Assembly (NCBI RefSeq): GCF_008298015.1
Contig: NZ_VTPX01000011.1
Span: 1-64,000, forward strand
From: Salinicola corii
Lineage (GTDB): Bacteria; Pseudomonadota; Gammaproteobacteria; Pseudomonadales; Halomonadaceae
Direction: 5' to 3'
DNA length: 64,000 bases
The stretch's first letter is position 1; the number at the start of each line of letters is the position of its first letter. Positions 1-64,000 of the stretch are shown one piece after another. The notes beneath the pieces were generated by a model, which did no database searches, was not told where the DNA came from, and saw only the letters and a list, made by a program, of their open reading frames with translations. A program made the translations under genes and the position numbers.

Positions 1-96
1 CATTACATCCATTACTACAATCACGAACGCATCAAACTGACACTAAAAGGCCTGAGCCCTGTTCAGTACAGGGCCCAGGCCTTAAACGCCGGCTAA
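1..96 (+). CDS. IS3-family transposase (OrfB), C-terminal fragment cut by window edge
   Basis: Frame 1 from base 1 reads HYIHYYNHERIKLTLKGLSP and ends at TAA (94-96), 31 codons. The Y-N-x-E-R-I-x-x-x-LKGLSPVxYR pattern is the characteristic C-terminal tail of the rve/DDE integrase domain of IS3-family OrfB proteins. The gene continues upstream beyond the window, so activity cannot be assessed. A GC-rich inverted repeat at 47-83 lies inside the coding sequence. Confidence 0.8.
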   Translation, partial: HYIHYYNHERIKLTLKGLSPVQYRAQALNAG

Positions 97-127
97 GTGA
101 ATCGTCCAACTTTATGGGGTCAGTTCA
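1..127 (+). mobile_element. IS3-family insertion sequence, right end only
   Basis: The window opens inside an insertion sequence. The first 96 bases encode the C-terminus of an IS3-family transposase. They are followed by a typical IS3 right terminal sequence (102-127) ending GGGGTCAGTTCA, which matches the usual TG...CA termini of this family. The element ends about 50 bp from the 3' end of the OsmC-family gene. The left end is outside the window, so completeness, target duplication and exact IS name cannot be judged. Confidence 0.8.
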
Positions 128-180
128 ATGTCGCTGGCTTTCTTCTTTACGGCAAATCTCGGGTTGTCGCGGCTCGAGGC

Positions 181-600
181 TTACGCCTCGACGATCTCAT
201 AGTCGTGGGTGATCTCCACTCCGCCTTTGCTCAGCATCAGCGAGGCACTGCAGTACTTCTCGGCGGAGAGATCGACGGCGCGCTTGACCACGGCGTCCTT
301 CAGCCCCTTGCCGGTGACGACGAAGTGGACGTGGATCTTGGTGAAGACGCTGGGAGTGCCGTCGAAGCGTTCGGCTTCCAGCGTGGCGACGCAGTCGGTG
401 ACCTCGGCGCGGGCCTTCTCGAGGATCTGGATCACATCGAACGAGGTGCAGCCGCCCAGTCCCATCAACACCATCTCCATGGGGCGGGGGCCGGTGTTGC
501 GTCCGCCGTGATCCGGGTTGCCGTCGATGACGACGCTGTGGCCGCTGCCGGATTCGGTGACGAACTGGCGGCCATCGGTCCATTTGACTGTGGCTTTCAT
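181..600 (-). CDS. OsmC/YhfA-family protein
   Basis: A 139-residue protein of the OsmC/Ohr superfamily, whose members act as thiol-dependent peroxidases, though the YhfA branch has no firmly assigned substrate. The two family cysteines are visible in GGCTSFDV and KYCSAS. The start at 600 is preferred over an in-frame ATG at 609 because AAGGA lies about 8 nt upstream of 600 and the protein then begins MKATVKW as in homologs. It is monocistronic on the minus strand, downstream of murU-amgK. Its stop codon falls inside a small inverted repeat (175-190). Family is confident, exact role is not. Confidence 0.85.
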   Translation of the reverse strand: MKATVKWTDGRQFVTESGSGHSVVIDGNPDHGGRNTGPRPMEMVLMGLGGCTSFDVIQILEKARAEVTDCVATLEAERFDGTPSVFTKIHVHFVVTGKGLKDAVVKRAVDLSAEKYCSASLMLSKGGVEITHDYEIVEA

Positions 601-709
601 GGCAAGCATTCCTTAGCTGGGGATTCGTGTTGAATGGCGTGTCGAATCACTCGTGGGTCGATGGCGGCAGGATAACACTCCCGGCAAGCGCTGGTGGCGT
701 CCGGATTCG

Positions 710-1378
710 TTACGCCTGCCCGAGTCGCGTTTCCAGCTCGGCCAGACGCTGCGGCGTGCCGACGTCGACCCAGTCACCGCGATGGTGCCAGCCGCCGGCG
801 CGGCCCGCCCGTATCGCATCGATCAGCAGCGGTGCCAGCTTGACGGCTTCCCCGGCCGGCAGATCGGCGATCAGCTCGGGATGCACGACGCCGAGACCGG
901 CGTAGATCAGCCGCGGCTCGCCTTCGGCGTGCAGCCGACCCTGTGAATCGAGATGGAAATCGCCCCGGCGATGGAAGTCGGTGGTATCCACCATTACCAG
1001 CGAGGCGAGGTCGTCGTCGGCGAGGGCGAGACGTTCGAGCGGAAAATCCGTCCATATGTCGCCGTTGAGCAGGATGAACGGCGCCTCGCCCAGCAGCGGC
1101 AGCGCCTGACGCAATCCGCCCGCGGTTTCCAGCGGTGTCCGTTCGACGCTGAACTGGAGCGAGACGCCGTAGCGCTCGCCGTCGCCGAGGGCGTCGATGA
1201 TCTGCTGGCCGCGGTAGCTGACGTTGATCACGATGTCGCAGATTCCCGCCATCGCCAGGCGCTCGAGATGATGCACGATCAGCGGTTTGCCGGCGACCGG
1301 CAGCAGCGGCTTGGGGCAGTGGTCGGTGAGCGGTCGCATGCGGGTGCCGAAGCCGGCGGCCAGGATCATGGCTTTCAT
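710..1378 (-). CDS. murU: N-acetylmuramate alpha-1-phosphate uridylyltransferase MurU
   Basis: A 222-residue sugar nucleotidyltransferase. The N-terminal signature [12 protein letters not shown] and [10 protein letters not shown] bind the nucleotide and phosphate, and LNGDIW carries the metal-binding Asp. In Pseudomonas-type peptidoglycan recycling, MurU converts MurNAc-1-P to UDP-MurNAc, bypassing MurA and giving some intrinsic fosfomycin tolerance. The ATG overlaps the amgK stop by 4 bp (ATGA, 1375-1378), so translation is probably coupled to the kinase. This pairing is the main reason for choosing MurU over a generic mannose-1-phosphate guanylyltransferase. Confidence 0.88.
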
Positions 1379-2406
1379 GGCGGATTCCCCGCATCACTGG
1401 TGGTGCGTTGTTCGACTAGGCGCGCTTCCATCGCCGGGCGGTAGCTTTCGCGCAGCCAGCGGTGGAAATCGCCGAGTGCAGGTAGCGCTTCCAACCCCTC
1501 GTCGAGATGACCGTAGAAATGGGGTAACCAGTCGAGATAGCGGGGCTTGCCGTCGCGCAGACAGAGTCGGCAGAATTGACCCAGAATCTTGAGCTGGCGC
1601 TGGGCACCGATCGCCTCGACACCGGCTCGGAACGTCTCGGCATCCAGGTCGGGGCCGATCCGCCCCGCGGCAAGACAGCGCTGGCGAAAATCCTCGATCC
1701 AGAGATCCATCTCCTGACGCGACCAGTGGTGATAGCGGCCCCGCAGCAGGGAAATCAGATCGTAGCCAAGTGGCCCGGCCAGCGCGCCCTGGAAGTCGAT
1801 GATCCAGAGCCGGTCCCGATGGATCATCAGGTTCATGGCATCGAAGTCGCGGTGTACGGCGACGGTGGGGAGCCTGGCGATGTGGGCGAGCAGGTGGCGC
1901 TTGACCTCGGGCCATTGCGGTGGCGTCTCGATGCCGAGCCAGCGGGTCAGGCCCCAGTCGGGGAAGCGGTCCATTTCCTCTTCGAGAAAGTCGGCGGCGT
2001 AGCTGGGCAGTGAGGCGACCGGCGCGAGTCGTTCGATCTTGTCGAGCAGCGCCAGCGCCTGCGAAGTCCCTTCGCGTGCGCCGGACTCGATATCGAAATG
2101 ATGGTGAAGACTGTCGTTGCCGAGATCGTCGAGTTCGATGAATCCCCACGATAGATCAACGGCGTGGATCTTCGGCACCGGCAATCCCGCCGCATGCCAC
2201 TCGCGGCCAATGGTCACGAATGGCTGGCTGTCCTCCAGCGCCGGCGGCGCGTCCATGACGACCCGCGTCGTGCCGTCCGGGAAGGTGACGCGACAGTAGC
2301 CACGCAGGCTGGCGTCGCCGGCCACCGTTGTCAGTTGGCAGGCCTCCTGTGGTAGACGATGCTGAGCGGCGATCCAGTGGCGAAGGGCATCCAAGCGCAA
2401 GGTCAT
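1375..2406 (-). CDS. amgK: Anomeric N-acetylmuramate/N-acetylglucosamine kinase AmgK
   Basis: A 343-residue aminoglycoside-phosphotransferase-fold kinase. The catalytic loop [11 protein letters not shown] and the metal motif IIDFQGA are clear. AmgK phosphorylates MurNAc (and GlcNAc) at the anomeric position, supplying MurU. The frame stays open upstream, but residues there are low-complexity and the family N-terminus MTLRLDAL begins at 2406, which I take as start. It is transcribed divergently from lptD with about 350 bp between. The same arrangement (amgK-murU next to lptD) is common in pseudomonads and halomonads. Confidence 0.88.
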
Positions 2407-2722
2407 GCAGGCTTCCGGTGATAATGAGAGGGTGTTCTGGCGCGTTGCCGATGACTGCGCTTGCCGTGAGTTGACGGGCCGAGAATGGCACCGCATGCTG
2501 GGCGATAATCCGGAATCGCGGTGCGAGACGTCGGTGCATCGAGCGGTGCAGGACGGTGGCCCCCGAGCGCGACAGCGAAGCATCCAGTGGCATAATGCTC
2601 AGTGTGCCGTGTCCGGACGTTATCGCCAAGTCGATGGGTCTCCGCCGAATCCTCGGCACGGCCGCGCTGCACCCAGACGGTTCAACAAGGAACGGCTTCG
2701 CGGCAAGTCCCGTCGAGGTCTG

Positions 2723-2728
2723 TATAAT
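2723..2728 (+). promoter_or_regulatory. Possible lptD -10 element (TATAAT)
   Basis: A perfect TATAAT lies 32 nt upstream of the lptD ATG in the amgK/lptD divergent region. No convincing -35 hexamer is visible at 16-18 bp spacing. In enterics lptD is also under SigmaE, which could explain a poor SigmaD -35. The rest of the 2407-2759 intergenic region shows no other feature I can support. Confidence 0.4.
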
Positions 2729-2759
2729 ACCGACTTCACTCGGCAAGGACACAGAGGAC

Positions 2760-5225
2760 ATGGGCAAGCGACTGGTCTGGACTGCCCTCACCGGCCTGAT
2801 TTCATCGACGGCCCAGGCGGCACCCCCCGCACCCCTACCGGCGGACCAGCTGGATTGGTCTCCCTGGGGTGACCAGGCACCGGCTGGCGCGCTCTGCGGT
2901 GGCCGCTATATCGAACCGGGCTACCTGCTGCCCGAGGGAAAGACCCCCGAAGAGGTGCTGTCCAATTCGGGATCGGCCGAGTATGGCGATGATGGCGAAA
3001 CCATTCTGGGGGGCAATGTCGTGCTGCGGCGCGGCGAAAGCCAACTGGAGTCGCCGCGGGTGCGGGTCAACGCTGCCCGGGATACGGCCTTCGCCGACGG
3101 CCCCCTGACGATTCGCTATCCGGGAATGCTGGTGCGCGGTGACGATGGCCAGGTTTCGCTCGACAGCGATGCGGCGCGCATCGACGATGCCCACTACGTC
3201 GTCCATGAACAACGGCTGCGCGGGGATGCCCAGGCGATGCAGCGTCTCGATGACGGCCGCTATCGCATGCGTGAGGCCAGCTTCACCACCTGTGCCCCGG
3301 ATAGCCGGCTGTGGCGGATAGTGGGCAGCGATGTCACCATCGATCGCGAACAGGGCTTCGGCACGGCTTCCAACGCGCGACTCGAAATGGGAGACGTGCC
3401 CGTCTTCTACTGGCCGTGGGTAAGGTTTCCCATCGACGATCGCCGGCAGAGTGGGTTCCTGTGGCCGACGATGGGAATTTCCAGCGACGGTCTAGACTAT
3501 AGCCAGCCCTACTACCTCAATCTGGCTCCCAATTACGATGCGACCATCACCCCACGGATCATCTCCGATCACGGCTTCATGCTGGGTGGCGAGTTCCGGT
3601 ATCTGTTCGGCAGCGACCAGGGGTCCATCGAGGGCGCCTATCTGCCCAACGACAATGGCGGCGAGAATGACAATCCCAACGATCCCAATGATGCATTCGA
3701 CGGAGAAGATCGCTGGTACATCGACTACAGCCACTACGGACGCTTCACCGACCGGCTGGATTACGCCATGCGTTACGGTGCTGCCAGCGACGGGCGCTAT
3801 TTCGACGATTTCGGGCGTGACTTCGGTGAGCAGGATACCGAGTACCTCGAGCGCTTGGCGCGGCTGAGCTATCAGGGCACGACCTGGAACCTCGACGCCC
3901 GGGCCCAGGGTTACCAGCGCATGGATTATCCTCTCGACGAGGACGATCGGCCGTTCTACAAGCTGCCCAGCTTGACCGCCAATGCGCGCTGGGGGCAGGA
4001 CAACGGTTTCTATCAGGAGTGGAATTCCAACGCGACCTACTTCTGGCGCGATCTGCATGGCGTCGATAGCGATGGTTTCTGGGAGGATGAGGAGACCGGA
4101 AATACCCGCCAGATCCGCCTGCGCGAGGCGGCCAACGGGTCGCGTATTAACCTGACTCCGGCCATCGGGTGGCGCGGGCAGCCCAGTTGGGGCTTTCTGG
4201 AGCCGCGTTTCCAGCTGTGGCAGACCAATTACGAGCTCGACTACGGCAATCGCGACACTGATCGGGACGAGAGCCTCTCGCGCACGGTACCGGTCTATTC
4301 GGTCGACTCCGGCCTGATTTTCCAGCGTGACGTCACGCTATTCGATAGCGAGTGGAAGCAGACCTTCGAGCCGCGTCTTTACTACGCCTACGTGCCGGAG
4401 CGGGATCAGTCGGAGTTTCCCGATTTCGACACCGACGAGCGGGCGATCTCGTGGAGCCAGCTCTGGTCGCCTTATCGCTTTACGGGGGCCGACCGAGTGG
4501 GTGACGTCAACAAGCTCTCCTACGGCGCTTCGACGCGTTTCCTCGAGGACGACACCGGGCGCGAGCGTCTGGCACTCTCCGTGGGACAAAGCGCCTACTT
4601 CTCGGATCGCAACATCGATATCGAGGGCGATCCGAACACGCTGCCGAACAAGGAGACCGACTACGAGGACTGGTATCGTGCCACCCGCGATCGTTCGCCG
4701 GTCATCACGCAGCTCGACTGGCGTATCAACGATCAGTGGCGCTCGCGTTACGAATGGTTTTACGATCCGGACCGCTCCAAGACCGAGAAAGCATCGGCCT
4801 ATCTCCAGTACCTGAGCCCGGTCGGCCATGTAGTGAACCTTGGCTACCGATGGCAACTCCAAGGGTTCGATCCGTCGGGAGACGAGGAGGATCGTCTGAA
4901 CTACAGTCGCGAGGACTTCGACGTGTCGTTCGCCTACAAGGCCACGTCATCGCTGGACCTGATAGGCCGTTATCTCTACGACAACACCAACAGCCGCGAC
5001 CTGGAAACGCTGGCCGGCGTCCAGTTCAACAGCTGCTGCAGCGCAGTCCAGGTGGTATGGCGTGAATGGGTCGAAGACAATGACACCGCCAACACCATCG
5101 ATGACGATTACACGGATCGAGGCCTGTTCCTGCGCTTCGTGTTCAAGGGGCTGGGCGGCGTCGGCCAGGAAGCCGACAGCTACTTTGCACGAGCGGTGCC
5201 GGGCTACGAAGCGACGCAGTTCTGA
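2760..5225 (+). CDS. lptD: LPS-assembly outer membrane protein LptD
   Basis: An 821-residue outer membrane beta-barrel that inserts lipopolysaccharide into the outer leaflet together with LptE. The start at 2760 gives a signal peptide (cut near residue 20, after TAQA) and has AGAGGAC just upstream. An OstA/LptA-like jellyroll follows (about residues 65-200), then the barrel. The four cysteines used for the interdomain disulfides are present: C46, C178 and the pair C759-C760. The protein ends in an aromatic-rich strand (EATQF) as expected for a Bam substrate. It heads the conserved lptD-surA-pdxA-rsmA-apaG-apaH block. Confidence 0.95.
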   Translation: MGKRLVWTALTGLISSTAQAAPPAPLPADQLDWSPWGDQAPAGALCGGRYIEPGYLLPEGKTPEEVLSNSGSAEYGDDGETILGGNVVLRRGESQLESPRVRVNAARDTAFADGPLTIRYPGMLVRGDDGQVSLDSDAARIDDAHYVVHEQRLRGDAQAMQRLDDGRYRMREASFTTCAPDSRLWRIVGSDVTIDREQGFGTASNARLEMGDVPVFYWPWVRFPIDDRRQSGFLWPTMGISSDGLDYSQPYYLNLAPNYDATITPRIISDHGFMLGGEFRYLFGSDQGSIEGAYLPNDNGGENDNPNDPNDAFDGEDRWYIDYSHYGRFTDRLDYAMRYGAASDGRYFDDFGRDFGEQDTEYLERLARLSYQGTTWNLDARAQGYQRMDYPLDEDDRPFYKLPSLTANARWGQDNGFYQEWNSNATYFWRDLHGVDSDGFWEDEETGNTRQIRLREAANGSRINLTPAIGWRGQPSWGFLEPRFQLWQTNYELDYGNRDTDRDESLSRTVPVYSVDSGLIFQRDVTLFDSEWKQTFEPRLYYAYVPERDQSEFPDFDTDERAISWSQLWSPYRFTGADRVGDVNKLSYGASTRFLEDDTGRERLALSVGQSAYFSDRNIDIEGDPNTLPNKETDYEDWYRATRDRSPVITQLDWRINDQWRSRYEWFYDPDRSKTEKASAYLQYLSPVGHVVNLGYRWQLQGFDPSGDEEDRLNYSREDFDVSFAYKATSSLDLIGRYLYDNTNSRDLETLAGVQFNSCCSAVQVVWREWVEDNDTANTIDDDYTDRGLFLRFVFKGLGGVGQEADSYFARAVPGYEATQF

Positions 5226-5259
5226 CGACTCGGGCTGTCCCGATCAATCCATGTTTACG

Positions 5260-5283
5260 GCGAGCCCGAAAGGCTCGCCTTTC
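5260..5283 (+). terminator. Hairpin between lptD and surA (attenuator or partial terminator)
   Basis: A perfect 8-bp inverted repeat (GGCGAGCC / GGCTCGCC) with a CGAAA loop is followed by TTTCC. The short T-run suggests partial termination, which would lower surA-pdxA-rsmA expression relative to lptD. Confidence 0.5.
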
Positions 5284-5304
5284 CACCAAGCAAGAGAGGT
5301 AGGC

Positions 5305-6267
5305 ATGCGTCCTAGAGTATGGATCCCCCTGGCGCTGGTAATAATGCTGCTGTCGCCATTGTCCGCGATGGCGGAAGTGGTGCCGCTGGATCGTATCGTC
5401 GCCGTGGTCAACGACGATGCCATCATGCAAAGCCAGCTCGAACGGCGGGTCGCCCAGGCGCGCGACCAGCTCCAGGCCAACAACATCCAGATGCCGCCGG
5501 AGCGGGCGCTGGAGCGTCAGGTACTGGACCGCATGATCACCGAGCAGATCGAGCTGCAGATGGCCGCCGATGCCAAGCTGAGCATCGACGAGACCCAGCT
5601 AAACAGCACCATGCGCGGCATCGCCCAGAACAATGGGATGAGTCTGGACGAGTTCGCGGACACGCTGGAGCAGCAGGGCCAGACCCTGGCGGAAGTGCGT
5701 GAACAGGTGCGTCGGGAATTACTGATACGACAAGTGCAGCAAGACCGGGTCGCCAGCAGAATCACGGTGTCCGATCGCGAGGTCGATCGTTTTCTGGCGC
5801 AGCGCAGCGAGAACAGCAATGTCGCCTATCACCTCGCCCAGATTCTGATTGCCGTGCCGCAGTCGCCAACGCCGGATCAGGTCACCCAGGCGCAGGCCGA
5901 AGCGCAGAAGCTCTATCAGCAACTGCAGGGTGGCGCCGACTTCCAGCAACTGGCCGTAGCCGAGTCCGATGACGCGCAGGCGTTACAGGGGGGAGATCTC
6001 GGTTGGCGCCAGGTGGCGCAGATTCCCTCCATCTTCGCCGACGTGATTCCGGATCTGTCCAAGGGGGAAGTCAGCGAGCCGATTCGTAGTCCCAGCGGTT
6101 TCCACCTGGTCAAGCTGATCGACACCCGTGGTGGCGACAACGGGCAGATGAGCCGGGATCAAGCCAGCCAGGCGATCTTCCAGCGCAAGGTCAATGACGA
6201 AGTGGAGGCCTGGACACAGGAAATTCGGGCCAGCGCCTACATCGACAATCGTCTCGACAACGGCTGA
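5305..6267 (+). CDS. surA: Periplasmic chaperone/peptidyl-prolyl isomerase SurA, single-parvulin form
   Basis: A 320-residue periplasmic chaperone for outer membrane proteins. The start at 5305 has AGAGAGG upstream and gives a signal peptide cleaved after residue 23 (AMA). The SurA N-terminal chaperone region (about 24-165) is followed by only one parvulin domain (about 173-270) and the C-terminal helix. E. coli SurA is about 428 residues with two parvulin domains, so one domain is absent here. The gene follows lptD, a major client, and its stop overlaps the pdxA start by 1 nt (TGATG). Confidence 0.93.
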   Translation: MRPRVWIPLALVIMLLSPLSAMAEVVPLDRIVAVVNDDAIMQSQLERRVAQARDQLQANNIQMPPERALERQVLDRMITEQIELQMAADAKLSIDETQLNSTMRGIAQNNGMSLDEFADTLEQQGQTLAEVREQVRRELLIRQVQQDRVASRITVSDREVDRFLAQRSENSNVAYHLAQILIAVPQSPTPDQVTQAQAEAQKLYQQLQGGADFQQLAVAESDDAQALQGGDLGWRQVAQIPSIFADVIPDLSKGEVSEPIRSPSGFHLVKLIDTRGGDNGQMSRDQASQAIFQRKVNDEVEAWTQEIRASAYIDNRLDNG

Positions 6268-7274
6268 TGGCCTTGCCGGTATTGGTACTGACCACCGGTG
6301 AACCGGCCGGTGTCGGCCCCGAACTCGCGCTTGCGGTTGCCCGGGACTGGCAGCAACTGGCGGCGACGGTGGTCGCGGTGGGGGACCCGGATCTGCTGGC
6401 CGAGCGTGCCCGGCTGCTTGGCTGGCTGGTCGAACTGGATGTCGTCGATCTGGGCACGAGGTTGCCGGTGCCCACCGACGGTCGGCTGCCGGTCTGGCCG
6501 GTGTCACTGGCGAAGCCGTCGATGCCTGGCCGGCTGGACCCCGCCAACGCTGGCTACGTGTTGGAGACACTCGACGTTGCCATCGAGGCCTGTCGGCGGG
6601 GAACGGCCGACGCCATGGTGACGGCGCCGCTTCACAAGGGAGCGATCATCGAGGGCGGGCATCCCGGTTTCACCGGCCACACCGAGTACCTTCGCGACGC
6701 TTGCGGTGTCGAGGGGGTGGTGATGATGCTTGCCACCGAGCGCACCTCGAAGCCACTGCGGGTAGCGCTGGCGACCACCCATCTGCCGCTCTCCCGGGTG
6801 GCTGAGGCGATCACCGGTGCAGGCCTGACGCGCGTCATCCGGGTCCTGGCGACAGAGCTGAACCAGCGCTTCGGCATCGCGTCGCCCCGGATCCTTGTCT
6901 GTGGGCTCAACCCTCACGCCGGAGAAGACGGACATCTGGGGCGCGAAGAGCTGGAGGTCATCACGCCCGTGCTGGATCGGCTGCGCAACGAGGGCCTCGA
7001 CCTGGTGGGCCCACTACCGGCGGATACGCTGTTCACGCCCCGCCATCTCGATCAGGCCGATGCTGTCCTGGCGATGTATCACGATCAGGGCCTGCCGGTG
7101 CTCAAGTATGCCGGATTCGGGCAGGCTGCCAATATCACGCTGGGCCTGGGAATGGTTCGTACTTCTGTCGATCACGGCACCGCCTTGGATTTCGCCGGTA
7201 CCGGTCTGGCCGATGTGGGTAGTCTCCGGGTCGCACTGCAGGTGGCTCGGCAGATGACGGCCCGCGCTCACTGA
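6267..7274 (+). CDS. pdxA: 4-hydroxythreonine-4-phosphate dehydrogenase PdxA
   Basis: A 335-residue enzyme of pyridoxal-5'-phosphate synthesis that oxidises 4-phosphohydroxy-L-threonine with NAD. Metal-binding and substrate motifs are visible: TAPLHKGAI, GFTGHTEYL, LNPHAGEDGHLG and MYHDQGLPVLK. Length matches the family (about 330). The ATG overlaps the surA stop, and the gene lies in the conserved surA-pdxA-rsmA order, so translational coupling is likely. Confidence 0.95.
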   Translation: MALPVLVLTTGEPAGVGPELALAVARDWQQLAATVVAVGDPDLLAERARLLGWLVELDVVDLGTRLPVPTDGRLPVWPVSLAKPSMPGRLDPANAGYVLETLDVAIEACRRGTADAMVTAPLHKGAIIEGGHPGFTGHTEYLRDACGVEGVVMMLATERTSKPLRVALATTHLPLSRVAEAITGAGLTRVIRVLATELNQRFGIASPRILVCGLNPHAGEDGHLGREELEVITPVLDRLRNEGLDLVGPLPADTLFTPRHLDQADAVLAMYHDQGLPVLKYAGFGQAANITLGLGMVRTSVDHGTALDFAGTGLADVGSLRVALQVARQMTARAH

Positions 7275-7289
7275 AGGAATCTTGTTTTC

Positions 7290-8138
7290 ATGGCTACACG
7301 CTCCTCCGATCGTTCGCCGATGCCTCGCGCCCGGAAACGGTTCGGCCAGAATTTTCTCCGTGACGGCGGGGTGATCTCGCGCATCGTGCGGGCCATCGGT
7401 CCGCGTGGCGGCGATCGCCTGATCGAGATCGGCCCTGGTCAGGGCGCGCTGACCGGGCCGCTACTCGAGGCCGCCGGCGCGTTGGAGGTAATCGAACTGG
7501 ATCGCGACCTGATCCCCGGCCTGCGGGTTCAGTTCTACGACTACCCCGAGTTCACGATTCACGAGGGGGATGCACTCAAGTTCGATTTTCGTGAGCTGTC
7601 GCAACAGGATGGACGACCGCTGCGGGTGGTCGGCAATCTCCCCTACAATATCTCGACGCCATTGATTTTCCATCTGCTGACGGCCCGTGGTGCCATCCTG
7701 GATATGCACTTCATGCTGCAGAAGGAAGTCGTCGAGCGCCTCGCCGCTGAGCCCGGCGGGCCCGATTGGGGGCGGCTGTCGGTGATGACCCAGTATCACT
7801 GCGCGGTCGAGTCCCTGTTCGTGGTCCCGCCCGGCGCCTTCGTGCCGCAACCCAAGGTGGATTCGGCGATCGTGCGCCTGACGCCTTATACCGAGCCGCC
7901 TGCACCGGCCCTCGATGAGCCCCATTTTGCCGACGTGGTGAGAGAGGCATTCGGCCAGCGGCGCAAGACCCTGCGCAATAATCTCAAGGGGATGATCGAC
8001 GCCGAGGCACTGGCGGCGCTGGGAATCGATCCCGGCCGTCGCCCGCAGACGCTGCGGGTCGAGGAGTTTGTCGCTATCAGCAACCATCTCACGGGTCACC
8101 AGCCGGAGAACCCTTCCGCGACGGAGAAGAGTTCATGA
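7290..8138 (+). CDS. rsmA: 16S rRNA (A1518/A1519) dimethyltransferase RsmA/KsgA
   Basis: A 282-residue SAM-dependent methyltransferase that dimethylates two adjacent adenines in the 3' hairpin of 16S rRNA late in 30S assembly. The SAM motif IGPGQGALT and the catalytic NLPYNIST motif (the N6-adenine methylase NLPY signature) are present, as is the N-terminal KRFGQNFLRD. AAGGA lies about 12 nt upstream of the chosen ATG. An in-frame ATG at 7320 is a possible shorter start. The stop overlaps apaG by 4 bp (ATGA). Confidence 0.95.
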   Translation: MATRSSDRSPMPRARKRFGQNFLRDGGVISRIVRAIGPRGGDRLIEIGPGQGALTGPLLEAAGALEVIELDRDLIPGLRVQFYDYPEFTIHEGDALKFDFRELSQQDGRPLRVVGNLPYNISTPLIFHLLTARGAILDMHFMLQKEVVERLAAEPGGPDWGRLSVMTQYHCAVESLFVVPPGAFVPQPKVDSAIVRLTPYTEPPAPALDEPHFADVVREAFGQRRKTLRNNLKGMIDAEALAALGIDPGRRPQTLRVEEFVAISNHLTGHQPENPSATEKSS

Positions 8139-8518
8139 GCGAGGTCTCACCCGCCGTCACGGTCGACGTCGAGCCGACGTTCCGCGAGGACGAATCGTCG
8201 CCCGGCGACAACCGGTTCGTGTTCAGCTACACGGTGACCGTGCACAATCACTCCGACCGCAGCGTACAGCTGCTGTCGCGTTACTGGAAGATCACCCAGG
8301 GGCACGGCAAGGTGCAGGAGGTGCGTGGCAACGGGGTGGTCGGCAAGCAGCCGACGATCACCGCCGGGCACAGCTTTCGCTATACCAGTCGTGCGGTGAT
8401 CGAATGCCCCGTCGGCGTCATGCAGGGCAGTTACACCTGTATCGACCTGTCCAGTCAGGCCGCCTTCGATGTCGCCATCGCGCCGTTTCGTCTGGCGGGC
8501 CCCAACCAGGTCCACTGA
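8135..8518 (+). CDS. apaG: ApaG (CorD) domain protein
   Basis: A 127-residue protein of the ApaG family, a fibronectin-III-like beta-sandwich (Co2+/Mg2+ efflux-associated in Salmonella, biochemical role not settled). The conserved RYWKITQGHG and VQEVRGNGVVG segments are visible. It overlaps rsmA by 4 bp and precedes apaH, as in enterobacteria. Confidence 0.93.
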   Translation: MSEVSPAVTVDVEPTFREDESSPGDNRFVFSYTVTVHNHSDRSVQLLSRYWKITQGHGKVQEVRGNGVVGKQPTITAGHSFRYTSRAVIECPVGVMQGSYTCIDLSSQAAFDVAIAPFRLAGPNQVH

Positions 8519-8591
8519 GCGGCGAGCGATCGGCGTTCACGTCCGCCGCCGTACCGGCATCGAAGGCGGCACCACCAACACGAGGAAGCGC

Positions 8592-9413
8592 ATGGCGACC
8601 TACGCAATCGGCGACCTGCAGGGCTGTTACGCCGAATTCGAAGCCTTGCTCAAGCGGCTCGATTTCTCGCCCTCCCGGGACCAGCTGTGGCTGGCCGGCG
8701 ACCTGGTCAATCGTGGCCCCGATTCGCTTGGCTGCCTGCGCAGGAGCGTCGCGCTGGACGGCGCCGCCAGCATGGTGCTTGGCAACCACGACCTCCACCT
8801 GCTGGCCGTCGCGCGGGGCCATGGCAAGCTCAAGCGCAAAGATACTCTGAGCGACATTCTCGAGGCGCCGGACCGGCACGAAATGCTCGAATGGCTGCGG
8901 CGCCAGCCGCTGCTGGTCGACGACGCCGAGCGCGGCTGCGTGATGACCCATGCCGGGCTGCCGCCGCAGTGGTCGCTCGCCCAGGCGAACGAGTTGGCGG
9001 CGGAGGCGGAAGCGGTGTTGCGGTCAGACGACGTGGATGCTTTCCTGAACGTGATGTACGGCAATCGCCCGGCTCGTTTCGAGCCCGACCTGGCCGGCAT
9101 GGATCGCATCCGAGCCATCGTCAACGTGTTCACCCGCATGCGCTTCATCGCCGCTGATGGCACGCTGGATTTTGCCGCCAAGGAAGGGCTGGACAGCGCG
9201 CCCGAGGGTTACGCCCCCTGGTTCACCTATCCCCGCGCCGACGGCCTGACGCTGCTGTTCGGCCATTGGGCCGCGCTGGAGGGGCAGACCCCGGGGGCCA
9301 GGGTCGATGCGCAAGCGCTGGATACCGGCTGCGTATGGGGAGGTTCCCTGACCGCCCTAGATCTCGACAGCGGCGAGCGGATCTCGGTGCCGTCCAGGTC
9401 GGCAGACCGGTGA
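8592..9413 (+). CDS. apaH: Bis(5'-nucleosyl)-tetraphosphatase (symmetrical) ApaH
   Basis: A 273-residue metallophosphatase that splits Ap4A into two ADP and can decap Np4-RNA. The PPP-family motifs occur in order: GDLQGC near residue 7, GDLVNRGPDS and GNHDLH. The start at 8592 is placed by GAGGAAG just upstream and by homologous N-termini (MATYAIGDLQGC). The open frame extends further upstream but into apaG. It is the last gene of the lptD block, with glpE following after 47 bp. Confidence 0.94.
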   Translation: MATYAIGDLQGCYAEFEALLKRLDFSPSRDQLWLAGDLVNRGPDSLGCLRRSVALDGAASMVLGNHDLHLLAVARGHGKLKRKDTLSDILEAPDRHEMLEWLRRQPLLVDDAERGCVMTHAGLPPQWSLAQANELAAEAEAVLRSDDVDAFLNVMYGNRPARFEPDLAGMDRIRAIVNVFTRMRFIAADGTLDFAAKEGLDSAPEGYAPWFTYPRADGLTLLFGHWAALEGQTPGARVDAQALDTGCVWGGSLTALDLDSGERISVPSRSADR

Positions 9414-9460
9414 ATGGTTCCGCTTCCGTTCGCTCAGCCAACGCTTTTCAGGAGTGATTC

Positions 9461-9787
9461 ATGACCCAGTCTTTCGCCCATCTCGATCCGACGACGCTGG
9501 CGCAGTGGCTGAGCGAAGGACGCTCGCTCAAGCTCGTCGACATTCGCGATCCCATGAGTTTCGCCCAGGGCCATATTCCCGGCAGCCGGCATCTCGACAA
9601 CACCACGGTGGCGGAGCTGGTGGACAAGACGCCCAGCGACACGCCCGTGGTGGTGGTCTGCTATCACGGGCACTCCAGTCAACAAGCCGCCTCCTGGCTT
9701 GCCGGGCAGGGCTTCGACGAGGTCTACAGCCTGGACGGCGGGTTCGTGGACTGGGCGCATCGCCGGCCCGAACATGTCGAACGATAA
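9461..9787 (+). CDS. glpE: Thiosulfate sulfurtransferase GlpE (single-domain rhodanese)
   Basis: A 108-residue single rhodanese domain, the usual GlpE length. The active-site loop reads VVVCYHGHSSQ, with catalytic Cys in the six-residue loop CYHGHS. It transfers sulfane sulfur from thiosulfate to cyanide or thioredoxin in vitro. AGGAG lies about 7 nt upstream of the ATG. The gene sits between apaH and cca on the same strand with short gaps. Confidence 0.92.
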   Translation: MTQSFAHLDPTTLAQWLSEGRSLKLVDIRDPMSFAQGHIPGSRHLDNTTVAELVDKTPSDTPVVVVCYHGHSSQQAASWLAGQGFDEVYSLDGGFVDWAHRRPEHVER

Positions 9788-9805
9788 CAGTGGCGAGAAG
9801 TGAGC

Positions 9806-10960
9806 ATGCCCCCCGATCCCCGTCTCGACGGGCTGGAGGTCTACCTGGTGGGTGGCGCCGTCCGTGATTCCCGCCTGGGCTGGCCGGTGGGCGATCGTGA
9901 CTGGGTGGTGGTCGGCGCCACGCCGGAGACCCTGCGCCAGCGCGGCTTCAAGCCCGTTGGCCGCGACTTTCCGGTCTTCCTGCATCCCGATACCCACGAG
10001 GAGTATGCGCTGGCGCGCACCGAGCGCAAGCAGGGGCACGGCTACACCGGGTTCGAGGTCCACGCCAGCCCCGACGTGACGCTGGAAGCCGATCTGGCGC
10101 GGCGGGATTTCACCATCAACGCCATGGCCGAGACCCCGGCGGGCGAACTGGTCGACCCCTATGGCGGTGCCGCCGATCTTGCGGCCAGAAGGCTCCGGCA
10201 TGTCTCGGCCGCATTCGTCGAGGATCCGTTGCGGGTGTTGCGCGCGGCGCGTTTCCTGGCGCGTTACCGCAAGCTCGGTTTCACCATCGCCGCGGAGACG
10301 ATGGCGCTGATGCGCCAGCTCACCGAGAGCGGCGAAATGCAGTATCTCGTCGCCGAGCGGGTGTGGACGGAGACACACAAGGCGCTGGGCGAAGCCGACC
10401 CTTCCGCCTATTTCCAAACGCTGGAGACGTGCGGGGCGTTGACGGTGCTGATGCCGCCGCTGGTGACGCCGTCGCTACCCGAGGTGTTGGCGCGACTCGC
10501 GCCCGTCCCCGACGAATCCGCGTCCCACAGCGTGGCGCTATGGCGCTGGGCGCGGCTCGGCGAGCACCTCGAGGACGATGAGCAAGCGCGGCTCAACGAT
10601 GCCGTCAAGGCGCCCAACGCCTTTCGGGATGCCATGCGGCTGGCGGCACTGTCCCGCCGGTTGCGTCTCCGCATCGATGATCTGCGGCCCGGTGACGCCG
10701 AAGATCGTGCCGGCGCGATCATGGCCTGGCTGGACGGGATCGACGCCTGGCGGCGGCCCGAGCGCGTCGCGCCGCTGCTGGCCCTGATCGCCCACGACGA
10801 CGGCGAACTGGCGGGCGATCTGGCGCTGGCCTGGCGGCTGGCCTCCCAGATCCTGCCCAAAGCGCTGCTCGACGAGGGGTTTCGTGGACTAGCGCTGGGG
10901 GAGGAGCTCTCCCGGCGTCGGGAAGCGACGGTGCGGGAAGCGCTGGGCACGAGCCGCTAG
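9806..10960 (+). CDS. cca: CCA-adding tRNA nucleotidyltransferase, class II, apparently without HD domain
   Basis: A 384-residue class II tRNA nucleotidyltransferase that builds or repairs the tRNA 3' CCA end. The signature VGGAVRD and the catalytic GDRDWVVVG (DxD-type) are near the N-terminus, followed by [10 protein letters not shown] and the RVLRAARF helix. ATG 9806 is preferred over GTG 9800 because GAGAAG is correctly spaced for the former. E. coli Cca (412 aa) carries a C-terminal HD phosphohydrolase domain. I find no HD motif in residues 230-384 here, so the phosphatase activities are probably absent. Confidence 0.93.
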
Positions 10961-11000
10961 CGAGCCTTCGACGTGCCGGTCGACGGTGCTGGAGACCAGG

Positions 11001-11031
11001 ACGCCCGCTGCGGGAACCCCGCAGCGGGCGT
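11001..11031. terminator. Bidirectional hairpin between cca and the gluconate permease
   Basis: A perfect 14-bp GC-rich inverted repeat (ACGCCCGCTGCGGG and its complement) with a 3-nt loop sits between the convergent cca and permease genes, positioned to terminate both. No long T-run follows on either side. Confidence 0.7.
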
Positions 11032-11057
11032 CATGCGTTTCATGGCCGAGTAGCGGG

Positions 11058-12404
11058 TCAGACGAACAGGCCCACGATCAGCGCCATCACCAGCCCCGTC
11101 AGACCGATGATCGTCTCCATCACCGTCCAGCTCTTGAGCGTCTGCGCCTCGGTCAGACCGAAGTAGCGGTTGACCAGCCAGAAGCCGGAGTCGTTGACGT
11201 GGCTCAACACCGTGGCACCGGAAGCGATCGCGATGACCAGCAGGCCGAGCACCGGGCCGTCGAGATTGAGCGTGGTGATCACCGGGGCCATCAGGCCGGC
11301 GGCGGTGATCATCGCGACGGTGGCCGAGCCCTGGATCACACGCACCGCGGTGGAGATCAGGAACGCCAGCAGGATCGGCGGCAGGGCGCTTTCGGCCATG
11401 ATGTTGCCCATCACTTCGCCTACGCCGGAATCGATCAGCACCTGCTTGAACACGCCGCCGGCACCGGTGACCAGAATGATGATGCCGGCCGGTTCCAGCG
11501 CCTTGGTGGCGACTTCCATCACCTGTTCCCGCGTCATGCCGCGGCGCGTGCCCAGCAACGTGAAGGCGAGCAGTGTGGCTAGGGTCAGCGCCACGAACGG
11601 GTGACCGAGGAAGGTCAAGGCAGCCAGAACCGGGCTGTTCTCGGGCAGGATGACGCCGGAGACGGTGTTGAGGACGATCAGGGCCAGCGGCAGCAGGATG
11701 ATCGACAGGATCAGCTTGAAGCTGGGCAGGCCGGCTGTATCGAGATCGTTCTTCGGCAGTTCCATGTAATCCGGAATCTGGGCGTCGATACGCTTGGCGA
11801 TCCAGCGGCCGAACAGCGGGCCGGCGATGATCATGGCCGGCAGCCCGCAGATTGCGCCGAACAGGATCACGTAGCCAAGGTCGGCGCCGATCAGTTTGGC
11901 GACGGCGATCGGTCCCGGTGTCGGTGGAATGAACGAGTGGGTCACGGCAAGCCCTGCCAGCAGCGGAATGCCGTAATAAAGCAGCGAGCGGCCGGTGCGG
12001 CGTGTCAGGGCGTAGATCAGCGGCACCAGGATGATGAAGGCGACGTCCAGGAATACCGGAATCGCCACCAGGAAACCGGTGACCCCCATGGCCCACTGCG
12101 AGCGGTTCTCGCCGAACTTGTCGAGCAGCGTGCTGGCCAGGCGATCGACGCCACCGGAGACTTCCAGCATCTTGCCGAACATGGCGCCCAGGCCGACCAC
12201 GGTGGCGACGAAGCCCAGCGTGCCGCCCATGCCTTTCTCGACCGTATCCAGCAATTGGTCGACGTTCATGCCGGTGGCCAGCCCGACCAGACCACTGACG
12301 ACGAGCAGTGCGACGAAGGCGTGCAGGCGCAGTTTCATGACCAGGTAAAGCAGCACGATGATGCTGCCCAGCGCGGCGAGTATCAGAGAGGTAGGGCTAT
12401 CCAT
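11058..12404 (-). CDS. gntT: Gluconate:H+ symporter, GntP family
   Basis: A 448-residue integral membrane permease with about 12-14 hydrophobic segments. GntP-family landmarks such as SFIPPTPGPIAVA and GVFKQVLIDSGVG are present, the latter typical of gluconate permeases. The start at 12404 (AAGGA 11 nt upstream) is preferred over 12431. It lies divergent from gntK, with a GntR-type operator (12500-12513) in the 291-bp intergenic region, so both are probably induced by gluconate. Which GntP paralogue (GntT or GntU affinity class) cannot be told from sequence. Confidence 0.88.
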   Translation of the reverse strand: MDSPTSLILAALGSIIVLLYLVMKLRLHAFVALLVVSGLVGLATGMNVDQLLDTVEKGMGGTLGFVATVVGLGAMFGKMLEVSGGVDRLASTLLDKFGENRSQWAMGVTGFLVAIPVFLDVAFIILVPLIYALTRRTGRSLLYYGIPLLAGLAVTHSFIPPTPGPIAVAKLIGADLGYVILFGAICGLPAMIIAGPLFGRWIAKRIDAQIPDYMELPKNDLDTAGLPSFKLILSIILLPLALIVLNTVSGVILPENSPVLAALTFLGHPFVALTLATLLAFTLLGTRRGMTREQVMEVATKALEPAGIIILVTGAGGVFKQVLIDSGVGEVMGNIMAESALPPILLAFLISTAVRVIQGSATVAMITAAGLMAPVITTLNLDGPVLGLLVIAIASGATVLSHVNDSGFWLVNRYFGLTEAQTLKSWTVMETIIGLTGLVMALIVGLFV

Positions 12405-12499
12405 GTCGACGACATTCCTTGGTGAGAGCACGCGGCGCCGGAGGCCGGCTATACGCCAATGGTGGCGTTGTGCTTCGCGGTGGAGTTGGCGAAAATGGA

Positions 12500-12513
12500 T
12501 GTTACCGGTAACA
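12500..12513. promoter_or_regulatory. GntR operator in gntT/gntK intergenic region
   Basis: The 14-bp perfect palindrome TGTTACCGGTAACA matches the E. coli GntR operator consensus. It lies about 95 bp upstream of the permease start and 180 bp upstream of gntK. The same core recurs at 14313-14324 upstream of gntR itself. Confidence 0.8.
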
Positions 12514-12695
12514 GGTCGATCTCAACAATGCACCTAAAGACGTAGAGACAACATCGATCCCATCGGGTTAGCCCGGTAGCAGACCGGCGAGACCACACGG
12601 CACCAATCACATCCGTACCAGTCACATATGTATCGATTACCAGGTAGTCATTACCTGCGTAGCAACCCTGCTGGTACCAATCGGAAGGCAATGTC

Positions 12696-13229
12696 ATGGA
12701 CGCAAAGATGAGTCGGCGCATCGTCGTAATGGGCGTATCCAGCTGCGGCAAGACCGAAGTCGGGCAGCGGCTGGCAACCGCACTGGGAGGGCGCTTCCTC
12801 GATGGGGACGACTACCACTCGCCGGAGAGCGTCGCCAAGATGTCTCGCGGCGAACCTCTCGACGACGACGACCGGGCCGGCTGGCTGCAGCGACTGGCGG
12901 AGTTCCTGGCCGAGGCCAGGGCCAGGGACGAGACGCTGGTCATCGGCTGCTCGGCACTCAAGAAGCGCTACCGCGATACGTTGCGCCAAGGCGATGGCGA
13001 ACTCACCTTCGTGCATCTTGCCGGAAGCCGCGAACTGCTGCTGCAGCGCATCCAGGCGCGCCGGGAGCACTTCTTCAAAGGGGAGTCGATGCTCGACAGC
13101 CAGCTGGCCACGCTCGAAGCCCCCGGCGAGGATGAGGCGGTAACCGTCGACATCGCCGGCACGCTCGAGCAGGTGGTCAACGAAGCGGTACTGAAACTCG
13201 AGAAGCGATTTCTCGCCGCCGGGCGCTGA
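12696..13229 (+). CDS. gntK: Gluconokinase
   Basis: A 177-residue P-loop kinase (GntK/IdnK type) that makes 6-phosphogluconate from gluconate for the Entner-Doudoroff and pentose phosphate routes. The Walker A loop is GVSSCGKTEVG. Downstream DGDDYHSPESVAKM, CSALKKRYRD and REHFFKGESMLDSQLATLE are family hallmarks. GGAAGG lies about 8 nt upstream of the ATG. It is divergent from the permease and convergent with gntR, within a compact gluconate module. Confidence 0.93.
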   Translation: MDAKMSRRIVVMGVSSCGKTEVGQRLATALGGRFLDGDDYHSPESVAKMSRGEPLDDDDRAGWLQRLAEFLAEARARDETLVIGCSALKKRYRDTLRQGDGELTFVHLAGSRELLLQRIQARREHFFKGESMLDSQLATLEAPGEDEAVTVDIAGTLEQVVNEAVLKLEKRFLAAGR

Positions 13230-13271
13230 AATACCCGCCCGCCCCGGAGGCGCGCGCAGGCGGGGCTCCGT

Positions 13272-14279
13272 TCAGAGGCTCCCGCCAATGCGAATCTGGA
13301 ACCCCAGGTTTTCGCTGGAGGGTCGCAGTGGGGTGCCCTGAAGGCGAGCCAGCAGGCGTGAGGCGATGACATCACCGATACGCCGCCGGGGTGTCACCAC
13401 CGTTGCCAGTGGCGGAGCGGTCGCCTCGGTGATGTCGAGACCGTTGAAGCCGGCCAGTGCCAGAGCACCAGGCACCTCGAGCCGGCGCCGCTGACACTCG
13501 AACAGCGCCCCGGCGGCGAGGTCGTCGTTGCAGCAGAACACCGCCTCCAGATCCGGCCAGCGTTCCAGCATCGAGCCCAGCATCTCTCCGCCCAGCCGAT
13601 AGGAGGAGGGGTGGGGCGTGGTCAGGCAGCGCTGGGCCGATAGCCCCGCCTGCCGCATCGCCGTCTCCCATCCCGCCATGCGCAGTTGCGCGCGGTGATC
13701 CATGCGCGCGCCGAGAAAGCCGACTCGTCGATAGCCCCGCTCGAGAAACGCCTGCGTCATCGCCACGCCGGCTTCGTGCTGGTCCAGCCCGACGTTGATG
13801 TCCAGCGGCGTCTCGGTGAGCTCCAGCGTCTCGACCACCGGCACCCGGGCTCGCGCCAGCAGGCGACAGGCATGATCGGTGTGGCGGGTGCCGGGTAGAA
13901 TCAGTGCCTCGACGCCGTAGCTCAAGTAGGTGTCGATCAGTCGTTCCTCTTCCAGGATCGAATAGCCGGTATGACCGATCAGTACCTGATAACCCGCTTC
14001 ACTCAGTCCCTCCTGGACCCCCCGCTGGATTTCCGAGAACACCGAGTTGGAGAGCGACGGAATCAACAGGGCAACGCTATGCGACCGACCGCTGGCCAGG
14101 GCGCCGGCGGAGTGATTGGGAATGTAGCCGAGCTCGTCGATGGCGGATTCGATGCGCAATCGCAAGGCGGCTGAAACCCGGTGGGGCTCCCGCAGGGCGC
14201 GTGACACCGTGATCTTGGTGACGCCGACACGGTCGGCAATGTGTTGAAGCGTCACCCGCCCAGAGGAACGACGTGGCAT
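13272..14279 (-). CDS. gntR: LacI-family gluconate operon repressor GntR
   Basis: A 335-residue LacI/GalR regulator. The N-terminal helix-turn-helix reads LQHIADRVGVTKITVSRALR (about residues 10-29) and is followed by the hinge and a periplasmic-binding-protein-like effector domain. Gene context (permease, gluconokinase) and palindromes of the GntR type upstream of both the target genes and this gene support gluconate-responsive repression with autoregulation. Confidence 0.9.
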   Translation of the reverse strand: MPRRSSGRVTLQHIADRVGVTKITVSRALREPHRVSAALRLRIESAIDELGYIPNHSAGALASGRSHSVALLIPSLSNSVFSEIQRGVQEGLSEAGYQVLIGHTGYSILEEERLIDTYLSYGVEALILPGTRHTDHACRLLARARVPVVETLELTETPLDINVGLDQHEAGVAMTQAFLERGYRRVGFLGARMDHRAQLRMAGWETAMRQAGLSAQRCLTTPHPSSYRLGGEMLGSMLERWPDLEAVFCCNDDLAAGALFECQRRRLEVPGALALAGFNGLDITEATAPPLATVVTPRRRIGDVIASRLLARLQGTPLRPSSENLGFQIRIGGSL

Positions 14280-14312
14280 GACAATCCCCGGAATCGATTC
14301 TTGTGTCTGGTG

Positions 14313-14324
14313 GTTACCGGTAAC
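14313..14324. promoter_or_regulatory. GntR operator upstream of gntR
   Basis: The perfect palindrome GTTACCGGTAAC lies 34 bp upstream of the gntR start codon and shares its core with the operator at 12500-12513. It implies autoregulation. It could also influence lysO only weakly, since that gene ends here rather than starts. Confidence 0.75.
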
Positions 14325-14411
14325 TTTCGGGGTAGATTACCACGCCGGTGCTGGCGAGCTCTCTGGACCCATGGTCGTAGAGCACATCGTGGAAAAAGCC
14401 TCATGAAAGAG

Positions 14412-15341
14412 TCAGAACGATAGCAACAACAAGATCAGCGGCGGAGAGAGTAGTGACAATAGAAACCCGCTGACGATCGCCAGCGGCACGCAGGTGATGC
14501 CACCGTACTGCTGGATCACCGGCAGGCTCACGTCCATCGATGTCGCGCCGGCATAGCCGATCGCCAGCGGCATGGCGCGACGGATGAACAGCGGTACCAG
14601 CAGGAAGGCCAGCAGTTCGCGGGCCAGGTCGTTGAAGAAGGCGGCGCCGCCGAGCACCGGTCCGAGCTGGTCGCCGATCAGGATGCCGGAGAGCGAGTAC
14701 CAGCCGAACCCCGCGGCCATCGCCATCCCCTCGTTCCAGGGCAACTGGAGCAGCGGTGCCGCGATCAGCCCCGCCAGCATCGAACTCGCGGACACGGTCG
14801 CCGCGATCGCCAGCCCCAGTCGGTTGAGCAGAATCTGGCGCAGTCCGAGTCCGGAGTTGCGAAGCTGGCAGCCGATCAGGAAGAGCAGGGCGTAGAGCGC
14901 CCAAGTCGCCAGCGTTTCCGCCAGCGAGGCCAGGTGCCATCCCAGCAGCTGGGCGCCCGCGCCGATGATGACGCCGAGCAGCACCACGCCCGCCAGTTGC
15001 AGCGAGCCCAACATCGCCTGCAGCTTGCCGGCGGGCGCGGCGTTGTCCTTGCTGTCCACCAGCGATTGACGGCGAGCCAGCCGTCGACGCGATAACCATG
15101 CCAGCGCCAGCAGATTGATCGGCGAGATCACCAGAAACAGGATCAGCGCCGTGGATCCGATGCGGGACAACTGCCCGAGCAGGTTCTCCATCCCGCCCAG
15201 GCTGATGCCCATCAGCAGCAGGATCACGTAGACCGAGGCACTGACGCCGCGATCGATGGCCTGACGAATCCCAGCCTGGCGAACGGGGATCAGGTAGCCC
15301 ACGATCAATGGCAGCAGTATCCACAACAACCCCAGCAGCAT
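14412..15341 (-). CDS. lysO: Lysine exporter LysO (YbjE, DUF340)
   Basis: A 309-residue inner membrane protein with about eight transmembrane segments of the LysO family, which exports L-lysine and thialysine in E. coli. Landmarks are the acidic-residue segments GFGWYSLSGIL and FFNDLARE and the C-terminal GATSMDVSLPVIQ. The ATG at 15341 (GGAG 5 nt upstream) matches family length better than the upstream TTG at 15377. Genes are spaced as a separate unit downstream of the DUF3108 gene's terminator. Confidence 0.85.
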   Translation of the reverse strand: MLLGLLWILLPLIVGYLIPVRQAGIRQAIDRGVSASVYVILLLMGISLGGMENLLGQLSRIGSTALILFLVISPINLLALAWLSRRRLARRQSLVDSKDNAAPAGKLQAMLGSLQLAGVVLLGVIIGAGAQLLGWHLASLAETLATWALYALLFLIGCQLRNSGLGLRQILLNRLGLAIAATVSASSMLAGLIAAPLLQLPWNEGMAMAAGFGWYSLSGILIGDQLGPVLGGAAFFNDLARELLAFLLVPLFIRRAMPLAIGYAGATSMDVSLPVIQQYGGITCVPLAIVSGFLLSLLSPPLILLLLSF

Positions 15342-15388
15342 GACCTCTCCCGAAGCGAACCCATGAGTCACCGACAACGATGCGGCAC

Positions 15389-15420
15389 GAAAAAAACGGA
15401 CGCCGATGAATCGGCGCCCG
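15389..15420 (-). terminator. Rho-independent terminator of the DUF3108 gene
   Basis: On the minus strand CGGGCGCCGAT-TC-ATCGGCGTCCG forms a near-perfect stem followed by seven to eight T residues. It lies about 55 nt beyond the DUF3108 stop codon and upstream of lysO. Confidence 0.85.
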
Positions 15421-15476
15421 TGATTGGCAATGAACTCTAGAGGATACGCGCTGAAGAGGGAAGAACGGCTGGCCGG

Positions 15477-16199
15477 TTATCCGCCGTTGGTGCTTGCCGG
15501 GGCTGCGCTGGAGGGGGCGAGCGTCAGATCGGTGAGGGTCAGGTGGCTACGTTCCTCGTCGTCGCGCACGTAGCGCATCTTGAGCAGCAGGCCGGGGATC
15601 TCGCGGTGAAAGGTGAAGTAGAGATGTCGGCCCTGTTTGTCGGGGTCCCAGGTGTCCACGGTAACGCCCGGAAACGTGCCGGCGGGCGTCTCGATGTCGC
15701 TACGATCGACCACCCGGTAGTAGAGCATCTCCGTCTTGCCCTTGTGATTCTGATAGTCGAGCTGGCAGGGCGAGACCTGAGTGCTGGCGCAGCGGGCATC
15801 CGGCGCCTTGCGCGAGAGATCGAAAAGGGCGGTCTGGCGGTCCGGTAGCGCCTGCAACTGGGACCGGTCCAGATGATAGTCGTCGCCGATTCCCACCAGC
15901 GAGTAGGCGCTGGTGTAGTCCAGCGCCTGCACGCGATCGCCATCGAGCTGAAATCGCCCGCGCTCCTCGCCGCTGGCGACCTTGATGCTCGCTCGCATGT
16001 CGCTCTCCCAGACATCGCCGGTTTGCAAGTCATTACCCAGGTGCGAGAGCTGGTGGGTGATCGTCGCATCCGGCCAGCCGCTGATATCGAGTCGATAGTG
16101 GGCGGTGAACGGCGTCGGTGCGGCCAGTGCCAGACTAGTCCAGCAGGCCAATGCCAATGCGGCCGTTGCCTTGAACGCTTGGCGATAGTTGAGTGACAT
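15477..16199 (-). CDS. DUF3108 domain protein, exported
   Basis: A 240-residue protein with an N-terminal signal peptide (cleavage near residue 26, ALA/APTPF) and a DUF3108 domain, a beta-rich periplasmic or envelope domain of unknown function. Residues YRLDISG, SAYSLVG, GTFPGVTVDTWD and RSHLTLTDL match the family layout. Two Cys (in DARCASTQVSPCQLDY) may form a disulfide. The start at 16199 is set by AAGGGAAACC upstream and the signal peptide. It appears monocistronic. I cannot assign a function. Confidence 0.8.
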   Translation of the reverse strand: MSLNYRQAFKATAALALACWTSLALAAPTPFTAHYRLDISGWPDATITHQLSHLGNDLQTGDVWESDMRASIKVASGEERGRFQLDGDRVQALDYTSAYSLVGIGDDYHLDRSQLQALPDRQTALFDLSRKAPDARCASTQVSPCQLDYQNHKGKTEMLYYRVVDRSDIETPAGTFPGVTVDTWDPDKQGRHLYFTFHREIPGLLLKMRYVRDDEERSHLTLTDLTLAPSSAAPASTNGG

Positions 16200-16399
16200 G
16201 GTTTCCCTTGCTACGTGTTTCAGTGGGGCGGTTCTCGCACGTTCAGTCGAGTGAGATATCAGACGCCGAATTGCTGACGGTGTTCCCAAGATGCCATTCG
16301 TGGACTTCCTCTCGATATGCCGCGAAGGCCTGGGGGGGGGGCAGCGCCGTCGTATGGCGCCAGCGCGGATACGGGGAGGGCGGCAGGCCGTACGAACGA

Positions 16400-16423
16400 C
16401 AACGGGACCCGCAGGCCCCGTTG
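16400..16423 (-). terminator. Possible terminator downstream of gcd
   Basis: An inverted repeat CAACGGG/CCCGTTG with a GC-rich 10-nt loop lies 26 nt after the gcd stop on the minus strand, without a T-run. The remaining 16200-16399 interval holds a run of nine G residues (16331-16339) and no recognisable gene. Confidence 0.35.
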
Positions 16424-16448
16424 ATCAGTCACGGCAAGCGAGTCGAGA

Positions 16449-18888
16449 TTAGTCGCTGTCCGGCAGGGCATAGGCGATCACGTAGTCGCCACGATCCGGT
16501 GACTGGCGAGCGCCACCTGCCGAGATCAGGATGTACTGCTTGCCGGTCTCCGGCGAGACGTAGGAGATCGGCGTGCCCTGGCTGCCGACCGGCAGGCGAG
16601 TCTTCCAAACTTCTTTGCCAGTCGCCGAGTCGAAGGCGCGTAGCCAGTAGTCCTGGGTCGCGGCGAAGAATGTCAGGCCACCTTGCGTCGTCAGCGAGCC
16701 GCCAATGGTCGGCATGCCGACCGGCATCGGCATGCGCAGTTTGGTGCCGAACATCACCGTGTCCTGGATCGTGCCCAGCGGAACTTCCCAGTTGACCTCC
16801 TGGGTCTTCATGTCGATCGCGGTCAGGCTGCCGAACGGCGGCTCCTGGCAGGGAATGCCGAGCGGAGACAGGAAGCGGTCCTTGATCACCGAGTAGGGTG
16901 TGCCCTTGAGCGGCACCGCACCCATGGCAGCGTTGACCGCTTCGCCACCTTGGGAGGCGGCGGCGTCCTTGTCCTGTGGTTCCATGTGGACCCACAACCC
17001 CAGGCGCATGTCATTGACGTAGAGTGTCTGCGAGGTCGGGTCGTAGGAGAATCCGCCCCAGTTCATGCCGCCCAGCGAGCCCGGGTAGGAGAGCGAGTAG
17101 TCGGTATCCGGCGCGGTGAACAGCCCGTCGTAGCGATAGCCCTTGAAGATGTAGCGGCACATCAACTGGTCGAACGGCGTGGCGCCCCACATGTCCGCCT
17201 CTGTCAGGTGCTCCGCGCCGATCTGCGGCATGCCGACGGAGACCGGCTGGGTCGGCGAGTACTTTTCGTTGGGAATGTTGGCCGGCTTGACCTTTTGCTC
17301 GACGACGTCGGTCAGCGGCTCGCCGGTCAACCGATCCAGCACGAAGATCTGGCCGACCTTGCTGCCGAAGGTGAGCGCCGGGGTTGTCGAGCCATCCGCT
17401 TCGGGAAAGTCGATCAGCGTCGGCTGCATCGGCACGTCGTAATCCCACAGATCATGATGGACCGTCTGGTAGTGCCACTTCTCTTCGCCAGTGGTGGCGT
17501 CGAGCGCCAGCATGGTCGCGCCGTACTCCTCGTCTTCCGGGGTGCGCTCCGGCCCCCAGAGGTCGATGGCGGCGCCGCCCACCGGCATGAAGAGGATGTT
17601 GGAAGCTGGGTCGTAGGTCATCGGCGCCCAGACGTTCGGCGTCGAGCGCACGTAGTTGTCACCGGGGGCCGGCGCTTCCCGATCCTGCGGATTGCCGGGA
17701 TCGAACGCCCAGCGCATCTCGCCGGTAATGACATCGAAACCTCGCATGACACCGCCGGGCATGTCGAGGGCGACGTTGTCGGCCACGCGACCGCCGACGG
17801 CGACGGTGGTGCCCGCTACCGTCGGCGGCGAGGTCAGGGAATAGAGCGGTGCCTTGGCGTCGCCCAACCCGGCCTTGAGATCGACGCGGCCGTTGTCGCC
17901 GAAGCTCTGACACAGCTCACCGGTTTCAGCATCCAGGGCGACCAGAACGGCGTCGATGGTATTCATGAAGATGCGGCGGCGACAGGCCGTGGCATCGGCG
18001 GCGAGGGACGGCTGTGGAACCGGCGAGGCATCGCCCAACGTCGTCTGCTGGACCGGCTCGTCGGCATCGAAATAGGCCAGTCCGCGGCAGCGCACCCAGG
18101 TCTTGGTGTCGGTAGGGAACTCATGGCGCCAGTTCTCTTCGCCGGTATCCGCATCGACCGAAATCACGGTGTTGGACGGCGTGCAGAGGTAGACGGAATC
18201 GCCGACCTGCAGCGGCGTTTGCTGATCCTCGAAACCCGCCCCGGTGGGGCTAAGCGGTGTGTCGCCGGTATGGAAGGTCCAGGCGACCTCGAGGGAGTCG
18301 ACGTTGTCTCGGTTGATCTGATCGAGCGCGGCAAAACGCCCGCCGCTACCGTCAGAGCTGTAGTGATCCCAGTCCACCTGACGAGTGACATCGGTAACCG
18401 GAGTCTCGCCGGTGGCGGCGACGCTATTGTGGATGCCATGGGGCTGGAACATGCCCCAGGTCATGCCGACGATCGCGATCAGTGCAACGGCGGCAGCGCC
18501 AAGGTTGACGCCTTTGTTGGCCTGAAGGCCGGCTCGCCTCAGGATCAGCGGTTGAATCAGCAGCAGCAGGAACAGCGCGCACAGGAAAGTGAAGATACGC
18601 GCGTGCAGCGCCCAGAAATCCAGCCCCGCTTCCCAGAACGCCCAGATGACGGTGGCAATGAAGGCCACCAAATAGATGGCCAGGGCCTTGGTACCACCGC
18701 GGACGATTTCGATGCCCGTGGCGATCAGCGCCAAGCCCATCAGCAAGTAATACCAACTGCCACCGCGACCGATCAGCATGGCGCCGCCGACCGCGAGCCC
18801 CAACCCCCAACCCCAAGATGGCGAAGATGGCGCCGGCCACGATCAGCAGGGCGCTGACCGGCCTGGATACCCGGCTTGTTTGTCTCAT
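16449..18888 (-). CDS. gcd: Membrane-bound PQQ-dependent glucose dehydrogenase, with apparent frameshift
   Basis: This quinoprotein oxidises glucose (and other aldoses) to gluconolactone in the periplasm and passes electrons to ubiquinone. Five hydrophobic segments (first ~140 residues) precede an eight-bladed propeller, with SDGSGGRFAALDQIN and repeated W-motifs. The natural start is ATG 18888 (AAGGGG 9 nt upstream), giving MRQTSRVSRPVSALL. That frame runs into another after codon ~30: the tandem repeat TTGGGG-TTGGGGG-TTGGGG (minus strand, 18798-18816) has one extra G, and the remaining 784 codons are open in the +1-shifted frame. Removing one G restores a full ~813-residue protein. It could be a sequencing error, a real mutation or slippage-based phase variation. 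The product fits the nearby gluconate genes. Confidence 0.85.
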
Positions 18889-18924
18889 CCCTCGAATCCC
18901 CTTTGATAAGCCTCGGGGATTCTA

Positions 18925-18944
18925 CTCAAGACGAAAGTCTTGAG
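18925..18944 (-). terminator. Hairpin with GAAA/TTTC loop between ghrA and gcd
   Basis: A perfect 8-bp inverted repeat CTCAAGAC/GTCTTGAG encloses a four-base loop, 44 nt after the ghrA-like stop on the minus strand. No T-run follows. It lies in the gcd upstream region, so a regulatory role is also possible. Confidence 0.45.
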
Positions 18945-18987
18945 CCATCTTGTTAGCATGCTACATGATTGGTTTCGTCCCTTGCAC

Positions 18988-19917
18988 TCAATACCCCGCG
19001 TCGGGATCGACGGTCTCGACCGCCTTGCCCTTCGACATCGCATCCAGTGCATCGGCGACCTGGTCGGCGGCGGCGCCGATCGGCGTCGGTCCGGCCATGT
19101 GCGGGGTGATCAGGATGCGCGGATGGCGCCATAGCGGGCTGTCCGCCGCCAGCGGTTCACTCGGGAAGGCGTCCAGCAGTGCGCCGCGCAGGCGACCTTC
19201 GGATTCTGCCTCGCCGAGTGCGTCGAGCAGGGCGGGTTCGTCGATCAGGGTGCCGCGACCGGGATTGATCAGGCTGGCGCCAGCGGGGAGCTTGGCCAGG
19301 TTGCCGCGGTCGATGATGTGTCGCGTGGCCGGCGTGTCCGGTAGCAGCGTGATCAGCGTCTTGACCTGGCGCAGCAGCGTATCGAGACCGTGATCGCCGT
19401 GATGGCAGGTGATGCCCTCGAGCTGCTTGGGCGAACGGCTCCAGCCGTGGATGGGGTAGCCATCGGCGGCAAGCATCTGGGCCACGCGGGTGCCGATCGC
19501 GCCGAGGCCGAGGACACCAACCGGCCAGTCGGGTTTGTCGACAACCGCCACCTCGCGCCATTCGCTGTTTGCCTGCTGGCGTCGATAGCGATCGAAATCG
19601 CGCTGAAAATGCAGCACGCCGTAGCGGGCGTAGTCGCCGATCAGTTCGCCCATCCCGGCGTCGCGCAGTTTGACGATGGGGATCCCGCGCGGCAGCGATG
19701 GGTTCTGCAGCAGGGCATCTACCCCGGCACCCAGGTTGACGATGCCCTTGAGCGCCGTCTGCTCGTCGAACACCGACGCTGGCGGTTTCCAGGCGACCAG
19801 GTAGTCCACTTGCGGGTTGCCGCTGCCCGCCGCGACCTGGATCTCGGCGTCCGGCAGGCGCTCGAGCAGGATGTTGCGCCACTGCTCGGCGTCGTTATGG
19901 TAGATCAGGACTCGCAT
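18988..19917 (-). CDS. ghrA: Glyoxylate/hydroxypyruvate reductase A-like protein
   Basis: A 309-residue D-2-hydroxyacid dehydrogenase of the GhrA branch, reducing glyoxylate or hydroxypyruvate with NAD(P)H in the cytoplasm. The Rossmann motif VGVLGLGAIGTRVAQML is central. Catalytic elements are the Arg of NPGRGTLID, the Asp/Glu of ALLDAFPSEPL and the His of ITPHMAGPT. It is transcribed alone, between gcd and enuR. Substrate preference cannot be set from sequence. Its position beside the ectoine cluster may be incidental. Confidence 0.88.
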   Translation of the reverse strand: MRVLIYHNDAEQWRNILLERLPDAEIQVAAGSGNPQVDYLVAWKPPASVFDEQTALKGIVNLGAGVDALLQNPSLPRGIPIVKLRDAGMGELIGDYARYGVLHFQRDFDRYRRQQANSEWREVAVVDKPDWPVGVLGLGAIGTRVAQMLAADGYPIHGWSRSPKQLEGITCHHGDHGLDTLLRQVKTLITLLPDTPATRHIIDRGNLAKLPAGASLINPGRGTLIDEPALLDALGEAESEGRLRGALLDAFPSEPLAADSPLWRHPRILITPHMAGPTPIGAAADQVADALDAMSKGKAVETVDPDAGY

Positions 19918-20045
19918 CTTGGCTCCGTTGCGACTCTATTGTTGGCGTCGGCCATCATCGCAGGTTGTGCGTGGCGAAAGAAATCGGCGCGCGCGGCTGG
20001 GCGGGTTTGCCAACCGGTTGACACTCTTCGCGTCGCTCGTCGCCT

Positions 20046-21452
20046 TCAGTACGCGATCTCCAGCATCGGTGGCGGCGCTTCACCCAGCAGTTGGCTCAGC
20101 ACGTCCAGGCCGCTGGCCAGGCGTGACAGATCCGGTTCGGCTCCCAGGCTGATGCGAACACGCCGCGGCATGGCGGACTGCTCGACCAGGAACGGCTGGG
20201 CGGTGGTGATGGCGACGCCTTCCTGGCGCGCCTGCTGCTGAAGCTCCTCCGCGCGCCACGGCTCCGGCAGCGCCAGCCAGATGTGCAGACTGCTGGGGCG
20301 CGATTCGATGGCATGCCCCGCCAGCTTGCGCGACGCCAGTTGTTGCCGCTCTGCCAGCAACTGGCGTTGTTCGTGGGCCAGCGTATCGACCATGCCGCTG
20401 GCCAGCCAGTAGTCCGCCAGTTCGAACACCAACGGCGTGGCCATCCAACTGGTGGCGCGCAGCCTTGGCAAGGTGTGGTGCATCTGGCCGCGGGGCACGC
20501 TGAGATAGCCGGCGCGCAGCCCGGGTACGGTCGCCTTGGTCAGACTGGTGACATGGAAACTCTGCTGGGGCAGCCTGGCAGTCAGGGACTGGAGGCCCGC
20601 AGGCTCCAGCAGCGCATGCACGTCGTCCTCGATCAGCCAGACATCGTGACGCAACAGGATCTCCGCCACGACGTCCCGGCGGGCGTTCTCCATGGTCGCG
20701 CCGGTGGGGTTGAGCTGGGTCGGGGTCAGGCAGACGGCTCGCGGGCGGTATTTCACGATGGCCGCCTCCAGCGCCTCGGGAATGACGCCCTGATCGTCGA
20801 TCGCCACGCCGTGGAGCTGGAAACCGAGCGTGCGCGCCAACGCGATCAGGCCGTGATCGGTCAGCATCTCCGTCAGCACGATATCGCCATGCTGGACCAC
20901 CGTGGCGATGGCCAGCATCAGCCCATGGGCAGCGCCATTGCAGAGCAGCCGGTCATCGGCCTCGCCAGGGACGCCGAGACGCTCCTTCAGCCAGGCGTTG
21001 GCGCGCTCGCGCTGGTGCTGCAGGCCGGCGATTGGCCGGCAGGCGCCGATCACGTCGGCGTGGGCGGTCCTGGCGAGTTCCGCCAACGCCTCGCGAAAGC
21101 GCCGATGGTGGGAAGGTGGACAGACCGGATGGGCGATCGACAGGTCGATGGGGGCGGCGTCGGTGACGGCAGCCGGCGCGCGCAGGTATTCGTTCTCGGA
21201 ATCGCCCTCGGCATCGCGAATCCAGGTGCCGCTGCCGACCCGCGCCTGGACGAGGCCGCTCTTCTCGGCCTGTTCGTACGCGCGGGAAACGGTCTGCACG
21301 CTGACGCCCAGGGTTTCGGCGAGCTCACGATGGGTCGGCAGGCGCATGCCGGGAGAGAGCACGCCGTGGCGAACCGCCTCGGCGAGGGCGCGAGCGATGG
21401 AAAGATATTTGGGGCCATGCCCGCCGAGGAAGGGCGTCAGGTCGATTGTCAT
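20046..21452 (-). CDS. enuR: MocR/GntR-type ectoine catabolism regulator EnuR
   Basis: A 468-residue fusion of an N-terminal GntR winged helix (RLPTHRELAETLGVSVQTVS, about 37-56) and a class I aminotransferase fold (about 110-450). The PLP-binding lysine is K306 in SLTKATVPG. EnuR of Ruegeria uses PLP to sense alpha-acetyl-diaminobutyrate and diaminobutyrate and represses ectoine-use genes. Divergence from doeA with 196 bp between, and repeated ATTGTCATGA half-sites there, including one overlapping this gene's start codon, strongly support that role and autoregulation. Identification rests on context plus domain layout. Confidence 0.88.
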   Translation of the reverse strand: MTIDLTPFLGGHGPKYLSIARALAEAVRHGVLSPGMRLPTHRELAETLGVSVQTVSRAYEQAEKSGLVQARVGSGTWIRDAEGDSENEYLRAPAAVTDAAPIDLSIAHPVCPPSHHRRFREALAELARTAHADVIGACRPIAGLQHQRERANAWLKERLGVPGEADDRLLCNGAAHGLMLAIATVVQHGDIVLTEMLTDHGLIALARTLGFQLHGVAIDDQGVIPEALEAAIVKYRPRAVCLTPTQLNPTGATMENARRDVVAEILLRHDVWLIEDDVHALLEPAGLQSLTARLPQQSFHVTSLTKATVPGLRAGYLSVPRGQMHHTLPRLRATSWMATPLVFELADYWLASGMVDTLAHEQRQLLAERQQLASRKLAGHAIESRPSSLHIWLALPEPWRAEELQQQARQEGVAITTAQPFLVEQSAMPRRVRISLGAEPDLSRLASGLDVLSQLLGEAPPPMLEIAY

Positions 21453-21557
21453 GATGCAATAAAGCCTTTGACGGCACGCTGAGCGACGATGCTACTATCA
21501 TCATCGATGCATTGACCGATAATTGTCATGAATGTTGGCAAGTAAATCATGACAATT
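21445..21557. promoter_or_regulatory. Repeated ATTGTCATGA sites in the enuR/doeA intergenic region
   Basis: Perfect 11-bp inverted arms AATTGTCATGA (21521-21531) and TCATGACAATT (21547-21557) are separated by 15 bp. A third copy of the half-site, ATTGTCATGA, lies at 21445-21454 across the enuR start codon. Placement between divergent enuR and doeA makes these the likely EnuR operator(s). The doeA promoter should lie in or near 21500-21620. Confidence 0.7.
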
Positions 21558-21648
21558 TCACACCCGGTCGGCAAGCGGCAGGACACTCGGCTCGATCCCC
21601 TCGACCGCCGATGTCCCAACAATTCGGTCCCGTTAGTCGAGTGGCTCC

Positions 21649-22848
21649 ATGTTTCAGGTTTCTTTACCTTTCTCGCGTGAAGAGTACGCCAATCGTTTGC
21701 ACAAAGTGCGCGTTTCCATGGCGAGCCGCGGAATTGATGTTCTCGTTGTCAGCGATCCTTCCAACATGGGCTGGCTGACGGGGTACGACGGCTGGTCGTT
21801 CTACGTTCACCAGTGCGTGCTGGTGGGGCTGGAGGGCGAGCCGGTCTGGTACGGGCGGCGCCAGGACGCCAACGGGGCCTGGCGCACCTGCTGGATGGAT
21901 GCCGAGCGTGTGCGCTACTACCCGGATTACTACGTCCAGAATCCGGACATGCATCCGATGGAGTACCTGGCCCAGTCGGTGCTGCCCGAGTACGGCTGGC
22001 ACACCGGCAATGTCGGGTTGGAGATGGACAACTACTACTTCTCGGGCAAGGCCTACGTGAGCCTGCTCAAGGAGCTGCCGCATGCCCAACTGATCGATGC
22101 CACGGCGCTGGTCAACTGGTGTCGGGCGATCAAGTCGCCGCAGGAGATCGCCTATATGCGCACGGCGGCGAGAATCGTCGAGTGCATGCACACCCGGATC
22201 CTCGAGATGATCGAGCCCGGCCTGGCCAAGAGCAAGCTGGTCTCCGAGATCTATCGGGTCGGCACCGAGGGCTGGACCGATGAGCATGGCACGGTCCATG
22301 GCGGCGACTATCCCGCCATCGTGCCGCTGCTGCCGACCGGCAGCGACGCCGCCGCGCCGCACCTGACCTGGGACGACACCCCGTTTCGCAAGGGCGAGGG
22401 CACGTTCTTCGAGATTGCCGGCTGCTACAAGCGCTATCATGCGCCGCTGTCGCGCACCGTCTTCCTGGGTAAACCGCCGCAGGACTTCATCCGTGGCGAA
22501 TCGGCCCTGCTCGAAGGGATCGACAACGGGCTGGCGGTGGCCAAGCCCGGCAATCGCTGCGCCGACATCGCGCTGGCCCTGGGGGCGGCGATGGACAAGT
22601 ATGGCTTCGACCGGGGCGGGGCGCGCTGCGGCTATCCGATCGGGATCAGCTATCCGCCGGACTGGGGCGAGCGCACCATGAGTCTGCGCCCCTCCGACGA
22701 GACGATCCTCGAGCCTGGGATGACCTTCCACTTCATGCCCGGCATGTGGATGGACGACTGGGGCCTCGAGATCACCGAAAGCATCCTGATCACCGAGAAT
22801 GGTGCCGAGCCGCTGTGCGACTTTCCACGCCAGCTGTTTGTTAAATAG
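21649..22848 (+). CDS. doeA: Ectoine hydrolase DoeA
   Basis: A 399-residue M24-peptidase-fold enzyme with a creatinase-type N-terminal domain (about 1-160) and a pita-bread catalytic domain. DoeA opens the ectoine ring to N-acetyl-diaminobutyrate (and hydroxyectoine to its hydroxy analogue). Family signatures include SDPSNMGWLTGYDGWSFY and the C-terminal FHFMPGMWMDDWGLEITES. Several canonical M24 metal ligands are replaced, as usual in DoeA. It heads the doeA-doeB-doeX operon and is divergent from enuR. The last six codons (RQLFVK) are echoed in frame just after the stop. Confidence 0.95.
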   Translation: MFQVSLPFSREEYANRLHKVRVSMASRGIDVLVVSDPSNMGWLTGYDGWSFYVHQCVLVGLEGEPVWYGRRQDANGAWRTCWMDAERVRYYPDYYVQNPDMHPMEYLAQSVLPEYGWHTGNVGLEMDNYYFSGKAYVSLLKELPHAQLIDATALVNWCRAIKSPQEIAYMRTAARIVECMHTRILEMIEPGLAKSKLVSEIYRVGTEGWTDEHGTVHGGDYPAIVPLLPTGSDAAAPHLTWDDTPFRKGEGTFFEIAGCYKRYHAPLSRTVFLGKPPQDFIRGESALLEGIDNGLAVAKPGNRCADIALALGAAMDKYGFDRGGARCGYPIGISYPPDWGERTMSLRPSDETILEPGMTFHFMPGMWMDDWGLEITESILITENGAEPLCDFPRQLFVK

Positions 22849-22976
22849 GTGCGTCAGTTGTTCGTCAAACAAGGCCGCATGACGGGTTCGCCCCGAGGTT
22901 CCTGTTACCTTATCAATGACGCGTCAATCGGCTATGGGCCCCTGGCGCGTTATCCGCTTCATTGAGGAGAGTTCGC

Positions 22977-24011
22977 ATGTCCGCATCCCTGCGTCCCAGC
23001 CCGATCAGCGCCACCGTCGACTTCGATGCCCAGGGCGTTCAGCACGGTTTCCTGAAACTGCCGATCTCGGTCGACGAGTCGGCCTGGGGCGCGGTGATGA
23101 TCCCGATCACCGTGATCGCCAATGGCGAAGGGCCGACAGCGCTGCTGACCGGCGGCAACCATGGTGACGAGTACGAAGGCATCACCTCGCTGCTCAAGCT
23201 CGCCAGTACGCTCCAGGCCAAGGACGTGCGCGGCCGCGTGATCATCGTGCCGATGATGAACACGCCTGCGGCGGAAGCCGGCAAGCGGACCTCGCCGCTG
23301 GATGGCGGCAACCTCAATCGCAGTTTCCCCGGCGACCCCAATGGCGGCGTGACGAGTCAGATCGCCGACTATTTCACTCGGGTGCTGGTACCGATGTGCG
23401 ACGTGGCGCTGGATCTGCACTCCGGCGGTCGCACGCTGGACATCGTGCCGTTCGCCGCCGCCCACCGGCTCGACGATCTCGCCCAGGAGAGCGCCAGCCT
23501 CGCCGGTGCCGTCGCCTTCGGCGCGCCCTACGCCATGATGATGTTCGAGCTCGACGCCACCAAGCTCTACGACACCGCGGTGGAATCCCAGGGCAAGACC
23601 TTCGTCACCACCGAGCTCGGCGGCGGCGGCACCTCGACGCCGCAGAGTCTGGCGCTGACCGAGCGCGGCGTGCGCAATTTCTTGATTCACTATGGGTTGA
23701 TGGCTGGCGAGATCGAGAAGCCGACCGAACCCATGATCTACGTCGACATGCCGGACGCCAGCTGCTACGTGCAGAGCGAGCACTCCGGACTGCTGGAATT
23801 GATGGTCTCCCTTGGCGCGATGGTGAAGGAAGGCGAGGTGCTGGCGCGGGTCTATGACATGAGTCGCACCGGCGCGGCGCCGGTCGAGTACCGTGCCCAG
23901 CGCGACGGCGTTCTGATCGCCCGGCGTTTCCCGGCCAAGGTGGGCATGGGCGATACCATCGCCGTGGTCGCGGAAGTGGTCGAGTCGCTGGAACGTGATC
24001 AGGTCTCATGA
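22977..24011 (+). CDS. doeB: N-alpha-acetyl-L-2,4-diaminobutyrate deacetylase DoeB
   Basis: A 344-residue zinc deacetylase of the succinylglutamate desuccinylase/aspartoacylase family. It removes acetate from N-alpha-acetyl-diaminobutyrate, giving diaminobutyrate. Zinc ligands are visible as GGNHGDEYEG (HxxE) and the later His of DLHSGG, and the catalytic Glu region is TTELGGGG. GAGGAG lies 7 nt upstream of ATG 22977, which is preferred over an in-frame upstream codon. The stop overlaps doeX by 4 bp. Confidence 0.95.
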   Translation: MSASLRPSPISATVDFDAQGVQHGFLKLPISVDESAWGAVMIPITVIANGEGPTALLTGGNHGDEYEGITSLLKLASTLQAKDVRGRVIIVPMMNTPAAEAGKRTSPLDGGNLNRSFPGDPNGGVTSQIADYFTRVLVPMCDVALDLHSGGRTLDIVPFAAAHRLDDLAQESASLAGAVAFGAPYAMMMFELDATKLYDTAVESQGKTFVTTELGGGGTSTPQSLALTERGVRNFLIHYGLMAGEIEKPTEPMIYVDMPDASCYVQSEHSGLLELMVSLGAMVKEGEVLARVYDMSRTGAAPVEYRAQRDGVLIARRFPAKVGMGDTIAVVAEVVESLERDQVS

Positions 24012-24490
24012 AGCTCGATCGCTACGACCTCAAGATCCTGGAGATCCTCAGTCGCGACGGCCGGATCACCAAGTCGCGGCTGGCGGAGGCGATCAGCCTC
24101 TCCGTCAGCCCCTGCTGGGAACGGGTCAAGCGACTGGAGAAAGCCGGCGTCATCGAAGGCTACAGCGCCCGGATCAATCCCGACGCCATCGTCAAGCGCA
24201 CCCCGGTGTGGGTGCAGATCGAACTCAAGCAGCACAACGCCGAGAGCTTTGCCCGCTTCGAGCGCATGGTGTCGGAAACCGATGCCGTGGCGGAATGCGT
24301 CGCGGTCGGCGGCGGCGTCGACTACCTGGTCAAGATCGCCGCCGACAGTATCGACGCCTATCAGCGCCTGATCGATGCCTGGCTGGTGTCCGACCTCGGC
24401 ATCGAGCGCTACTTCACCTATATCGTCACCAAGACGGTCAAGCGCGAAGGACCGCCGGTGTTCTCCGAAGTTGATGATTCGCAGGCCTGA
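24008..24490 (+). CDS. doeX: Lrp/AsnC-family regulator DoeX
   Basis: A 160-residue Lrp/AsnC regulator: winged helix in the first 60 residues (ILSRDGRITKSRLAEAISLS) and an effector-binding RAM domain. In Halomonas elongata DoeX is the third gene of doeABX and binds near the doeA promoter. Here the ATG overlaps the doeB stop (ATGA), so the layout is conserved. With enuR also present, the cluster has two dedicated regulators. Confidence 0.92.
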   Translation: MKLDRYDLKILEILSRDGRITKSRLAEAISLSVSPCWERVKRLEKAGVIEGYSARINPDAIVKRTPVWVQIELKQHNAESFARFERMVSETDAVAECVAVGGGVDYLVKIAADSIDAYQRLIDAWLVSDLGIERYFTYIVTKTVKREGPPVFSEVDDSQA

Positions 24491-24513
24491 GAACAAGCGA
24501 CTGGAAAATGACG

Positions 24514-24539
24514 ATGAGCCCGGCCCAAGCCGGGCTCAT
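24514..24539 (+). terminator. Terminator after doeX
   Basis: A perfect 11-bp inverted repeat ATGAGCCCGGC/GCCGGGCTCAT with a CCAA loop lies 24 nt after the doeX stop. It separates doeABX from doeC. The remaining 24540-24715 interval is AT-richer than its surroundings and probably holds the doeC promoter. Confidence 0.75.
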
Positions 24540-24715
24540 TCGTTCCGTCGCACATCCCGCCAAAAAAATCGTAACTCCCGCTAAACCTTTCGAAAGAAAA
24601 CGGACCGTAAATCGGCCGAGACAAAAAAATTCCTCGCTGCAGAATCGATAACATGGTCGCACTCGCAGGATAGGCAAGCCGTTCTGCTCACCGCCGACAC
24701 CTTGCAGGAGGCGAC

Positions 24716-26179
24716 ATGAAACTCAACGATCCCCGGCTTTTCCGTCAGTACGCCTATATCGACGGCAAGTGGACCCACGGTAGCGAGGGCCGCGAGGAAG
24801 CGGTCGTCGATCCCGCGACGGGAGAGATCCTGGGCCACTGCGCGCTACTGGAAGCGGCCCAGATCACCGAGACGGTGACCGCCGCCGAGGGCGCCTTCGC
24901 TGAGTGGCGGGCGATCAATGTCCACGAGCGGGCCGAGAAGCTCAACGCCTGGTATCGCCTGCTGCACGAATACAAGGAAGACCTGGCGCTGCTGATGACC
25001 TATGAGCAGGGCAAGCCGCTCGACGATTCCCGTGGCGAGGTCGACTACGGCGCCAGCTTCATTCAGTGGTTCGCCGAAGAGGCCAAGCGTGCCTATGGTG
25101 TGACCATTCCCAGCCATATCCCCAACGCCGCACTGGGCACGATCAAGGAGCCGGTGGGCGTCTCGGCGATGTTCACGCCCTGGAATTTCCCGCTGGCGAT
25201 GATCACCCGCAAGGCCGGGGCGGCGCTGGCTGCTGGTTGCACTGTGATCGTCAAGCCGGCCAATGAGACGCCATACTCCGCGCTGGCACTGGCCGAGCTG
25301 GCCGAGCGGGCCGGTATTCCGGCGGGCGTGTTCAACGTCGTCACCGGCGACCCGGCGACCGTGTCCGAGGTGCTGTGCAACGACAACCGCATTCGCAATA
25401 TCTCGTTCACCGGCTCGACCCGCGTCGGCAAGCTGCTGATGCGGCAGAGTTCCTCCAGCGTCAAGCGCATGTCGCTGGAGCTGGGCGGCAACGCGCCGTT
25501 CATCGTCTGCGACGACATGGATCCGGATGCGGCGGCGAAAGAGGCAGTCGCCGCCAAGTTCCAGACCGCCGGGCAGGATTGTCTCGCCGCCAACCGTATC
25601 TTCGTTCACCGCAAGATCTACGATGTCTTCGTCGAACGCTTCGTGGTGCATATGCAGGCGCTGAAGGTCGGCAACGGTCTCGAAGGGAGCGATATCGGCC
25701 CGCTGATCCACCAGCGCGCGGTCGACATGGCCAAGGGTATCGTCGAGGACGGCATCCAGAAGGGCGCGCGCCAACTGGGCGGCGGGGGCCAGGCGCCCGG
25801 CGAGAACTTCTTCATGCCGACGCTGCTGGCCGATATCACCCCGGAGATGCGTGTGTTTCGCGAGGAGACCTTCTCGCCGGTCGCGGGGGTCTGTGCGTTC
25901 GATGACGACGACGAAGTCATCCAGCTCGCCAACGACACCGAGTACGGGCTCGCCGCCTACGTCTACACCCACGACGTGCGTCGTATCTGGAAGCTGATGC
26001 GCGGGCTCGAGTACGGCATGGTCAGCGTCAACAGCGTGAAGATGACCGGCGCGCCGATCCCCTTCGGCGGCGTCAAGCAGTCCGGCCTCGGTCGCGAGGG
26101 CGGCGCCGCGGGACTCGACGAGTATCTCGATACCAAGTACTACTGCCTCGGCAATATGCCCTCGGCGAGTAATTCATAA
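24716..26179 (+). CDS. doeC: Aspartate-semialdehyde dehydrogenase (aldehyde dehydrogenase family) DoeC
   Basis: A 487-residue NAD(P)-dependent aldehyde dehydrogenase. In ectoine catabolism DoeC oxidises L-aspartate-4-semialdehyde to aspartate. Motifs in order: FTPWNFPLAM, FTGSTRVGK, LELGGNAPF (catalytic Glu) and AGQDCLAANR, with nucleophile C289. A strong AGGAGG lies 6 nt upstream of the ATG. It is close to succinate-semialdehyde dehydrogenases by sequence, so the DoeC call depends on its position between doeABX and doeD. Confidence 0.9.
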   Translation: MKLNDPRLFRQYAYIDGKWTHGSEGREEAVVDPATGEILGHCALLEAAQITETVTAAEGAFAEWRAINVHERAEKLNAWYRLLHEYKEDLALLMTYEQGKPLDDSRGEVDYGASFIQWFAEEAKRAYGVTIPSHIPNAALGTIKEPVGVSAMFTPWNFPLAMITRKAGAALAAGCTVIVKPANETPYSALALAELAERAGIPAGVFNVVTGDPATVSEVLCNDNRIRNISFTGSTRVGKLLMRQSSSSVKRMSLELGGNAPFIVCDDMDPDAAAKEAVAAKFQTAGQDCLAANRIFVHRKIYDVFVERFVVHMQALKVGNGLEGSDIGPLIHQRAVDMAKGIVEDGIQKGARQLGGGGQAPGENFFMPTLLADITPEMRVFREETFSPVAGVCAFDDDDEVIQLANDTEYGLAAYVYTHDVRRIWKLMRGLEYGMVSVNSVKMTGAPIPFGGVKQSGLGREGGAAGLDEYLDTKYYCLGNMPSASNS

Positions 26180-26240
26180 GTTCCAGGACTTTCAACGCGG
26201 GTATGACACAAGGGTCACCCCGACCGCTGCGCCCGCTCCT

Positions 26241-26279
26241 GAAACGCCGTCCGGACAAGCGATGGCGTTTCGTTTTGGT
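26241..26279 (+). terminator. Hairpin between doeC and doeD (possible attenuator)
   Basis: Inverted repeat GAAACGCC/GGCGTTTC (26241-26248 and 26264-26271) with a 15-nt loop is followed by GTTTTGGTT, immediately ahead of the doeD ribosome-binding site. It may partially terminate doeC transcripts or shape doeD translation. Confidence 0.4.
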
Positions 26280-26291
26280 TAAGGAAAGGTT

Positions 26292-27686
26292 ATGACCGAT
26301 ACCCGTACCCTGATCGACAACGATCGCCGCCATGTCTTCCACGCATCCACCCATCTGCGTGATCACGCCCACGGCGACGCGCCGGGACGCATCATCACCG
26401 GCGGCAAGGGAATCTCCATCGTCGATCGTGACGGCCGCGAGATGATCGACGCCTTCGCCGGGCTCTATTGTGTCAACATCGGCTACGGCCGCACCGAGAT
26501 CGCCGATGCCATCTACGCCCAGGCCAAGGAGTTGGCTTACTACCACACCTATGTCGGTCACTCCAACGAGCCGCTGATCGCGTTGTCCGAACGGATCGCC
26601 AGGCTCGCCGGCAACGGTTTGAACAAGGTCTACTACGGGCTTTCCGGCAGCGACGCCAACGAGACCCAGATCAAGCTGGTGCGCTACTACCACAACGTCA
26701 CCGGCCAGCCGAAGAAGAAAAAGATCATCGCGCGTCAGCGGGGCTACCACGGTTCCAGCATCGCCGCCGGTTCGCTGACCGGTTTGCCCGCGTTCCACCA
26801 GCATTTCGACCTGCCTATCGAGGGCATTCTGCACACCAAGGCCCCCTACTATTATAGGAGGGAGCGCGGCGATATGAGTGAGCGCGAGTTCTCGGTCTAC
26901 TGTGCCGAGCAGCTCGAAGCGCTGATCCAGCGCGAAGGCCCGGAAACCATCGGCGCCTTCATCGGCGAGCCGGTGCTCGGCACCGGTGGCATCATTCCGC
27001 CGCCGGCAGGCTACTGGGAGGCGATCCAGGCCGTGCTCAAGCGCCACGACATCCTGCTGATCGCCGACGAGGTCGTCAGTGGCTTCGGTCGTCTGGGCAG
27101 CGATTTCGGCTTCCAGCACTATGGTATCGAGCCGGACCTGGTCACCATCGCCAAGGGCCTGACCAGCGCCTATCAGCCGCTTTCCGGTGTGATCGTCGGT
27201 GAGCGCGTATGGAAAGCGCTGGAAGATGGGACCGGCGAATATGGGCCAATCGGCCACGGCTGGACCTACTCCGGGCACCCGCTGGGCGCCGCCGCCGCGA
27301 TGGCCAATCTGGATATCATCGAACGCGAGAACCTGGTGGGTAACGCCGCCGAGACCGGCGCCTACTTCAATGCCCAGCTCAAGAAGACCTTCAGTGAGCA
27401 TCCGCTGGTGGGCGATGTACGTGGCGAAGGCTTGATGGCCGCACTGGAGTTCGCGCCGGAGAAGGGCGAGTACACGCCGTTCGATCCCTCATTGAAGGTT
27501 GGCGCTCGGGTCGCCGCGGCGGCGCTGGAAGAGAACCTGATCGCCCGGGCCATGCCCAACGGCGATATCCTCGGCTTTGCGCCGCCTCTGGTGATCGACC
27601 GCAGCCAGGTCGACGAGGTGATCGCTCGCGCCAAGCGTGCCGTCGACCGCGTGACCGACGAGCTGACCCGCGAAAAGGCGCTATAG
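26292..27686 (+). CDS. doeD: Diaminobutyrate transaminase DoeD
   Basis: A 464-residue class III (omega) aminotransferase. It converts L-2,4-diaminobutyrate to aspartate-4-semialdehyde, feeding DoeC. The PLP lysine is K288 in [16 protein letters not shown], with the preceding [12 protein letters not shown] holding the PLP Asp. GGAAAGG lies just upstream of the ATG. Sequence alone would also fit a putrescine- or beta-alanine-type transaminase, and the doe context decides. Confidence 0.92.
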
Positions 27687-27785
27687 GCCTGGGCCGACGG
27701 CTGTTGCCGTATCGGCTTGATGCAACCGTACGCCTGCGGCAGGGTGAAAGCTCTGCCGCTTTTCATTATTGCTTCGGGAGCCCGC

Positions 27786-28772
27786 ATGTCCGACCCCGTC
27801 ACGCTTCACGATATCTACCTGGCACGCCAGCGACTCGCCGGGCAGGCGGCACGCACGCCGCTGATCCTCTCCCAGAGCCTGTCGTTGCGGTTCGAGGCCG
27901 AAGTCTATCTAAAGCTGGAAACCCTGCAGCCGAGCGGGGCGTTCAAGCTGCGGGGCGCGCTCAACAAGATCGCCTCGCTATCGTCGGAGCAGCTCGAGCG
28001 CGGCGTGACCACGGCCTCCACCGGCAATCACGGCCGTGCGGTGGCGTGGGCGGCCAAGCGACTCGGCGCGCGGGCCGTGATCTGCCTCTCCGAGCTGGTG
28101 CCGGCCAACAAGGTGGCAGCCATCGAAGCGTTGGGCGCGGAAGCGCGGGTGATCGGCCGCTCCCAGGACGATGCCTTCGTCGAGGCGCGGCGCCTGGTCG
28201 CCGAGGAGGGCATGGCGCTGATCGAACCCTTCGACGATCCGCTGATCGCGGCCGGCCAGGGCACCATCGGCCTGGAGCTGATGGAGGACCTGCCAAGCCT
28301 CGATCGTGCCTTCGTCGGTCTTTCCGGTGGCGGTCTGCTGGGCGGTATCGGCCGCGCGGTCAAGGGCGTCAATCCGCGCGCCACGGTAACCGGCGTCAGC
28401 ATGCAGCGCGGCGCGGCGATGATCGACAGTCTCGCAGCCGGCAGGCCGGTCGAGGTCGAGGAAGAAGCCTCGCTGGCGGACTCGCTCGGTGGTGGTATCG
28501 GGCTCGACAACCGCTGCACGTTCGCGCTGGTGCGCGAGGTGATGGACGATCACTACCGGGTCTCGGAGCCGGCGATCGCCCGCGCCATGCTGCACTTCTT
28601 CGAGCAGGAGAAGATGCTGGTGGAAGGTGCCGCGGCGGTCGGGCTCGCCGCCATCGAGGAGCACGATATCGATATCCGGGGCCAGAAAGTCGCACTGATC
28701 GTCTCGGGCAACGGTGTCGATGCAGAGACATTGATGCGGGCCAGGGCCCTGATCGATTATCCCGAGCGCTGA
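27786..28772 (+). CDS. eutB: EutB, threonine-dehydratase-like enzyme of hydroxyectoine use
   Basis: A 328-residue fold-type II PLP enzyme of the threonine/serine dehydratase family. The Schiff-base lysine is K54 in PSGAFKLRGA, and the PLP phosphate loop SGGGLLGGIG follows. In rhizobial and Ruegeria ectoine clusters EutB is paired with EutC to handle the hydroxylated intermediate. GGGAG lies 7 nt upstream of ATG 27786. The adjacent gene is eutC, but a long hairpin element separates them, and no eutA is seen in the window. Confidence 0.85.
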   Translation: MSDPVTLHDIYLARQRLAGQAARTPLILSQSLSLRFEAEVYLKLETLQPSGAFKLRGALNKIASLSSEQLERGVTTASTGNHGRAVAWAAKRLGARAVICLSELVPANKVAAIEALGAEARVIGRSQDDAFVEARRLVAEEGMALIEPFDDPLIAAGQGTIGLELMEDLPSLDRAFVGLSGGGLLGGIGRAVKGVNPRATVTGVSMQRGAAMIDSLAAGRPVEVEEEASLADSLGGGIGLDNRCTFALVREVMDDHYRVSEPAIARAMLHFFEQEKMLVEGAAAVGLAAIEEHDIDIRGQKVALIVSGNGVDAETLMRARALIDYPER

Positions 28773-28774
28773 TC

Positions 28775-28930
28775 GTCTGAAAACTGCCTGCGCTCGGCCA
28801 TACGGCGTTAAAAATGAGCTTAAAGTACTCATTTACAACCCGTAAACTGGAGCGCCAGCCCGGTCCTCTTCCGCTAATTTTTGCCTTAGCTACGCGCCCG
28901 GTCTGGCCTTCGCTCGCCGACTTTTCAGAC
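28775..28930. repeat. Long imperfect palindromic element, copy 1
   Basis: A 156-bp inverted-repeat element between eutB and eutC. The outer arms GTCTGAAAA and TTTTCAGAC pair perfectly. The inner left arm (CTGCCTGCGCTCGG, ACGGCGTTAAAAATGAGC) pairs imperfectly with GCTAATTTTTGCC and CTCGCCGA on the right. An inner TTTAC/GTAAA hairpin (28831-28845 region) forms the loop. Copy 2 lies at 62561-62702 with the same core but different, again complementary, outer arms. Confidence 0.75.
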
Positions 28931-28974
28931 CCGCTCAATCTTAATAGCTATTGCACGGGTTAGAAGGATTGAAT

Positions 28975-29922
28975 ATGGAACTCTATAACCGCGAACAGAT
29001 TCAGCACGTCGTCACGCTCGATCATGCCGCGCTGGATGCCGTCGAAGCCGGCTTTCGCGCGCTGGGTGAGGGCAACGTCGTCCAGCCGCCGATCCTGTCG
29101 ATGGCGATCGAGGAGTCCAACGGCGAAGTCGACGTCAAGACCGCCCATATCAAGGGCAACGAACGCTTCGCTATCAAGGTCAGCCCCGGCTTCTTCGACA
29201 ATCCCAAGCTCGGCCTGCCGAGCCTGAACGGACTGATGATCGTATTCTCGGCCAAGACCGGGCTGGTCGAGGCGGTGCTGTTCGACGAAGGCTATCTCAC
29301 CGATATTCGAACCGCGCTGGCCGGCGCCATTGCGGCGAAGCATCTTTCCCGCGCCGACAGCAAGCGCGTCACCGTCCTCGGCGCCGGGCTGCAGGCCGAG
29401 CTGCAGGTCGCCGCGCTCAAGCTGGTGCGCGACATCGATACGCTGGACGTCTGGGCGCGGGACGTCGCCAAGGCCGAAGCCTACGCGGCACGGATGCAGA
29501 AAAAATACGGGCTGACCGTGACGGTGCACGCCGAGATCGGCAACGCCTGCCGCGAGGCGGACATCATCGTCACCACCACGCCGTCGCGCGAGCCGCTGCT
29601 CTCCGGAGAGCATCTGCGCGATGGCGTCCATGTCACCGCCATGGGTTCCGATAGCCCGGACAAGCGCGAACTCGATTCGTCGGTGATGGAGCGGGCCGAT
29701 CATTTCGTAGCCGACGCCCGCGCCCAGAGCGAGAACAACGGCGAGCTCAAGGCCTACGCCGGCCACGACGCGCCTTTCCGGATCAACGAGCTGGGCAGGG
29801 TGGTCGCCGGTGGGAGCAGCCTGCGTACTGCGGATTCCCAGATCACCGTCTGCGATCTCACCGGGACCGGGGTGCAGGACACCGCCATCGCCGGCTTCGC
29901 GCTGGGCCGGCTGGCGGAGTGA
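28975..29922 (+). CDS. eutC: EutC, ornithine cyclodeaminase/mu-crystallin family enzyme of hydroxyectoine use
   Basis: A 315-residue member of the ornithine cyclodeaminase/mu-crystallin family with a central Rossmann motif VTVLGAGLQAELQVAAL. Family motifs IKVSPGFFDN, DEGYLTDIRTALAGA and TAMGSDSPDKREL are present. In ectoine clusters EutC acts with EutB on the hydroxylated diaminobutyrate branch. AAGGA lies 7 nt upstream of ATG 28975. The stop overlaps the following GNAT gene (GTGA). Confidence 0.85.
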   Translation: MELYNREQIQHVVTLDHAALDAVEAGFRALGEGNVVQPPILSMAIEESNGEVDVKTAHIKGNERFAIKVSPGFFDNPKLGLPSLNGLMIVFSAKTGLVEAVLFDEGYLTDIRTALAGAIAAKHLSRADSKRVTVLGAGLQAELQVAALKLVRDIDTLDVWARDVAKAEAYAARMQKKYGLTVTVHAEIGNACREADIIVTTTPSREPLLSGEHLRDGVHVTAMGSDSPDKRELDSSVMERADHFVADARAQSENNGELKAYAGHDAPFRINELGRVVAGGSSLRTADSQITVCDLTGTGVQDTAIAGFALGRLAE

Positions 29923-30473
29923 ACGTGGCGGACGGCGTTAGCGTACGCTGGGCGACGCGGGACGATGCGGCGTCGATCGCGGGCATTCATGTCGACGCCT
30001 GGCGCCACAATTATCGCGGATTGATCGACGACGCTACGCTGGCGTCGCTTGATGTTGCGTCGAAGGTCGAGACCTGGCGCGAGGCGCTGGTGGATGACAC
30101 CAGCGTCTTCGTGGCATCACGTGGGAGCAACATACTGGGATGGGTTCGAATCGGCCCTTTCCGTCAGACCGAAGAGGCGCGCCCCGAGGTGCGTGCGATG
30201 ACCCCCGGCTGGGCCGAGTTGTACGGTTTCTACGTCTCCCCGCGGGCACAGCGCCAGGGCGTGGGTAGTGCGCTGTGGCACCGGGCCTACCGCTGGTGCC
30301 TCGACCATGGCTATCGCGATGTCGGGCTGTGGGTGCTGGCCGGCAACGTTGTCGCCATCCGCTTCTATGCGGGCTGCGGCTTCCGCGATCTCGAGCTCGA
30401 CCAGAACTTCGAGATCGCGGGCCAGCCGCTGGTCGAGAAGCTGATGGCGCGGGGACTGGATTCCGTTTCCTGA
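29919..30473 (+). CDS. GNAT-family N-acetyltransferase
   Basis: A 184-residue GCN5-related acetyltransferase. The acetyl-CoA pyrophosphate-binding loop reads RAQRQGVGSALWHRA (about residue 107), followed by LWVLAGNVVAIRFYAGCGF. It starts with GTG overlapping the eutC stop by 4 nt, so it is co-translated with the hydroxyectoine genes, which hints at but does not prove a role with an amino intermediate of that pathway. The substrate is unknown. Confidence 0.85.
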   Translation: MNVADGVSVRWATRDDAASIAGIHVDAWRHNYRGLIDDATLASLDVASKVETWREALVDDTSVFVASRGSNILGWVRIGPFRQTEEARPEVRAMTPGWAELYGFYVSPRAQRQGVGSALWHRAYRWCLDHGYRDVGLWVLAGNVVAIRFYAGCGFRDLELDQNFEIAGQPLVEKLMARGLDSVS

Positions 30474-30662
30474 CGGCCTCGCTGGGTGCGCCTTGCGCAT
30501 CGCGCTCTCCGAAGCCGGTCTCGGCGGCAGAGCCGTCGCTGGATCTTGCACTTTGGTGGCAGGCTCGCGTCCAGCGTCGCCATGGCGTGGCATGCTGCCT
30601 GTGGAGGGCGGTGGCCGGCGTGCCGCTGGAAAGGTCGCAAGGTCGGACGAGGAGGAGAGTCG

Positions 30663-31832
30663 ATGTCCAGCAACATCCTGATGCCACGCATCATGGAGGT
30701 CGGTGGTGGTGCGCTCGAGCGGCTGACGGAGGTGCTCGCGGCGCTGGGCGTGCGGCGGCCGCTGATCGTTACCGACACCACCATGGTGAAGCTCGGCTAT
30801 CTGGCGCGTGTCGAGGCGCTGCTCGACGCGGCGCATCTCGACTACCGGGTATTTGCCGATACGGTGCCGGAGCCCACCGAGGCATCGATTCGCGCGGGCG
30901 TCGAGTCGATGCGCGATGGCACCGGGCGGGGTGCCTTCGACGGCCTGGTCGCGCTGGGTGGCGGCAGCCCCATCGACTCCGCCAAGGCGATCGGCGTGCT
31001 GGGGCACTTCGGTGGCGCGATCCGTGACTATCAGTTTCCGCGTTCGGCCGCGCGGATCGGCTTGCCCCTGGTCGCCATTCCCACCACCGCCGGCACCGGC
31101 TCGGAGATGACGCGCTTCACCATCATCACCGACGATAGTGTCGGCGAGAAGATGCTCTGCCCCGGGATCGGCTTCATGCCGGCGGCGGCGATCATCGACT
31201 ACGAGCTGACCCTCTCGGTGCCGGCACGGGTCACCGCCGATACCGGCATCGATGCGTTGACCCATGCCATCGAGGCGTACGTGAGTCGCAAGGCCAACCC
31301 CTTCTCGGATCACAATGCGCTGGCCGCGATGCGCCTGATCGGCCCCCATCTGCGCCGGGTTTACCACCAGCCCGACGACCGTCCGGCGCGGGAAGCGATG
31401 ATGCTGGGATCGAGTCTGGCGGGACTGGCCTTTTCCAGCGCCTCGGTGGCGCTGGTGCACGGCATGAGTCGTCCGATCGGCGCGGCCTTTCACGTGCCCC
31501 ACGGCATGTCCAATGCCATGCTGCTGCCGGCGGTTACCGCGTTCTCGCTGCCCGAGGCCCGCGAACGCTACGCCACCTGCGCCCGCGCGATGGGCGTTGC
31601 CGCCGCCGTCGACGATGATGCTCGCGCCGGCCAGCGACTGCTGGACGAACTGGCCGCCCTCAACCGCGAGCTGGAGGTGCCGCGACCGCGCGACTACGGC
31701 ATCGACGAGCAGCGCTACCTCGCGCTGCTCGACACCATGGCGGAGCAGGCGCTGGCCTCCGGCTCGCCGGGCAACAACCCACGGGTGCCGAGCCACCAGG
31801 AGATGACCGAGCTGTATCGGGAGATCTGGTAG
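30663..31832 (+). CDS. Iron-containing alcohol dehydrogenase
   Basis: A 389-residue group III (Fe-dependent) alcohol dehydrogenase. The cofactor motif GGGSPIDSAKAIGVL and TTAGTGSEMTRF are present, and DALTHAIEAYVS and the C-terminal VALVHGMSRPIGAAFHVPHG supply iron-binding His residues. GAGGAGGAGAG sits 5-10 nt upstream of ATG 30663. The upstream open frame overlapping the GNAT tail is not used. Candidate substrates include 1,3-propanediol or other short alcohols. The gene lies 190 bp after the GNAT and may belong to the same transcript. Confidence 0.85.
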   Translation: MSSNILMPRIMEVGGGALERLTEVLAALGVRRPLIVTDTTMVKLGYLARVEALLDAAHLDYRVFADTVPEPTEASIRAGVESMRDGTGRGAFDGLVALGGGSPIDSAKAIGVLGHFGGAIRDYQFPRSAARIGLPLVAIPTTAGTGSEMTRFTIITDDSVGEKMLCPGIGFMPAAAIIDYELTLSVPARVTADTGIDALTHAIEAYVSRKANPFSDHNALAAMRLIGPHLRRVYHQPDDRPAREAMMLGSSLAGLAFSSASVALVHGMSRPIGAAFHVPHGMSNAMLLPAVTAFSLPEARERYATCARAMGVAAAVDDDARAGQRLLDELAALNRELEVPRPRDYGIDEQRYLALLDTMAEQALASGSPGNNPRVPSHQEMTELYREIW

Positions 31833-31876
31833 CCATAGCGGGTGATCTGATAGCCGTAGCGGGTGACCTGATAGCG
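31831..31876. repeat. Short tandem repeat (about 21-bp unit, two copies)
   Basis: Two near-identical 21-bp units, TAGCCATAGCGGGTGATCTGA and its variant with CCG/ACC changes, plus a partial third, follow the alcohol dehydrogenase stop codon, which falls within the first unit. No function is evident. The rest of the gap up to zwf is featureless. Confidence 0.6.
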
Positions 31877-31930
31877 ACCGCGCCTATCCGGCGTCGTTCG
31901 CGGCGGTCCGATTCGGCGCGCGCCACGGTC

Positions 31931-33505
31931 TCAGCGCTTGCCGGGCACCGGCGCCACGCCGGGGCCCGTCGCTTCCCCTACCTTGTGCCACGTGCGGCCG
32001 TCACGCTGGATCAGTTCATGGGCGCCGGCGGGTCCGTCGGTGCCGGCAGCATAGCCTTCGATACCGGATTCCCCGGCCTCGGACTGCCGAGCCCAGGCAT
32101 CCAGGAACGGCTGCACGGCACGCCAGCCGTTCTCGATGGTGTCGGCGCGCTGAAACAGCATCTGGTCACCGGTCAGGCAGTCGTAGATCAACGTCTCGTA
32201 GCCGGTGACCGCGGGTAGATCGAAGAAGTCCTTGTAGGCGAAGCCCATCTTGACGGTGTCCATCTCGAGCTCGGGGCCGGGTCGCTTGGCCTGGAAATCG
32301 AACCACATGCCCTCGTTGGGCTGGATCTGGATGATCAGCCAGTTGGAGGCCATCCGCTCCACGTCGGTGTTGCGAAACTGCGCGTAGGGCGCCGGCTTGA
32401 AGCAGATCGCGATTTCGGTATCCCGCGCGCTCATGCGCTTGCCGGTGCGCAGGTAAAACGGCACGCCGACCCAGCGCCAGTTGTCGACCATCACCTTCAT
32501 GGCGACGAAAGTTTCGGTCTGGCTGTCCGCGTCGACGCCGTTTTCGTCGAGATAACCGGGCACCTGGCGGTCGTCGAGGGTGCCTTTCTCGTAGCGTCCG
32601 CGGGCGGAGTGGTGGGCGGCTTCCTCGGTGGTCCACGGGCGGACGGCGCCCAGTACCTTCGATTTTTCGCTGCGCAGGGAGTCGGCGCCGAACGCGGCCG
32701 GCGGTTCGATCGCGACCATCGCCAGCAGTTGGAACAGGTGGTTGGGTACCATGTCGCGCATCGCACCGGCCTTGTCGTAGAAGGCGGCACGTTCCTCGAC
32801 GCCGACCGTCTCCGCGGCGGTGATCTGGATGTGATCGATGTAATGATTGTTCCAGAACGGTTCGAACAGGACGTTGGCGAAGCGGGCGACGAGGATGTTC
32901 TGGACCGTCTCCTTGCCGAGGAAATGGTCGATTCGGTAGATCTGCTCTTCCTTCATCACCTCGAGCAGGTTGGCGTTCAATGTCTGTGCGGATTCGAGGT
33001 CGTGACCGAACGGTTTCTCGACCACGAGCCGGCGATATTGCCCGTTTCGCTCCTCGAGCAGTCCGGCGCCGTCGAGTTTTCTGGCGATGTCGCTGAAGAA
33101 GCGCGACGACGTGGCACAGTAGAAGAGCGCGTTGTCGCTGCCCGACGAGGCGATGACATCCTCGATCTGGCGATAGATGGCGTCATCGGTGAAATCGCCC
33201 TGGCGATAGTGCAGTCGCTTCTCGAAATCCCGCCAGTGGGACTCGTCCAAGGAGCCGCCCCGGCTCTCCGAATGATTGTCGGCGATGAAGTCCTTGAGAT
33301 GTCGACGAAAACTCTCGTCGTCGTGCTCGGCGAGATCGATGCCGACGATCCGCATTTCCGGGGCGATCAGGCGATCCCGGTCCAGGTTGTAGAGTGAAGG
33401 GATCAACAGCCGCTTCACCAGATCGCCGCCAGCGCCGAAGATGAACATCGTGGTGTTGTCGGCGGCAGGCGTCTGCTCATACCGCGTTTGCGTCGAATGG
33501 GACAC
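31931..33505 (-). CDS. zwf: Glucose-6-phosphate 1-dehydrogenase
   Basis: A 524-residue enzyme oxidising glucose-6-phosphate to 6-phosphogluconolactone with NADP (or NAD). The dinucleotide motif FGAGGDLVKRLL is N-terminal, and the active-site RIDHFLGKETVQNIL is central. It is about 30 residues longer than typical Zwf (490), mainly from an extended C-terminus. It supplies the same 6-phosphogluconate pool as gcd/gntK. It is transcribed alone here, without pgl or edd/eda next to it. Confidence 0.93.
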   Translation of the reverse strand: MSHSTQTRYEQTPAADNTTMFIFGAGGDLVKRLLIPSLYNLDRDRLIAPEMRIVGIDLAEHDDESFRRHLKDFIADNHSESRGGSLDESHWRDFEKRLHYRQGDFTDDAIYRQIEDVIASSGSDNALFYCATSSRFFSDIARKLDGAGLLEERNGQYRRLVVEKPFGHDLESAQTLNANLLEVMKEEQIYRIDHFLGKETVQNILVARFANVLFEPFWNNHYIDHIQITAAETVGVEERAAFYDKAGAMRDMVPNHLFQLLAMVAIEPPAAFGADSLRSEKSKVLGAVRPWTTEEAAHHSARGRYEKGTLDDRQVPGYLDENGVDADSQTETFVAMKVMVDNWRWVGVPFYLRTGKRMSARDTEIAICFKPAPYAQFRNTDVERMASNWLIIQIQPNEGMWFDFQAKRPGPELEMDTVKMGFAYKDFFDLPAVTGYETLIYDCLTGDQMLFQRADTIENGWRAVQPFLDAWARQSEAGESGIEGYAAGTDGPAGAHELIQRDGRTWHKVGEATGPGVAPVPGKR

Positions 33506-33684
33506 TGACTTTCACCTCTTCATGTGGATTGCCTGAAGCAGGCCAATTCGTATGACTCCATCATGGAAGACAATCCCCATGGGGGCCAGCGCGTTGCTTC
33601 GATAACTCGGCGGGAACCGGCTTTGCGGGCATCGTCAGGCTGAACCAGACTAGCGTGACGAATTTCAAGCGGAGCGATAGCGAC

Positions 33685-33999
33685 ATGAGCGAGAGCAACC
33701 AACAGCGTGCGGGCGGCGGCAGCAAAGCGTTGACGCTCCACTTCGGGCGAGACGAACTCGTAATTCGCCAACGCTACGAGGTCGTGAGCATCGCCAACGA
33801 TATCCTGATCGGTGTCTGGTTCGTGATCGGGAGCCTCTTTTTCTTCTACGATTCCCTAGCGTACGCAGGTACCTGGCTGTTCTTGATCGGTAGCGTCGAG
33901 ATGCTGATTCGGCCGGTCATTCGCCTGGCTCGGCGCCTGCATCTGCAGCGGCTGAATGTCGGCTCATCGTCGCTGACCGAGGCTGAGCACGACTTCTGA
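33685..33999 (+). CDS. YrhK-like small membrane protein
   Basis: A 104-residue protein with two predicted transmembrane helices (about residues 37-57 and 61-80) and the YrhK-domain pattern IRQRYEVVSIANDILIGVWF. The start at 33685 has GGAG 10 nt upstream. It is divergent from zwf. Function of the YrhK domain is unknown. Confidence 0.75.
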   Translation: MSESNQQRAGGGSKALTLHFGRDELVIRQRYEVVSIANDILIGVWFVIGSLFFFYDSLAYAGTWLFLIGSVEMLIRPVIRLARRLHLQRLNVGSSSLTEAEHDF

Positions 34000-34153
34000 A
34001 CATGCTGCATGTCTCGATACAGTGCAGTCCAACGACTTTGCGCCCCGTCGTAGATCAACTTCTGGACGTAAGTCGTCGGCCTGTCATGCGACGCTCATGA
34101 CGGCGTGGCAGGCTGGCGGTCGCGCTCGATCGGACCCTGGAGAGTAAAGTCCC

Positions 34154-35083
34154 ATGCCCCACAAGGAATTTCACCGTCCCGGCCTGCGCGACCTGCGTCG
34201 CCTCGCTGCCCCTGGCACCGAAAGATCGATGGTGGCAGCGCCGTCAATGGGCGCCGTCGATACCGAGTCACTGAACGACCGGCAAGGCTACGACACGGCG
34301 TTTCTGGGCGACCTCGTGGTGCCACTGCCGGAGCCCGTCGGAGAACGTGCGGAGGATGTTACGCCGGTTCCCGGACGTGACGACGGCCGGCTCGACTACA
34401 CGCACTTCTCGGTCGTGATGTCGTGCTCCCGCAGGTTGGCGATCTTCACCGCCCTCAATCTCGATGGCAGCCGGCTCGACAGTGTACCCAGACACAACGA
34501 CAACTGGCGTTTCGATCCCCGAATCGACGAATCGCTTCAGGTCGGTGAATCGCTCTACGCGCGCAATCCGCTGGACCGGGGGCATCTGGTTCGCCGCACT
34601 TCGGCCAACTGGGGACCAGAGGCCGAGCAGGCCAACGCCGACACCTTCCACTTCACCAACTGCACGCCGCAGATGGCGGGTTTCAACCAGCAGACCTGGC
34701 TGGGGCTGGAAGATTATCTGCTGGAGAACGCCCGCGCCGACGAGCAGCGAATCACGGTCTTCACCGGCCCCGTGTTTCGGGACGACGACCGCCGCTACCG
34801 AGGCGTGAGAATCCCCGAGGCGTACTGGAAGGTGGTGGCCTTCATGGCGGATGGTCAACCCTCTGCCACGGCTTACATGATCGAGCAGGCCGGGGAGCTC
34901 GACGGGCTCGGCTTCATGTTCGGGCAGTACAGGACCTACCAGCGCAGCGTGGCCCGGATCGGGGAGCTGGCCGGGCTCGACTTCGGCAACCTGGTCGAAT
35001 TCGACGGGTTCTCCAACGAGGAGCGCGAGACAGGCACACGGATCGAGACGGAGATTCGCGGGCCCTCGGACATTCTCGTCTAG
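34154..35083 (+). CDS. DNA/RNA non-specific endonuclease (NUC1/EndoG-like), no signal peptide
   Basis: A 309-residue beta-beta-alpha-metal nuclease of the Serratia NucA/EndoG superfamily. The catalytic DRGH motif spans residues 141-144 (general base H144). The Mg-binding Asn region FTNCTPQMAGFNQQTW begins near residue 168. Homologs are normally exported, but this N-terminus (MPHKEFHRPGLRDLRR) is charged and lacks a hydrophobic core, so the protein looks cytoplasmic or exported by a non-Sec route. No immunity or inhibitor gene is obvious beside it. The following GT4 gene starts 99 bp downstream. Confidence 0.85.
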   Translation: MPHKEFHRPGLRDLRRLAAPGTERSMVAAPSMGAVDTESLNDRQGYDTAFLGDLVVPLPEPVGERAEDVTPVPGRDDGRLDYTHFSVVMSCSRRLAIFTALNLDGSRLDSVPRHNDNWRFDPRIDESLQVGESLYARNPLDRGHLVRRTSANWGPEAEQANADTFHFTNCTPQMAGFNQQTWLGLEDYLLENARADEQRITVFTGPVFRDDDRRYRGVRIPEAYWKVVAFMADGQPSATAYMIEQAGELDGLGFMFGQYRTYQRSVARIGELAGLDFGNLVEFDGFSNEERETGTRIETEIRGPSDILV

Positions 35084-35182
35084 GGGCTTCGGTGAACCGC
35101 CGCTTGCGCTCGCTGCCGCTTCCCTTACCATGCTGGGCACGCTGGCGCTGGACGTCGCTGGCTCGATGGGGATGGCGGTTTC

Positions 35183-36388
35183 ATGAACGTATCGCACTTT
35201 GCAAGTCTCAACGTGGCGGGCGGTATTGGCATGCTCTGCGCCACGCTGATTCAGGAGCTGTCTCGACGCCACCACACCAACGTGGTGGTCAACAAGGGCG
35301 ACCGGATCGCCGCGGCAATGACCTCTCGGATGCCGCCGGGCATACCGGTGATTCGCTACAAGTCTCCACAGGGCGTCAAGCTGCCGGCCTGGGTGCCGGG
35401 TTTGCGGCAGTGGGGCGTGTCTCGAGCGCTGACCGGGCAACCGCGCCCCGACGTGCTGCTGAGCTGGTCCCAACTCAACGCCGGTCCGCTGATCGCGGCC
35501 CATCGCAAGCTCGGCGCGCGAGCGGTTCATTACGATCACGGCTCTGCCTGGCGCTCCAGTCCGAGTCCGTCGCGACTGGCGCACATCGCTGCCTGCGATG
35601 GCGTAATCTGTGTATCTCACGCGGCTCGCCGCATGTTGCAACTGCGCTGGGACGTTACCGATCGCCCCATGGTGGTGCAGCACAATCCCCTGATCCATCC
35701 CTTGCAGGACGGCGTTTCCATCGACGCGCCCGAGTCGACTGTCGATCGGCGCTGGCGGCTGGGCGTGGCGGGGCGGCTGGTGCCGGTCAAGGGCTTTCCG
35801 ATTGCCATTCGCGCGCTTCGTCGGCTGGTGGATGGTGGCCTCGACGCCGAACTGCACGTACTTGGCAGCGGCATGATGCAGCGGGATCTGGAGCGTCTGG
35901 TCGAGGAACTGCATCTGAAAGACCGGGTCGTCTTTCACGGTTTCGTCGACGACATGCCCACTGCGCTGTCCCGACTCGACCTGCTGCTGTCTCCCTCGTT
36001 TCGCGAGACCTTCGGGATGGTCGGCATCGAAGCCGCGGCCGTTGGCTGTCCGGTCATCGGGAGTCGGGTCGACGGTCTGCCGGAGACCATGGACGAGGGT
36101 GTTACGGGGCTCACGCTGCCATGTACGGAAGCGGTCGAATCGCTCACGACACATGCCGACCACAGCAGCATCTCCGCCCAAGTCTACGATCCTGACACGG
36201 ACCAACTGCGCGTGCCGCTCGGCGTCTCGCCGGAGCGACTGGCCGAGAGCGTTGCCGCTGTGCTCGGCGATCCGGCGCGTCATCACAGCATGCGCGTGGC
36301 AGGTCGGCAATTCGTCAATGCGCGTTTTGCGTTGGAGCGGTACGTCGACAGCATGACCCGGCATCTGCAATCGATGGGGGTGGCATGA
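35183..36388 (+). CDS. Glycosyltransferase family 4 (GT-B fold)
   Basis: A 401-residue GT-B glycosyltransferase. The C-terminal half has VAGRLVPVKGFPIAIRAL and the EX7E motif (E-TFGMVGI-E, about residues 275-283) characteristic of GT4 retaining enzymes. The N-terminal GGIGMLCATL forms the acceptor-side loop. It overlaps the PIG-L gene by 4 bp (ATGA), so the two probably act on one glycoconjugate, likely an LPS-core, O-antigen or lipid-linked sugar. Donor and acceptor are unknown. Confidence 0.87.
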   Translation: MNVSHFASLNVAGGIGMLCATLIQELSRRHHTNVVVNKGDRIAAAMTSRMPPGIPVIRYKSPQGVKLPAWVPGLRQWGVSRALTGQPRPDVLLSWSQLNAGPLIAAHRKLGARAVHYDHGSAWRSSPSPSRLAHIAACDGVICVSHAARRMLQLRWDVTDRPMVVQHNPLIHPLQDGVSIDAPESTVDRRWRLGVAGRLVPVKGFPIAIRALRRLVDGGLDAELHVLGSGMMQRDLERLVEELHLKDRVVFHGFVDDMPTALSRLDLLLSPSFRETFGMVGIEAAAVGCPVIGSRVDGLPETMDEGVTGLTLPCTEAVESLTTHADHSSISAQVYDPDTDQLRVPLGVSPERLAESVAAVLGDPARHHSMRVAGRQFVNARFALERYVDSMTRHLQSMGVA

Positions 36389-37638
36389 ACGGACGGAATG
36401 AGGCGGAGCCCGTGGCCGGCGGTGGCTACCGCTTTCGCCTGCCGGACGCCATGGCCGGTATGGCCGGAATGGTGGAGATCGAACTGACGCTGAAGATCGA
36501 GGGCTGGCGCATGGGGCGTCGAGGCCTGCCCATCGTCACTGTCGGTCGTGGCGATCGCGAGAGGGAGTCCTTCACCCTGGAACCGACACGCGACAGCCAG
36601 CGAATCGCCTATCCGTTGACTCCCGACATCCCCGCGGAGAGCGAGATGCGGCTCGGCATCGACGGCGCCCGGCTTGCCGGGGCGCCGCGTCTTCACTGGC
36701 ACCCGCGCCCCCGACTGAACGGCCCATTTCTGATCCTGGCACCACATCCAGACGATGCGGAGCTGGCTGCCGGCGGTTTCTACACCGACCAGGCCGAGAC
36801 CATGCACATCGTCACCCTCTCCTGTGGCGAGAAGCTCAAGAGCGTGGATCGCCAATACCTGGACGGACTGGACCGAACGCTGGAGGATGGCACCCGGCGC
36901 AAGGCCGAATGGCGGCGCTGGAACGTCTACGCCACGCCATTGCTGGCCGGTCTGCCGCCGGAGCGATCGACGTTGGTCGGGGTGCCGGATGGGCAAGGGT
37001 GGCCGTTGATTCATGACGGCATTCCCCAGACACCCATCTGGCCTCTACGCGAGGCTCGTGCATTCAATCGTGTGGAATTGCCGTTTTCGGATATCGATGT
37101 ACTCGAACGCGAGCATGTGCTGGCGGCCCTGCGCCAGATGATCGACGGCATACGCCCGGACACGATACTGGTGACCGACCCGGAGTTCGACCCGCATGCC
37201 GATCATCGCGCGACCTCGCTGGCGCTGGCCATGGCACTGTCGAAAAGCGCGCATCGACCGACCAGCGTCATGCTCTACGCCAACCACTATCGCCGTGCCT
37301 ATCCGCCCGGCCCGGCCTTCCAGCCTGCCTGGATGCCACCGAGTTCCATCGCCATCGAATCGCTGTTCGGTGATGCGCCGGTACCGATGCTGTGGCCGCT
37401 CGACACGGAAAGACAGAAACACAAGGCGCTGCTGCTGGACAGCATGAGCGATCTCTCGCCACGCGCCAATCGTCGCCAGCGGCGGCGTCGGGCCAGGCGG
37501 GCCGGGTTCGTTCCGACGTTCGCCGCGGACAGGGACCCCTATTTTCAAACTGCCGTGCGCTCGACGGAATATTTCCGGGTGCTGTCGGGCGAGGCGTTCG
37601 TGGACGGCTGGCTTCGACACCTCGACGCCTCGGGCTGA
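36385..37638 (+). CDS. PIG-L family deacetylase
   Basis: A 417-residue protein with an unassigned N-terminal ~110 residues and a PIG-L/LmbE zinc deacetylase domain. The metal motif LAPHPDDAELAAGG begins near residue 118, and the distal His cluster is DPHADHRATS near 268. A basic stretch (RRQRRRRARR, about 363-372) suggests contact with membrane or nucleic acid. PIG-L enzymes remove N-acetyl groups from GlcNAc-type sugars. Translational coupling to the GT4 points to deacetylation of the sugar that enzyme transfers. No signal peptide. Confidence 0.85.
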   Translation: MNGRNEAEPVAGGGYRFRLPDAMAGMAGMVEIELTLKIEGWRMGRRGLPIVTVGRGDRERESFTLEPTRDSQRIAYPLTPDIPAESEMRLGIDGARLAGAPRLHWHPRPRLNGPFLILAPHPDDAELAAGGFYTDQAETMHIVTLSCGEKLKSVDRQYLDGLDRTLEDGTRRKAEWRRWNVYATPLLAGLPPERSTLVGVPDGQGWPLIHDGIPQTPIWPLREARAFNRVELPFSDIDVLEREHVLAALRQMIDGIRPDTILVTDPEFDPHADHRATSLALAMALSKSAHRPTSVMLYANHYRRAYPPGPAFQPAWMPPSSIAIESLFGDAPVPMLWPLDTERQKHKALLLDSMSDLSPRANRRQRRRRARRAGFVPTFAADRDPYFQTAVRSTEYFRVLSGEAFVDGWLRHLDASG

Positions 37639-37722
37639 GGGCCGCGTATCGCCCCGGGCAGGCAGGGGGAGATCAGTATCGTGCGGGGAGCCAGAGAGAG
37701 CAGCGGTGGCATGGAGGTCGCG

Positions 37723-38637
37723 CTATGGAGGTGTGCCCTCCAGCGCTTCCTGCAACCAGCCGAGCAATGCCCGGGCGGCGGGGCGTTCCGGTGAGCCCCG
37801 TCTGGTGTAGATGGCGATCGCTTCCGATTGATGCAGACTCTCGCGCACGGGGCGAACCAGTTCGCCCGAGGCGATCAGCCGCTCGGTCGTGCGGCGCCAG
37901 CCCAGCGCCACGCCGTGGCCTTCCAATGTCGCCTGAAGCATCAGCGGATAGCTGTCGAAGGTCTTTCCGGGGTTAGGGGGATCCGGCGAATGCCCCATCG
38001 CCCGGAGCCAGTCGGGCCACTCCATCCAGTCCGGCGGCGTTGCGTGGTGATGGAGCAGATCGAACGCCGTCAGCGACGCCAGCGAACGCGGATGACCGCG
38101 AGCGGCGGGGTGATCCGGGCTGCAGATGGGGTAGATCTCGTCGCTGGCCGTGAACGCCAGGGGGTGATTGCCGCTGGGCCTGCCGCTCGTCTGCAGGGCG
38201 ATATCGAACGGGTCGTGATGTTCCTCGATGGGGCGCGTGGAGGTGGCCAGTTTCAGATCGATATCGGGATGGCGACGATTGAAGGCGGCCAGGCGCGGCA
38301 TCAACCAGTAGAACGCCTCGCAGAGTTGGCAGAACAGGGTGACCTGGGCGCCGCGACCGGGGCTGCGCATGTCGTTGGCTCGATCCGCCATGGTGCGCAG
38401 CGAACGAGAGACGGTGGCTGCCAGTTCGCGACCGGCCGGGGTGAGGAAGACCCCGCGATTGCGACGCTCGAACAGCGCCACGCCGAGATTCTCCTCTAGC
38501 GCGCGAACCTGGCGGCTGACGGCGGCCTGGGTGAGATGCAGTTCCTCGGCCGCGCGCGAGATGCTCTCGAGACGTGCCGCTGCCTCGAAGGGCAGCAGCG
38601 TCGACAGGGGCGGCAGCGATTTACCTAGCCAATTCAT
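37723..38637 (-). CDS. LysR-family transcriptional regulator (GcvA-like)
   Basis: A 304-residue LysR regulator. The helix-turn-helix spans about residues 20-40 (ISRAAEELHLTQAAVSRQVR), followed by a periplasmic-binding-like effector domain. It is divergent from the EamA transporter at 38731 with a 93-bp gap, which suggests it controls that transporter. The effector is unknown. Confidence 0.85.
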   Translation of the reverse strand: MNWLGKSLPPLSTLLPFEAAARLESISRAAEELHLTQAAVSRQVRALEENLGVALFERRNRGVFLTPAGRELAATVSRSLRTMADRANDMRSPGRGAQVTLFCQLCEAFYWLMPRLAAFNRRHPDIDLKLATSTRPIEEHHDPFDIALQTSGRPSGNHPLAFTASDEIYPICSPDHPAARGHPRSLASLTAFDLLHHHATPPDWMEWPDWLRAMGHSPDPPNPGKTFDSYPLMLQATLEGHGVALGWRRTTERLIASGELVRPVRESLHQSEAIAIYTRRGSPERPAARALLGWLQEALEGTPP

Positions 38638-38730
38638 AACCTGAGCTCATGGATAACGACGCAGAAGTCGTTGGTCGGATGACGGTCTCCGCGGGCATGG
38701 TGATACCCGTCGTGAACCACGGAGATCATC

Positions 38731-39666
38731 ATGCAGCATGAGCGCCATGACAATCATTCCCAGGGCGTGGTGCTGATCGTCGGGTCGGTCTGCCTGCTGG
38801 CGTTGTCCGACGCGCTGGTCAAGTATCTCGGCGCCGGGCCGTCGCTCTGGCAGTTGCTGGTGTCGGCATCGTCGATGTCGATCCCCCTCCTCGCGGGATG
38901 CCTGCTCCTACGCGGCGGCTGGATGGCGCTGGTACCCGATCGGCCGGGGTGGGTGATCCTGCGCAGTCTGCTGTTGCTGGCGATGTGGTTGCTGTTCTAC
39001 GCTTCGCTACCCTTGATCCCGCTTGCCACTGCAGCCGTGGGCATCTACACCACGCCGCTGTTCATCGCGGTTCTCGCTTCCGCCATCGGCGAAGAGCGGC
39101 TCACCCGCCGGAACTGGGCGGCGATCGCACTCGGCTTCGGTGGTGTCCTGCTGGTACTGCGACCGGGACTGGGCGTATTTTCCCTCGCCATGACATTGCC
39201 GGTCGCGGCGGCCTGCTGCTACGCCGGCGCCATGGTGCTGACGCGTCGCCACTGCGCGAGCGAGCGCCCTCTGGTGCTGGCGCTGGGGCTGAATCTCTGC
39301 TTTGCGCTGGTCGGTATCGTGGGAAGTGGGCTGGTGGCGATGCTGTCCGATGGCTCGGTACTGACACGGGGTTTCCTGAGTCGCCCGTGGCAACCGCTCG
39401 ACCTTGCCGAGGCCGCCCTGATACTGCTCTATGCGCTACTGATGGTGAGCGTCAACACGGGCGTGGCGCGAGCCTATCAGATCGCTCCCGCTTCGTTGGT
39501 AGGAACGTTCGATTATGCCTATCTCCCCTTTGCCGCTGTCTGGGGCGTCGTGTTGTTCGACGAGGTTCCCGACCTGCCGACCCTGCTCGGAATGATGGTG
39601 ATCCTGATCTCGGGCTGGTTGGTCATGCGACACCCAGAACGTCGACTGCCCATGGCAAAGCCTTGA
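38731..39666 (+). CDS. EamA/DMT-family transporter
   Basis: A 311-residue inner membrane protein with ten predicted transmembrane helices in two EamA repeats (first about 20-145, second about 160-295). The repeat signature ATAAVGIYTTPLFIAVLASAI region is visible. DMT proteins export amino acids or metabolites. It is paired divergently with a LysR regulator. The substrate is not predictable. Confidence 0.85.
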   Translation: MQHERHDNHSQGVVLIVGSVCLLALSDALVKYLGAGPSLWQLLVSASSMSIPLLAGCLLLRGGWMALVPDRPGWVILRSLLLLAMWLLFYASLPLIPLATAAVGIYTTPLFIAVLASAIGEERLTRRNWAAIALGFGGVLLVLRPGLGVFSLAMTLPVAAACCYAGAMVLTRRHCASERPLVLALGLNLCFALVGIVGSGLVAMLSDGSVLTRGFLSRPWQPLDLAEAALILLYALLMVSVNTGVARAYQIAPASLVGTFDYAYLPFAAVWGVVLFDEVPDLPTLLGMMVILISGWLVMRHPERRLPMAKP

Positions 39667-39723
39667 CCTCAAGCTAACTTGAGAAGAGAGGATGATGTCT
39701 CGTTCCTGATCGGAGAGGTAGAA

Positions 39724-40557
39724 ATGCGTAATACCGGTTTCATCTGCACCACTTGTGGCTTGCAGTACCCGGAGAGCGATACGCCGCCGGAACACTGCGA
39801 TATCTGCGAAGACGAGCGCCAGTTCGTGCCGGTCGAAGGGCAGCGCTGGACGACGCCGGGCGAATTGGCGGCCAATCACACCAACACCTTTCGCCATATG
39901 GCGCCGGGGTTGATGGCGATAGGTACCACGCCCAGCTTCGCCATCGGTCAGCGCGCCTTCCTGCTACGGACGCCGGCGGGCAATGTCCTGTGGGACTGCC
40001 TGACGCTGCTCGACGAGGCGACCATCGAGATCATCGAAGGACTCGGCGGGCTTGATGCCATCGTGCTGTCGCACCCGCACTATTTCAGCACCATGGCGGA
40101 GTGGGCACAGGCGTTCGACTGTCCGGTCTACGTTCACGCCGAGGACCGTGACTGGGTCAGCGTGCCGGATGCGCGAATCCGCTTCTGGGAAGGCGCCTCG
40201 CGGGAGATACTGTCCGGCGTCACCGCGCATTGCCTGGGCGGTCATTTCCCCGGTGCCAGCGTGCTGCACTGGCCCGAGCACGGGATACTGCTGACCGGGG
40301 ACACGCTGCTGGTCACGCCGGACCGCATGGCATCGTTCATGTGGTCCTATCCCAACAACATTCCGCTGGACGCGGGGACGGTCGCGGGCATCGCCCTACG
40401 CCTGGAACCGCTTGCGTTCGATAGCGCCTACTCCGCCTTCTGGGGGCGCGAGATACTGGTCGACGCCAAACGCGTCATCGAGGAGTCGTCACAGCGTCAC
40501 TGCCGGGCGCTGGGAGGACGAATAGCGAGTCCGGATGCAGCCGGGTTCGGGCGTTAG
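39724..40557 (+). CDS. Metallo-beta-lactamase-fold protein with N-terminal zinc ribbon
   Basis: A 277-residue protein. The first 30 residues hold a rubredoxin-like CxxC...CxxC pair (ICTTCGL and HCDICED). A beta-lactamase-like domain follows, with GHF and LLTGDTLLV matching MBL motifs 3-4. The usual HxHxDH motif is degenerate: SHPHYFSTM keeps two His but lacks the DH, so the metal site may be mononuclear or altered. GGAGAGG lies upstream of ATG 39724. It is monocistronic or cotranscribed with the EamA gene (57-bp gap). Function unknown. Confidence 0.8.
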   Translation: MRNTGFICTTCGLQYPESDTPPEHCDICEDERQFVPVEGQRWTTPGELAANHTNTFRHMAPGLMAIGTTPSFAIGQRAFLLRTPAGNVLWDCLTLLDEATIEIIEGLGGLDAIVLSHPHYFSTMAEWAQAFDCPVYVHAEDRDWVSVPDARIRFWEGASREILSGVTAHCLGGHFPGASVLHWPEHGILLTGDTLLVTPDRMASFMWSYPNNIPLDAGTVAGIALRLEPLAFDSAYSAFWGREILVDAKRVIEESSQRHCRALGGRIASPDAAGFGR

Positions 40558-40793
40558 GGAACCACGGCATCAATGCCTGCACGAGCGAATGGCTGCGTTG
40601 CGCGGTACTGGTGCGCCAGCCCGGTCGAAGGCTCGTCTGACCCCATGCCATGTCTCGCCTCTGCGTTCCGTGCGCCTTGCCCTTCATCTCGTTCGGCGAT
40701 CTATTCAGCGCTTCCTGAGCGCTGGCATACTGGGAAGACCGGGCCGCATCGCGGCCCGAAACCTGTCCACATCGAGGCATCGGCGATCAGCTC

Positions 40794-41660
40794 ATGAAGG
40801 GATACTCACGCCAACGTGGCGAGATGCGCTTCTGGCGCAGCGGCGAATTGCCGTTCTTGGAAGCGAGACTGACCCGGGAGGGTCGGGGCGTGGGTTATGC
40901 GCGGCACAGCCACGAGGCGTTCTCGATCGGCGCGGTGCTGGCCGGACGCAGTCTCTACGAGTATCAGATGCCCGGCGAGCCGTGGCGGGCCGTACCGGTA
41001 TCCGAGGGTGCGGTAGTGGTCATGAATCCGTTCGAGATACACGCCTGCAACCCGATCGACGACACGCCCTGGTCCTACGTCATGCTCTATGCCGATGCCC
41101 GCTGGCTTTCGGACCTGCAGCGAGAGGCCGGCATCGGCGACGGTGGCTTTCGGCCGTTGGCGATGCACATGACGCGCGCGCCAGCGCTGTACCGCGATCT
41201 GCTGGGACTGTGCGGCACGCTGTTCGAAGACGACTGCCCGCCGGTCGTCAAGGCTGCGGCAAGCGAGACATTCTTCCGGCGGTTGTCGACGCATCCAGGA
41301 GCCTATCGAGCCGAGCCGTGGCGCGACGACTCGGCGCTGCAGCCGGTGGTCGACTTCATTCGCGGCCACTGCACCGAGTGCTTGCCACTCGAGCGCATTG
41401 CCGCCGAGGCAGGATTATCGCCAGCCCATCTGGTGCGAAGCTTCAAGCGCCAGTACGGCATCACGCCCCATGCCTTTGTGACCGACTGTCGCGTTCGCCA
41501 TGGCCAGGCCGCCCTGAGAGCGGGTGGTGCCATCGCCGATGTGGCGCTCGAGTGCCGGTTCGCCGACCAGTCGCATTTTCAGCGGACCTTCAAACGCTTC
41601 ACCGCAGCGACGCCTGACCAGTATCGCCGAGTGGGACGACCGCAAGACTCGAGGCGCTGA
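40794..41660 (+). CDS. AraC-family transcriptional regulator
   Basis: A 288-residue regulator with an N-terminal cupin-like AraC_binding domain (HSHEAFSIGAVLAG, about residue 40) and two C-terminal helix-turn-helices (LERIAAEAGLSPAHLVRSFK and VALECRFADQSHFQRTFKRF). It is convergent with, and overlaps by 62 bp, the LysE exporter gene. This AraC/LysE pairing recurs in proteobacteria and suggests it controls that exporter. The 236-bp region before it (40558-40793) shows no gene I can support. Confidence 0.85.
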   Translation: MKGYSRQRGEMRFWRSGELPFLEARLTREGRGVGYARHSHEAFSIGAVLAGRSLYEYQMPGEPWRAVPVSEGAVVVMNPFEIHACNPIDDTPWSYVMLYADARWLSDLQREAGIGDGGFRPLAMHMTRAPALYRDLLGLCGTLFEDDCPPVVKAAASETFFRRLSTHPGAYRAEPWRDDSALQPVVDFIRGHCTECLPLERIAAEAGLSPAHLVRSFKRQYGITPHAFVTDCRVRHGQAALRAGGAIADVALECRFADQSHFQRTFKRFTAATPDQYRRVGRPQDSRR

Positions 41661-42219
41661 GCAACAGCATCAGTGCCAATCCGCGATTGATCCAGCGCAC
41701 TTGGCGTGGCGTCGGCAGGCGGCTTCCCAGCCAGGCGCCCAACGCGGCCCAGCTCGCCAGGCTCAGATAACAGATGACGAAGAAAATCAGCGCGAACAGC
41801 GCGACGGAACCGGCGCTGCCGGCAGCCGTGTAGGCGCCGGTGCCCGCCGCGGAGGCCATCCAGGCCTTGGGATTCAGCCACTGCATGAGTGCCCCACGGC
41901 GGAACGAAGCGCGGTGAGAGTCGCGGGCGCGGAGATGGCCGTCGTCGAGTGCCAGTCCGACGCTCATGTAGAGCAGAAAAAGCACGCCGGCCCAGCGAAT
42001 CGCGATCATGGCGAGCGGCCAATTCAGGATCGGCTGCAGCGCCCAGCCGATCGACAGCAACAGCAAGGTAAAACCGCAGGTGGCACCGCTCACGTGGCGA
42101 AGACTATGCCGAAAGCCGTAGCTCAACCCGGTACTCAACGCGACCAGGTTGACCGGGCCGGGAGATAGCGAGGCGGCCAGGGCGAAAGCGGCCATGGAGA
42201 CGACGATAGCGGATGACAT
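41599..42219 (-). CDS. LysE/RhtB-family amino-acid exporter
   Basis: A 206-residue membrane protein with six predicted helices. The family motif SLSPGPVNLVALSTGLSYG is N-terminal and LMQWLNPKAWMAS marks the third helix region. The start at 42219 has AGAGGAG upstream. Its 3' end overlaps the convergent AraC gene (41599-41660). Substrate (an amino acid or homoserine lactone-like compound) is unknown. Confidence 0.87.
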   Translation of the reverse strand: MSSAIVVSMAAFALAASLSPGPVNLVALSTGLSYGFRHSLRHVSGATCGFTLLLLSIGWALQPILNWPLAMIAIRWAGVLFLLYMSVGLALDDGHLRARDSHRASFRRGALMQWLNPKAWMASAAGTGAYTAAGSAGSVALFALIFFVICYLSLASWAALGAWLGSRLPTPRQVRWINRGLALMLLLSASSLAVVPLGDTGQASLR

Positions 42220-42292
42220 GGATGGCTCCTCTTGTCCGGGGGAAGAGGAGCGTAGATGGCGGGGAGCGGGGGAATCTTGAAGAATATTGCGC

Positions 42293-42976
42293 TCAGCCGT
42301 CGACGGTCGGCGCGGGCCGTCGCTCGCTGGCGCCGCTGACATCGATATCCACCTCCACCATCATGCCGGGGCCGATCAGTTCGGTGGGACCGTCGTCGAA
42401 GCGGATGCGCACCGGGATTCGCTGGGTGATCTTAGTGAAGTTGCCGGAGGGGTTGGGATCCGGCAGCAGCGCGAACTGGCTGGTCGCGGCGCGGCCGATG
42501 ACGGCGACATGGCCGCTGAAGGTCTGGTCGGGAAAGGCGTCGACGGTAATGGCGACGGACTGGCCGGTGCGCAGTGCACCGACATCGGTCTCCTTGATGT
42601 TGGCCTCCACCCACAGCTTCGAGGGATCGTGCATCATCGCGATGGGCTGGCCGGCGCTGATGTATTCGCCCTGGTCGATGAGCGTCTTGTCGATCACGCC
42701 GTCGACGGGGCTGTCGATCTCGAGGTCGGCGATGCGCAACTGCTCCTCCTCCAGCGTCGCCTGGGTTTCGGCCAGTTGCTGGCGGGCGATCCGCGCCTGC
42801 TGTCTCAGCACCTCGGGGTTGGGGAGTGGCATCTGCGAACCGTTGATGAAGCCGACCTCGGCGTTGTCGGCCAGTGCCTGGCTGCCCCGGACCTCCTGCT
42901 GCGCCTGGGCGTGTTCCGCGAGTGCGGCCTGATAGGCGTAGTAGTCCTGATCGCGGCACTGTTCGGAAACCGAGCG
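42293..42976 (-). pseudogene. 5'-truncated HlyD/EmrA membrane fusion protein copy
   Basis: The reading frame matches the C-terminal ~225 residues of the intact EmrA-like protein at 46163-47344. From 42331 to 42976 the DNA aligns without gaps to 46207-46852, with about 16 mismatches by hand count. The extreme 3' end differs (ends PTVDG instead of ASSVQS). The N-terminal membrane anchor and first coiled-coil half are missing: homology stops abruptly at CGAGCG (42971-42976), where the sequence turns into GGGACTGTTGAAAAATGGG. No promoter, start or partner EmrB is attached, so it is almost certainly non-functional. Confidence 0.85.
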
Positions 42977-43028
42977 GGACTGTTGAAAAATGGGCCGCCG
43001 GTGGCCGGGTACGGTTAGGGGCGGAGCG

Positions 43029-43922
43029 TCACGCCAACGCAGCAAGCCGGTCACGCAGCCAGTTTTGTGCTGGATGGTTGGTCGTGCGTTCGTGCCAGAC
43101 CATCGCGATGACAAACCCAGGTATGAGGAGTGGCGGCTCCAGCACCTGGACCCGGTCTGACCAACCGTCTGCGATCCGGCGTGGGATCAGCGCGATCATA
43201 TCGGACCGTGACACGATCTCCGGCACGATCAGGAAGCCCGATGTGGACAAGGCGACGGTACGACGGCGGCCGATCGCCTCAAGAGCCGCATCGGTGGACC
43301 CGGCAAAGCCGCCGCCCTGAGGCGAAACGACGACGTGGTCCAACGCGCAGAACAAGTCCAGATCAAGGACCCCGCGTACGGCTGGGTGCCCCTGTCGTGC
43401 GACGACCACATACTCCTCCTCGTAGAGTCGGCGCTGGCGCATCACCGCCGGCGCGTGTTCGGGCGTTGCCAAGGCTAGGTCTACCTCGCCATGCTCCAAC
43501 TGTGTCGTGAGTGCCATCATGTCGAACGCCCGCCAGGCGATGCGGATCATCGGCGCCTCGGCCCGCAAGGCGACCGAGTAGCGTGCCAGCAGCGCATACT
43601 GGACGTAGTCGCTCGCGGCGATCACCACGGTCGCACGCAGGGTCTCCGGATTGATCGGCGTTCCTTGCTCGACGACGCGGCGAACACCCTCCAGTGCCTC
43701 GTGCAGTGGCTGCATCAGCTCGAGTGCCCGCTGGGTCAGAACCATCCCGCGCTGGCCCGGGATCAGGAGCGGATCGCCGAATGCATTGCGGAGTCTTGCC
43801 AGCCGTGCCGACAAGGCCGGCTGACTGAGGTTCAGCCGGCGCGCGGCGTGTGTAACGTTGCGCTCCGCAAGCAGGGCCTCAAGCGTCACGAGAAGTCCGA
43901 GATCGAGATTCCTAGTATCCAT
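43029..43922 (-). CDS. LysR-family transcriptional regulator (NodD/LinR-like)
   Basis: A 297-residue LysR regulator with N-terminal helix-turn-helix NVTHAARRLNLSQPALSARL (about residues 21-40) and effector domain. The MDTRNLDLGLLVTLEALLAER start resembles the NodD/LinR/PcpR branch. ATG 43922 is preferred over the upstream TTG at 43958. It is divergent from the ADH remnant and quinone reductase, and its style suggests an alphaproteobacterial-like import. It lies inside the island bracketed by the two emrA copies. Confidence 0.82.
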   Translation of the reverse strand: MDTRNLDLGLLVTLEALLAERNVTHAARRLNLSQPALSARLARLRNAFGDPLLIPGQRGMVLTQRALELMQPLHEALEGVRRVVEQGTPINPETLRATVVIAASDYVQYALLARYSVALRAEAPMIRIAWRAFDMMALTTQLEHGEVDLALATPEHAPAVMRQRRLYEEEYVVVARQGHPAVRGVLDLDLFCALDHVVVSPQGGGFAGSTDAALEAIGRRRTVALSTSGFLIVPEIVSRSDMIALIPRRIADGWSDRVQVLEPPLLIPGFVIAMVWHERTTNHPAQNWLRDRLAALA

Positions 43923-44030
43923 CGTGTCGATAACGACACATAAAACGTTCGATTTCAACCCCCCAAAGTAGTTGCACTACGATGGCCGAGAGCGGGCTAA
44001 GTCCTGCGGCGCTTCAATCGACGGCACGGA

Positions 44031-44245
44031 TACCTGTTCGCCTATGCATGCTCATGGCGCGGCAGCAACGGCTCCAGGGCCTGAACGTCGGCAGTCGCCG
44101 GCATCAATTGGACCTGATCCGCGGTATCGACGCCGGCTACCGCCACCCGACGATTGACCGCTCCTTTCCGCTGGCCGAAATCGCGGACGCCTTCCGGCTC
44201 CAGGGATCTGGCGGCCATTTCGGCAAGATCGTCGTCGAATTCTAG
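44031..44245 (+). pseudogene. Remnant of a zinc-type alcohol dehydrogenase (C-terminal ~70 codons)
   Basis: The frame reads ARQQRLQGLNVGSRRHQ...DRSFPLAEIADAFR...GGHFGKIVVEF and ends at TAG 44243-44245. This is the recognisable C-terminus of zinc-dependent/MDR alcohol dehydrogenases (VGSR loop, P-x-I-D-R-x-F-P-L, GKIVV). The catalytic and Rossmann parts are absent, and no valid start with a ribosome site precedes it. It lies between the LysR gene and the quinone reductase, probably the end of an ancestral operon gene lost on transfer. Confidence 0.7.
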
Positions 44246-44274
44246 CAACCCCCAACTATCAGGAAGAGATAATC

Positions 44275-45057
44275 ATGAAAGTTCTCGTTGTTTACGCGCA
44301 CCCCGAACCCACTTCGCTGACACGGCAGTTGGTCGATGTGACTGCTGAGACGTTGTCGGCAGCGGGACACACCGTGATCCATTCGGACCTTTACGGCATG
44401 AAGTGGAAGGCGGTGTACGACGCCGATGACTTTCCAGTGCGTGACAACCCCGAGCGGCTGTCTTTCATCATGGAATCAGGCAATGCATACGGAAGCGGAA
44501 ATCAGACGCCCGACGTGGTCGCTGAGCAGCGGAAGCTGCTTGAGGCCGATGCTGTGATCCTGCAGTTCCCGTTGTGGTGGTACAGCGTGCCCGCGATCCT
44601 CAAGGGCTGGATAGAGCGGGTCTATGCCTTCGGCTTTGCCTACGGATATCAGAATGGCTCCAACGAGTTCCGCTTTGGCGAGGGCATCCTCAAGGGCAAG
44701 CGAGCGCTGGTCAACGTGCAGGCAGGCGGCCCAGCGGCCGACTATGGCCCGCGGGGTATCAACGGGCCGATCGAGCAACTGCTGTTCCCGCTGACCCATG
44801 GCGCGCTGTTTTACCCCGGCATGGACGTGCTCCCGACGCACGCGGTCTATGGCGCGGGTCACGTTTCAACGGCGGAAGAAGTGGAGGAGATCAAGGCAGC
44901 ATGGCGTGTGCGTCTTGACGGGCTATTCACCGACACACCGATCCCCTTCCGGCCGCAAAATGGCGGTGACTTCCCCGATCGCCACACCATGGCCGACTAT
45001 GTCGCGCCGGGCCAAACCGGCATCGTCGCGCACATTGCCGATCCGGTCGACGCTTAA
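44275..45057 (+). CDS. NAD(P)H dehydrogenase (quinone), NQO1/flavodoxin-like fold
   Basis: A 260-residue flavoprotein of the NQO1/KefF/MdaB group. The FMN/FAD phosphate-binding YAHPEPTSLT is N-terminal, with QFPLWWYSVPAILKGWIERV and NVQAGGPAADY in the active site. It reduces quinones or electrophiles by two electrons. GGAAGAG lies 6-10 nt upstream of the ATG. It is probably controlled by the divergent LysR gene and followed after 70 bp by an NAD-binding oxidoreductase. Part of the island between the emrA copies. Confidence 0.87.
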   Translation: MKVLVVYAHPEPTSLTRQLVDVTAETLSAAGHTVIHSDLYGMKWKAVYDADDFPVRDNPERLSFIMESGNAYGSGNQTPDVVAEQRKLLEADAVILQFPLWWYSVPAILKGWIERVYAFGFAYGYQNGSNEFRFGEGILKGKRALVNVQAGGPAADYGPRGINGPIEQLLFPLTHGALFYPGMDVLPTHAVYGAGHVSTAEEVEEIKAAWRVRLDGLFTDTPIPFRPQNGGDFPDRHTMADYVAPGQTGIVAHIADPVDA

Positions 45058-45127
45058 CGATCAACGCCGATGTCGCCAGGTTGGTCAACTCAGATCGCCG
45101 GGGACTTCGGAGCTAAAGGAGATGAAA

Positions 45128-45970
45128 ATGGATGTATCACTTATCGGGCTCGGGCAGATGGGCTCGGGCATGGCCGACAATCTCGTGGTGGCCGGTCATC
45201 AGGTCACCGTCTGGAACCGGGACCGGGCCAAGGCCGAGCCGTTCGCCGCTCGGGGTGCGAAGATCGCCGCCGACCCCGCCGCGGCCGCCCAGGCTGGCAC
45301 CGTCATGACGATGCTGGCTGACGACGCGGCCGTCGAGGCGGTCGTGTTCGGGGACGGCGGACTGCTCGCGGCAGGTCCCGGCCTGCTCCATATCTCGTGC
45401 AGCACGGTCAGCGTGGACCTCACCGCCAGACTGGCGGCGGCGCACGCCGCGGCGGGACAGCGTTTCGTGTCGGCGCAGGTGCTGGGTCGCCCGGATGTGG
45501 CAGCGGCCGGCAAGCTGTCGATAATCGCGGCGGGCGCGGCGGAGGATCTGGATGTCGCACAGCCCTTGTTCGACGTAATCGGGGCGGGGACGCAACGGGT
45601 CGGCGACCGCCCGGTGATGGCCGCAGCAGCGAAGGTCGCGCTCAACGCCGGCATCCCGGCCGTCATGCAGATGCTGACGGAACAGTTCCGCATCGTCGCC
45701 GCCCACGGCATCGCTGCGGATCGGATGGTGGCACTGCTGCTCGACGTGAACTACGGCAATCGCCTGATCGGGAGCTACGGCCCGATCATCGCGGAGCAGC
45801 GGTTCGAGCCGGCGGGGTTCCCGATGCGGCTGGGCCGCAAGGACGTGGGACTGGCGCTCGCGGCGGCAGGCGACGCCGATCTGCCGCTGACTGAGCTGAT
45901 CGCCTCGCGCATGGACGCGATCATTGAGGCCGATGGTGGTGAACAGGACTGGTCGGCGATTGGCCAATGA
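45128..45970 (+). CDS. NAD(P)-dependent beta-hydroxyacid dehydrogenase/imine-reductase-like protein
   Basis: A 280-residue member of the 3-hydroxyisobutyrate dehydrogenase superfamily. The dinucleotide motif is GLGQMGSGMADNL at residue ~8, and the catalytic-lysine region is AAAAKVALN. AAGGAG lies 7 nt upstream of ATG 45128 (an ATG at 45122 lies too close to it). The substrate-binding HISCSTVSV replaces the usual DxST, so substrate differs from true HIBADH. Likely cotranscribed with the quinone reductase. Island gene. Confidence 0.83.
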   Translation: MDVSLIGLGQMGSGMADNLVVAGHQVTVWNRDRAKAEPFAARGAKIAADPAAAAQAGTVMTMLADDAAVEAVVFGDGGLLAAGPGLLHISCSTVSVDLTARLAAAHAAAGQRFVSAQVLGRPDVAAAGKLSIIAAGAAEDLDVAQPLFDVIGAGTQRVGDRPVMAAAAKVALNAGIPAVMQMLTEQFRIVAAHGIAADRMVALLLDVNYGNRLIGSYGPIIAEQRFEPAGFPMRLGRKDVGLALAAAGDADLPLTELIASRMDAIIEADGGEQDWSAIGQ

Positions 45971-45996
45971 TCTGACGTGTCGCAGGGTCTCCGGCA

Positions 45997-46150
45997 TCAG
46001 CCGAACCGGCCCCGCGCTGTGCGCGCCGACCATGCCGAAGCCGGATCGGTGTGAGAAATCTCGGCCGGTTTGCCGCGTGGCACGCCATGCTCCTGCGGTG
46101 GCGCATTGGCCTGATCGGCCAGCCATTCGTAGACCGGGCGTTGGGCCGGT
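45997..46150 (-). pseudogene. Probable transposase remnant (IS1182-like)
   Basis: Between the oxidoreductase and emrA, the minus strand reads a short open stretch containing GKPAEISHTDPASAWSAR. This resembles the mid-region (xxISxTDPxAxW) of IS1182/DDE-type transposases common in alphaproteobacteria. Only about 50 codons are recognisable and it has no intact ends. The assignment is from memory of the motif and needs a search. Confidence 0.35.
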
Positions 46151-46162
46151 AGCGGGGTTCGC

Positions 46163-47344
46163 TCAGCTTTGGACCGAGGATGCGTCGGCCGGCTCACGTT
46201 CCCCTGCGCCGCTCACATCGATATCCACCTCGACCATCATGCCGGGGCCGATCAGTTCGGTGGGACCGTCGTCGAAGCGGATGCGCACCGGGATTCGCTG
46301 GGTGATCTTGGTGAAGTTGCCGGAGGGATTGGGATCCGGCAGCAGCGCGAACTGGCTGGTCGCGGCGCGGCCGATGACGGCGACATGGCCGCTGAAGGTC
46401 TGGTCGGGAAAGGCGTCGACGGTAATGGCGACGGACTGGCCGGTGCGCAGTGCACCGACATCGGTCTCCTTGATGTTGGCCTCCACCCACAGCTTCGAGG
46501 GATCGTGCATCATCGCGATGGGCTGGCCGGCGCTGACGTATTCTCCCTGGTCGATGAGCGTCTTGTCGATCACGCCGTCGACGGGGCTGTCGATCTCGAG
46601 GTCGGCGATGCGCAACTGCGCCTCTTCCAGCGTCGCCTGGGTTTCGGCCAGTTGCTGGCGGGCGATCCGCACCTGCTGTGTCAGCACCTCGGGATTGGGG
46701 AGTGGCATCTGCGAACCGTTGATGAAGCCGACCTCGGCGTTGTCGGCCAGTGCCTGGCTGACCCGGACCTCCTGCTGCGCCTGGGCGTGTTCCGCGAGTG
46801 CGGCCTGATAGGCGTAGTAGTCCTGATCGCGGCGCTGCTCCGAGACCGAGCGCTTCTGGTAGAGCGTGTCGGAGCGCTGGAAATCGCGCTCGGCTTCGGT
46901 CAGCCGGGCCTGGGAGGCCTTCTCGGCCGCCTTGCTCGCCTCCAGCTGACGCTGCATCAGGCTGATGCCGCCTTTCAACTGTTTCTCGGCCGTCGCCAGT
47001 CGTGCCTGCTCGTACGCCAGGCGTGCCTGTTGGGTCGCGACCCTGGCCGTCAGCGCTTCGAGCTTGCGCTGGTCCGGCTTGCTGTAGAGCGCGGCGACGG
47101 CATCGCCGCGCTGCAGGGTGTCGCCCTCGATCAGGTCGAACGTCGTCACCCAACCCTCGAGACGACTGCTGACGGTGACCTCGTCGGTCATGACGCGAGC
47201 GTCCTGGGCGCTGACATGGGTCAGGCGATGGGCGACGGCCAGGCCGATCCAGATCAGGCACAGCACCACGACGATGGCGAGTATCAGTAGCTTGGCGCTG
47301 CGCGGCAGGCGGCGTTTGCGGGGCTGGGAAGCGTCGGCGGTCAT
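46163..47344 (-). CDS. HlyD/EmrA-family membrane fusion protein of an efflux pump
   Basis: A 393-residue periplasmic adaptor anchored by one N-terminal helix (LLILAIVVVLCLIWIGLAVA, about 17-36). A long coiled coil (about 95-215) separates the two lipoyl/barrel halves, with SPVDGVIDKTLIDQGEYV as the second lipoyl motif. ATG 47344 has AAGGA 12 nt upstream. An alternative ATG at 47389 overlaps the emrB-like stop. It is downstream of the MFS gene, forming an EmrAB-type tripartite exporter lacking its own outer membrane channel here. A 646-bp near-identical partial copy lies at 42331-42976. Confidence 0.87.
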   Translation of the reverse strand: MTADASQPRKRRLPRSAKLLILAIVVVLCLIWIGLAVAHRLTHVSAQDARVMTDEVTVSSRLEGWVTTFDLIEGDTLQRGDAVAALYSKPDQRKLEALTARVATQQARLAYEQARLATAEKQLKGGISLMQRQLEASKAAEKASQARLTEAERDFQRSDTLYQKRSVSEQRRDQDYYAYQAALAEHAQAQQEVRVSQALADNAEVGFINGSQMPLPNPEVLTQQVRIARQQLAETQATLEEAQLRIADLEIDSPVDGVIDKTLIDQGEYVSAGQPIAMMHDPSKLWVEANIKETDVGALRTGQSVAITVDAFPDQTFSGHVAVIGRAATSQFALLPDPNPSGNFTKITQRIPVRIRFDDGPTELIGPGMMVEVDIDVSGAGEREPADASSVQS

Positions 47345-47381
47345 GGTGCGAGTGGATCCTTCGTCGATCGGATGAGCGGAG

Positions 47382-48935
47382 TCAGGCATGGGGCGAACGG
47401 CGCCAGCGGCTGAGTAGCAGCGAGGGGATCACCACCAGCAGCAGGCTGCCGATCAGAATCCAGAAGCCGTCCTGATAGGCGAGAATCGACGCCCAGATCG
47501 CCTCGATGCGGCCCAGCAGATAGCCGGCCATGGCCGGCTGGTGAATTTCCGGCACGCCGAGGCGGCCCACCAGGTCGGTCAGTTGTCCCAGGGCCTGGCG
47601 GGCGGTGGTGTTGCCGGCGTTGACGCCGGCATTCAGGAGCTGGCCGTGATAGGCGGTCTGGCGGTCCAGCAGGATGACCAGTCCCGCCGTGCCCAGCGCG
47701 CCGCCCAGTTGCAGGGCGAAGTTGATCGCGCCGGAGCCGTGGCCGGTGAGGTGGCCGGGCAGACCGGCAATGGCGTTGGAGAGCGTCGGTGGCGGGAACG
47801 AGGCCATGCCGATGGAGAGAATGCCCATCGCCATGGCGAGGTAGAAAAACGAGGTGTCCCAGTCCATTTGCGCCATCAGCCAGACCGAGAACAGGGTGCA
47901 GGCCAGCCCCGGCAGGGTGATCCAGTGGGGTGGATAACGATCGCTGAGCCAGCCCACCAGCGGTACCAGGATGCCGAGTACGGCAGTGGACGGCAGGAAT
48001 ATCTGGCCGGCGGTGATCGGACTGTAGTGCAGCACCGCCTGCACGAATTGCGGCAGCAGGTACATGATGCCGTAGAAGGTGCCGCCGAACAGGCACATCG
48101 CCAGCGTACCGGCGACGAACAGCCGGTTGCGGAAGATCGCCAGATCCAGCAGCGGGTGGGCGATACGTCTCTGCCAGGCGATGAAGGCGGCACCGCAGAG
48201 CACCGAGGTCAGGATCAGTTCGGGCACTCGCGGGTCGTACCAGCCCCAGCGCTGGCCGTTGGAGAGCGCCGCCAGCAGCGAGAAGACGCCGACGAACAGC
48301 AGCACGACACCGGCCCAGTCGAACGGTGGACGAGGCCCCTTCTGTTCCCGGGTCGGCAGGAAGAATAGCCCCATGACGATGGCCGCGAAGCAGATCGGCA
48401 GAGTCACGAAGAAGACGTAGCGCCAGGTGAAGTGCTCCACCAGCCAGCCGCCGACCACGGTCGCCAGGGTCAACGGCAGCCCCAGGCACATGCCGTACAT
48501 GGCGGTCGCCATGCCGCGTCCTTCCGGTGGATAGGTGGCAAACAGCGCCTGCATGGCGACCGGTCGGATCAACCCGGTCATGCCGCCCTGGACGATCCTG
48601 GCGGCAACCAGCGCCGCCATGCCCTGGCCCAGGCCACCGAGGATCGAAGCCGCGATGAACGCCAGCAGCAGCCCCACGAAGGTGGCACGCTGGCCGACCG
48701 CCGCCACCAGCCAGGGAGCGATCAGCAGCGATACCGTGGTCGAGGCCAGGAATCCGGTGGAGAGCCACTGAACCTGGGAGTCGCTCATGCCGAAGGCACC
48801 CTTGATGTAGGGGATGGCCACGTTGACGATGGTGATCGACATGCCCAGCGCCACCAGCCCCAGCATCACCGTCAGCGTGACCCAGAGCTTATAGCGGGGG
48901 CCGTAGCGCTCGAACAGCTGCTCGACCTGGGTCAT
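47382..48935 (-). CDS. DHA2-family MFS multidrug exporter (EmrB-like)
   Basis: A 517-residue MFS protein with about 14 predicted transmembrane helices. The N-terminal TIVNVAIPYIKGAFG motif (motif D1) and WLSTGFLASTTVS are characteristic of DHA2 drug:H+ antiporters. It is followed closely by the EmrA-like adaptor gene, with a 38-nt gap to the preferred adaptor start or an 8-nt overlap with the alternative one. The gene order MFS-then-adaptor is the reverse of E. coli emrAB. Substrates unknown. Confidence 0.88.
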   Translation of the reverse strand: MTQVEQLFERYGPRYKLWVTLTVMLGLVALGMSITIVNVAIPYIKGAFGMSDSQVQWLSTGFLASTTVSLLIAPWLVAAVGQRATFVGLLLAFIAASILGGLGQGMAALVAARIVQGGMTGLIRPVAMQALFATYPPEGRGMATAMYGMCLGLPLTLATVVGGWLVEHFTWRYVFFVTLPICFAAIVMGLFFLPTREQKGPRPPFDWAGVVLLFVGVFSLLAALSNGQRWGWYDPRVPELILTSVLCGAAFIAWQRRIAHPLLDLAIFRNRLFVAGTLAMCLFGGTFYGIMYLLPQFVQAVLHYSPITAGQIFLPSTAVLGILVPLVGWLSDRYPPHWITLPGLACTLFSVWLMAQMDWDTSFFYLAMAMGILSIGMASFPPPTLSNAIAGLPGHLTGHGSGAINFALQLGGALGTAGLVILLDRQTAYHGQLLNAGVNAGNTTARQALGQLTDLVGRLGVPEIHQPAMAGYLLGRIEAIWASILAYQDGFWILIGSLLLVVIPSLLLSRWRRSPHA

Positions 48936-49279
48936 GCGTCGTTGCCCTGGCTGGCGATCGTCCGGGTCATGAGAAGCAATGGAAGTCCTTGTCGGTTCAT
49001 GGGCACGCTATCGAGCCGACTTCGCCTGCCGCGACGGGGCGGCAGGTTGCTGGCTCGCGAAGGAGACGACGTCGGGGCTCTCGTGGCTGGGACGAGGGGA
49101 CGGCGATGAAGGAAGCAGGCGAATCGATAACGCGTCTATGTTTTGCTCGCTAAGCGATTATCCCGATTTGATTGTATGACTTTCAAGGGGATCGCGACTA
49201 AGGTCGCGCTCGTCATGCGTCTGGCGTTTGGTCGAGTGGTGCGCGGTCGGCGGAGCCACCGGCCAGCCGGGTGACGGAT

Positions 49280-49307
49280 CGAAGCCGGGAACCGATGCCC
49301 GGCTTCG
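49280..49307. terminator. Hairpin upstream of the sugar transporter terminator
   Basis: A perfect 10-bp inverted repeat CGAAGCCGGG/CCCGGCTTCG with an 8-nt loop, without T-run. The 48936-49373 interval otherwise contains the presumed emrB-like promoter region and no gene I can support. Confidence 0.5.
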
Positions 49308-49326
49308 ACGAGTCGAGGGCCCCATC

Positions 49327-49354
49327 GAAAACGCCCCTCGCGGAAGGGGCGTTT
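49327..49354 (-). terminator. Terminator of the sugar MFS transporter gene
   Basis: On the minus strand GAAACGCCCCT/AGGGGCGTTTTC pair around a 5-6-nt loop, 20 nt beyond the transporter stop, with the stem ending in T residues. Confidence 0.7.
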
Positions 49355-49373
49355 CAGGTGGCGGCCGGGGCGT

Positions 49374-50672
49374 TCAGGACGAGGCGGCGTGGGCGTCCCG
49401 CACCGACGGATGCGGATCGATGACCCGCGAGCCGCGGAAACCGTAGAAGGCGATGAACAGGTAGCAGATCAGCGGCAGTACGAAGGCGTGGTGAATACCC
49501 ACGGTGTCGGCGATCGCGCCCTGGGCGACCGGCAGAATGGCGCCGCCGACGATGGCCATGATCAGCAGGCTCGACGCCTTGCTGGTCAATGGGCCGAGCT
49601 TGGCGATGCCCAGCGTGAAAATGGTCGGGAACATGATCGAGTTGAACAGACCGATGGCGACGATGCTCCACATGGCGGTATGACCGGAGGCCAGCATGGT
49701 GGTCACCGTGAGCAGCGCCGCCACGATGGCGAACAGGCCCAGCAGCAGGCTGGGACGTATCTTCTGCATCAATGCCGACCCGATGAAGCGGCCTATCATC
49801 GCGCCGCCCCAGTAGTAGGCGACATAGCTGGCGGCATCGCTCTCGCTCATGTTGCCGATGTCCGGCAGCGAAATGTAGTTGATCAGGAAGCTGCCGATGG
49901 ACACCTCGGCGCCGACGTAGGCGAAGATGCCGATCACGCCGAACAGCACGTGGGGATGGCGCAGCGCCTGGGCGGCGGTAACTTTCTCGGTGGGGCTGTC
50001 GTCGCGGGCCTGGTCCTTGAAGTTGGGCAACTTCCAGAGGTAGATCACCACCGCGAGAATGGCGAGGACCGCCGCCAGCAGCAGGTAGGGGAGCTGCACG
50101 CTCTGGGCCTGCTGGAACTTGTAGGCCATCCGGTCGGCGCTGGACATCTCGGCCAGCTCACTAGCGCCCAGCACTGCCGCGCCCAGGATCAGCATCCCGC
50201 CGAAGTACGGCGCCAGCGTGGTGCCCAGGGAGTTGAACGCCTGGGCCAGGTTGAGCCGGCTGGAAGCGGATCCTTCCGGCCCCAGCAGACTGACATAGGG
50301 GTTGGCCGCGACCTGCAGCATCGTCACCCCGCTGGCCAGCACGAACAGGGCGGTCAAAAACAGCGGATAGGAGGGCGCTCGGGCAGCGGGATAGAACATC
50401 ACCGCGCCCACGGCCGCGATCAGCAGGCCCAGGCTGATGGCGTTCTTGTAGCCGATTCTGGCCAGCACCTTGCCCATCGGCAACGACATGATGAAATAGG
50501 CGCCGAAGAAGGTGAACTGGATCAGCATGGTCTGGGTGTAGTTGAGCGAGAAGACCGCCTTCAGGTGGGGGATCAGAATGTCGTTGAGACAGGTGATGAA
50601 TCCCCACATGAAGAAGATCGTCGTGACGACGACCAGCGCGCTGCGATAGTTCGATCGTTGCATGTCGGGCAT
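49374..50672 (-). CDS. Sugar:H+ symporter, FucP/GluP (glucose/galactose) MFS family
   Basis: A 432-residue MFS protein with 12 predicted helices. FFMWGFITCLNDILIPHLK (helix 1) and QFTFFGAYFIMSLPMGK are the hallmark of FucP/GluP sugar transporters. AAGGA lies 8 nt upstream of the ATG. Homologs carry glucose, galactose, fucose or N-acetylglucosamine, and the exact sugar cannot be told. Transcribed alone. A ~470-bp upstream region (50673-51144) holds AT-rich promoter-like sequence (around 50770-50830 and 50930-50965) and no gene. Confidence 0.88.
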   Translation of the reverse strand: MPDMQRSNYRSALVVVTTIFFMWGFITCLNDILIPHLKAVFSLNYTQTMLIQFTFFGAYFIMSLPMGKVLARIGYKNAISLGLLIAAVGAVMFYPAARAPSYPLFLTALFVLASGVTMLQVAANPYVSLLGPEGSASSRLNLAQAFNSLGTTLAPYFGGMLILGAAVLGASELAEMSSADRMAYKFQQAQSVQLPYLLLAAVLAILAVVIYLWKLPNFKDQARDDSPTEKVTAAQALRHPHVLFGVIGIFAYVGAEVSIGSFLINYISLPDIGNMSESDAASYVAYYWGGAMIGRFIGSALMQKIRPSLLLGLFAIVAALLTVTTMLASGHTAMWSIVAIGLFNSIMFPTIFTLGIAKLGPLTSKASSLLIMAIVGGAILPVAQGAIADTVGIHHAFVLPLICYLFIAFYGFRGSRVIDPHPSVRDAHAASS

Positions 50673-51144
50673 GAGCGAAATCCTTATGGTGACAAGTCCT
50701 GAAATGAGCGTTACCGACCCGACCCCGTCGTGTCAGCGCGGTTGCTGGCGCGAGATGATGCATTAAGCGAGGTGGCTTATAAAGTAGCCGTTCATCATTA
50801 GAACGATAAGGAAATTGTCACCATCCACGCGTCGGACCATGGTGGTATTGACGCCTGTCGAAGCGTCTGCTCGATAGATTCGTAATCTTTACTCGGTAGC
50901 GGCGATCATTACACCGATGCGGGTGATGAGGGGTATTTATTTGCGTGATTTAACGTCTTTTTTCAGGTGAAGCTTTGGAGGACACGTGGGGAGAGCCGCC
51001 AAGCCATGACAGGCGCGCCTGCCAACCGGTGTCCCGGACGTCGCTTGTGGACGACGCCGGGCGTTTCTATACCTAGGGCATGCTCGACGTCATGGCCCGG
51101 ATTCGGATATCCGGCGTCAACAAACCGTAAGGGAGGACAATGCC

Positions 51145-51840
51145 ATGCTGACTGTCTGGTCCTGGGGCTTCCTGCTGCTGGGCATCGCCACTGCGCTCAC
51201 GATCGCCGTCGATGTCTCGAGGCGCCCCCAGCCGATGTCCATCATGAACGTGACCTGGCCGATCACGGGGCTCTACATGCCGCTGATCGGATGGTGGGCG
51301 TATCGACGGATGGGACGCGCGCCAACCCGGTCGGAGCAGGTCCGGCAGGATCATGGCCACGACCATGGCCACCATGGACACCATCACGGCGGCGACAAGC
51401 CGAAGTGGCAGAGCGTCTTCGTCTCCGCCACGCACTGCGGCGGCGGCTGCACGCTGGGCGATGTGGTGACGGCGCCCATCGCGACGGTGACCGGGTTCGC
51501 ACTGCTGGGTTCGACGGTGCTGGGGCACTTCGCGCTGGCGTTCATCGGCGCCTATCTGTTTGGCGTGCTGTTCCAGTACCTGCCGATTCGGGCGATGAGC
51601 GACGCCGGCCCGGGAGCGGCGCTGCGAGACGCGATCAAGGCCGATACGCTGTCACTGATCGCATTCCAGATCGGCATGTATCTGTGGATGCTGATCGCGC
51701 TCCACGCCTGGCTGGGAGAGATGGATGCGTTCACCGCGCCGTTCTGGTTCATGATGCAGGTCGCGATGCTGGTCGGCTTCATGACCTCCTACCCCGCCAA
51801 CTGGCTGCTGATCGAACGGGGCATCAAGCACGGCATGTAG
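51145..51840 (+). CDS. DUF4396 membrane protein with histidine-rich loop
   Basis: A 231-residue membrane protein of the DUF4396 family with five to six predicted helices. A loop at about residues 69-84 is extremely His-rich (DHGHDHGHHGHHHGG). A SATHCGGGCTLGD motif follows, whose Cys/His residues suggest metal binding. The C-terminal SYPANWLLIERGIKHGM is typical. GGGAGG lies about 8 nt upstream of the ATG. Function is unknown. Metal sensing, storage or transport is an inference from composition only. Confidence 0.83.
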   Translation: MLTVWSWGFLLLGIATALTIAVDVSRRPQPMSIMNVTWPITGLYMPLIGWWAYRRMGRAPTRSEQVRQDHGHDHGHHGHHHGGDKPKWQSVFVSATHCGGGCTLGDVVTAPIATVTGFALLGSTVLGHFALAFIGAYLFGVLFQYLPIRAMSDAGPGAALRDAIKADTLSLIAFQIGMYLWMLIALHAWLGEMDAFTAPFWFMMQVAMLVGFMTSYPANWLLIERGIKHGM

Positions 51841-51886
51841 TCGTGCCGGGTGAAAGCGCTGGGTGTGCGGACCCGCGTCGGGCGCT

Positions 51887-52801
51887 TCAGCGGTGGGTCG
51901 GGCGGCCGGCGTCGAGCAGGCCCTCTTCGGCCAGGCGGTCGAGCAGCCAGTCGCGAAAGGCGACCACCTTGGGCAATTGGCTGCGACGGCGGGTGCAGAC
52001 CCAGTAGCAACTCAGGCCGATCACGTGACCGGCGCCGAAAGGTTCGATCAGGCGGCCGCTGGCGATCAGCGGGTGGGCGATCTCCTGGTGGGTGATGGCG
52101 ACGCCGAGCCCGGTCATGACCGCCTCCAGCGCCAGCGTGTCGTTGTCGAAGGTCGGGCCTCTGCCGTTGTCCAGGTGAGAGAGGCCGCGGGGGGTGAGCC
52201 ACGCCCGCCAGCCCTCTGGGCGCAGCCGGGTCTGGATATGCGTCACGCTGGTGAGGTCCTCGGGCGTCTTCAGTCTCTCCGCCAGGGCGGGCGAACAGAC
52301 CACGGTTAGCCTCTCGTGGAACAGGAACCGCGTCTCGAGGCTGGCGGCCGGAGGCCTGGAGAGGTAACGGATCGCCATGTCGACATCCGCCTGTTCGACA
52401 TCGACAAGATCGACGGAAGTCTCCAGTCGCACTTGATAGGCCGGGTAGGCGGACTGGAAGTCGGCCAGCCGCGGGATCAGCCACCCGCTGGCGAAGATCG
52501 GAACCGTCGAGACCGTCAGGACAGGGTCCTCCGGCCTGGGTGTGACCGCGGCGACGGCATCGCCGATGCGATCCAGGCCGTCGCGAACACCCCCGAACAA
52601 CCGTCGCCCCGAGTCGGTAAGCAGCACTTGCCGAGTGCGGCGTACGAACAGCGTCGTCTGTAGCGTCTCTTCCAGTCCTCTCACCTGATGGCTGATCGCC
52701 GATGCGGTCACGTGAAGCTCTTCGGCGGCGTGATGAAAACTTTCGTGTCTGGCTGCGGCCTCGAAGGCGCGCAAGGCGTTCAGTGACGGCAGGTAGCGCA
52801 T
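51887..52801 (-). CDS. LysR-family regulator (GcvA-like)
   Basis: A 304-residue LysR regulator with HTH SFHHAAEELHVTASAISHQV (about residues 21-40) and an effector domain. MRYLPSLNALRAFEAAARHE is the standard GcvA-type N-terminus, so the start is placed at 52801 rather than 52834. It is divergent from the CynX-like MFS gene (213 bp away) and probably regulates it. Confidence 0.83.
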   Translation of the reverse strand: MRYLPSLNALRAFEAAARHESFHHAAEELHVTASAISHQVRGLEETLQTTLFVRRTRQVLLTDSGRRLFGGVRDGLDRIGDAVAAVTPRPEDPVLTVSTVPIFASGWLIPRLADFQSAYPAYQVRLETSVDLVDVEQADVDMAIRYLSRPPAASLETRFLFHERLTVVCSPALAERLKTPEDLTSVTHIQTRLRPEGWRAWLTPRGLSHLDNGRGPTFDNDTLALEAVMTGLGVAITHQEIAHPLIASGRLIEPFGAGHVIGLSCYWVCTRRRSQLPKVVAFRDWLLDRLAEEGLLDAGRPTHR

Positions 52802-53014
52802 TGGAGTGTGACACCATGAGTGAAAATAACTCATTTATTATGGCAAGAAGTTTCTTTTGTCGTTACCCGGCGACTTGCCTAGATTGCGAGACAGTTCAGC
52901 AGTCGAAAACCCCGGTGTCGGTGATTTTTTCTCATCGGCTACCGGTTCGAACGGGTCCCTTCGACAGCCGGGGCCGACCCGCATCCGCGGAGCGGCAAGC
53001 TCGAGTCGTCGTTC

Positions 53015-54271
53015 ATGGGTGGCATCATGGGATTTTTCTCGCGCACACAAATTTCCACTCCGTCGTCGGTCGCCCGCGAGGCACTGCCCTGGAGCGCGCT
53101 GGCCCTGCTCTGGCTGGTCGGTCTCTACATGCGCCTGCCGATTCTGATCGCGCCGCCGTTGGCCGGGGATATTGCCGAGGCACTCTCGCTGGGAAGCGCG
53201 GCGGTGGGGGCGTTGACCACCGTGCCCTATGTGGTGCTGGCCTTGAGCATGATGCTGGCGGTCCGGTTCGCCCGGGGAATCGGCATGCTGCGAGCGCTGG
53301 TGCTGGCGCTGGTCATCGTGACGATGGGGTCCGGCGCTCGCGGATTGACGCTCTCCGTCCCCGTTCTGTTCATCGCGTCGGTGGTGATGGGGCTGGGCCT
53401 GGCACTGATGCAGGTGACCATACCAGCGCTGTTGCGGGACTGGACACCACGCCACCTGGCGCTCGGTAGCACGGTCTATCTCAACGGTATGACGGTGGGC
53501 GAGCTGATCGGCGCTGGCGCCACCCGACCCATCGTGTTGAAACTGGCTGGCGACAGCTGGCAGGTGGCGATGCTGCTGTGGTCGTTGCCGGCGTTGATGA
53601 TCGTGGCACTACTGGTTTTGAAGCTGCGAGCGGCACCGCGACGTGCCGGCGGGGTATCAGAGGCCGAAAGTGGACCCCGGCGTGGCATTTCGCTGCGCTC
53701 CCGGCGTGTCTGGTTGATGGGCGTGCCGTTGGCCGCGTCGGTCGGGCTTTTCATGGCGACCAATGCCTACATGAGCAGCATACTCGATGCCCGCGACGAG
53801 ACCGAGCTGCTGACCCTGGCGCTGCTGTTCTACAACGCCAGTCCGCTGGCGGCCTCGCTCGTCATGCTGTGGCGGGGGCGACGCTGGATCACTCGACGCT
53901 GGCCGCTGGGAATCTTCGCCGCGCTCGGCGTGCTGGGGCTGGTCGGCTTCCTGGCGATGGAGGGGTGGCCCGCCCTGATCGCGCTGGTGGTTTCCGGTTT
54001 CGGCATCACCCTCGAGCTGACCCTGATCATGGCCTTGCCGCCTTGCCTGGAACGCGGCGAGGCGGTGGCCTCGCTGACCGCCGGCATGTCTTTCGTCGGC
54101 TACTCCCTGGCCTTTGTCATGCCGATGGTCGGCGGCTGGATGGCGGAAGCCTTCGACCGTGCGAGCCTGTCGCTATGGCCGATGCTGGTCTTCGCGGCAT
54201 TGAGTCTGGTCGCCGTCTGCCGGATGCCGATGACGGCACGCGAGGATGACGAAACGGCAGTGCCCGCCTAG
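53015..54271 (+). CDS. MFS transporter, CynX/NimT (cyanate/nitroimidazole) family
   Basis: A 418-residue MFS permease with 12 predicted helices. The N-terminal LRLPILIAPPLAGDI-like segment (MRLPILIAPPLAGDIAEAL) and the LPSLL-type DWTPRHLALGS loop fit the CynX/NimT subfamily. The ligand is unknown. It lies beside a divergent LysR gene and 36 bp before an NAD-dependent oxidoreductase gene, with which it may be cotranscribed. Confidence 0.83.
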   Translation: MGGIMGFFSRTQISTPSSVAREALPWSALALLWLVGLYMRLPILIAPPLAGDIAEALSLGSAAVGALTTVPYVVLALSMMLAVRFARGIGMLRALVLALVIVTMGSGARGLTLSVPVLFIASVVMGLGLALMQVTIPALLRDWTPRHLALGSTVYLNGMTVGELIGAGATRPIVLKLAGDSWQVAMLLWSLPALMIVALLVLKLRAAPRRAGGVSEAESGPRRGISLRSRRVWLMGVPLAASVGLFMATNAYMSSILDARDETELLTLALLFYNASPLAASLVMLWRGRRWITRRWPLGIFAALGVLGLVGFLAMEGWPALIALVVSGFGITLELTLIMALPPCLERGEAVASLTAGMSFVGYSLAFVMPMVGGWMAEAFDRASLSLWPMLVFAALSLVAVCRMPMTAREDDETAVPA

Positions 54272-54307
54272 GCTTCGAGAGTCGTGTTTGTCTCGAGGAT
54301 CTTGCTG

Positions 54308-55195
54308 ATGTCCGATTCCCGCTCCGTCGCCGTGCTGGGCCTGGGCGCCATGGGCCACGCTTTCGCCGACAACCTCCTCGAGGCCGACTTCGATGTCAGC
54401 GTCTGGAACCGCTCGCCCGGCAAGGCGGATGACCTGGTCGCCGGTGGCGCCAGACTCGCCGACTCCGCCGCCGATGCCGTCGTCGATGCCCAGGCGGTCA
54501 TCGTCATGCTGCCGGACCTGGCAATAACCCGTGATGTGCTACTAGGCGACCGCGGGGCGCTGGCGACGATGGCGAGAGGCGCCGTGCTGGTTCAGATGGG
54601 CACGCTGGGCGTGGCCGAAACCGATCGACTGATCGCCGAAGTCGGTGAATCACGGGACGATATCGTCTTCATCGATGCCCCGGTTTCCGGCACCAAGGCC
54701 CCGGCCGAGCAGGGCGCGGTGGTCGTACTGGCAAGCGGCGACAGGGATCGCGCGGCAGGCGTCGTCGAGCCGATCTTCGACGTGCTGGGCAAACAGACCC
54801 ACTGGCTGGGGCAGGCCGGACGGGGCGCCCGGATGAAGGTCGTCATCAACGCCTGGCTGATCTCGATGATGCAGGGGATCGCCGAGACCGCCCACCTCGC
54901 CGACGCGCTCGGCGTCGCGGGCGACGAGCTGTGGCAGGTACTCGAGGGCGGCCCGCTGGCCACGCCCTACATGAAGCTCAAGCTGGACACGATCGCCGGC
55001 GGCGATTTCGATCCGCAGATGGCGCTGCAGTGGGGGCTGAAGGACGCGGGGCTCGCGTTGGAGGCGGGGGACGAAGAGGCGCTGCCGTCACTGGCCCAGA
55101 TCCGCAACCTCTGGTTCGATGCGGTCAACGCCGGCCATGGCGAGCAGGATATCGCGGCGATCCACGCGTATCTGGATCGCTATCGTCGCCGATAA
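54308..55195 (+). CDS. NAD(P)-dependent 3-hydroxyisobutyrate dehydrogenase-like oxidoreductase
   Basis: A 295-residue beta-hydroxyacid dehydrogenase. GLGAMGHAFADNL binds the cofactor, VFIDAPVSGTKAPAEQGAV carries the substrate loop, and K in GARMKVVIN is the catalytic lysine. Length and motifs match true HIBADH/tartronate-semialdehyde reductase better than the island paralogue at 45128-45970. GAGGA lies ~10 nt upstream of ATG 54308. Substrate unknown. Confidence 0.85.
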   Translation: MSDSRSVAVLGLGAMGHAFADNLLEADFDVSVWNRSPGKADDLVAGGARLADSAADAVVDAQAVIVMLPDLAITRDVLLGDRGALATMARGAVLVQMGTLGVAETDRLIAEVGESRDDIVFIDAPVSGTKAPAEQGAVVVLASGDRDRAAGVVEPIFDVLGKQTHWLGQAGRGARMKVVINAWLISMMQGIAETAHLADALGVAGDELWQVLEGGPLATPYMKLKLDTIAGGDFDPQMALQWGLKDAGLALEAGDEEALPSLAQIRNLWFDAVNAGHGEQDIAAIHAYLDRYRRR

Positions 55196-55254
55196 CGGCT
55201 GCCGAACCTGCCGGGCCGGGCCTGTCGGCGGCCCCGGCCTCGACAGGCGAGGCG

Positions 55255-56226
55255 TCAGACGTCCAGGCCAGTCGTCTCGTCCACACCTAGATGCACGTTC
55301 ATGTTCTGCACGGCGGAGCCCGCTGCACCCTTGCCAAGATTGTCGAGTCGCGATACCAGGCAGACGCGCTCGTCGTTGCCGAACACGAACAGGTCGACGC
55401 GGTTGGTCTCGTTGGCGCCCTGGACGTCGAAGAAGCCGTTGTCCAGATTGTCGAGTGCCTCGACCGGCCGCACCCGGACGAATGGCTCGTCGGCGTAGTG
55501 CGCGCGATAGACGCCGAGCAGGTCCTCCGCGCCCACGCCCTCCGGCAGGTGCGAGAGCTGCAGCGGTACGCTGACCATCAACCCCTTCAGGAACGGGCCG
55601 ACGATCGGCGAGAACACCGGCGGCTGGGCCAGGCGGCCATGCTGCTGCATCTCCGGCAGATGCTTGTGACCGAGCGCCATGGCGTAGGGGCGTGGCGCAG
55701 CCAGGCGGTTGTCACTGTCGTTCTGGTACTCGGCGATCATCGCCTTGCCGCCGCCGCTGTAACCGGTCAGCGAGAAGGCCGAGAGCGGGTAGTTCGCCGG
55801 TAGCAATCCGGCGTCCACCAAGGGCCGCACCAGCAGAATGAAGGCGCTGGCATGGCAGCCGACGTTGGCGATGCGCTTGCTGGCGCGAATCCGGTCGCGC
55901 TGGCCCTCGTCGAGCTCCGGCAGCCCGTAGACCCAGCTCGGATCGGTGCGAAACGCCGTGCTGGCATCGATTAGACAGGTGTCCGGGTTCTCGACCATTG
56001 CCGCGGCTTCGCGAGAGGCTGCGTCCGGCAGGCACAGAAAGGCGACGTCGGCGGCATTGAGGAGGCGCGCTCGCTCGGCCGGGTTCTTGCGCTTGTCGCT
56101 GTCGATGCGCAGCAGTTCGATATCGTCGCGAGCCTGGAGATAATCGAACAGCCGCAAGCCGGTGGTGCCTTCCTGGCCGTCGACATAGACCTTGAAAGCG
56201 CGCTGGGATGAGTCCGGAGATGCCAT
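55255..56226 (-). CDS. argC: N-acetyl-gamma-glutamyl-phosphate reductase, type 2 (ArgC)
   Basis: A 323-residue ArgC of the short type-2 class. It reduces N-acetylglutamyl phosphate to the semialdehyde in arginine synthesis. The nucleotide loop [12 protein letters not shown] is N-terminal, the catalytic Cys lies in NVGCHASAF and the HKHLPEM His follows. AGGA lies 9 nt upstream of ATG 56226. The long open frame running further upstream overlaps the aminotransferase in antiphase and is not real. It is isolated from other arg genes. Confidence 0.93.
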
Positions 56227-56288
56227 GGGCGTTGTCCTGCCGTTGATCTTTGACGACGTCGTGATCGTAGTATTGTGCGGATTCGGGG

Positions 56289-57539
56289 TCAGCTTGTCAT
56301 GCCGTCGAGCGGCCGGGCCGCCAATCGGGACTCGCCCTGGCACTCCTGGGCGCAACGCTCGATTCGCCGGCACGCTTCGCGCAGGCGGTCGGCATCCACG
56401 GTCAGGCTCAGCCGTACGAAGCCCGCGGCGGAAGCGCCGAAGGCCTCGCCCGCGAGTACCGATACGCCATGCTCGTCGAGCAGACGATCGGCGAAGGCAT
56501 GGGTGCTGAGTCCGGTCGCGCGAATGTCGATCATCATGAACATCCCGGCGGCTGGCGGCAGCGTGGCGACGGTCTCGCTGTCGCGCAGCGTATCGACCAC
56601 GGCATCGCGGCGCTGGCGGTAGGTCTCGCGCATCATGTCCAGTGCCGCCGGCGGTGCGTCGAAAGCGGCGATGGCCGCGTCCTGGATGAACGGCTGGCAG
56701 CCGTAGAGCATGCACAGGGCAAGATTGACCAGATGGGCCATCAGCGGCCTCGGGCCGACGACCCAGCCGAGTCGCCAGCCGGTCATGGCGTGAGATTTCG
56801 ACAGGCTGCTGATCACCACGGTACGCTCCGCCATGCCCGGCAGGCTGTCGGGACTGAGGTGCTCGCCGTCGAAGATCAGGTCGGCGTAGACGGCATCGAC
56901 GATCAGCCACAGGTCGTGCTTGCGGCAGAGTGTGGCAATCGTCTCCCACATCGCCGGTGTCAGGCACTGGCCGGTGGGGTTGTGGGGGCTGTTGATCAGG
57001 ATCGCCTTGGTGCGTGGCGTGATCGCCGCTTCGATGTCGGCCGGGCGGGGCTGAAAGCCTTCGTCGGGCGGCAGCGATACCCACACCGGCACCGCCCCGG
57101 TGGACTGAACCACTGCTTCGTAGGTGACATAGGCCGGTTCGGGAATGATCACCTCGTCGCCCGGATCGAGCAGGCACTGTGCCGTGGCGTAGAGACCGCA
57201 CTGCGCGCCAGCGAGTACGGCGACGTGGTCCGCGCTCGTCTCGGGCTGGCCGCCATGGGCACGATGATAGGCCGCGATGCGCTCGCGCAAGGCCTGCTTG
57301 CCCTGCACGTCGGCGTAGTGGGTCACGCCGCGACGCAGACTGTCGACGGCGGCGTCGACGATGGAGGGCGGGGTGTCGAAATCGGGATCGCCGACCGAGA
57401 GGATGATGACGTCTTCGCCACGGGCCTGGCGCGCCTTGGCACGAAAGTGAATGTTCCAGGCGCTGGCGCCCTCGCCGGCGATGCGTTGGGTCAGTTGGGC
57501 ATAGCGGGGAGACACGTGGTGTGGATCGGCTGAACGCAT
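56289..57539 (-). CDS. Class I/II pyridoxal-phosphate aminotransferase
   Basis: A 416-residue fold-type I aminotransferase. PLP contacts include [19 protein letters not shown] and the Schiff-base K248 in [15 protein letters not shown]. It is like aspartate/aromatic or arginine-pyruvate (AruH-like) aminotransferases. Proximity to argC (63 bp downstream on the same strand) allows an arginine link, but the substrate is undetermined. Confidence 0.85.
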
Positions 57540-57611
57540 GGCAGTCTCGTGGTAGCGAATCGCGGAGTGGAAGCAGGCTGATAGTGACAGACTAGCGATT
57601 CCGTGTTCCCA

Positions 57612-57654
57612 CGAACAGCCGCCGGGCGGGGAGTGCCTGCTCGGCGGCTGTTCG
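57612..57654 (-). terminator. Terminator after the caiX-like gene
   Basis: A perfect 12-bp inverted repeat CGAACAGCCGCC/GGCGGCTGTTCG with a 19-nt loop lies about 48 nt beyond the caiX-like stop on the minus strand. No strong T-run. Confidence 0.6.
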
Positions 57655-57702
57655 TCGCCTTGTCGACCTCCGCACGGCGGCGCCGGTCGGGCCGAAACGT
57701 TC

Positions 57703-58659
57703 TTACTGCAGGCTGGCTTTCACCGCGTCGAGCGCCGGTCGGCCGTCGCGGGTGGTAATGCCATCAAGGAACTCGGCGACGCGGTCGGGATGATCCTGCA
57801 ACCATTCCCGGGCGACTGCCTCGGCCGAGCGCTCCCGGCGGCCATAGCCGTCGATGAATTCGCTCTGCTCGTCGGCGGTCAGCGTGAACTGCTCGAGCAG
57901 TGCGAGCAGATTGGGATTGGCCTCGGCGAATGCCTTGTTGACGATGGTTCGCACGTCGCTCTTGCCGTTGTCCGGGCTGTAGACCGATTCCGGGTCGTCG
58001 AGAATGTGCATGTCGTAGGCCGGGGTCATCCAGTGCGGCGTCCAGCCGTACCAGACGATCCAGCGCCTGTCATTGAAGGCGGCATCGACCTCCGACAGCA
58101 TGCCCGGCGTCGAGGAGTCGAGAATCTGCCAGTCGCCCAGGCCGTAGACGTTCTGGTCCTGTGCGTCGTGAATGAATGTGCTGACCGTCGAGCCGGATTC
58201 GATCGAGTAGAAGCGTCCATTGAACTGGTCGCGATGCGCATCCAAGTCCTCGGCGCTGTGGACGCCGGCATCGTAGACGTAACCCGGCACCGCGAAGCCC
58301 ATCCGTGCACCGGTGACGTTGTTGCCGAGATCCTCGATCTTGCCGCTGGCCATCGCCTCGTCGTGACTCTCCTGTTGGGCCGGGATCCAGCCGGCCAGGA
58401 ACACATCGCTGTCGCCGGTCTGAAGCGTCTGATAGCCGACTGTACTGCTGACCTCCTGAGTCTCGCTGCCATAGCCGAGCGGTGTGATCAACTGACTGAA
58501 AACCTCGGTCTTGACGGTGACGCCGGGCCAGGGCGGAACGACGAAATTGATGCTGTCGGCCCGATCCTGCGATGGGCTCTGGGCGAGAGCCGCCATCGAT
58601 ACGGTCATCAGCGATAGCGGCAGCAGCGTGGCGGCCACGAGTGCGGGGCGTGGTGTCAT
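57703..58659 (-). CDS. caiX: Glycine betaine/carnitine-type ABC transporter substrate-binding protein (CaiX-like)
   Basis: A 318-residue periplasmic binding protein (OpuAC/ProX type). The signal peptide is cleaved near residue 26 (AALA). Aromatic residues suited to a quaternary-ammonium cage appear in VVPPWPGV, LAGWIPAQ and IVWYGWTPHWM. In Pseudomonas CaiX is the carnitine-binding partner of the Cbc transporter core and lies beside cdhR/cdhC, as here. No permease or ATPase gene is adjacent, so it likely shares a core encoded elsewhere. Confidence 0.85.
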   Translation of the reverse strand: MTPRPALVAATLLPLSLMTVSMAALAQSPSQDRADSINFVVPPWPGVTVKTEVFSQLITPLGYGSETQEVSSTVGYQTLQTGDSDVFLAGWIPAQQESHDEAMASGKIEDLGNNVTGARMGFAVPGYVYDAGVHSAEDLDAHRDQFNGRFYSIESGSTVSTFIHDAQDQNVYGLGDWQILDSSTPGMLSEVDAAFNDRRWIVWYGWTPHWMTPAYDMHILDDPESVYSPDNGKSDVRTIVNKAFAEANPNLLALLEQFTLTADEQSEFIDGYGRRERSAEAVAREWLQDHPDRVAEFLDGITTRDGRPALDAVKASLQ

Positions 58660-58715
58660 GGTGACTCCTCGTTTTTATGCCAATGTCGGGTGTCGATTCC
58701 GGGGCCGGGTTCCGC

Positions 58716-59294
58716 TCATTCGCTCCGCACGTCGGGCAGCCCGGCGCCCTCGAACGGCGGACGTCCCAGGACTCGTTCGAGTACGGGGCGGAAGTGTTCG
58801 AGAGGCAGCGTGTCGTAGTCGGGATCGAACGAGGTCTGGTCCCATTCGTCACAGAAGCGAACCGTACGTGCGTAGGCAGGGTGGTCGCGAAATGCGTCGC
58901 GAGCGTGGCGATCCAGGCCGTAGAAGTGGCGGTAATGATAGCCTTGGAACAGCTCGTGATGGCGAATCATCCACACATTGTAGGGATCGATGAAGGGTTC
59001 GAGGATCGCGGCGGCGATCTCGGCATGATTGTCCGGTGCCAGATCGTCACCGATATCGTGCAGCAGCGCGCAGACGATGATCTCCTCGTCGGCCCCGGCG
59101 CGCTCGGCGCGGGTCGCGGTCTGCAGGCAGTGGATGTAGCGATCCACCGGGTAGCCGTGGGTGTCGCCCTCGAGACGCAATAGGTGATTGATGACGCGCT
59201 CGACGATGCCCTCGCGGTAGTCGCGAAAGTGCGCATCGATCTTGCACCAGTCATCCGCCTGGCTATGGTCGAACCGGGTAAAAGTGGCGCTCAT
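58716..59294 (-). CDS. HD-domain protein, possible PhnZ/TmpB-like diiron oxygenase
   Basis: A 192-residue HD-superfamily protein. Metal ligands fit the HD oxygenase/MIOX order: H55 (YIHCLQTA), H79-D80 (LLHDIGDD), H90 (DNHAEI), H112/H113 (IRHHELF) and D149 or D152. The spacing H-x23-HD is like that of PhnZ-type mixed-valence diiron oxygenases rather than only phosphohydrolases. The ATG overlaps the stop of the upstream Fe/2OG oxygenase by 4 bp, implying obligate co-translation. The same pairing is known for TmpA/TmpB, which degrade a trimethylammonio-phosphonate. In this carnitine cluster the substrate is unknown. Confidence 0.8.
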   Translation of the reverse strand: MSATFTRFDHSQADDWCKIDAHFRDYREGIVERVINHLLRLEGDTHGYPVDRYIHCLQTATRAERAGADEEIIVCALLHDIGDDLAPDNHAEIAAAILEPFIDPYNVWMIRHHELFQGYHYRHFYGLDRHARDAFRDHPAYARTVRFCDEWDQTSFDPDYDTLPLEHFRPVLERVLGRPPFEGAGLPDVRSE

Positions 59295-60421
59295 GCGGAC
59301 TCCTGAAGCGAGTAAGGTGAGGCACCGATCTGGCGACGTAACGTCAGGCGCCGGCTGGCGGTGGTGTCACGATCGACGTAACCCTGGCGAAGATGGCGAA
59401 TGCCCTGGCTGAGCCGGAAGGCGGTGCGCCCGTGCAGTAGACGGTAGTTATCCATGATCAGCATCTCGCCCGGTGCCAGCTTGGGCGTCAGCGTCAGTTC
59501 CGGCGCGGTAATCAGCGCGAAGAATGCGCGTCGGGCAGCGTAGTAGCGATCCAGTTGCTCGGGCGGCAACGGCGGGACGCGCTCGGTGCGATTGTTGTAG
59601 CGCACCCGGTTCACCTCGCCGCGGGCGTCGAGTTCGATCAGCGGGCCTTCGCTTTCCAGGTGGGCTTCGTCGTCGACGTAGCGGAATCGCGTCGAGGTTC
59701 GGGTCAGGCACTCGAAAGCGTCGGGGTCGTCACGACGCAGGCGCTCGGCGGCCATGAAGCCGTCCGCCAGTGTGCTGTCGCCGCCGCTATCGGCATTGCT
59801 CAGACAGTGCAGCCAGATATAGCCGGGGATCGGGTCGCGATAGGGATTGTCAGTATGCGGCTCGAGTCCGCGCTGGGTCATGGTCAGATCGAACGCCTCG
59901 GCGATCGACTTGACGTCGGCGATGCCGCCCCAGTTGGTCCGGCGCAGCGGTCCGAGGCGCTCCACCAGCGGCATCATGCCATCCAGCGTCAGCGGTACGC
60001 TGCTGACCTTGACGAAACCGTAGCGCTCGAGCGATTCGAGCATCTCCGCCAGGGCATCGTCGCTCTTTAGCGCGTGGGTGAAATCGGCACTCGGCATCCT
60101 GGTCAGCGAGGCATCCCAGCGCTCATGTACGGCGTCGGCTGGCCATTCGCGATCAAGATCATGCAGGGCAAAGCGGGCTTGATGACCATCGCTGAAGGTC
60201 AGTTCGATCTTCTCGCCATCGCAACCTGCCTCGACCAGCGCCAGATCCAGTGGCAGGGCGGCGGCCTCGATCAGCCGCTGGCCGGTGCGTGGATCGAGAG
60301 TTTCCGCATCGGGGGCGCGCTCGCGTAGCCACAGCGCGTGGAAGCGCGTTTCCCGACTTCCCTCGACGACTCGCAGTTGGCGAGCGTAGGTGCCGGGGAT
60401 GATTTCGACGAAAACGTCCAT
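59291..60421 (-). CDS. Gamma-butyrobetaine-hydroxylase-like Fe(II)/2-oxoglutarate oxygenase
   Basis: A 376-residue TauD/GBBH-family oxygenase. The iron facial triad is H189-x-D191 (EPHTDNPY) and H330 (LLHGRTAF), with GIRHLRQGY contributing the 2-oxoglutarate Arg. The N-terminal DUF971-like domain keeps FHALWLRERAPD and TGQRL but lacks the Cys ligands of the structural zinc found in many GBBHs. True GBBH makes L-carnitine from gamma-butyrobetaine, which fits the cdh genes nearby. TmpA, a phosphonate hydroxylase, is a close relative. It is divergent from cdhR (95 bp) and coupled to the HD gene. Confidence 0.85.
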   Translation of the reverse strand: MDVFVEIIPGTYARQLRVVEGSRETRFHALWLRERAPDAETLDPRTGQRLIEAAALPLDLALVEAGCDGEKIELTFSDGHQARFALHDLDREWPADAVHERWDASLTRMPSADFTHALKSDDALAEMLESLERYGFVKVSSVPLTLDGMMPLVERLGPLRRTNWGGIADVKSIAEAFDLTMTQRGLEPHTDNPYRDPIPGYIWLHCLSNADSGGDSTLADGFMAAERLRRDDPDAFECLTRTSTRFRYVDDEAHLESEGPLIELDARGEVNRVRYNNRTERVPPLPPEQLDRYYAARRAFFALITAPELTLTPKLAPGEMLIMDNYRLLHGRTAFRLSQGIRHLRQGYVDRDTTASRRLTLRRQIGASPYSLQESA

Positions 60422-60516
60422 GGCGACATCTCTCGGTGGGTCCGTGTGCTGATACCCTAGGAGGTGTCGCATCGAAGCAATTGATCTTTTTGGCCGTGTC
60501 GGCGACGCTTTTCGCC

Positions 60517-61536
60517 ATGACCGATCATTCAACGCCGAAATGGCTCTATCCCCGCCCCGATCTCCCGCCCGTGCTCTCGCCCGAAGAGGCGGATGTCACG
60601 GTCAACCTGTGGCTCCTGCCAAAATTCTCGATGCTGACGCTTTATTGCCTGCTCGAGCCGCTGCGCGTCGCCAATCGATTCGGACGCTCGCTGTTCGCGT
60701 GGCGGTTGTTTTCCAACGATGGCGGGCCGGTGACCGCCAGTAACGGCGTGACCGTCGATATCGATGCGGCACTGGGGCGAGCGCCGATCTTCGATAACCT
60801 GTTCATCGTGGCATCGTACGAGGCCGAGGCGACGGTGGCTTCGTCGCAGTGGGCGGTGTTGCGCCAGGTCGCGGCCCACGGCGGTCTGCTCGCGGCGCTG
60901 GAGACGGGAGCGTTCATTCTGGCTCGGGCCGGGCTGCTCGATGGTTTCGAAGTGGCCCTGCACTGGGAGAGCGCACCGGCCTTCGTGGAGGAGTTTCCCG
61001 ACCTCACCTTGAGCGACGCCCGTTACCGGTTCGATCGCCAGCGTCTGACGGGTGGCGGTGGCGCGGCCAGTCTCGATCTGATGATGGCTTTCATCGAGCG
61101 CGAGCACGGGGCCAATCTGGTCGCGGCACTGAGCCGCCAACTGGTGCACTCGCGTCTGGATCCGCGCATCGAGGTAAATGCCGGGAGGGAGGTCGGCTCG
61201 GAGTATCACCCCCGAAGCGTACGCCGGGCGGAGGCGATCATGGAGGCCAATCTGGCGCAGCCATTGATGATTCCCGACATCTGCCGACGGGTCGGCCAGT
61301 CCCAGCGCCAGCTCAACCGGCTCTTCCAGCGTTATCGCGGCGAAACGGCGAAAGGCCGCTATCTGTCGCTGCGACTCGACCGGGCTCGGCAGATTCTCGC
61401 CGATAGCCGAACCAGCGTGACCCAGGCTGCGCTGGCGGTAGGGTTCGCTCAGCCAGCGCATTTTTCCCGGGTCTATCGGGAACGGTTCGGCGAGTCGCCG
61501 CGAACCACGGCACAGCGGGGCAGAGGGTTGTCGTAA
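60517..61536 (+). CDS. cdhR: GlxA/AraC-family carnitine catabolism regulator CdhR
   Basis: A 339-residue regulator with a class I glutamine-amidotransferase-like (DJ-1/PfpI) sensor domain (about 20-185) and a C-terminal AraC DNA-binding domain (PDICRRVGQSQRQLNRLFQR and ALAVGFAQPAHFSRVYRERF). CdhR of Pseudomonas activates cdhCAB in response to carnitine. It lies between the divergent oxygenase and cdhC, as that role predicts. ATG 60517 has no good ribosome site. A strong AGGAGG occurs ~50 nt upstream, so an upstream start such as TTG 60481 is possible. Confidence 0.87.
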   Translation: MTDHSTPKWLYPRPDLPPVLSPEEADVTVNLWLLPKFSMLTLYCLLEPLRVANRFGRSLFAWRLFSNDGGPVTASNGVTVDIDAALGRAPIFDNLFIVASYEAEATVASSQWAVLRQVAAHGGLLAALETGAFILARAGLLDGFEVALHWESAPAFVEEFPDLTLSDARYRFDRQRLTGGGGAASLDLMMAFIEREHGANLVAALSRQLVHSRLDPRIEVNAGREVGSEYHPRSVRRAEAIMEANLAQPLMIPDICRRVGQSQRQLNRLFQRYRGETAKGRYLSLRLDRARQILADSRTSVTQAALAVGFAQPAHFSRVYRERFGESPRTTAQRGRGLS

Positions 61537-61678
61537 AAAGTCAATTTTACGGCGTCTAATGACAATGTGCGGGCCTTGGTGGCGACCACAATGGGTGGCA
61601 TCGATAGGCACCCATCGGGTGTACTCATGCACCGCCGCGAACGGTTAACGGTTCGGGGCCGAACCAAGAGAGGATCTC

Positions 61679-62560
61679 ATGAATCGCGACGTCATCCTGA
61701 CCTGTGCCGTTACCGGCGCTGGCGATACCGCCGGCAAACACCCGGACCTGCCGATCACGCCCAGGCAGATCGCCGATAGCGCGCTGGACGCCGCCCGTGC
61801 CGGTGCGAGCATCGTTCATCTCCACGTGCGCGATCCGGAAACTGGCGGCGTCAGCCACTCGACCGATCACTTCCGCGAGGTGGTCGAGCGCATCCGCGAG
61901 TCCGACGTGGACGCGGTTATCAATATCACTGCCGGTGGTGGTGGCGACCTGTTTCCCGAAATTCGCAACGGCGTGATCCACGGGCTCGAGGGCACCGACC
62001 TGCAGACGGCGGCGGAGCGTCATCACCCGGTGGGTGAGTTGCTGCCGGAACTCTGCACGCTGGACTGCGGCAGCCTCAATTTCGGCGACATGGTCTACCT
62101 CAACACCGCCGACTGGCTGCGCGAACATGCGCGGTTGATCCAGCAGGCCGGGGTCAAGCCGGAGCTCGAGTGCTTCGATCTCGGCCACGTCTGGTTCGCA
62201 CGTCAGCTGGTCGAGGAGGGGCTGATCGACGGCGACCCGCTGTTCCAGCTCTGCCTGGGGATTCCCTGGGGCGCCGAGGCCGACACCGAGACCATGCTGG
62301 CGATGCGCAACAAGCTGCCGGAAAACGCGATCTGGTCGGCGTTCGGCATCGGCCGCCAGCAGTTCCCGATGGCGGCGCAGTCGATGATCATGGGCGGGCA
62401 CATGCGGGTCGGCCTGGAGGACAATCTCTACCTGAGCAAAGGCGTCTTCGCCACCAACGCCCAACTGGTCGAGCGTGCCGCCACCATCGTCGAAAACCTG
62501 GGCGGCAAGGTGCAGACGCCGGCCCAGACGCGGGAGTCGCTCGCGCTGCGCAAGCCCTGA
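61679..62560 (+). CDS. cdhC: 3-dehydrocarnitine:acetyl-CoA trimethylamine-forming cleavage enzyme (BKACE family)
   Basis: A 293-residue zinc-dependent beta-keto acid cleavage enzyme (DUF849). Zinc ligands H47 and H49 lie in [12 protein letters not shown], and the family tail [13 protein letters not shown] is present. In carnitine degradation it condenses 3-dehydrocarnitine with acetyl-CoA, giving acetoacetate and betainyl-CoA. AGAGGATCTC precedes the ATG. The order cdhR-cdhC-cdhA-cdhB is that of Pseudomonas aeruginosa. A 142-bp hairpin element follows its stop. Confidence 0.92.
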
Positions 62561-62702
62561 GAGGAGGTTTACAAACTGCCTGCGCTCGACAATACGGCGT
62601 TAAAATCGGCCTTAAAATGCTCATTTACCCCCGTGTAAACTCCGCTTTTTCGGCCGATTTTGCCTTGTCTTGTCCTCGCTCGCCGACTTTGTAAACCCCC
62701 TC
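62561..62702. repeat. Long imperfect palindromic element, copy 2
   Basis: A 142-bp inverted-repeat element between cdhC and cdhA. Outer arms GAGGAGGTTTACAAA and TTTGTAAACCCCCTC pair, then CTGCCTGCGCTCGA and TTAAAATCGGCC on the left pair imperfectly with GGCCGATTTTGCC and CTCGCTCGCCGA on the right. The loop holds a TTTAC/GTAAA mini-hairpin. The core matches copy 1 (28775-28930), but the arms carry different bases that still pair. The left arm starts immediately after the cdhC stop. Confidence 0.78.
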
Positions 62703-62809
62703 TAGCTGCTTGAACCTCTAGCGCGTCGCTCGCTTCGCCCATCGCGATCGCGCGCTCGATGCCGCTGAGCGTGCGGTTTCACATCTTTCCTTATTCCCGC
62801 GAGGTATCC

Positions 62810-63781
62810 ATGACTACTTCCGAACTTCCCCGCAACGTTGCCGTGATCGGCACCGGCGTGATCGGCAACGGCTGGATCGCCCGGGCGCTGGCGGCCGGCT
62901 GCCGGGTGACCGCTTTCGACCCTGACGCCACGGCCCCCGAGCGCACCCGCGCTTTCGTCGCGCGTGCCTGGCCGGCGCTGGAGCGGCTGGGGCTTGCCGA
63001 TGACGCCGATCCCGAGGCGCTGACCTTCGTCAATTCCATCGAGGCCGCGGTCCAGGGCGCCGAGCTGATCCAGGAGAACGTGCCCGAACGGCTGGCGCTC
63101 AAGCATGACGTGCTGAGCCAGCTCGATGCACTGGCGGCGCCGGGGGTGGTGATCGGCTCGTCAACATCCGGCATCAAGCCGAGCGATCTGCAGTCGGCCT
63201 GTACTCGCGAGCCCGGCCGCGTGATCGTGGCGCATCCGTTCAATCCGGTCTATCTGCTGCCGTTGGTGGAACTGGTCGGCGGCGAGCACTCGACACCCGC
63301 GGTGCTCGAGCGCGCTCAGGAGCAGTACGCCGCGCTGGGTATGCGCCCGCTGGTGGTACGGCGCGAGATCGAAGGTCACGTGGCCGATCGCCTGATGGAA
63401 GCGCTGTGGCGCGAGGCGCTGCATCTGGTCAACGATGGGGTCGCCACCACCGAGGAGATCGACGCGGCGGTGGTCTACGGCTGCGGTCTGCGCTGGTCGC
63501 TGATGGGAACCTTCCTGACTTTCCATCTGGCCGGCGGCGACGGCGGCATGCGCCATATGCTGCACCAGTTCGGCCCGGCGTTGAAACTGCCGTGGACCAA
63601 GCTGGAGGCGCCGGAGCTGACCGAGGAGCTGATCGAGAAGGTCGCCGATGGCTGCGAGCATCAGGCTGCCGGACGCAGCGTCGCCGAGCTCGAAACGCGC
63701 CGCGACGCGTTTCTCACCGAGCTGCTCGAACTGACCCAGAAATATTGGCCGGAGGCCGAAGGGCTCCAGGGCCGAATTTGA
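62810..63781 (+). CDS. cdhA: L-carnitine 3-dehydrogenase
   Basis: A 323-residue NAD-dependent dehydrogenase of the 3-hydroxyacyl-CoA dehydrogenase fold. The dinucleotide motif AVIGTGVIGNGWIARAL is N-terminal, and the catalytic His-Glu region is IVAHPFNPVYLLPLVELV. It oxidises carnitine to 3-dehydrocarnitine, the substrate of cdhC. GAGG lies 7 nt upstream of ATG 62810. It lies after the palindromic element and 17 bp before cdhB, with a likely single transcript. Confidence 0.92.
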   Translation: MTTSELPRNVAVIGTGVIGNGWIARALAAGCRVTAFDPDATAPERTRAFVARAWPALERLGLADDADPEALTFVNSIEAAVQGAELIQENVPERLALKHDVLSQLDALAAPGVVIGSSTSGIKPSDLQSACTREPGRVIVAHPFNPVYLLPLVELVGGEHSTPAVLERAQEQYAALGMRPLVVRREIEGHVADRLMEALWREALHLVNDGVATTEEIDAAVVYGCGLRWSLMGTFLTFHLAGGDGGMRHMLHQFGPALKLPWTKLEAPELTEELIEKVADGCEHQAAGRSVAELETRRDAFLTELLELTQKYWPEAEGLQGRI

Positions 63782-63798
63782 TCAACGAGGCGCATCTG

Positions 63799-64000
63799 AT
63801 GAACACGATGTCGGACGATCCGTTGTTCAACACCCGGGTGGAGGACGCCTGGGTCGACTACAATGGCCACATGAACGACGCCGAGTACGCGCGCGTGTTC
63901 TCACTGGCGGTGGAGGCGCTGATGGAGTGTATCGGTCTCGACGAGGCCGGTCGCGCCGAGCACGGCTACACGATCTACACCCTTGAGACGCATCTCTGCT
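63799..64000 (+). CDS. cdhB: Acyl-CoA thioesterase (betainyl-CoA thioesterase), 5' part only
   Basis: The first 67 codons of a hotdog-fold thioesterase, cut by the window edge. The motif VDYNGHMNDAEYARVFSLA matches carnitine-cluster thioesterases that release glycine betaine from betainyl-CoA. GAGG lies ~9 nt upstream of ATG 63799, and an ATG at 63808 is an alternative. Position after cdhA supports cdhB. The rest of the gene is not visible. Confidence 0.85.
   Translation, partial: MNTMSDDPLFNTRVEDAWVDYNGHMNDAEYARVFSLAVEALMECIGLDEAGRAEHGYTIYTLETHLC

Follow-up and report, generated by a model that had tools for sequence, protein, structure and literature searches.

The window, the whole 64,000-nucleotide stretch of DNA from the halophile Salinicola corii analysed here (positions 1 to 64,000 of its contig), carries two overlapping genes on its reverse strand. 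The upstream one, referred to here as OX (59291..60421, a 376-aa open reading frame), encodes an Fe(II)/2-oxoglutarate (2OG) oxygenase of the GBBH/TmpA superfamily, and the downstream one, HD (58716..59294, 192 aa), a predicted HD-domain diiron oxygenase. The OX stop and the HD start have the nucleotides ATGA in common (59291..59294, reverse strand) – a 4-bp overlap of the kind associated with translational coupling, and one that an earlier reading of the DNA, made from the sequence alone, had correctly described. Of 20 close homologous loci, all with an HD of 69% identity or more, 14 show the same −4 overlap, and because the pair is kept in 27 of the 61 family genomes, its occurrence is more than chance.

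On the same strand, the pair is followed by a third gene of the module, encoding a caiX-like periplasmic binding protein of the OpuAC/choline–carnitine type (57703..58659), and further downstream by a class I/II aminotransferase gene (56289..57539) of uncertain membership, which was dropped as a firm part of the module, as its ortholog adjoins the genes for the beta-keto acid cleavage enzyme (BKACE) and cdhA in genomes without the OX–HD pair (L179–L181). Divergent from OX, on the forward strand, lies AraC-A (about 60517..61536), an AraC-family, GATase-1-like regulator gene, and beyond it, on the same strand, are the pathway partners cdhC (BKACE, 61679..62560), cdhA (L-carnitine 3-dehydrogenase, 62759..63781) and the thioesterase gene cdhB, which crosses the window end (contig 63817..64236, with 63817..64000 in the window). 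Gene calls thus bear out the earlier claim that the pair adjoins a caiX-like gene and cdhC, cdhA and cdhB, but not the claim that the divergent regulator is cdhR: AraC-A was never found without the pair, whereas its paralog AraC-B (contig about 65.6–66.6 kb) is retained alongside the cdh genes where a genome has no pair, and the divergent gene is probably not CdhR. Compared with the Pseudomonas aeruginosa cdhR/caiX–cdhCAB cluster, with which it shares the caiX-like protein, BKACE, carnitine dehydrogenase, thioesterase and a GATase-1-type AraC regulator, the cluster described here adds the OX–HD pair, a second AraC regulator and a GBBH-like enzyme.

This last enzyme, c5 (contig 64292–65545, reverse strand), is encoded beyond the window, between cdhB and AraC-B, about 4 kb from the OX–HD pair and in the same cluster. 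It has GBBH-type motifs and scores 306–328 bits, under the cut-off, against the GBBH model TIGR02409; its similarity makes it a candidate gamma-butyrobetaine hydroxylase. With what we take to be the Pseudomonas AK1 GBBH sequence, c5 shares 39% identity and OX about 33%, figures that serve as a lead only. The same genome also encodes a third GBBH-superfamily oxygenase on another contig (L163:8474-10806, contig C22). This protein scores 334 bits against TIGR02409 and has the motif NNW, and its gene adjoins another caiX-like binding protein gene and a LysR gene.

In Pfam, the HD protein matches the generic HD domain alone. The metal ligands proposed for it by the sequence-only reading stand in the main: H55, H79, D80, H90, H113 and D152 do not vary across 14 diverse homologs and align with the ligands of TmpB and PhnZ, while two further candidates, H112 and D149, vary. 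TmpB (8e-7) and PhnZ are also its best solved relatives by sequence. When an AlphaFold model of HD (built from 14 homologs; mean pLDDT 91.8) was compared with the PDB, all ten matches with E of 0.001 or below were to TmpB (1.4e-6) or PhnZ, the next fold was that of myo-inositol oxygenase (MIOX; probability 1.0, E 0.06), and HD hydrolase folds scored far below these three. From these matches, HD is, as judged on its predicted structure, of the oxygenase kind and not an ordinary phosphohydrolase. The comparison with TmpB, PhnZ and MIOX that had been proposed for this protein, by alignment and predicted structure, came out in favour of an oxygenase-type fold with all six ligands.

Nonetheless, on the evidence of its residues HD is not TmpB but forms a separate clade. 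Y45 and E48 of the YxxE loop, H83, K117 and R149 (in window numbering) are present in every TmpB and PhnZ examined – three TmpBs adjoining TmpA (L164–L166) and four PhnZ-type proteins – and in no protein of the new clade, which has instead R52, D83 and F116–Q117, with one distant outlier (L067; Q52, K83); F156 and D157 are further invariants of the clade. The window HD protein reads T45-H-G-Y48 at the YxxE site and has D83, Q117 and D149 instead of the H of HDxGH, the K of HxxxK and the R. Three of the residues lost in the new clade presumably correspond to those that bind phosphonate in PhnZ (H62, K108 and R158). A review describes the YxxE loop as characteristic of PhnZ and TmpB, where it controls O2 access and keeps the substrate in place (PMC8177086). 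The split between the new clade and TmpB/PhnZ has 100/100 support, with the branching order inside the clade unresolved, and HD misses both relevant NCBIfam models by a wide distance (TIGR03276, 46.6 bits, cut-off 214.6; NF049941, 45 bits, cut-off 300).

The OX protein shows a similar mixture of kinship and departure. The HTD...H triad noted earlier is confirmed as H189, D191 and H330, all invariant. OX passes the NCBIfam TmpA model NF049936 (423 bits, cut-off 400) and misses both the GBBH model TIGR02409 (262 bits, cut-off 414.75) – a weak test for bacteria, its cut-off being reached in 0 of 274 genomes of the class – and the trimethyllysine hydroxylase (TMLD) model TIGR02410 (173 bits, cut-off 268). 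A maximum-likelihood tree groups OX with a second OX type, one that accompanies LysR regulators, in a clade (support 93/88) that is sister to TmpA (join 91/89) and not inside the TmpA clade, with the GBBH-like proteins outside. The relationship to TmpA and GBBH claimed for OX is thereby upheld and made more precise, as a sister position to TmpA and not a place with the GBBH-like proteins. NF049936 would name OX a 2-trimethylaminoethylphosphonate dioxygenase; this is probably an over-annotation, and users of NCBIfam should be warned that the phosphonate label of this oxygenase is probably wrong.

A Foldseek search with the OX model returned TmpA, then BBOX, then DfmD, yet the model is weaker than that of HD (pLDDT 74, with loop 174–196 below 50) and too weak for judging the substrate pocket, which is better approached through alignment. 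The phosphonate contacts of TmpA are N187, N287 and R288 (DfmD paper, PMC9296572); the last two are kept in the window OX as N277 and R278, whereas N187 is replaced by D178 in every OX of both OX–HD pair types. Trimethyllysine hydroxylase (TMLH) uses D231 together with a cage of W221, Y217 and Y234 (PMC7764450), and with its numbering shifted uniformly by 40 relative to human BBOX (Y177, W181, N191, Y194, H202 and D204), TMLH D231 coincides with OX D178. The main OX type, defined by W164, A168, D178 and M181, has lost part of the cation cage, A168 and M181 occupying the positions of TMLH W221 and Y234. If this makes the cation pocket larger, the protein may be suited to a substrate with a greater distance between nitrogen and hydroxylated carbon than in the TmpA substrate. 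The second pair type (L053, L054, L055, L057, L058, L059, L061 and L066), with an F/F/D/Y cage and the arginine kept, is mostly accompanied by a LysR gene and shows no dependence on the GBBH-like gene; its substrate may, by analogy, be a shorter betaine, e.g. beta-alanine betaine.

Among characterised systems, the closest parallel is TmpA/TmpB of Leisingera caerulea (PDB 6npb and 6npa), where a GBBH-superfamily Fe/2OG gene likewise stands beside a gene for a small HD diiron oxygenase. These proteins are the best sequence and fold matches of the window pair, which shares with them N277 and R278 of OX and all six HD ligands. The differences are equally consistent: HD lacks YxxE, H, K and R and has R52, D83 and Q117, and OX has D178 for N187, a remodelled cage and a tie to a GBBH-like gene. 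PhnY/PhnZ, acting on 2-aminoethylphosphonate, offers the same two-step logic and the same HD fold, but the PhnZ phosphonate-type residues are absent here, and PhnY belongs to a different, PhyH-type 2OG family. MIOX, a C–C cleaving HD oxygenase that also lacks YxxE, is a weaker fold match, is larger, acts on a sugar and has no hydroxylase partner. Gamma-butyrobetaine and trimethyllysine hydroxylases share the OX superfamily – and, for TMLH, the aspartate position – but differ in that the OX clade is sister to TmpA, scores under both cut-offs and is paired with HD. The earlier description as a TmpA/TmpB-like pair of hydroxylase and HD oxygenase therefore holds for fold, sister-clade position and ligands; the pair probably works like TmpA/TmpB but is not TmpA/TmpB, and is a novel variant of this pairing.

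The distribution of the pair gives a further indication of its role. Of 61 family genomes, 27 have a close HD ortholog (71% identity or more) and exactly these 27 have c5 (61% or more), none having only the pair or only c5; cdhA is found in 38, namely all 27 pair genomes and 11 with neither pair nor c5. Most pair-free genomes of the genus still carry the cdh genes but lack both their flanks, the pair with its AraC gene to one side and c5 to the other. Linkage alone does not explain this co-occurrence, because in one genome assembled as a single contig (G045) the pair, c5 and cdhA are unlinked, at 0.24, 1.88 and 2.50 Mb, respectively. The naive Fisher value for pair and c5 is about 6e-18, only indicative given that the genomes are related. 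The neighbourhood analysis with and without cdh genes that had been suggested thus shows the pair following c5, not cdh, and ties it to gamma-butyrobetaine (GBB) metabolism and not to phosphonate breakdown. On the simplest reading, the pair makes what c5 consumes, namely gamma-butyrobetaine.

Relatives carry the module in several versions. The smallest (L043 and L044) consist of the AraC gene, OX–HD and the binding protein alone, and since this binding protein is of the betaine type, the imported substrate looks like a betaine. Among 20 loci, larger versions add an AruI-type 2-oxo acid decarboxylase in 11 (791 bits, cut-off 500), an ABC importer of the lysine/arginine/ornithine type in 9–10 and sometimes an aldehyde dehydrogenase, and an aminotransferase is present in 14. 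The decarboxylase was also considered as a glyoxylate carboligase, an assignment disfavoured by its score (222 bits, versus 791 for the AruI subfamily). A second AruI-like paralog is found elsewhere, beside apparent guanidinobutyrase/agmatinase-type and aldehyde dehydrogenase genes, i.e. in the usual arginine set. In the window's genus, neither decarboxylase nor importer was found at the OX–HD locus.

Our favoured, if still tentative, explanation is that OX, HD and the caiX-like protein form a separately regulated module for making GBB; its substrate would be a longer trimethylammonio acid, with delta-valerobetaine (5-trimethylammoniovalerate) the likeliest candidate. TmpA/TmpB logic runs from R-CH2-PO3 through R-CH(OH)-PO3 to R-COO and phosphate; applied to R-CH2-COO, it would give R-CH(OH)-COO and then R-COO and CO2, a one-carbon shortening. 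OX would hydroxylate the carbon adjacent to the carboxylate, and HD, presumably mixed-valent diiron like TmpB, PhnZ and MIOX, would chelate the 2-hydroxy acid and cleave C1–C2 with O2, releasing an acid one carbon shorter and CO2 (or formate). From delta-valerobetaine this would yield GBB, which c5 would convert to carnitine, and CdhA, CdhC and CdhB would then take carnitine to glycine betaine. Bacteria make delta-valerobetaine from trimethyllysine via DavB/DavA (PMC11773067); the importer, aminotransferase, AruI-like decarboxylase and occasional aldehyde dehydrogenase of the relatives would be expected if trimethyllysine were converted to valerobetaine there, and the transaminase/AruI/aldehyde dehydrogenase set would be another way to it.

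The gene pair, the fold class and ligands, the clade separation and the co-occurrence with the GBBH-like gene are observed; we infer the diiron oxygenase activity, alpha-hydroxylation, C–C cleavage, substrate identity and pathway direction. For GBB formation from a longer betaine speak the HD fold and ligands; an OX that is sister to TmpA, keeps R278 and is not the local GBBH; the co-occurrence with c5 even where unlinked; the minimal OX–HD–binding-protein loci; the added decarboxylase, importer and aminotransferase, with arginine having its own AruI-like gene elsewhere; and solo HD genes behind Mpo1-like genes, whose family includes a dioxygenase of 2-hydroxy fatty acid alpha-oxidation. Against it stand D178, which hints at an alpha-amino substrate and whose site is occupied by Asn or Ser in relatives that bind a carboxylate or phosphonate; the lost cage aromatics (A168, M181), which leave a trimethylammonium ligand not assured; the window's genus, whose locus lacks decarboxylase and importer and whose aminotransferase can occur without the pair; three loci (L047, L068 and L086) with the importer but neither decarboxylase nor aminotransferase in the same stretch; and the assignment of c5, made by similarity and below the TIGR02409 cut-off. 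Our literature search found no description of an HD oxygenase acting on a 2-hydroxy monocarboxylic acid or of an enzyme for the one-carbon shortening of a betaine such as delta-valerobetaine.

It is D178 that favours the main competitor, an unlikely but serious one, in which OX serves as a bacterial trimethyllysine 3-hydroxylase and its product, 3-hydroxytrimethyllysine, is split oxidatively by HD between C2 and C3 into GBB, glyoxylate and ammonia, so that the aldolase and aldehyde dehydrogenase used by eukaryotes would not be needed. Its end product is also GBB, so that the co-occurrence with a GBBH-like gene fits equally, and the two schemes predict different co-products. The coincidence of Asp178 with TMLH Asp231, the invariant Asp83 near the HD site, the loci with a basic-amino-acid importer but no decarboxylase and a glyoxylate-reductase-like gene after the pair in L033 all agree with trimethyllysine use. 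However, OX lacks cage residues that TMLH keeps (W221 and Y234 become A and M), the AruI-type decarboxylase would be left without a role, and the core binding protein is of the betaine and not the amino-acid type. Less probable again is the formation by OX of a vicinal diol from carnitine or a relative, cleaved by HD in MIOX-like fashion to glycine betaine and glyoxylate so as to bypass CdhA, CdhC and CdhB; the pair does lie in a carnitine cluster, and such diol chemistry is known for the fold (PMC8177086), but the pair follows c5 and not cdh, 11 cdhA genomes lack it, and the bypass would be redundant because every pair genome already has cdhA.

The phosphonate branch that the sequence-only reading had entertained, with 2-trimethylammonioethylphosphonate converted to glycine betaine and phosphate by a true TmpA/TmpB, now seems highly improbable; the HD residues, the model scores, the clade and the genomic context all led to its rejection. 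Although OX passes the TmpA model and keeps Arg288, and TmpA and TmpB are the best PDB matches, HD reaches only 45–47 bits where 215–300 are needed and lacks YxxE, H, K and R, OX has Asp at Asn187, the flanking genes include none recognised as a phosphonate transporter, and the tie to a GBBH-like gene would be left unexplained. The least probable account makes OX the organism's GBBH and HD an unrelated co-transcribed phosphohydrolase. HD proteins are mostly phosphohydrolases, and OX does resemble the presumed bacterial GBBH; yet c5, which is closer to that sequence, lies next door and the two co-occur, the HD fold and ligands are oxygenase-type, and the pair is kept in two OX subtypes and apparently in SAR324. 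OX as GBBH was rejected in view of the exact co-occurrence with a separate GBBH-like gene, and HD as a phosphohydrolase is disfavoured by fold and ligands. The earlier suspicion that OX is not simply a carnitine-making GBBH thus gains support from c5, and its other suggestion, an unreported diiron oxidation of a carnitine-related compound, is favoured in a refined form, as a GBB-making step.

The HD clade extends well beyond this pairing. At least 584 related stretches were confirmed in a GTDB scan, mostly from Proteobacteria, and many HDs of the clade have no OX beside them. Of 80 named loci, 29, from Pseudomonas and relatives, have a solo HD gene directly behind a PF06127 Mpo1-like gene, after a gap of 23–186 bp (e.g. 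L101:9572-9964; all among L091–L153), an adjacency that suggests a link to 2-hydroxy fatty acid alpha-oxidation, the process ascribed to yeast Mpo1 (Seki et al. 2019, as cited in PMC13332142 and PMC9624242). Other solo HD genes stand beside a class II aldolase/adducin gene (L050, L064, L106, L117, L121, L128 and L129), several with a CRP-like regulator. A SAR324 metagenome-assembled genome (L093:1-5639) has in one run genes for a class II aldolase, a GBBH-superfamily oxygenase, HD, a PhyH oxygenase and a GbcA-like Rieske oxygenase; the oxygenase beside HD there has Asn, not Asp, at the key site.

Somewhat more tentatively still, it is possible that this widespread clade carries out C–C cleavage of 2-hydroxy acids (alpha-oxidation) and not C–P cleavage and that, in halomonads, it has joined with its own GBBH-superfamily hydroxylase to take delta-valerobetaine, and so trimethyllysine, to gamma-butyrobetaine and carnitine. 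Hydrolase is the usual annotation of HD proteins, and a 2020 review lists just three characterised HD oxygenases, MIOX, PhnZ and TmpB; a large sister clade that has the same ligands but clamps its substrate differently is a sign of oxygenase chemistry beyond these three. No bacterial breakdown enzyme for delta-valerobetaine, a microbiome-derived metabolite linked to obesity, was found in the literature. If the proposed pathway is true, the module would both generate gamma-butyrobetaine in bacteria and remove delta-valerobetaine.
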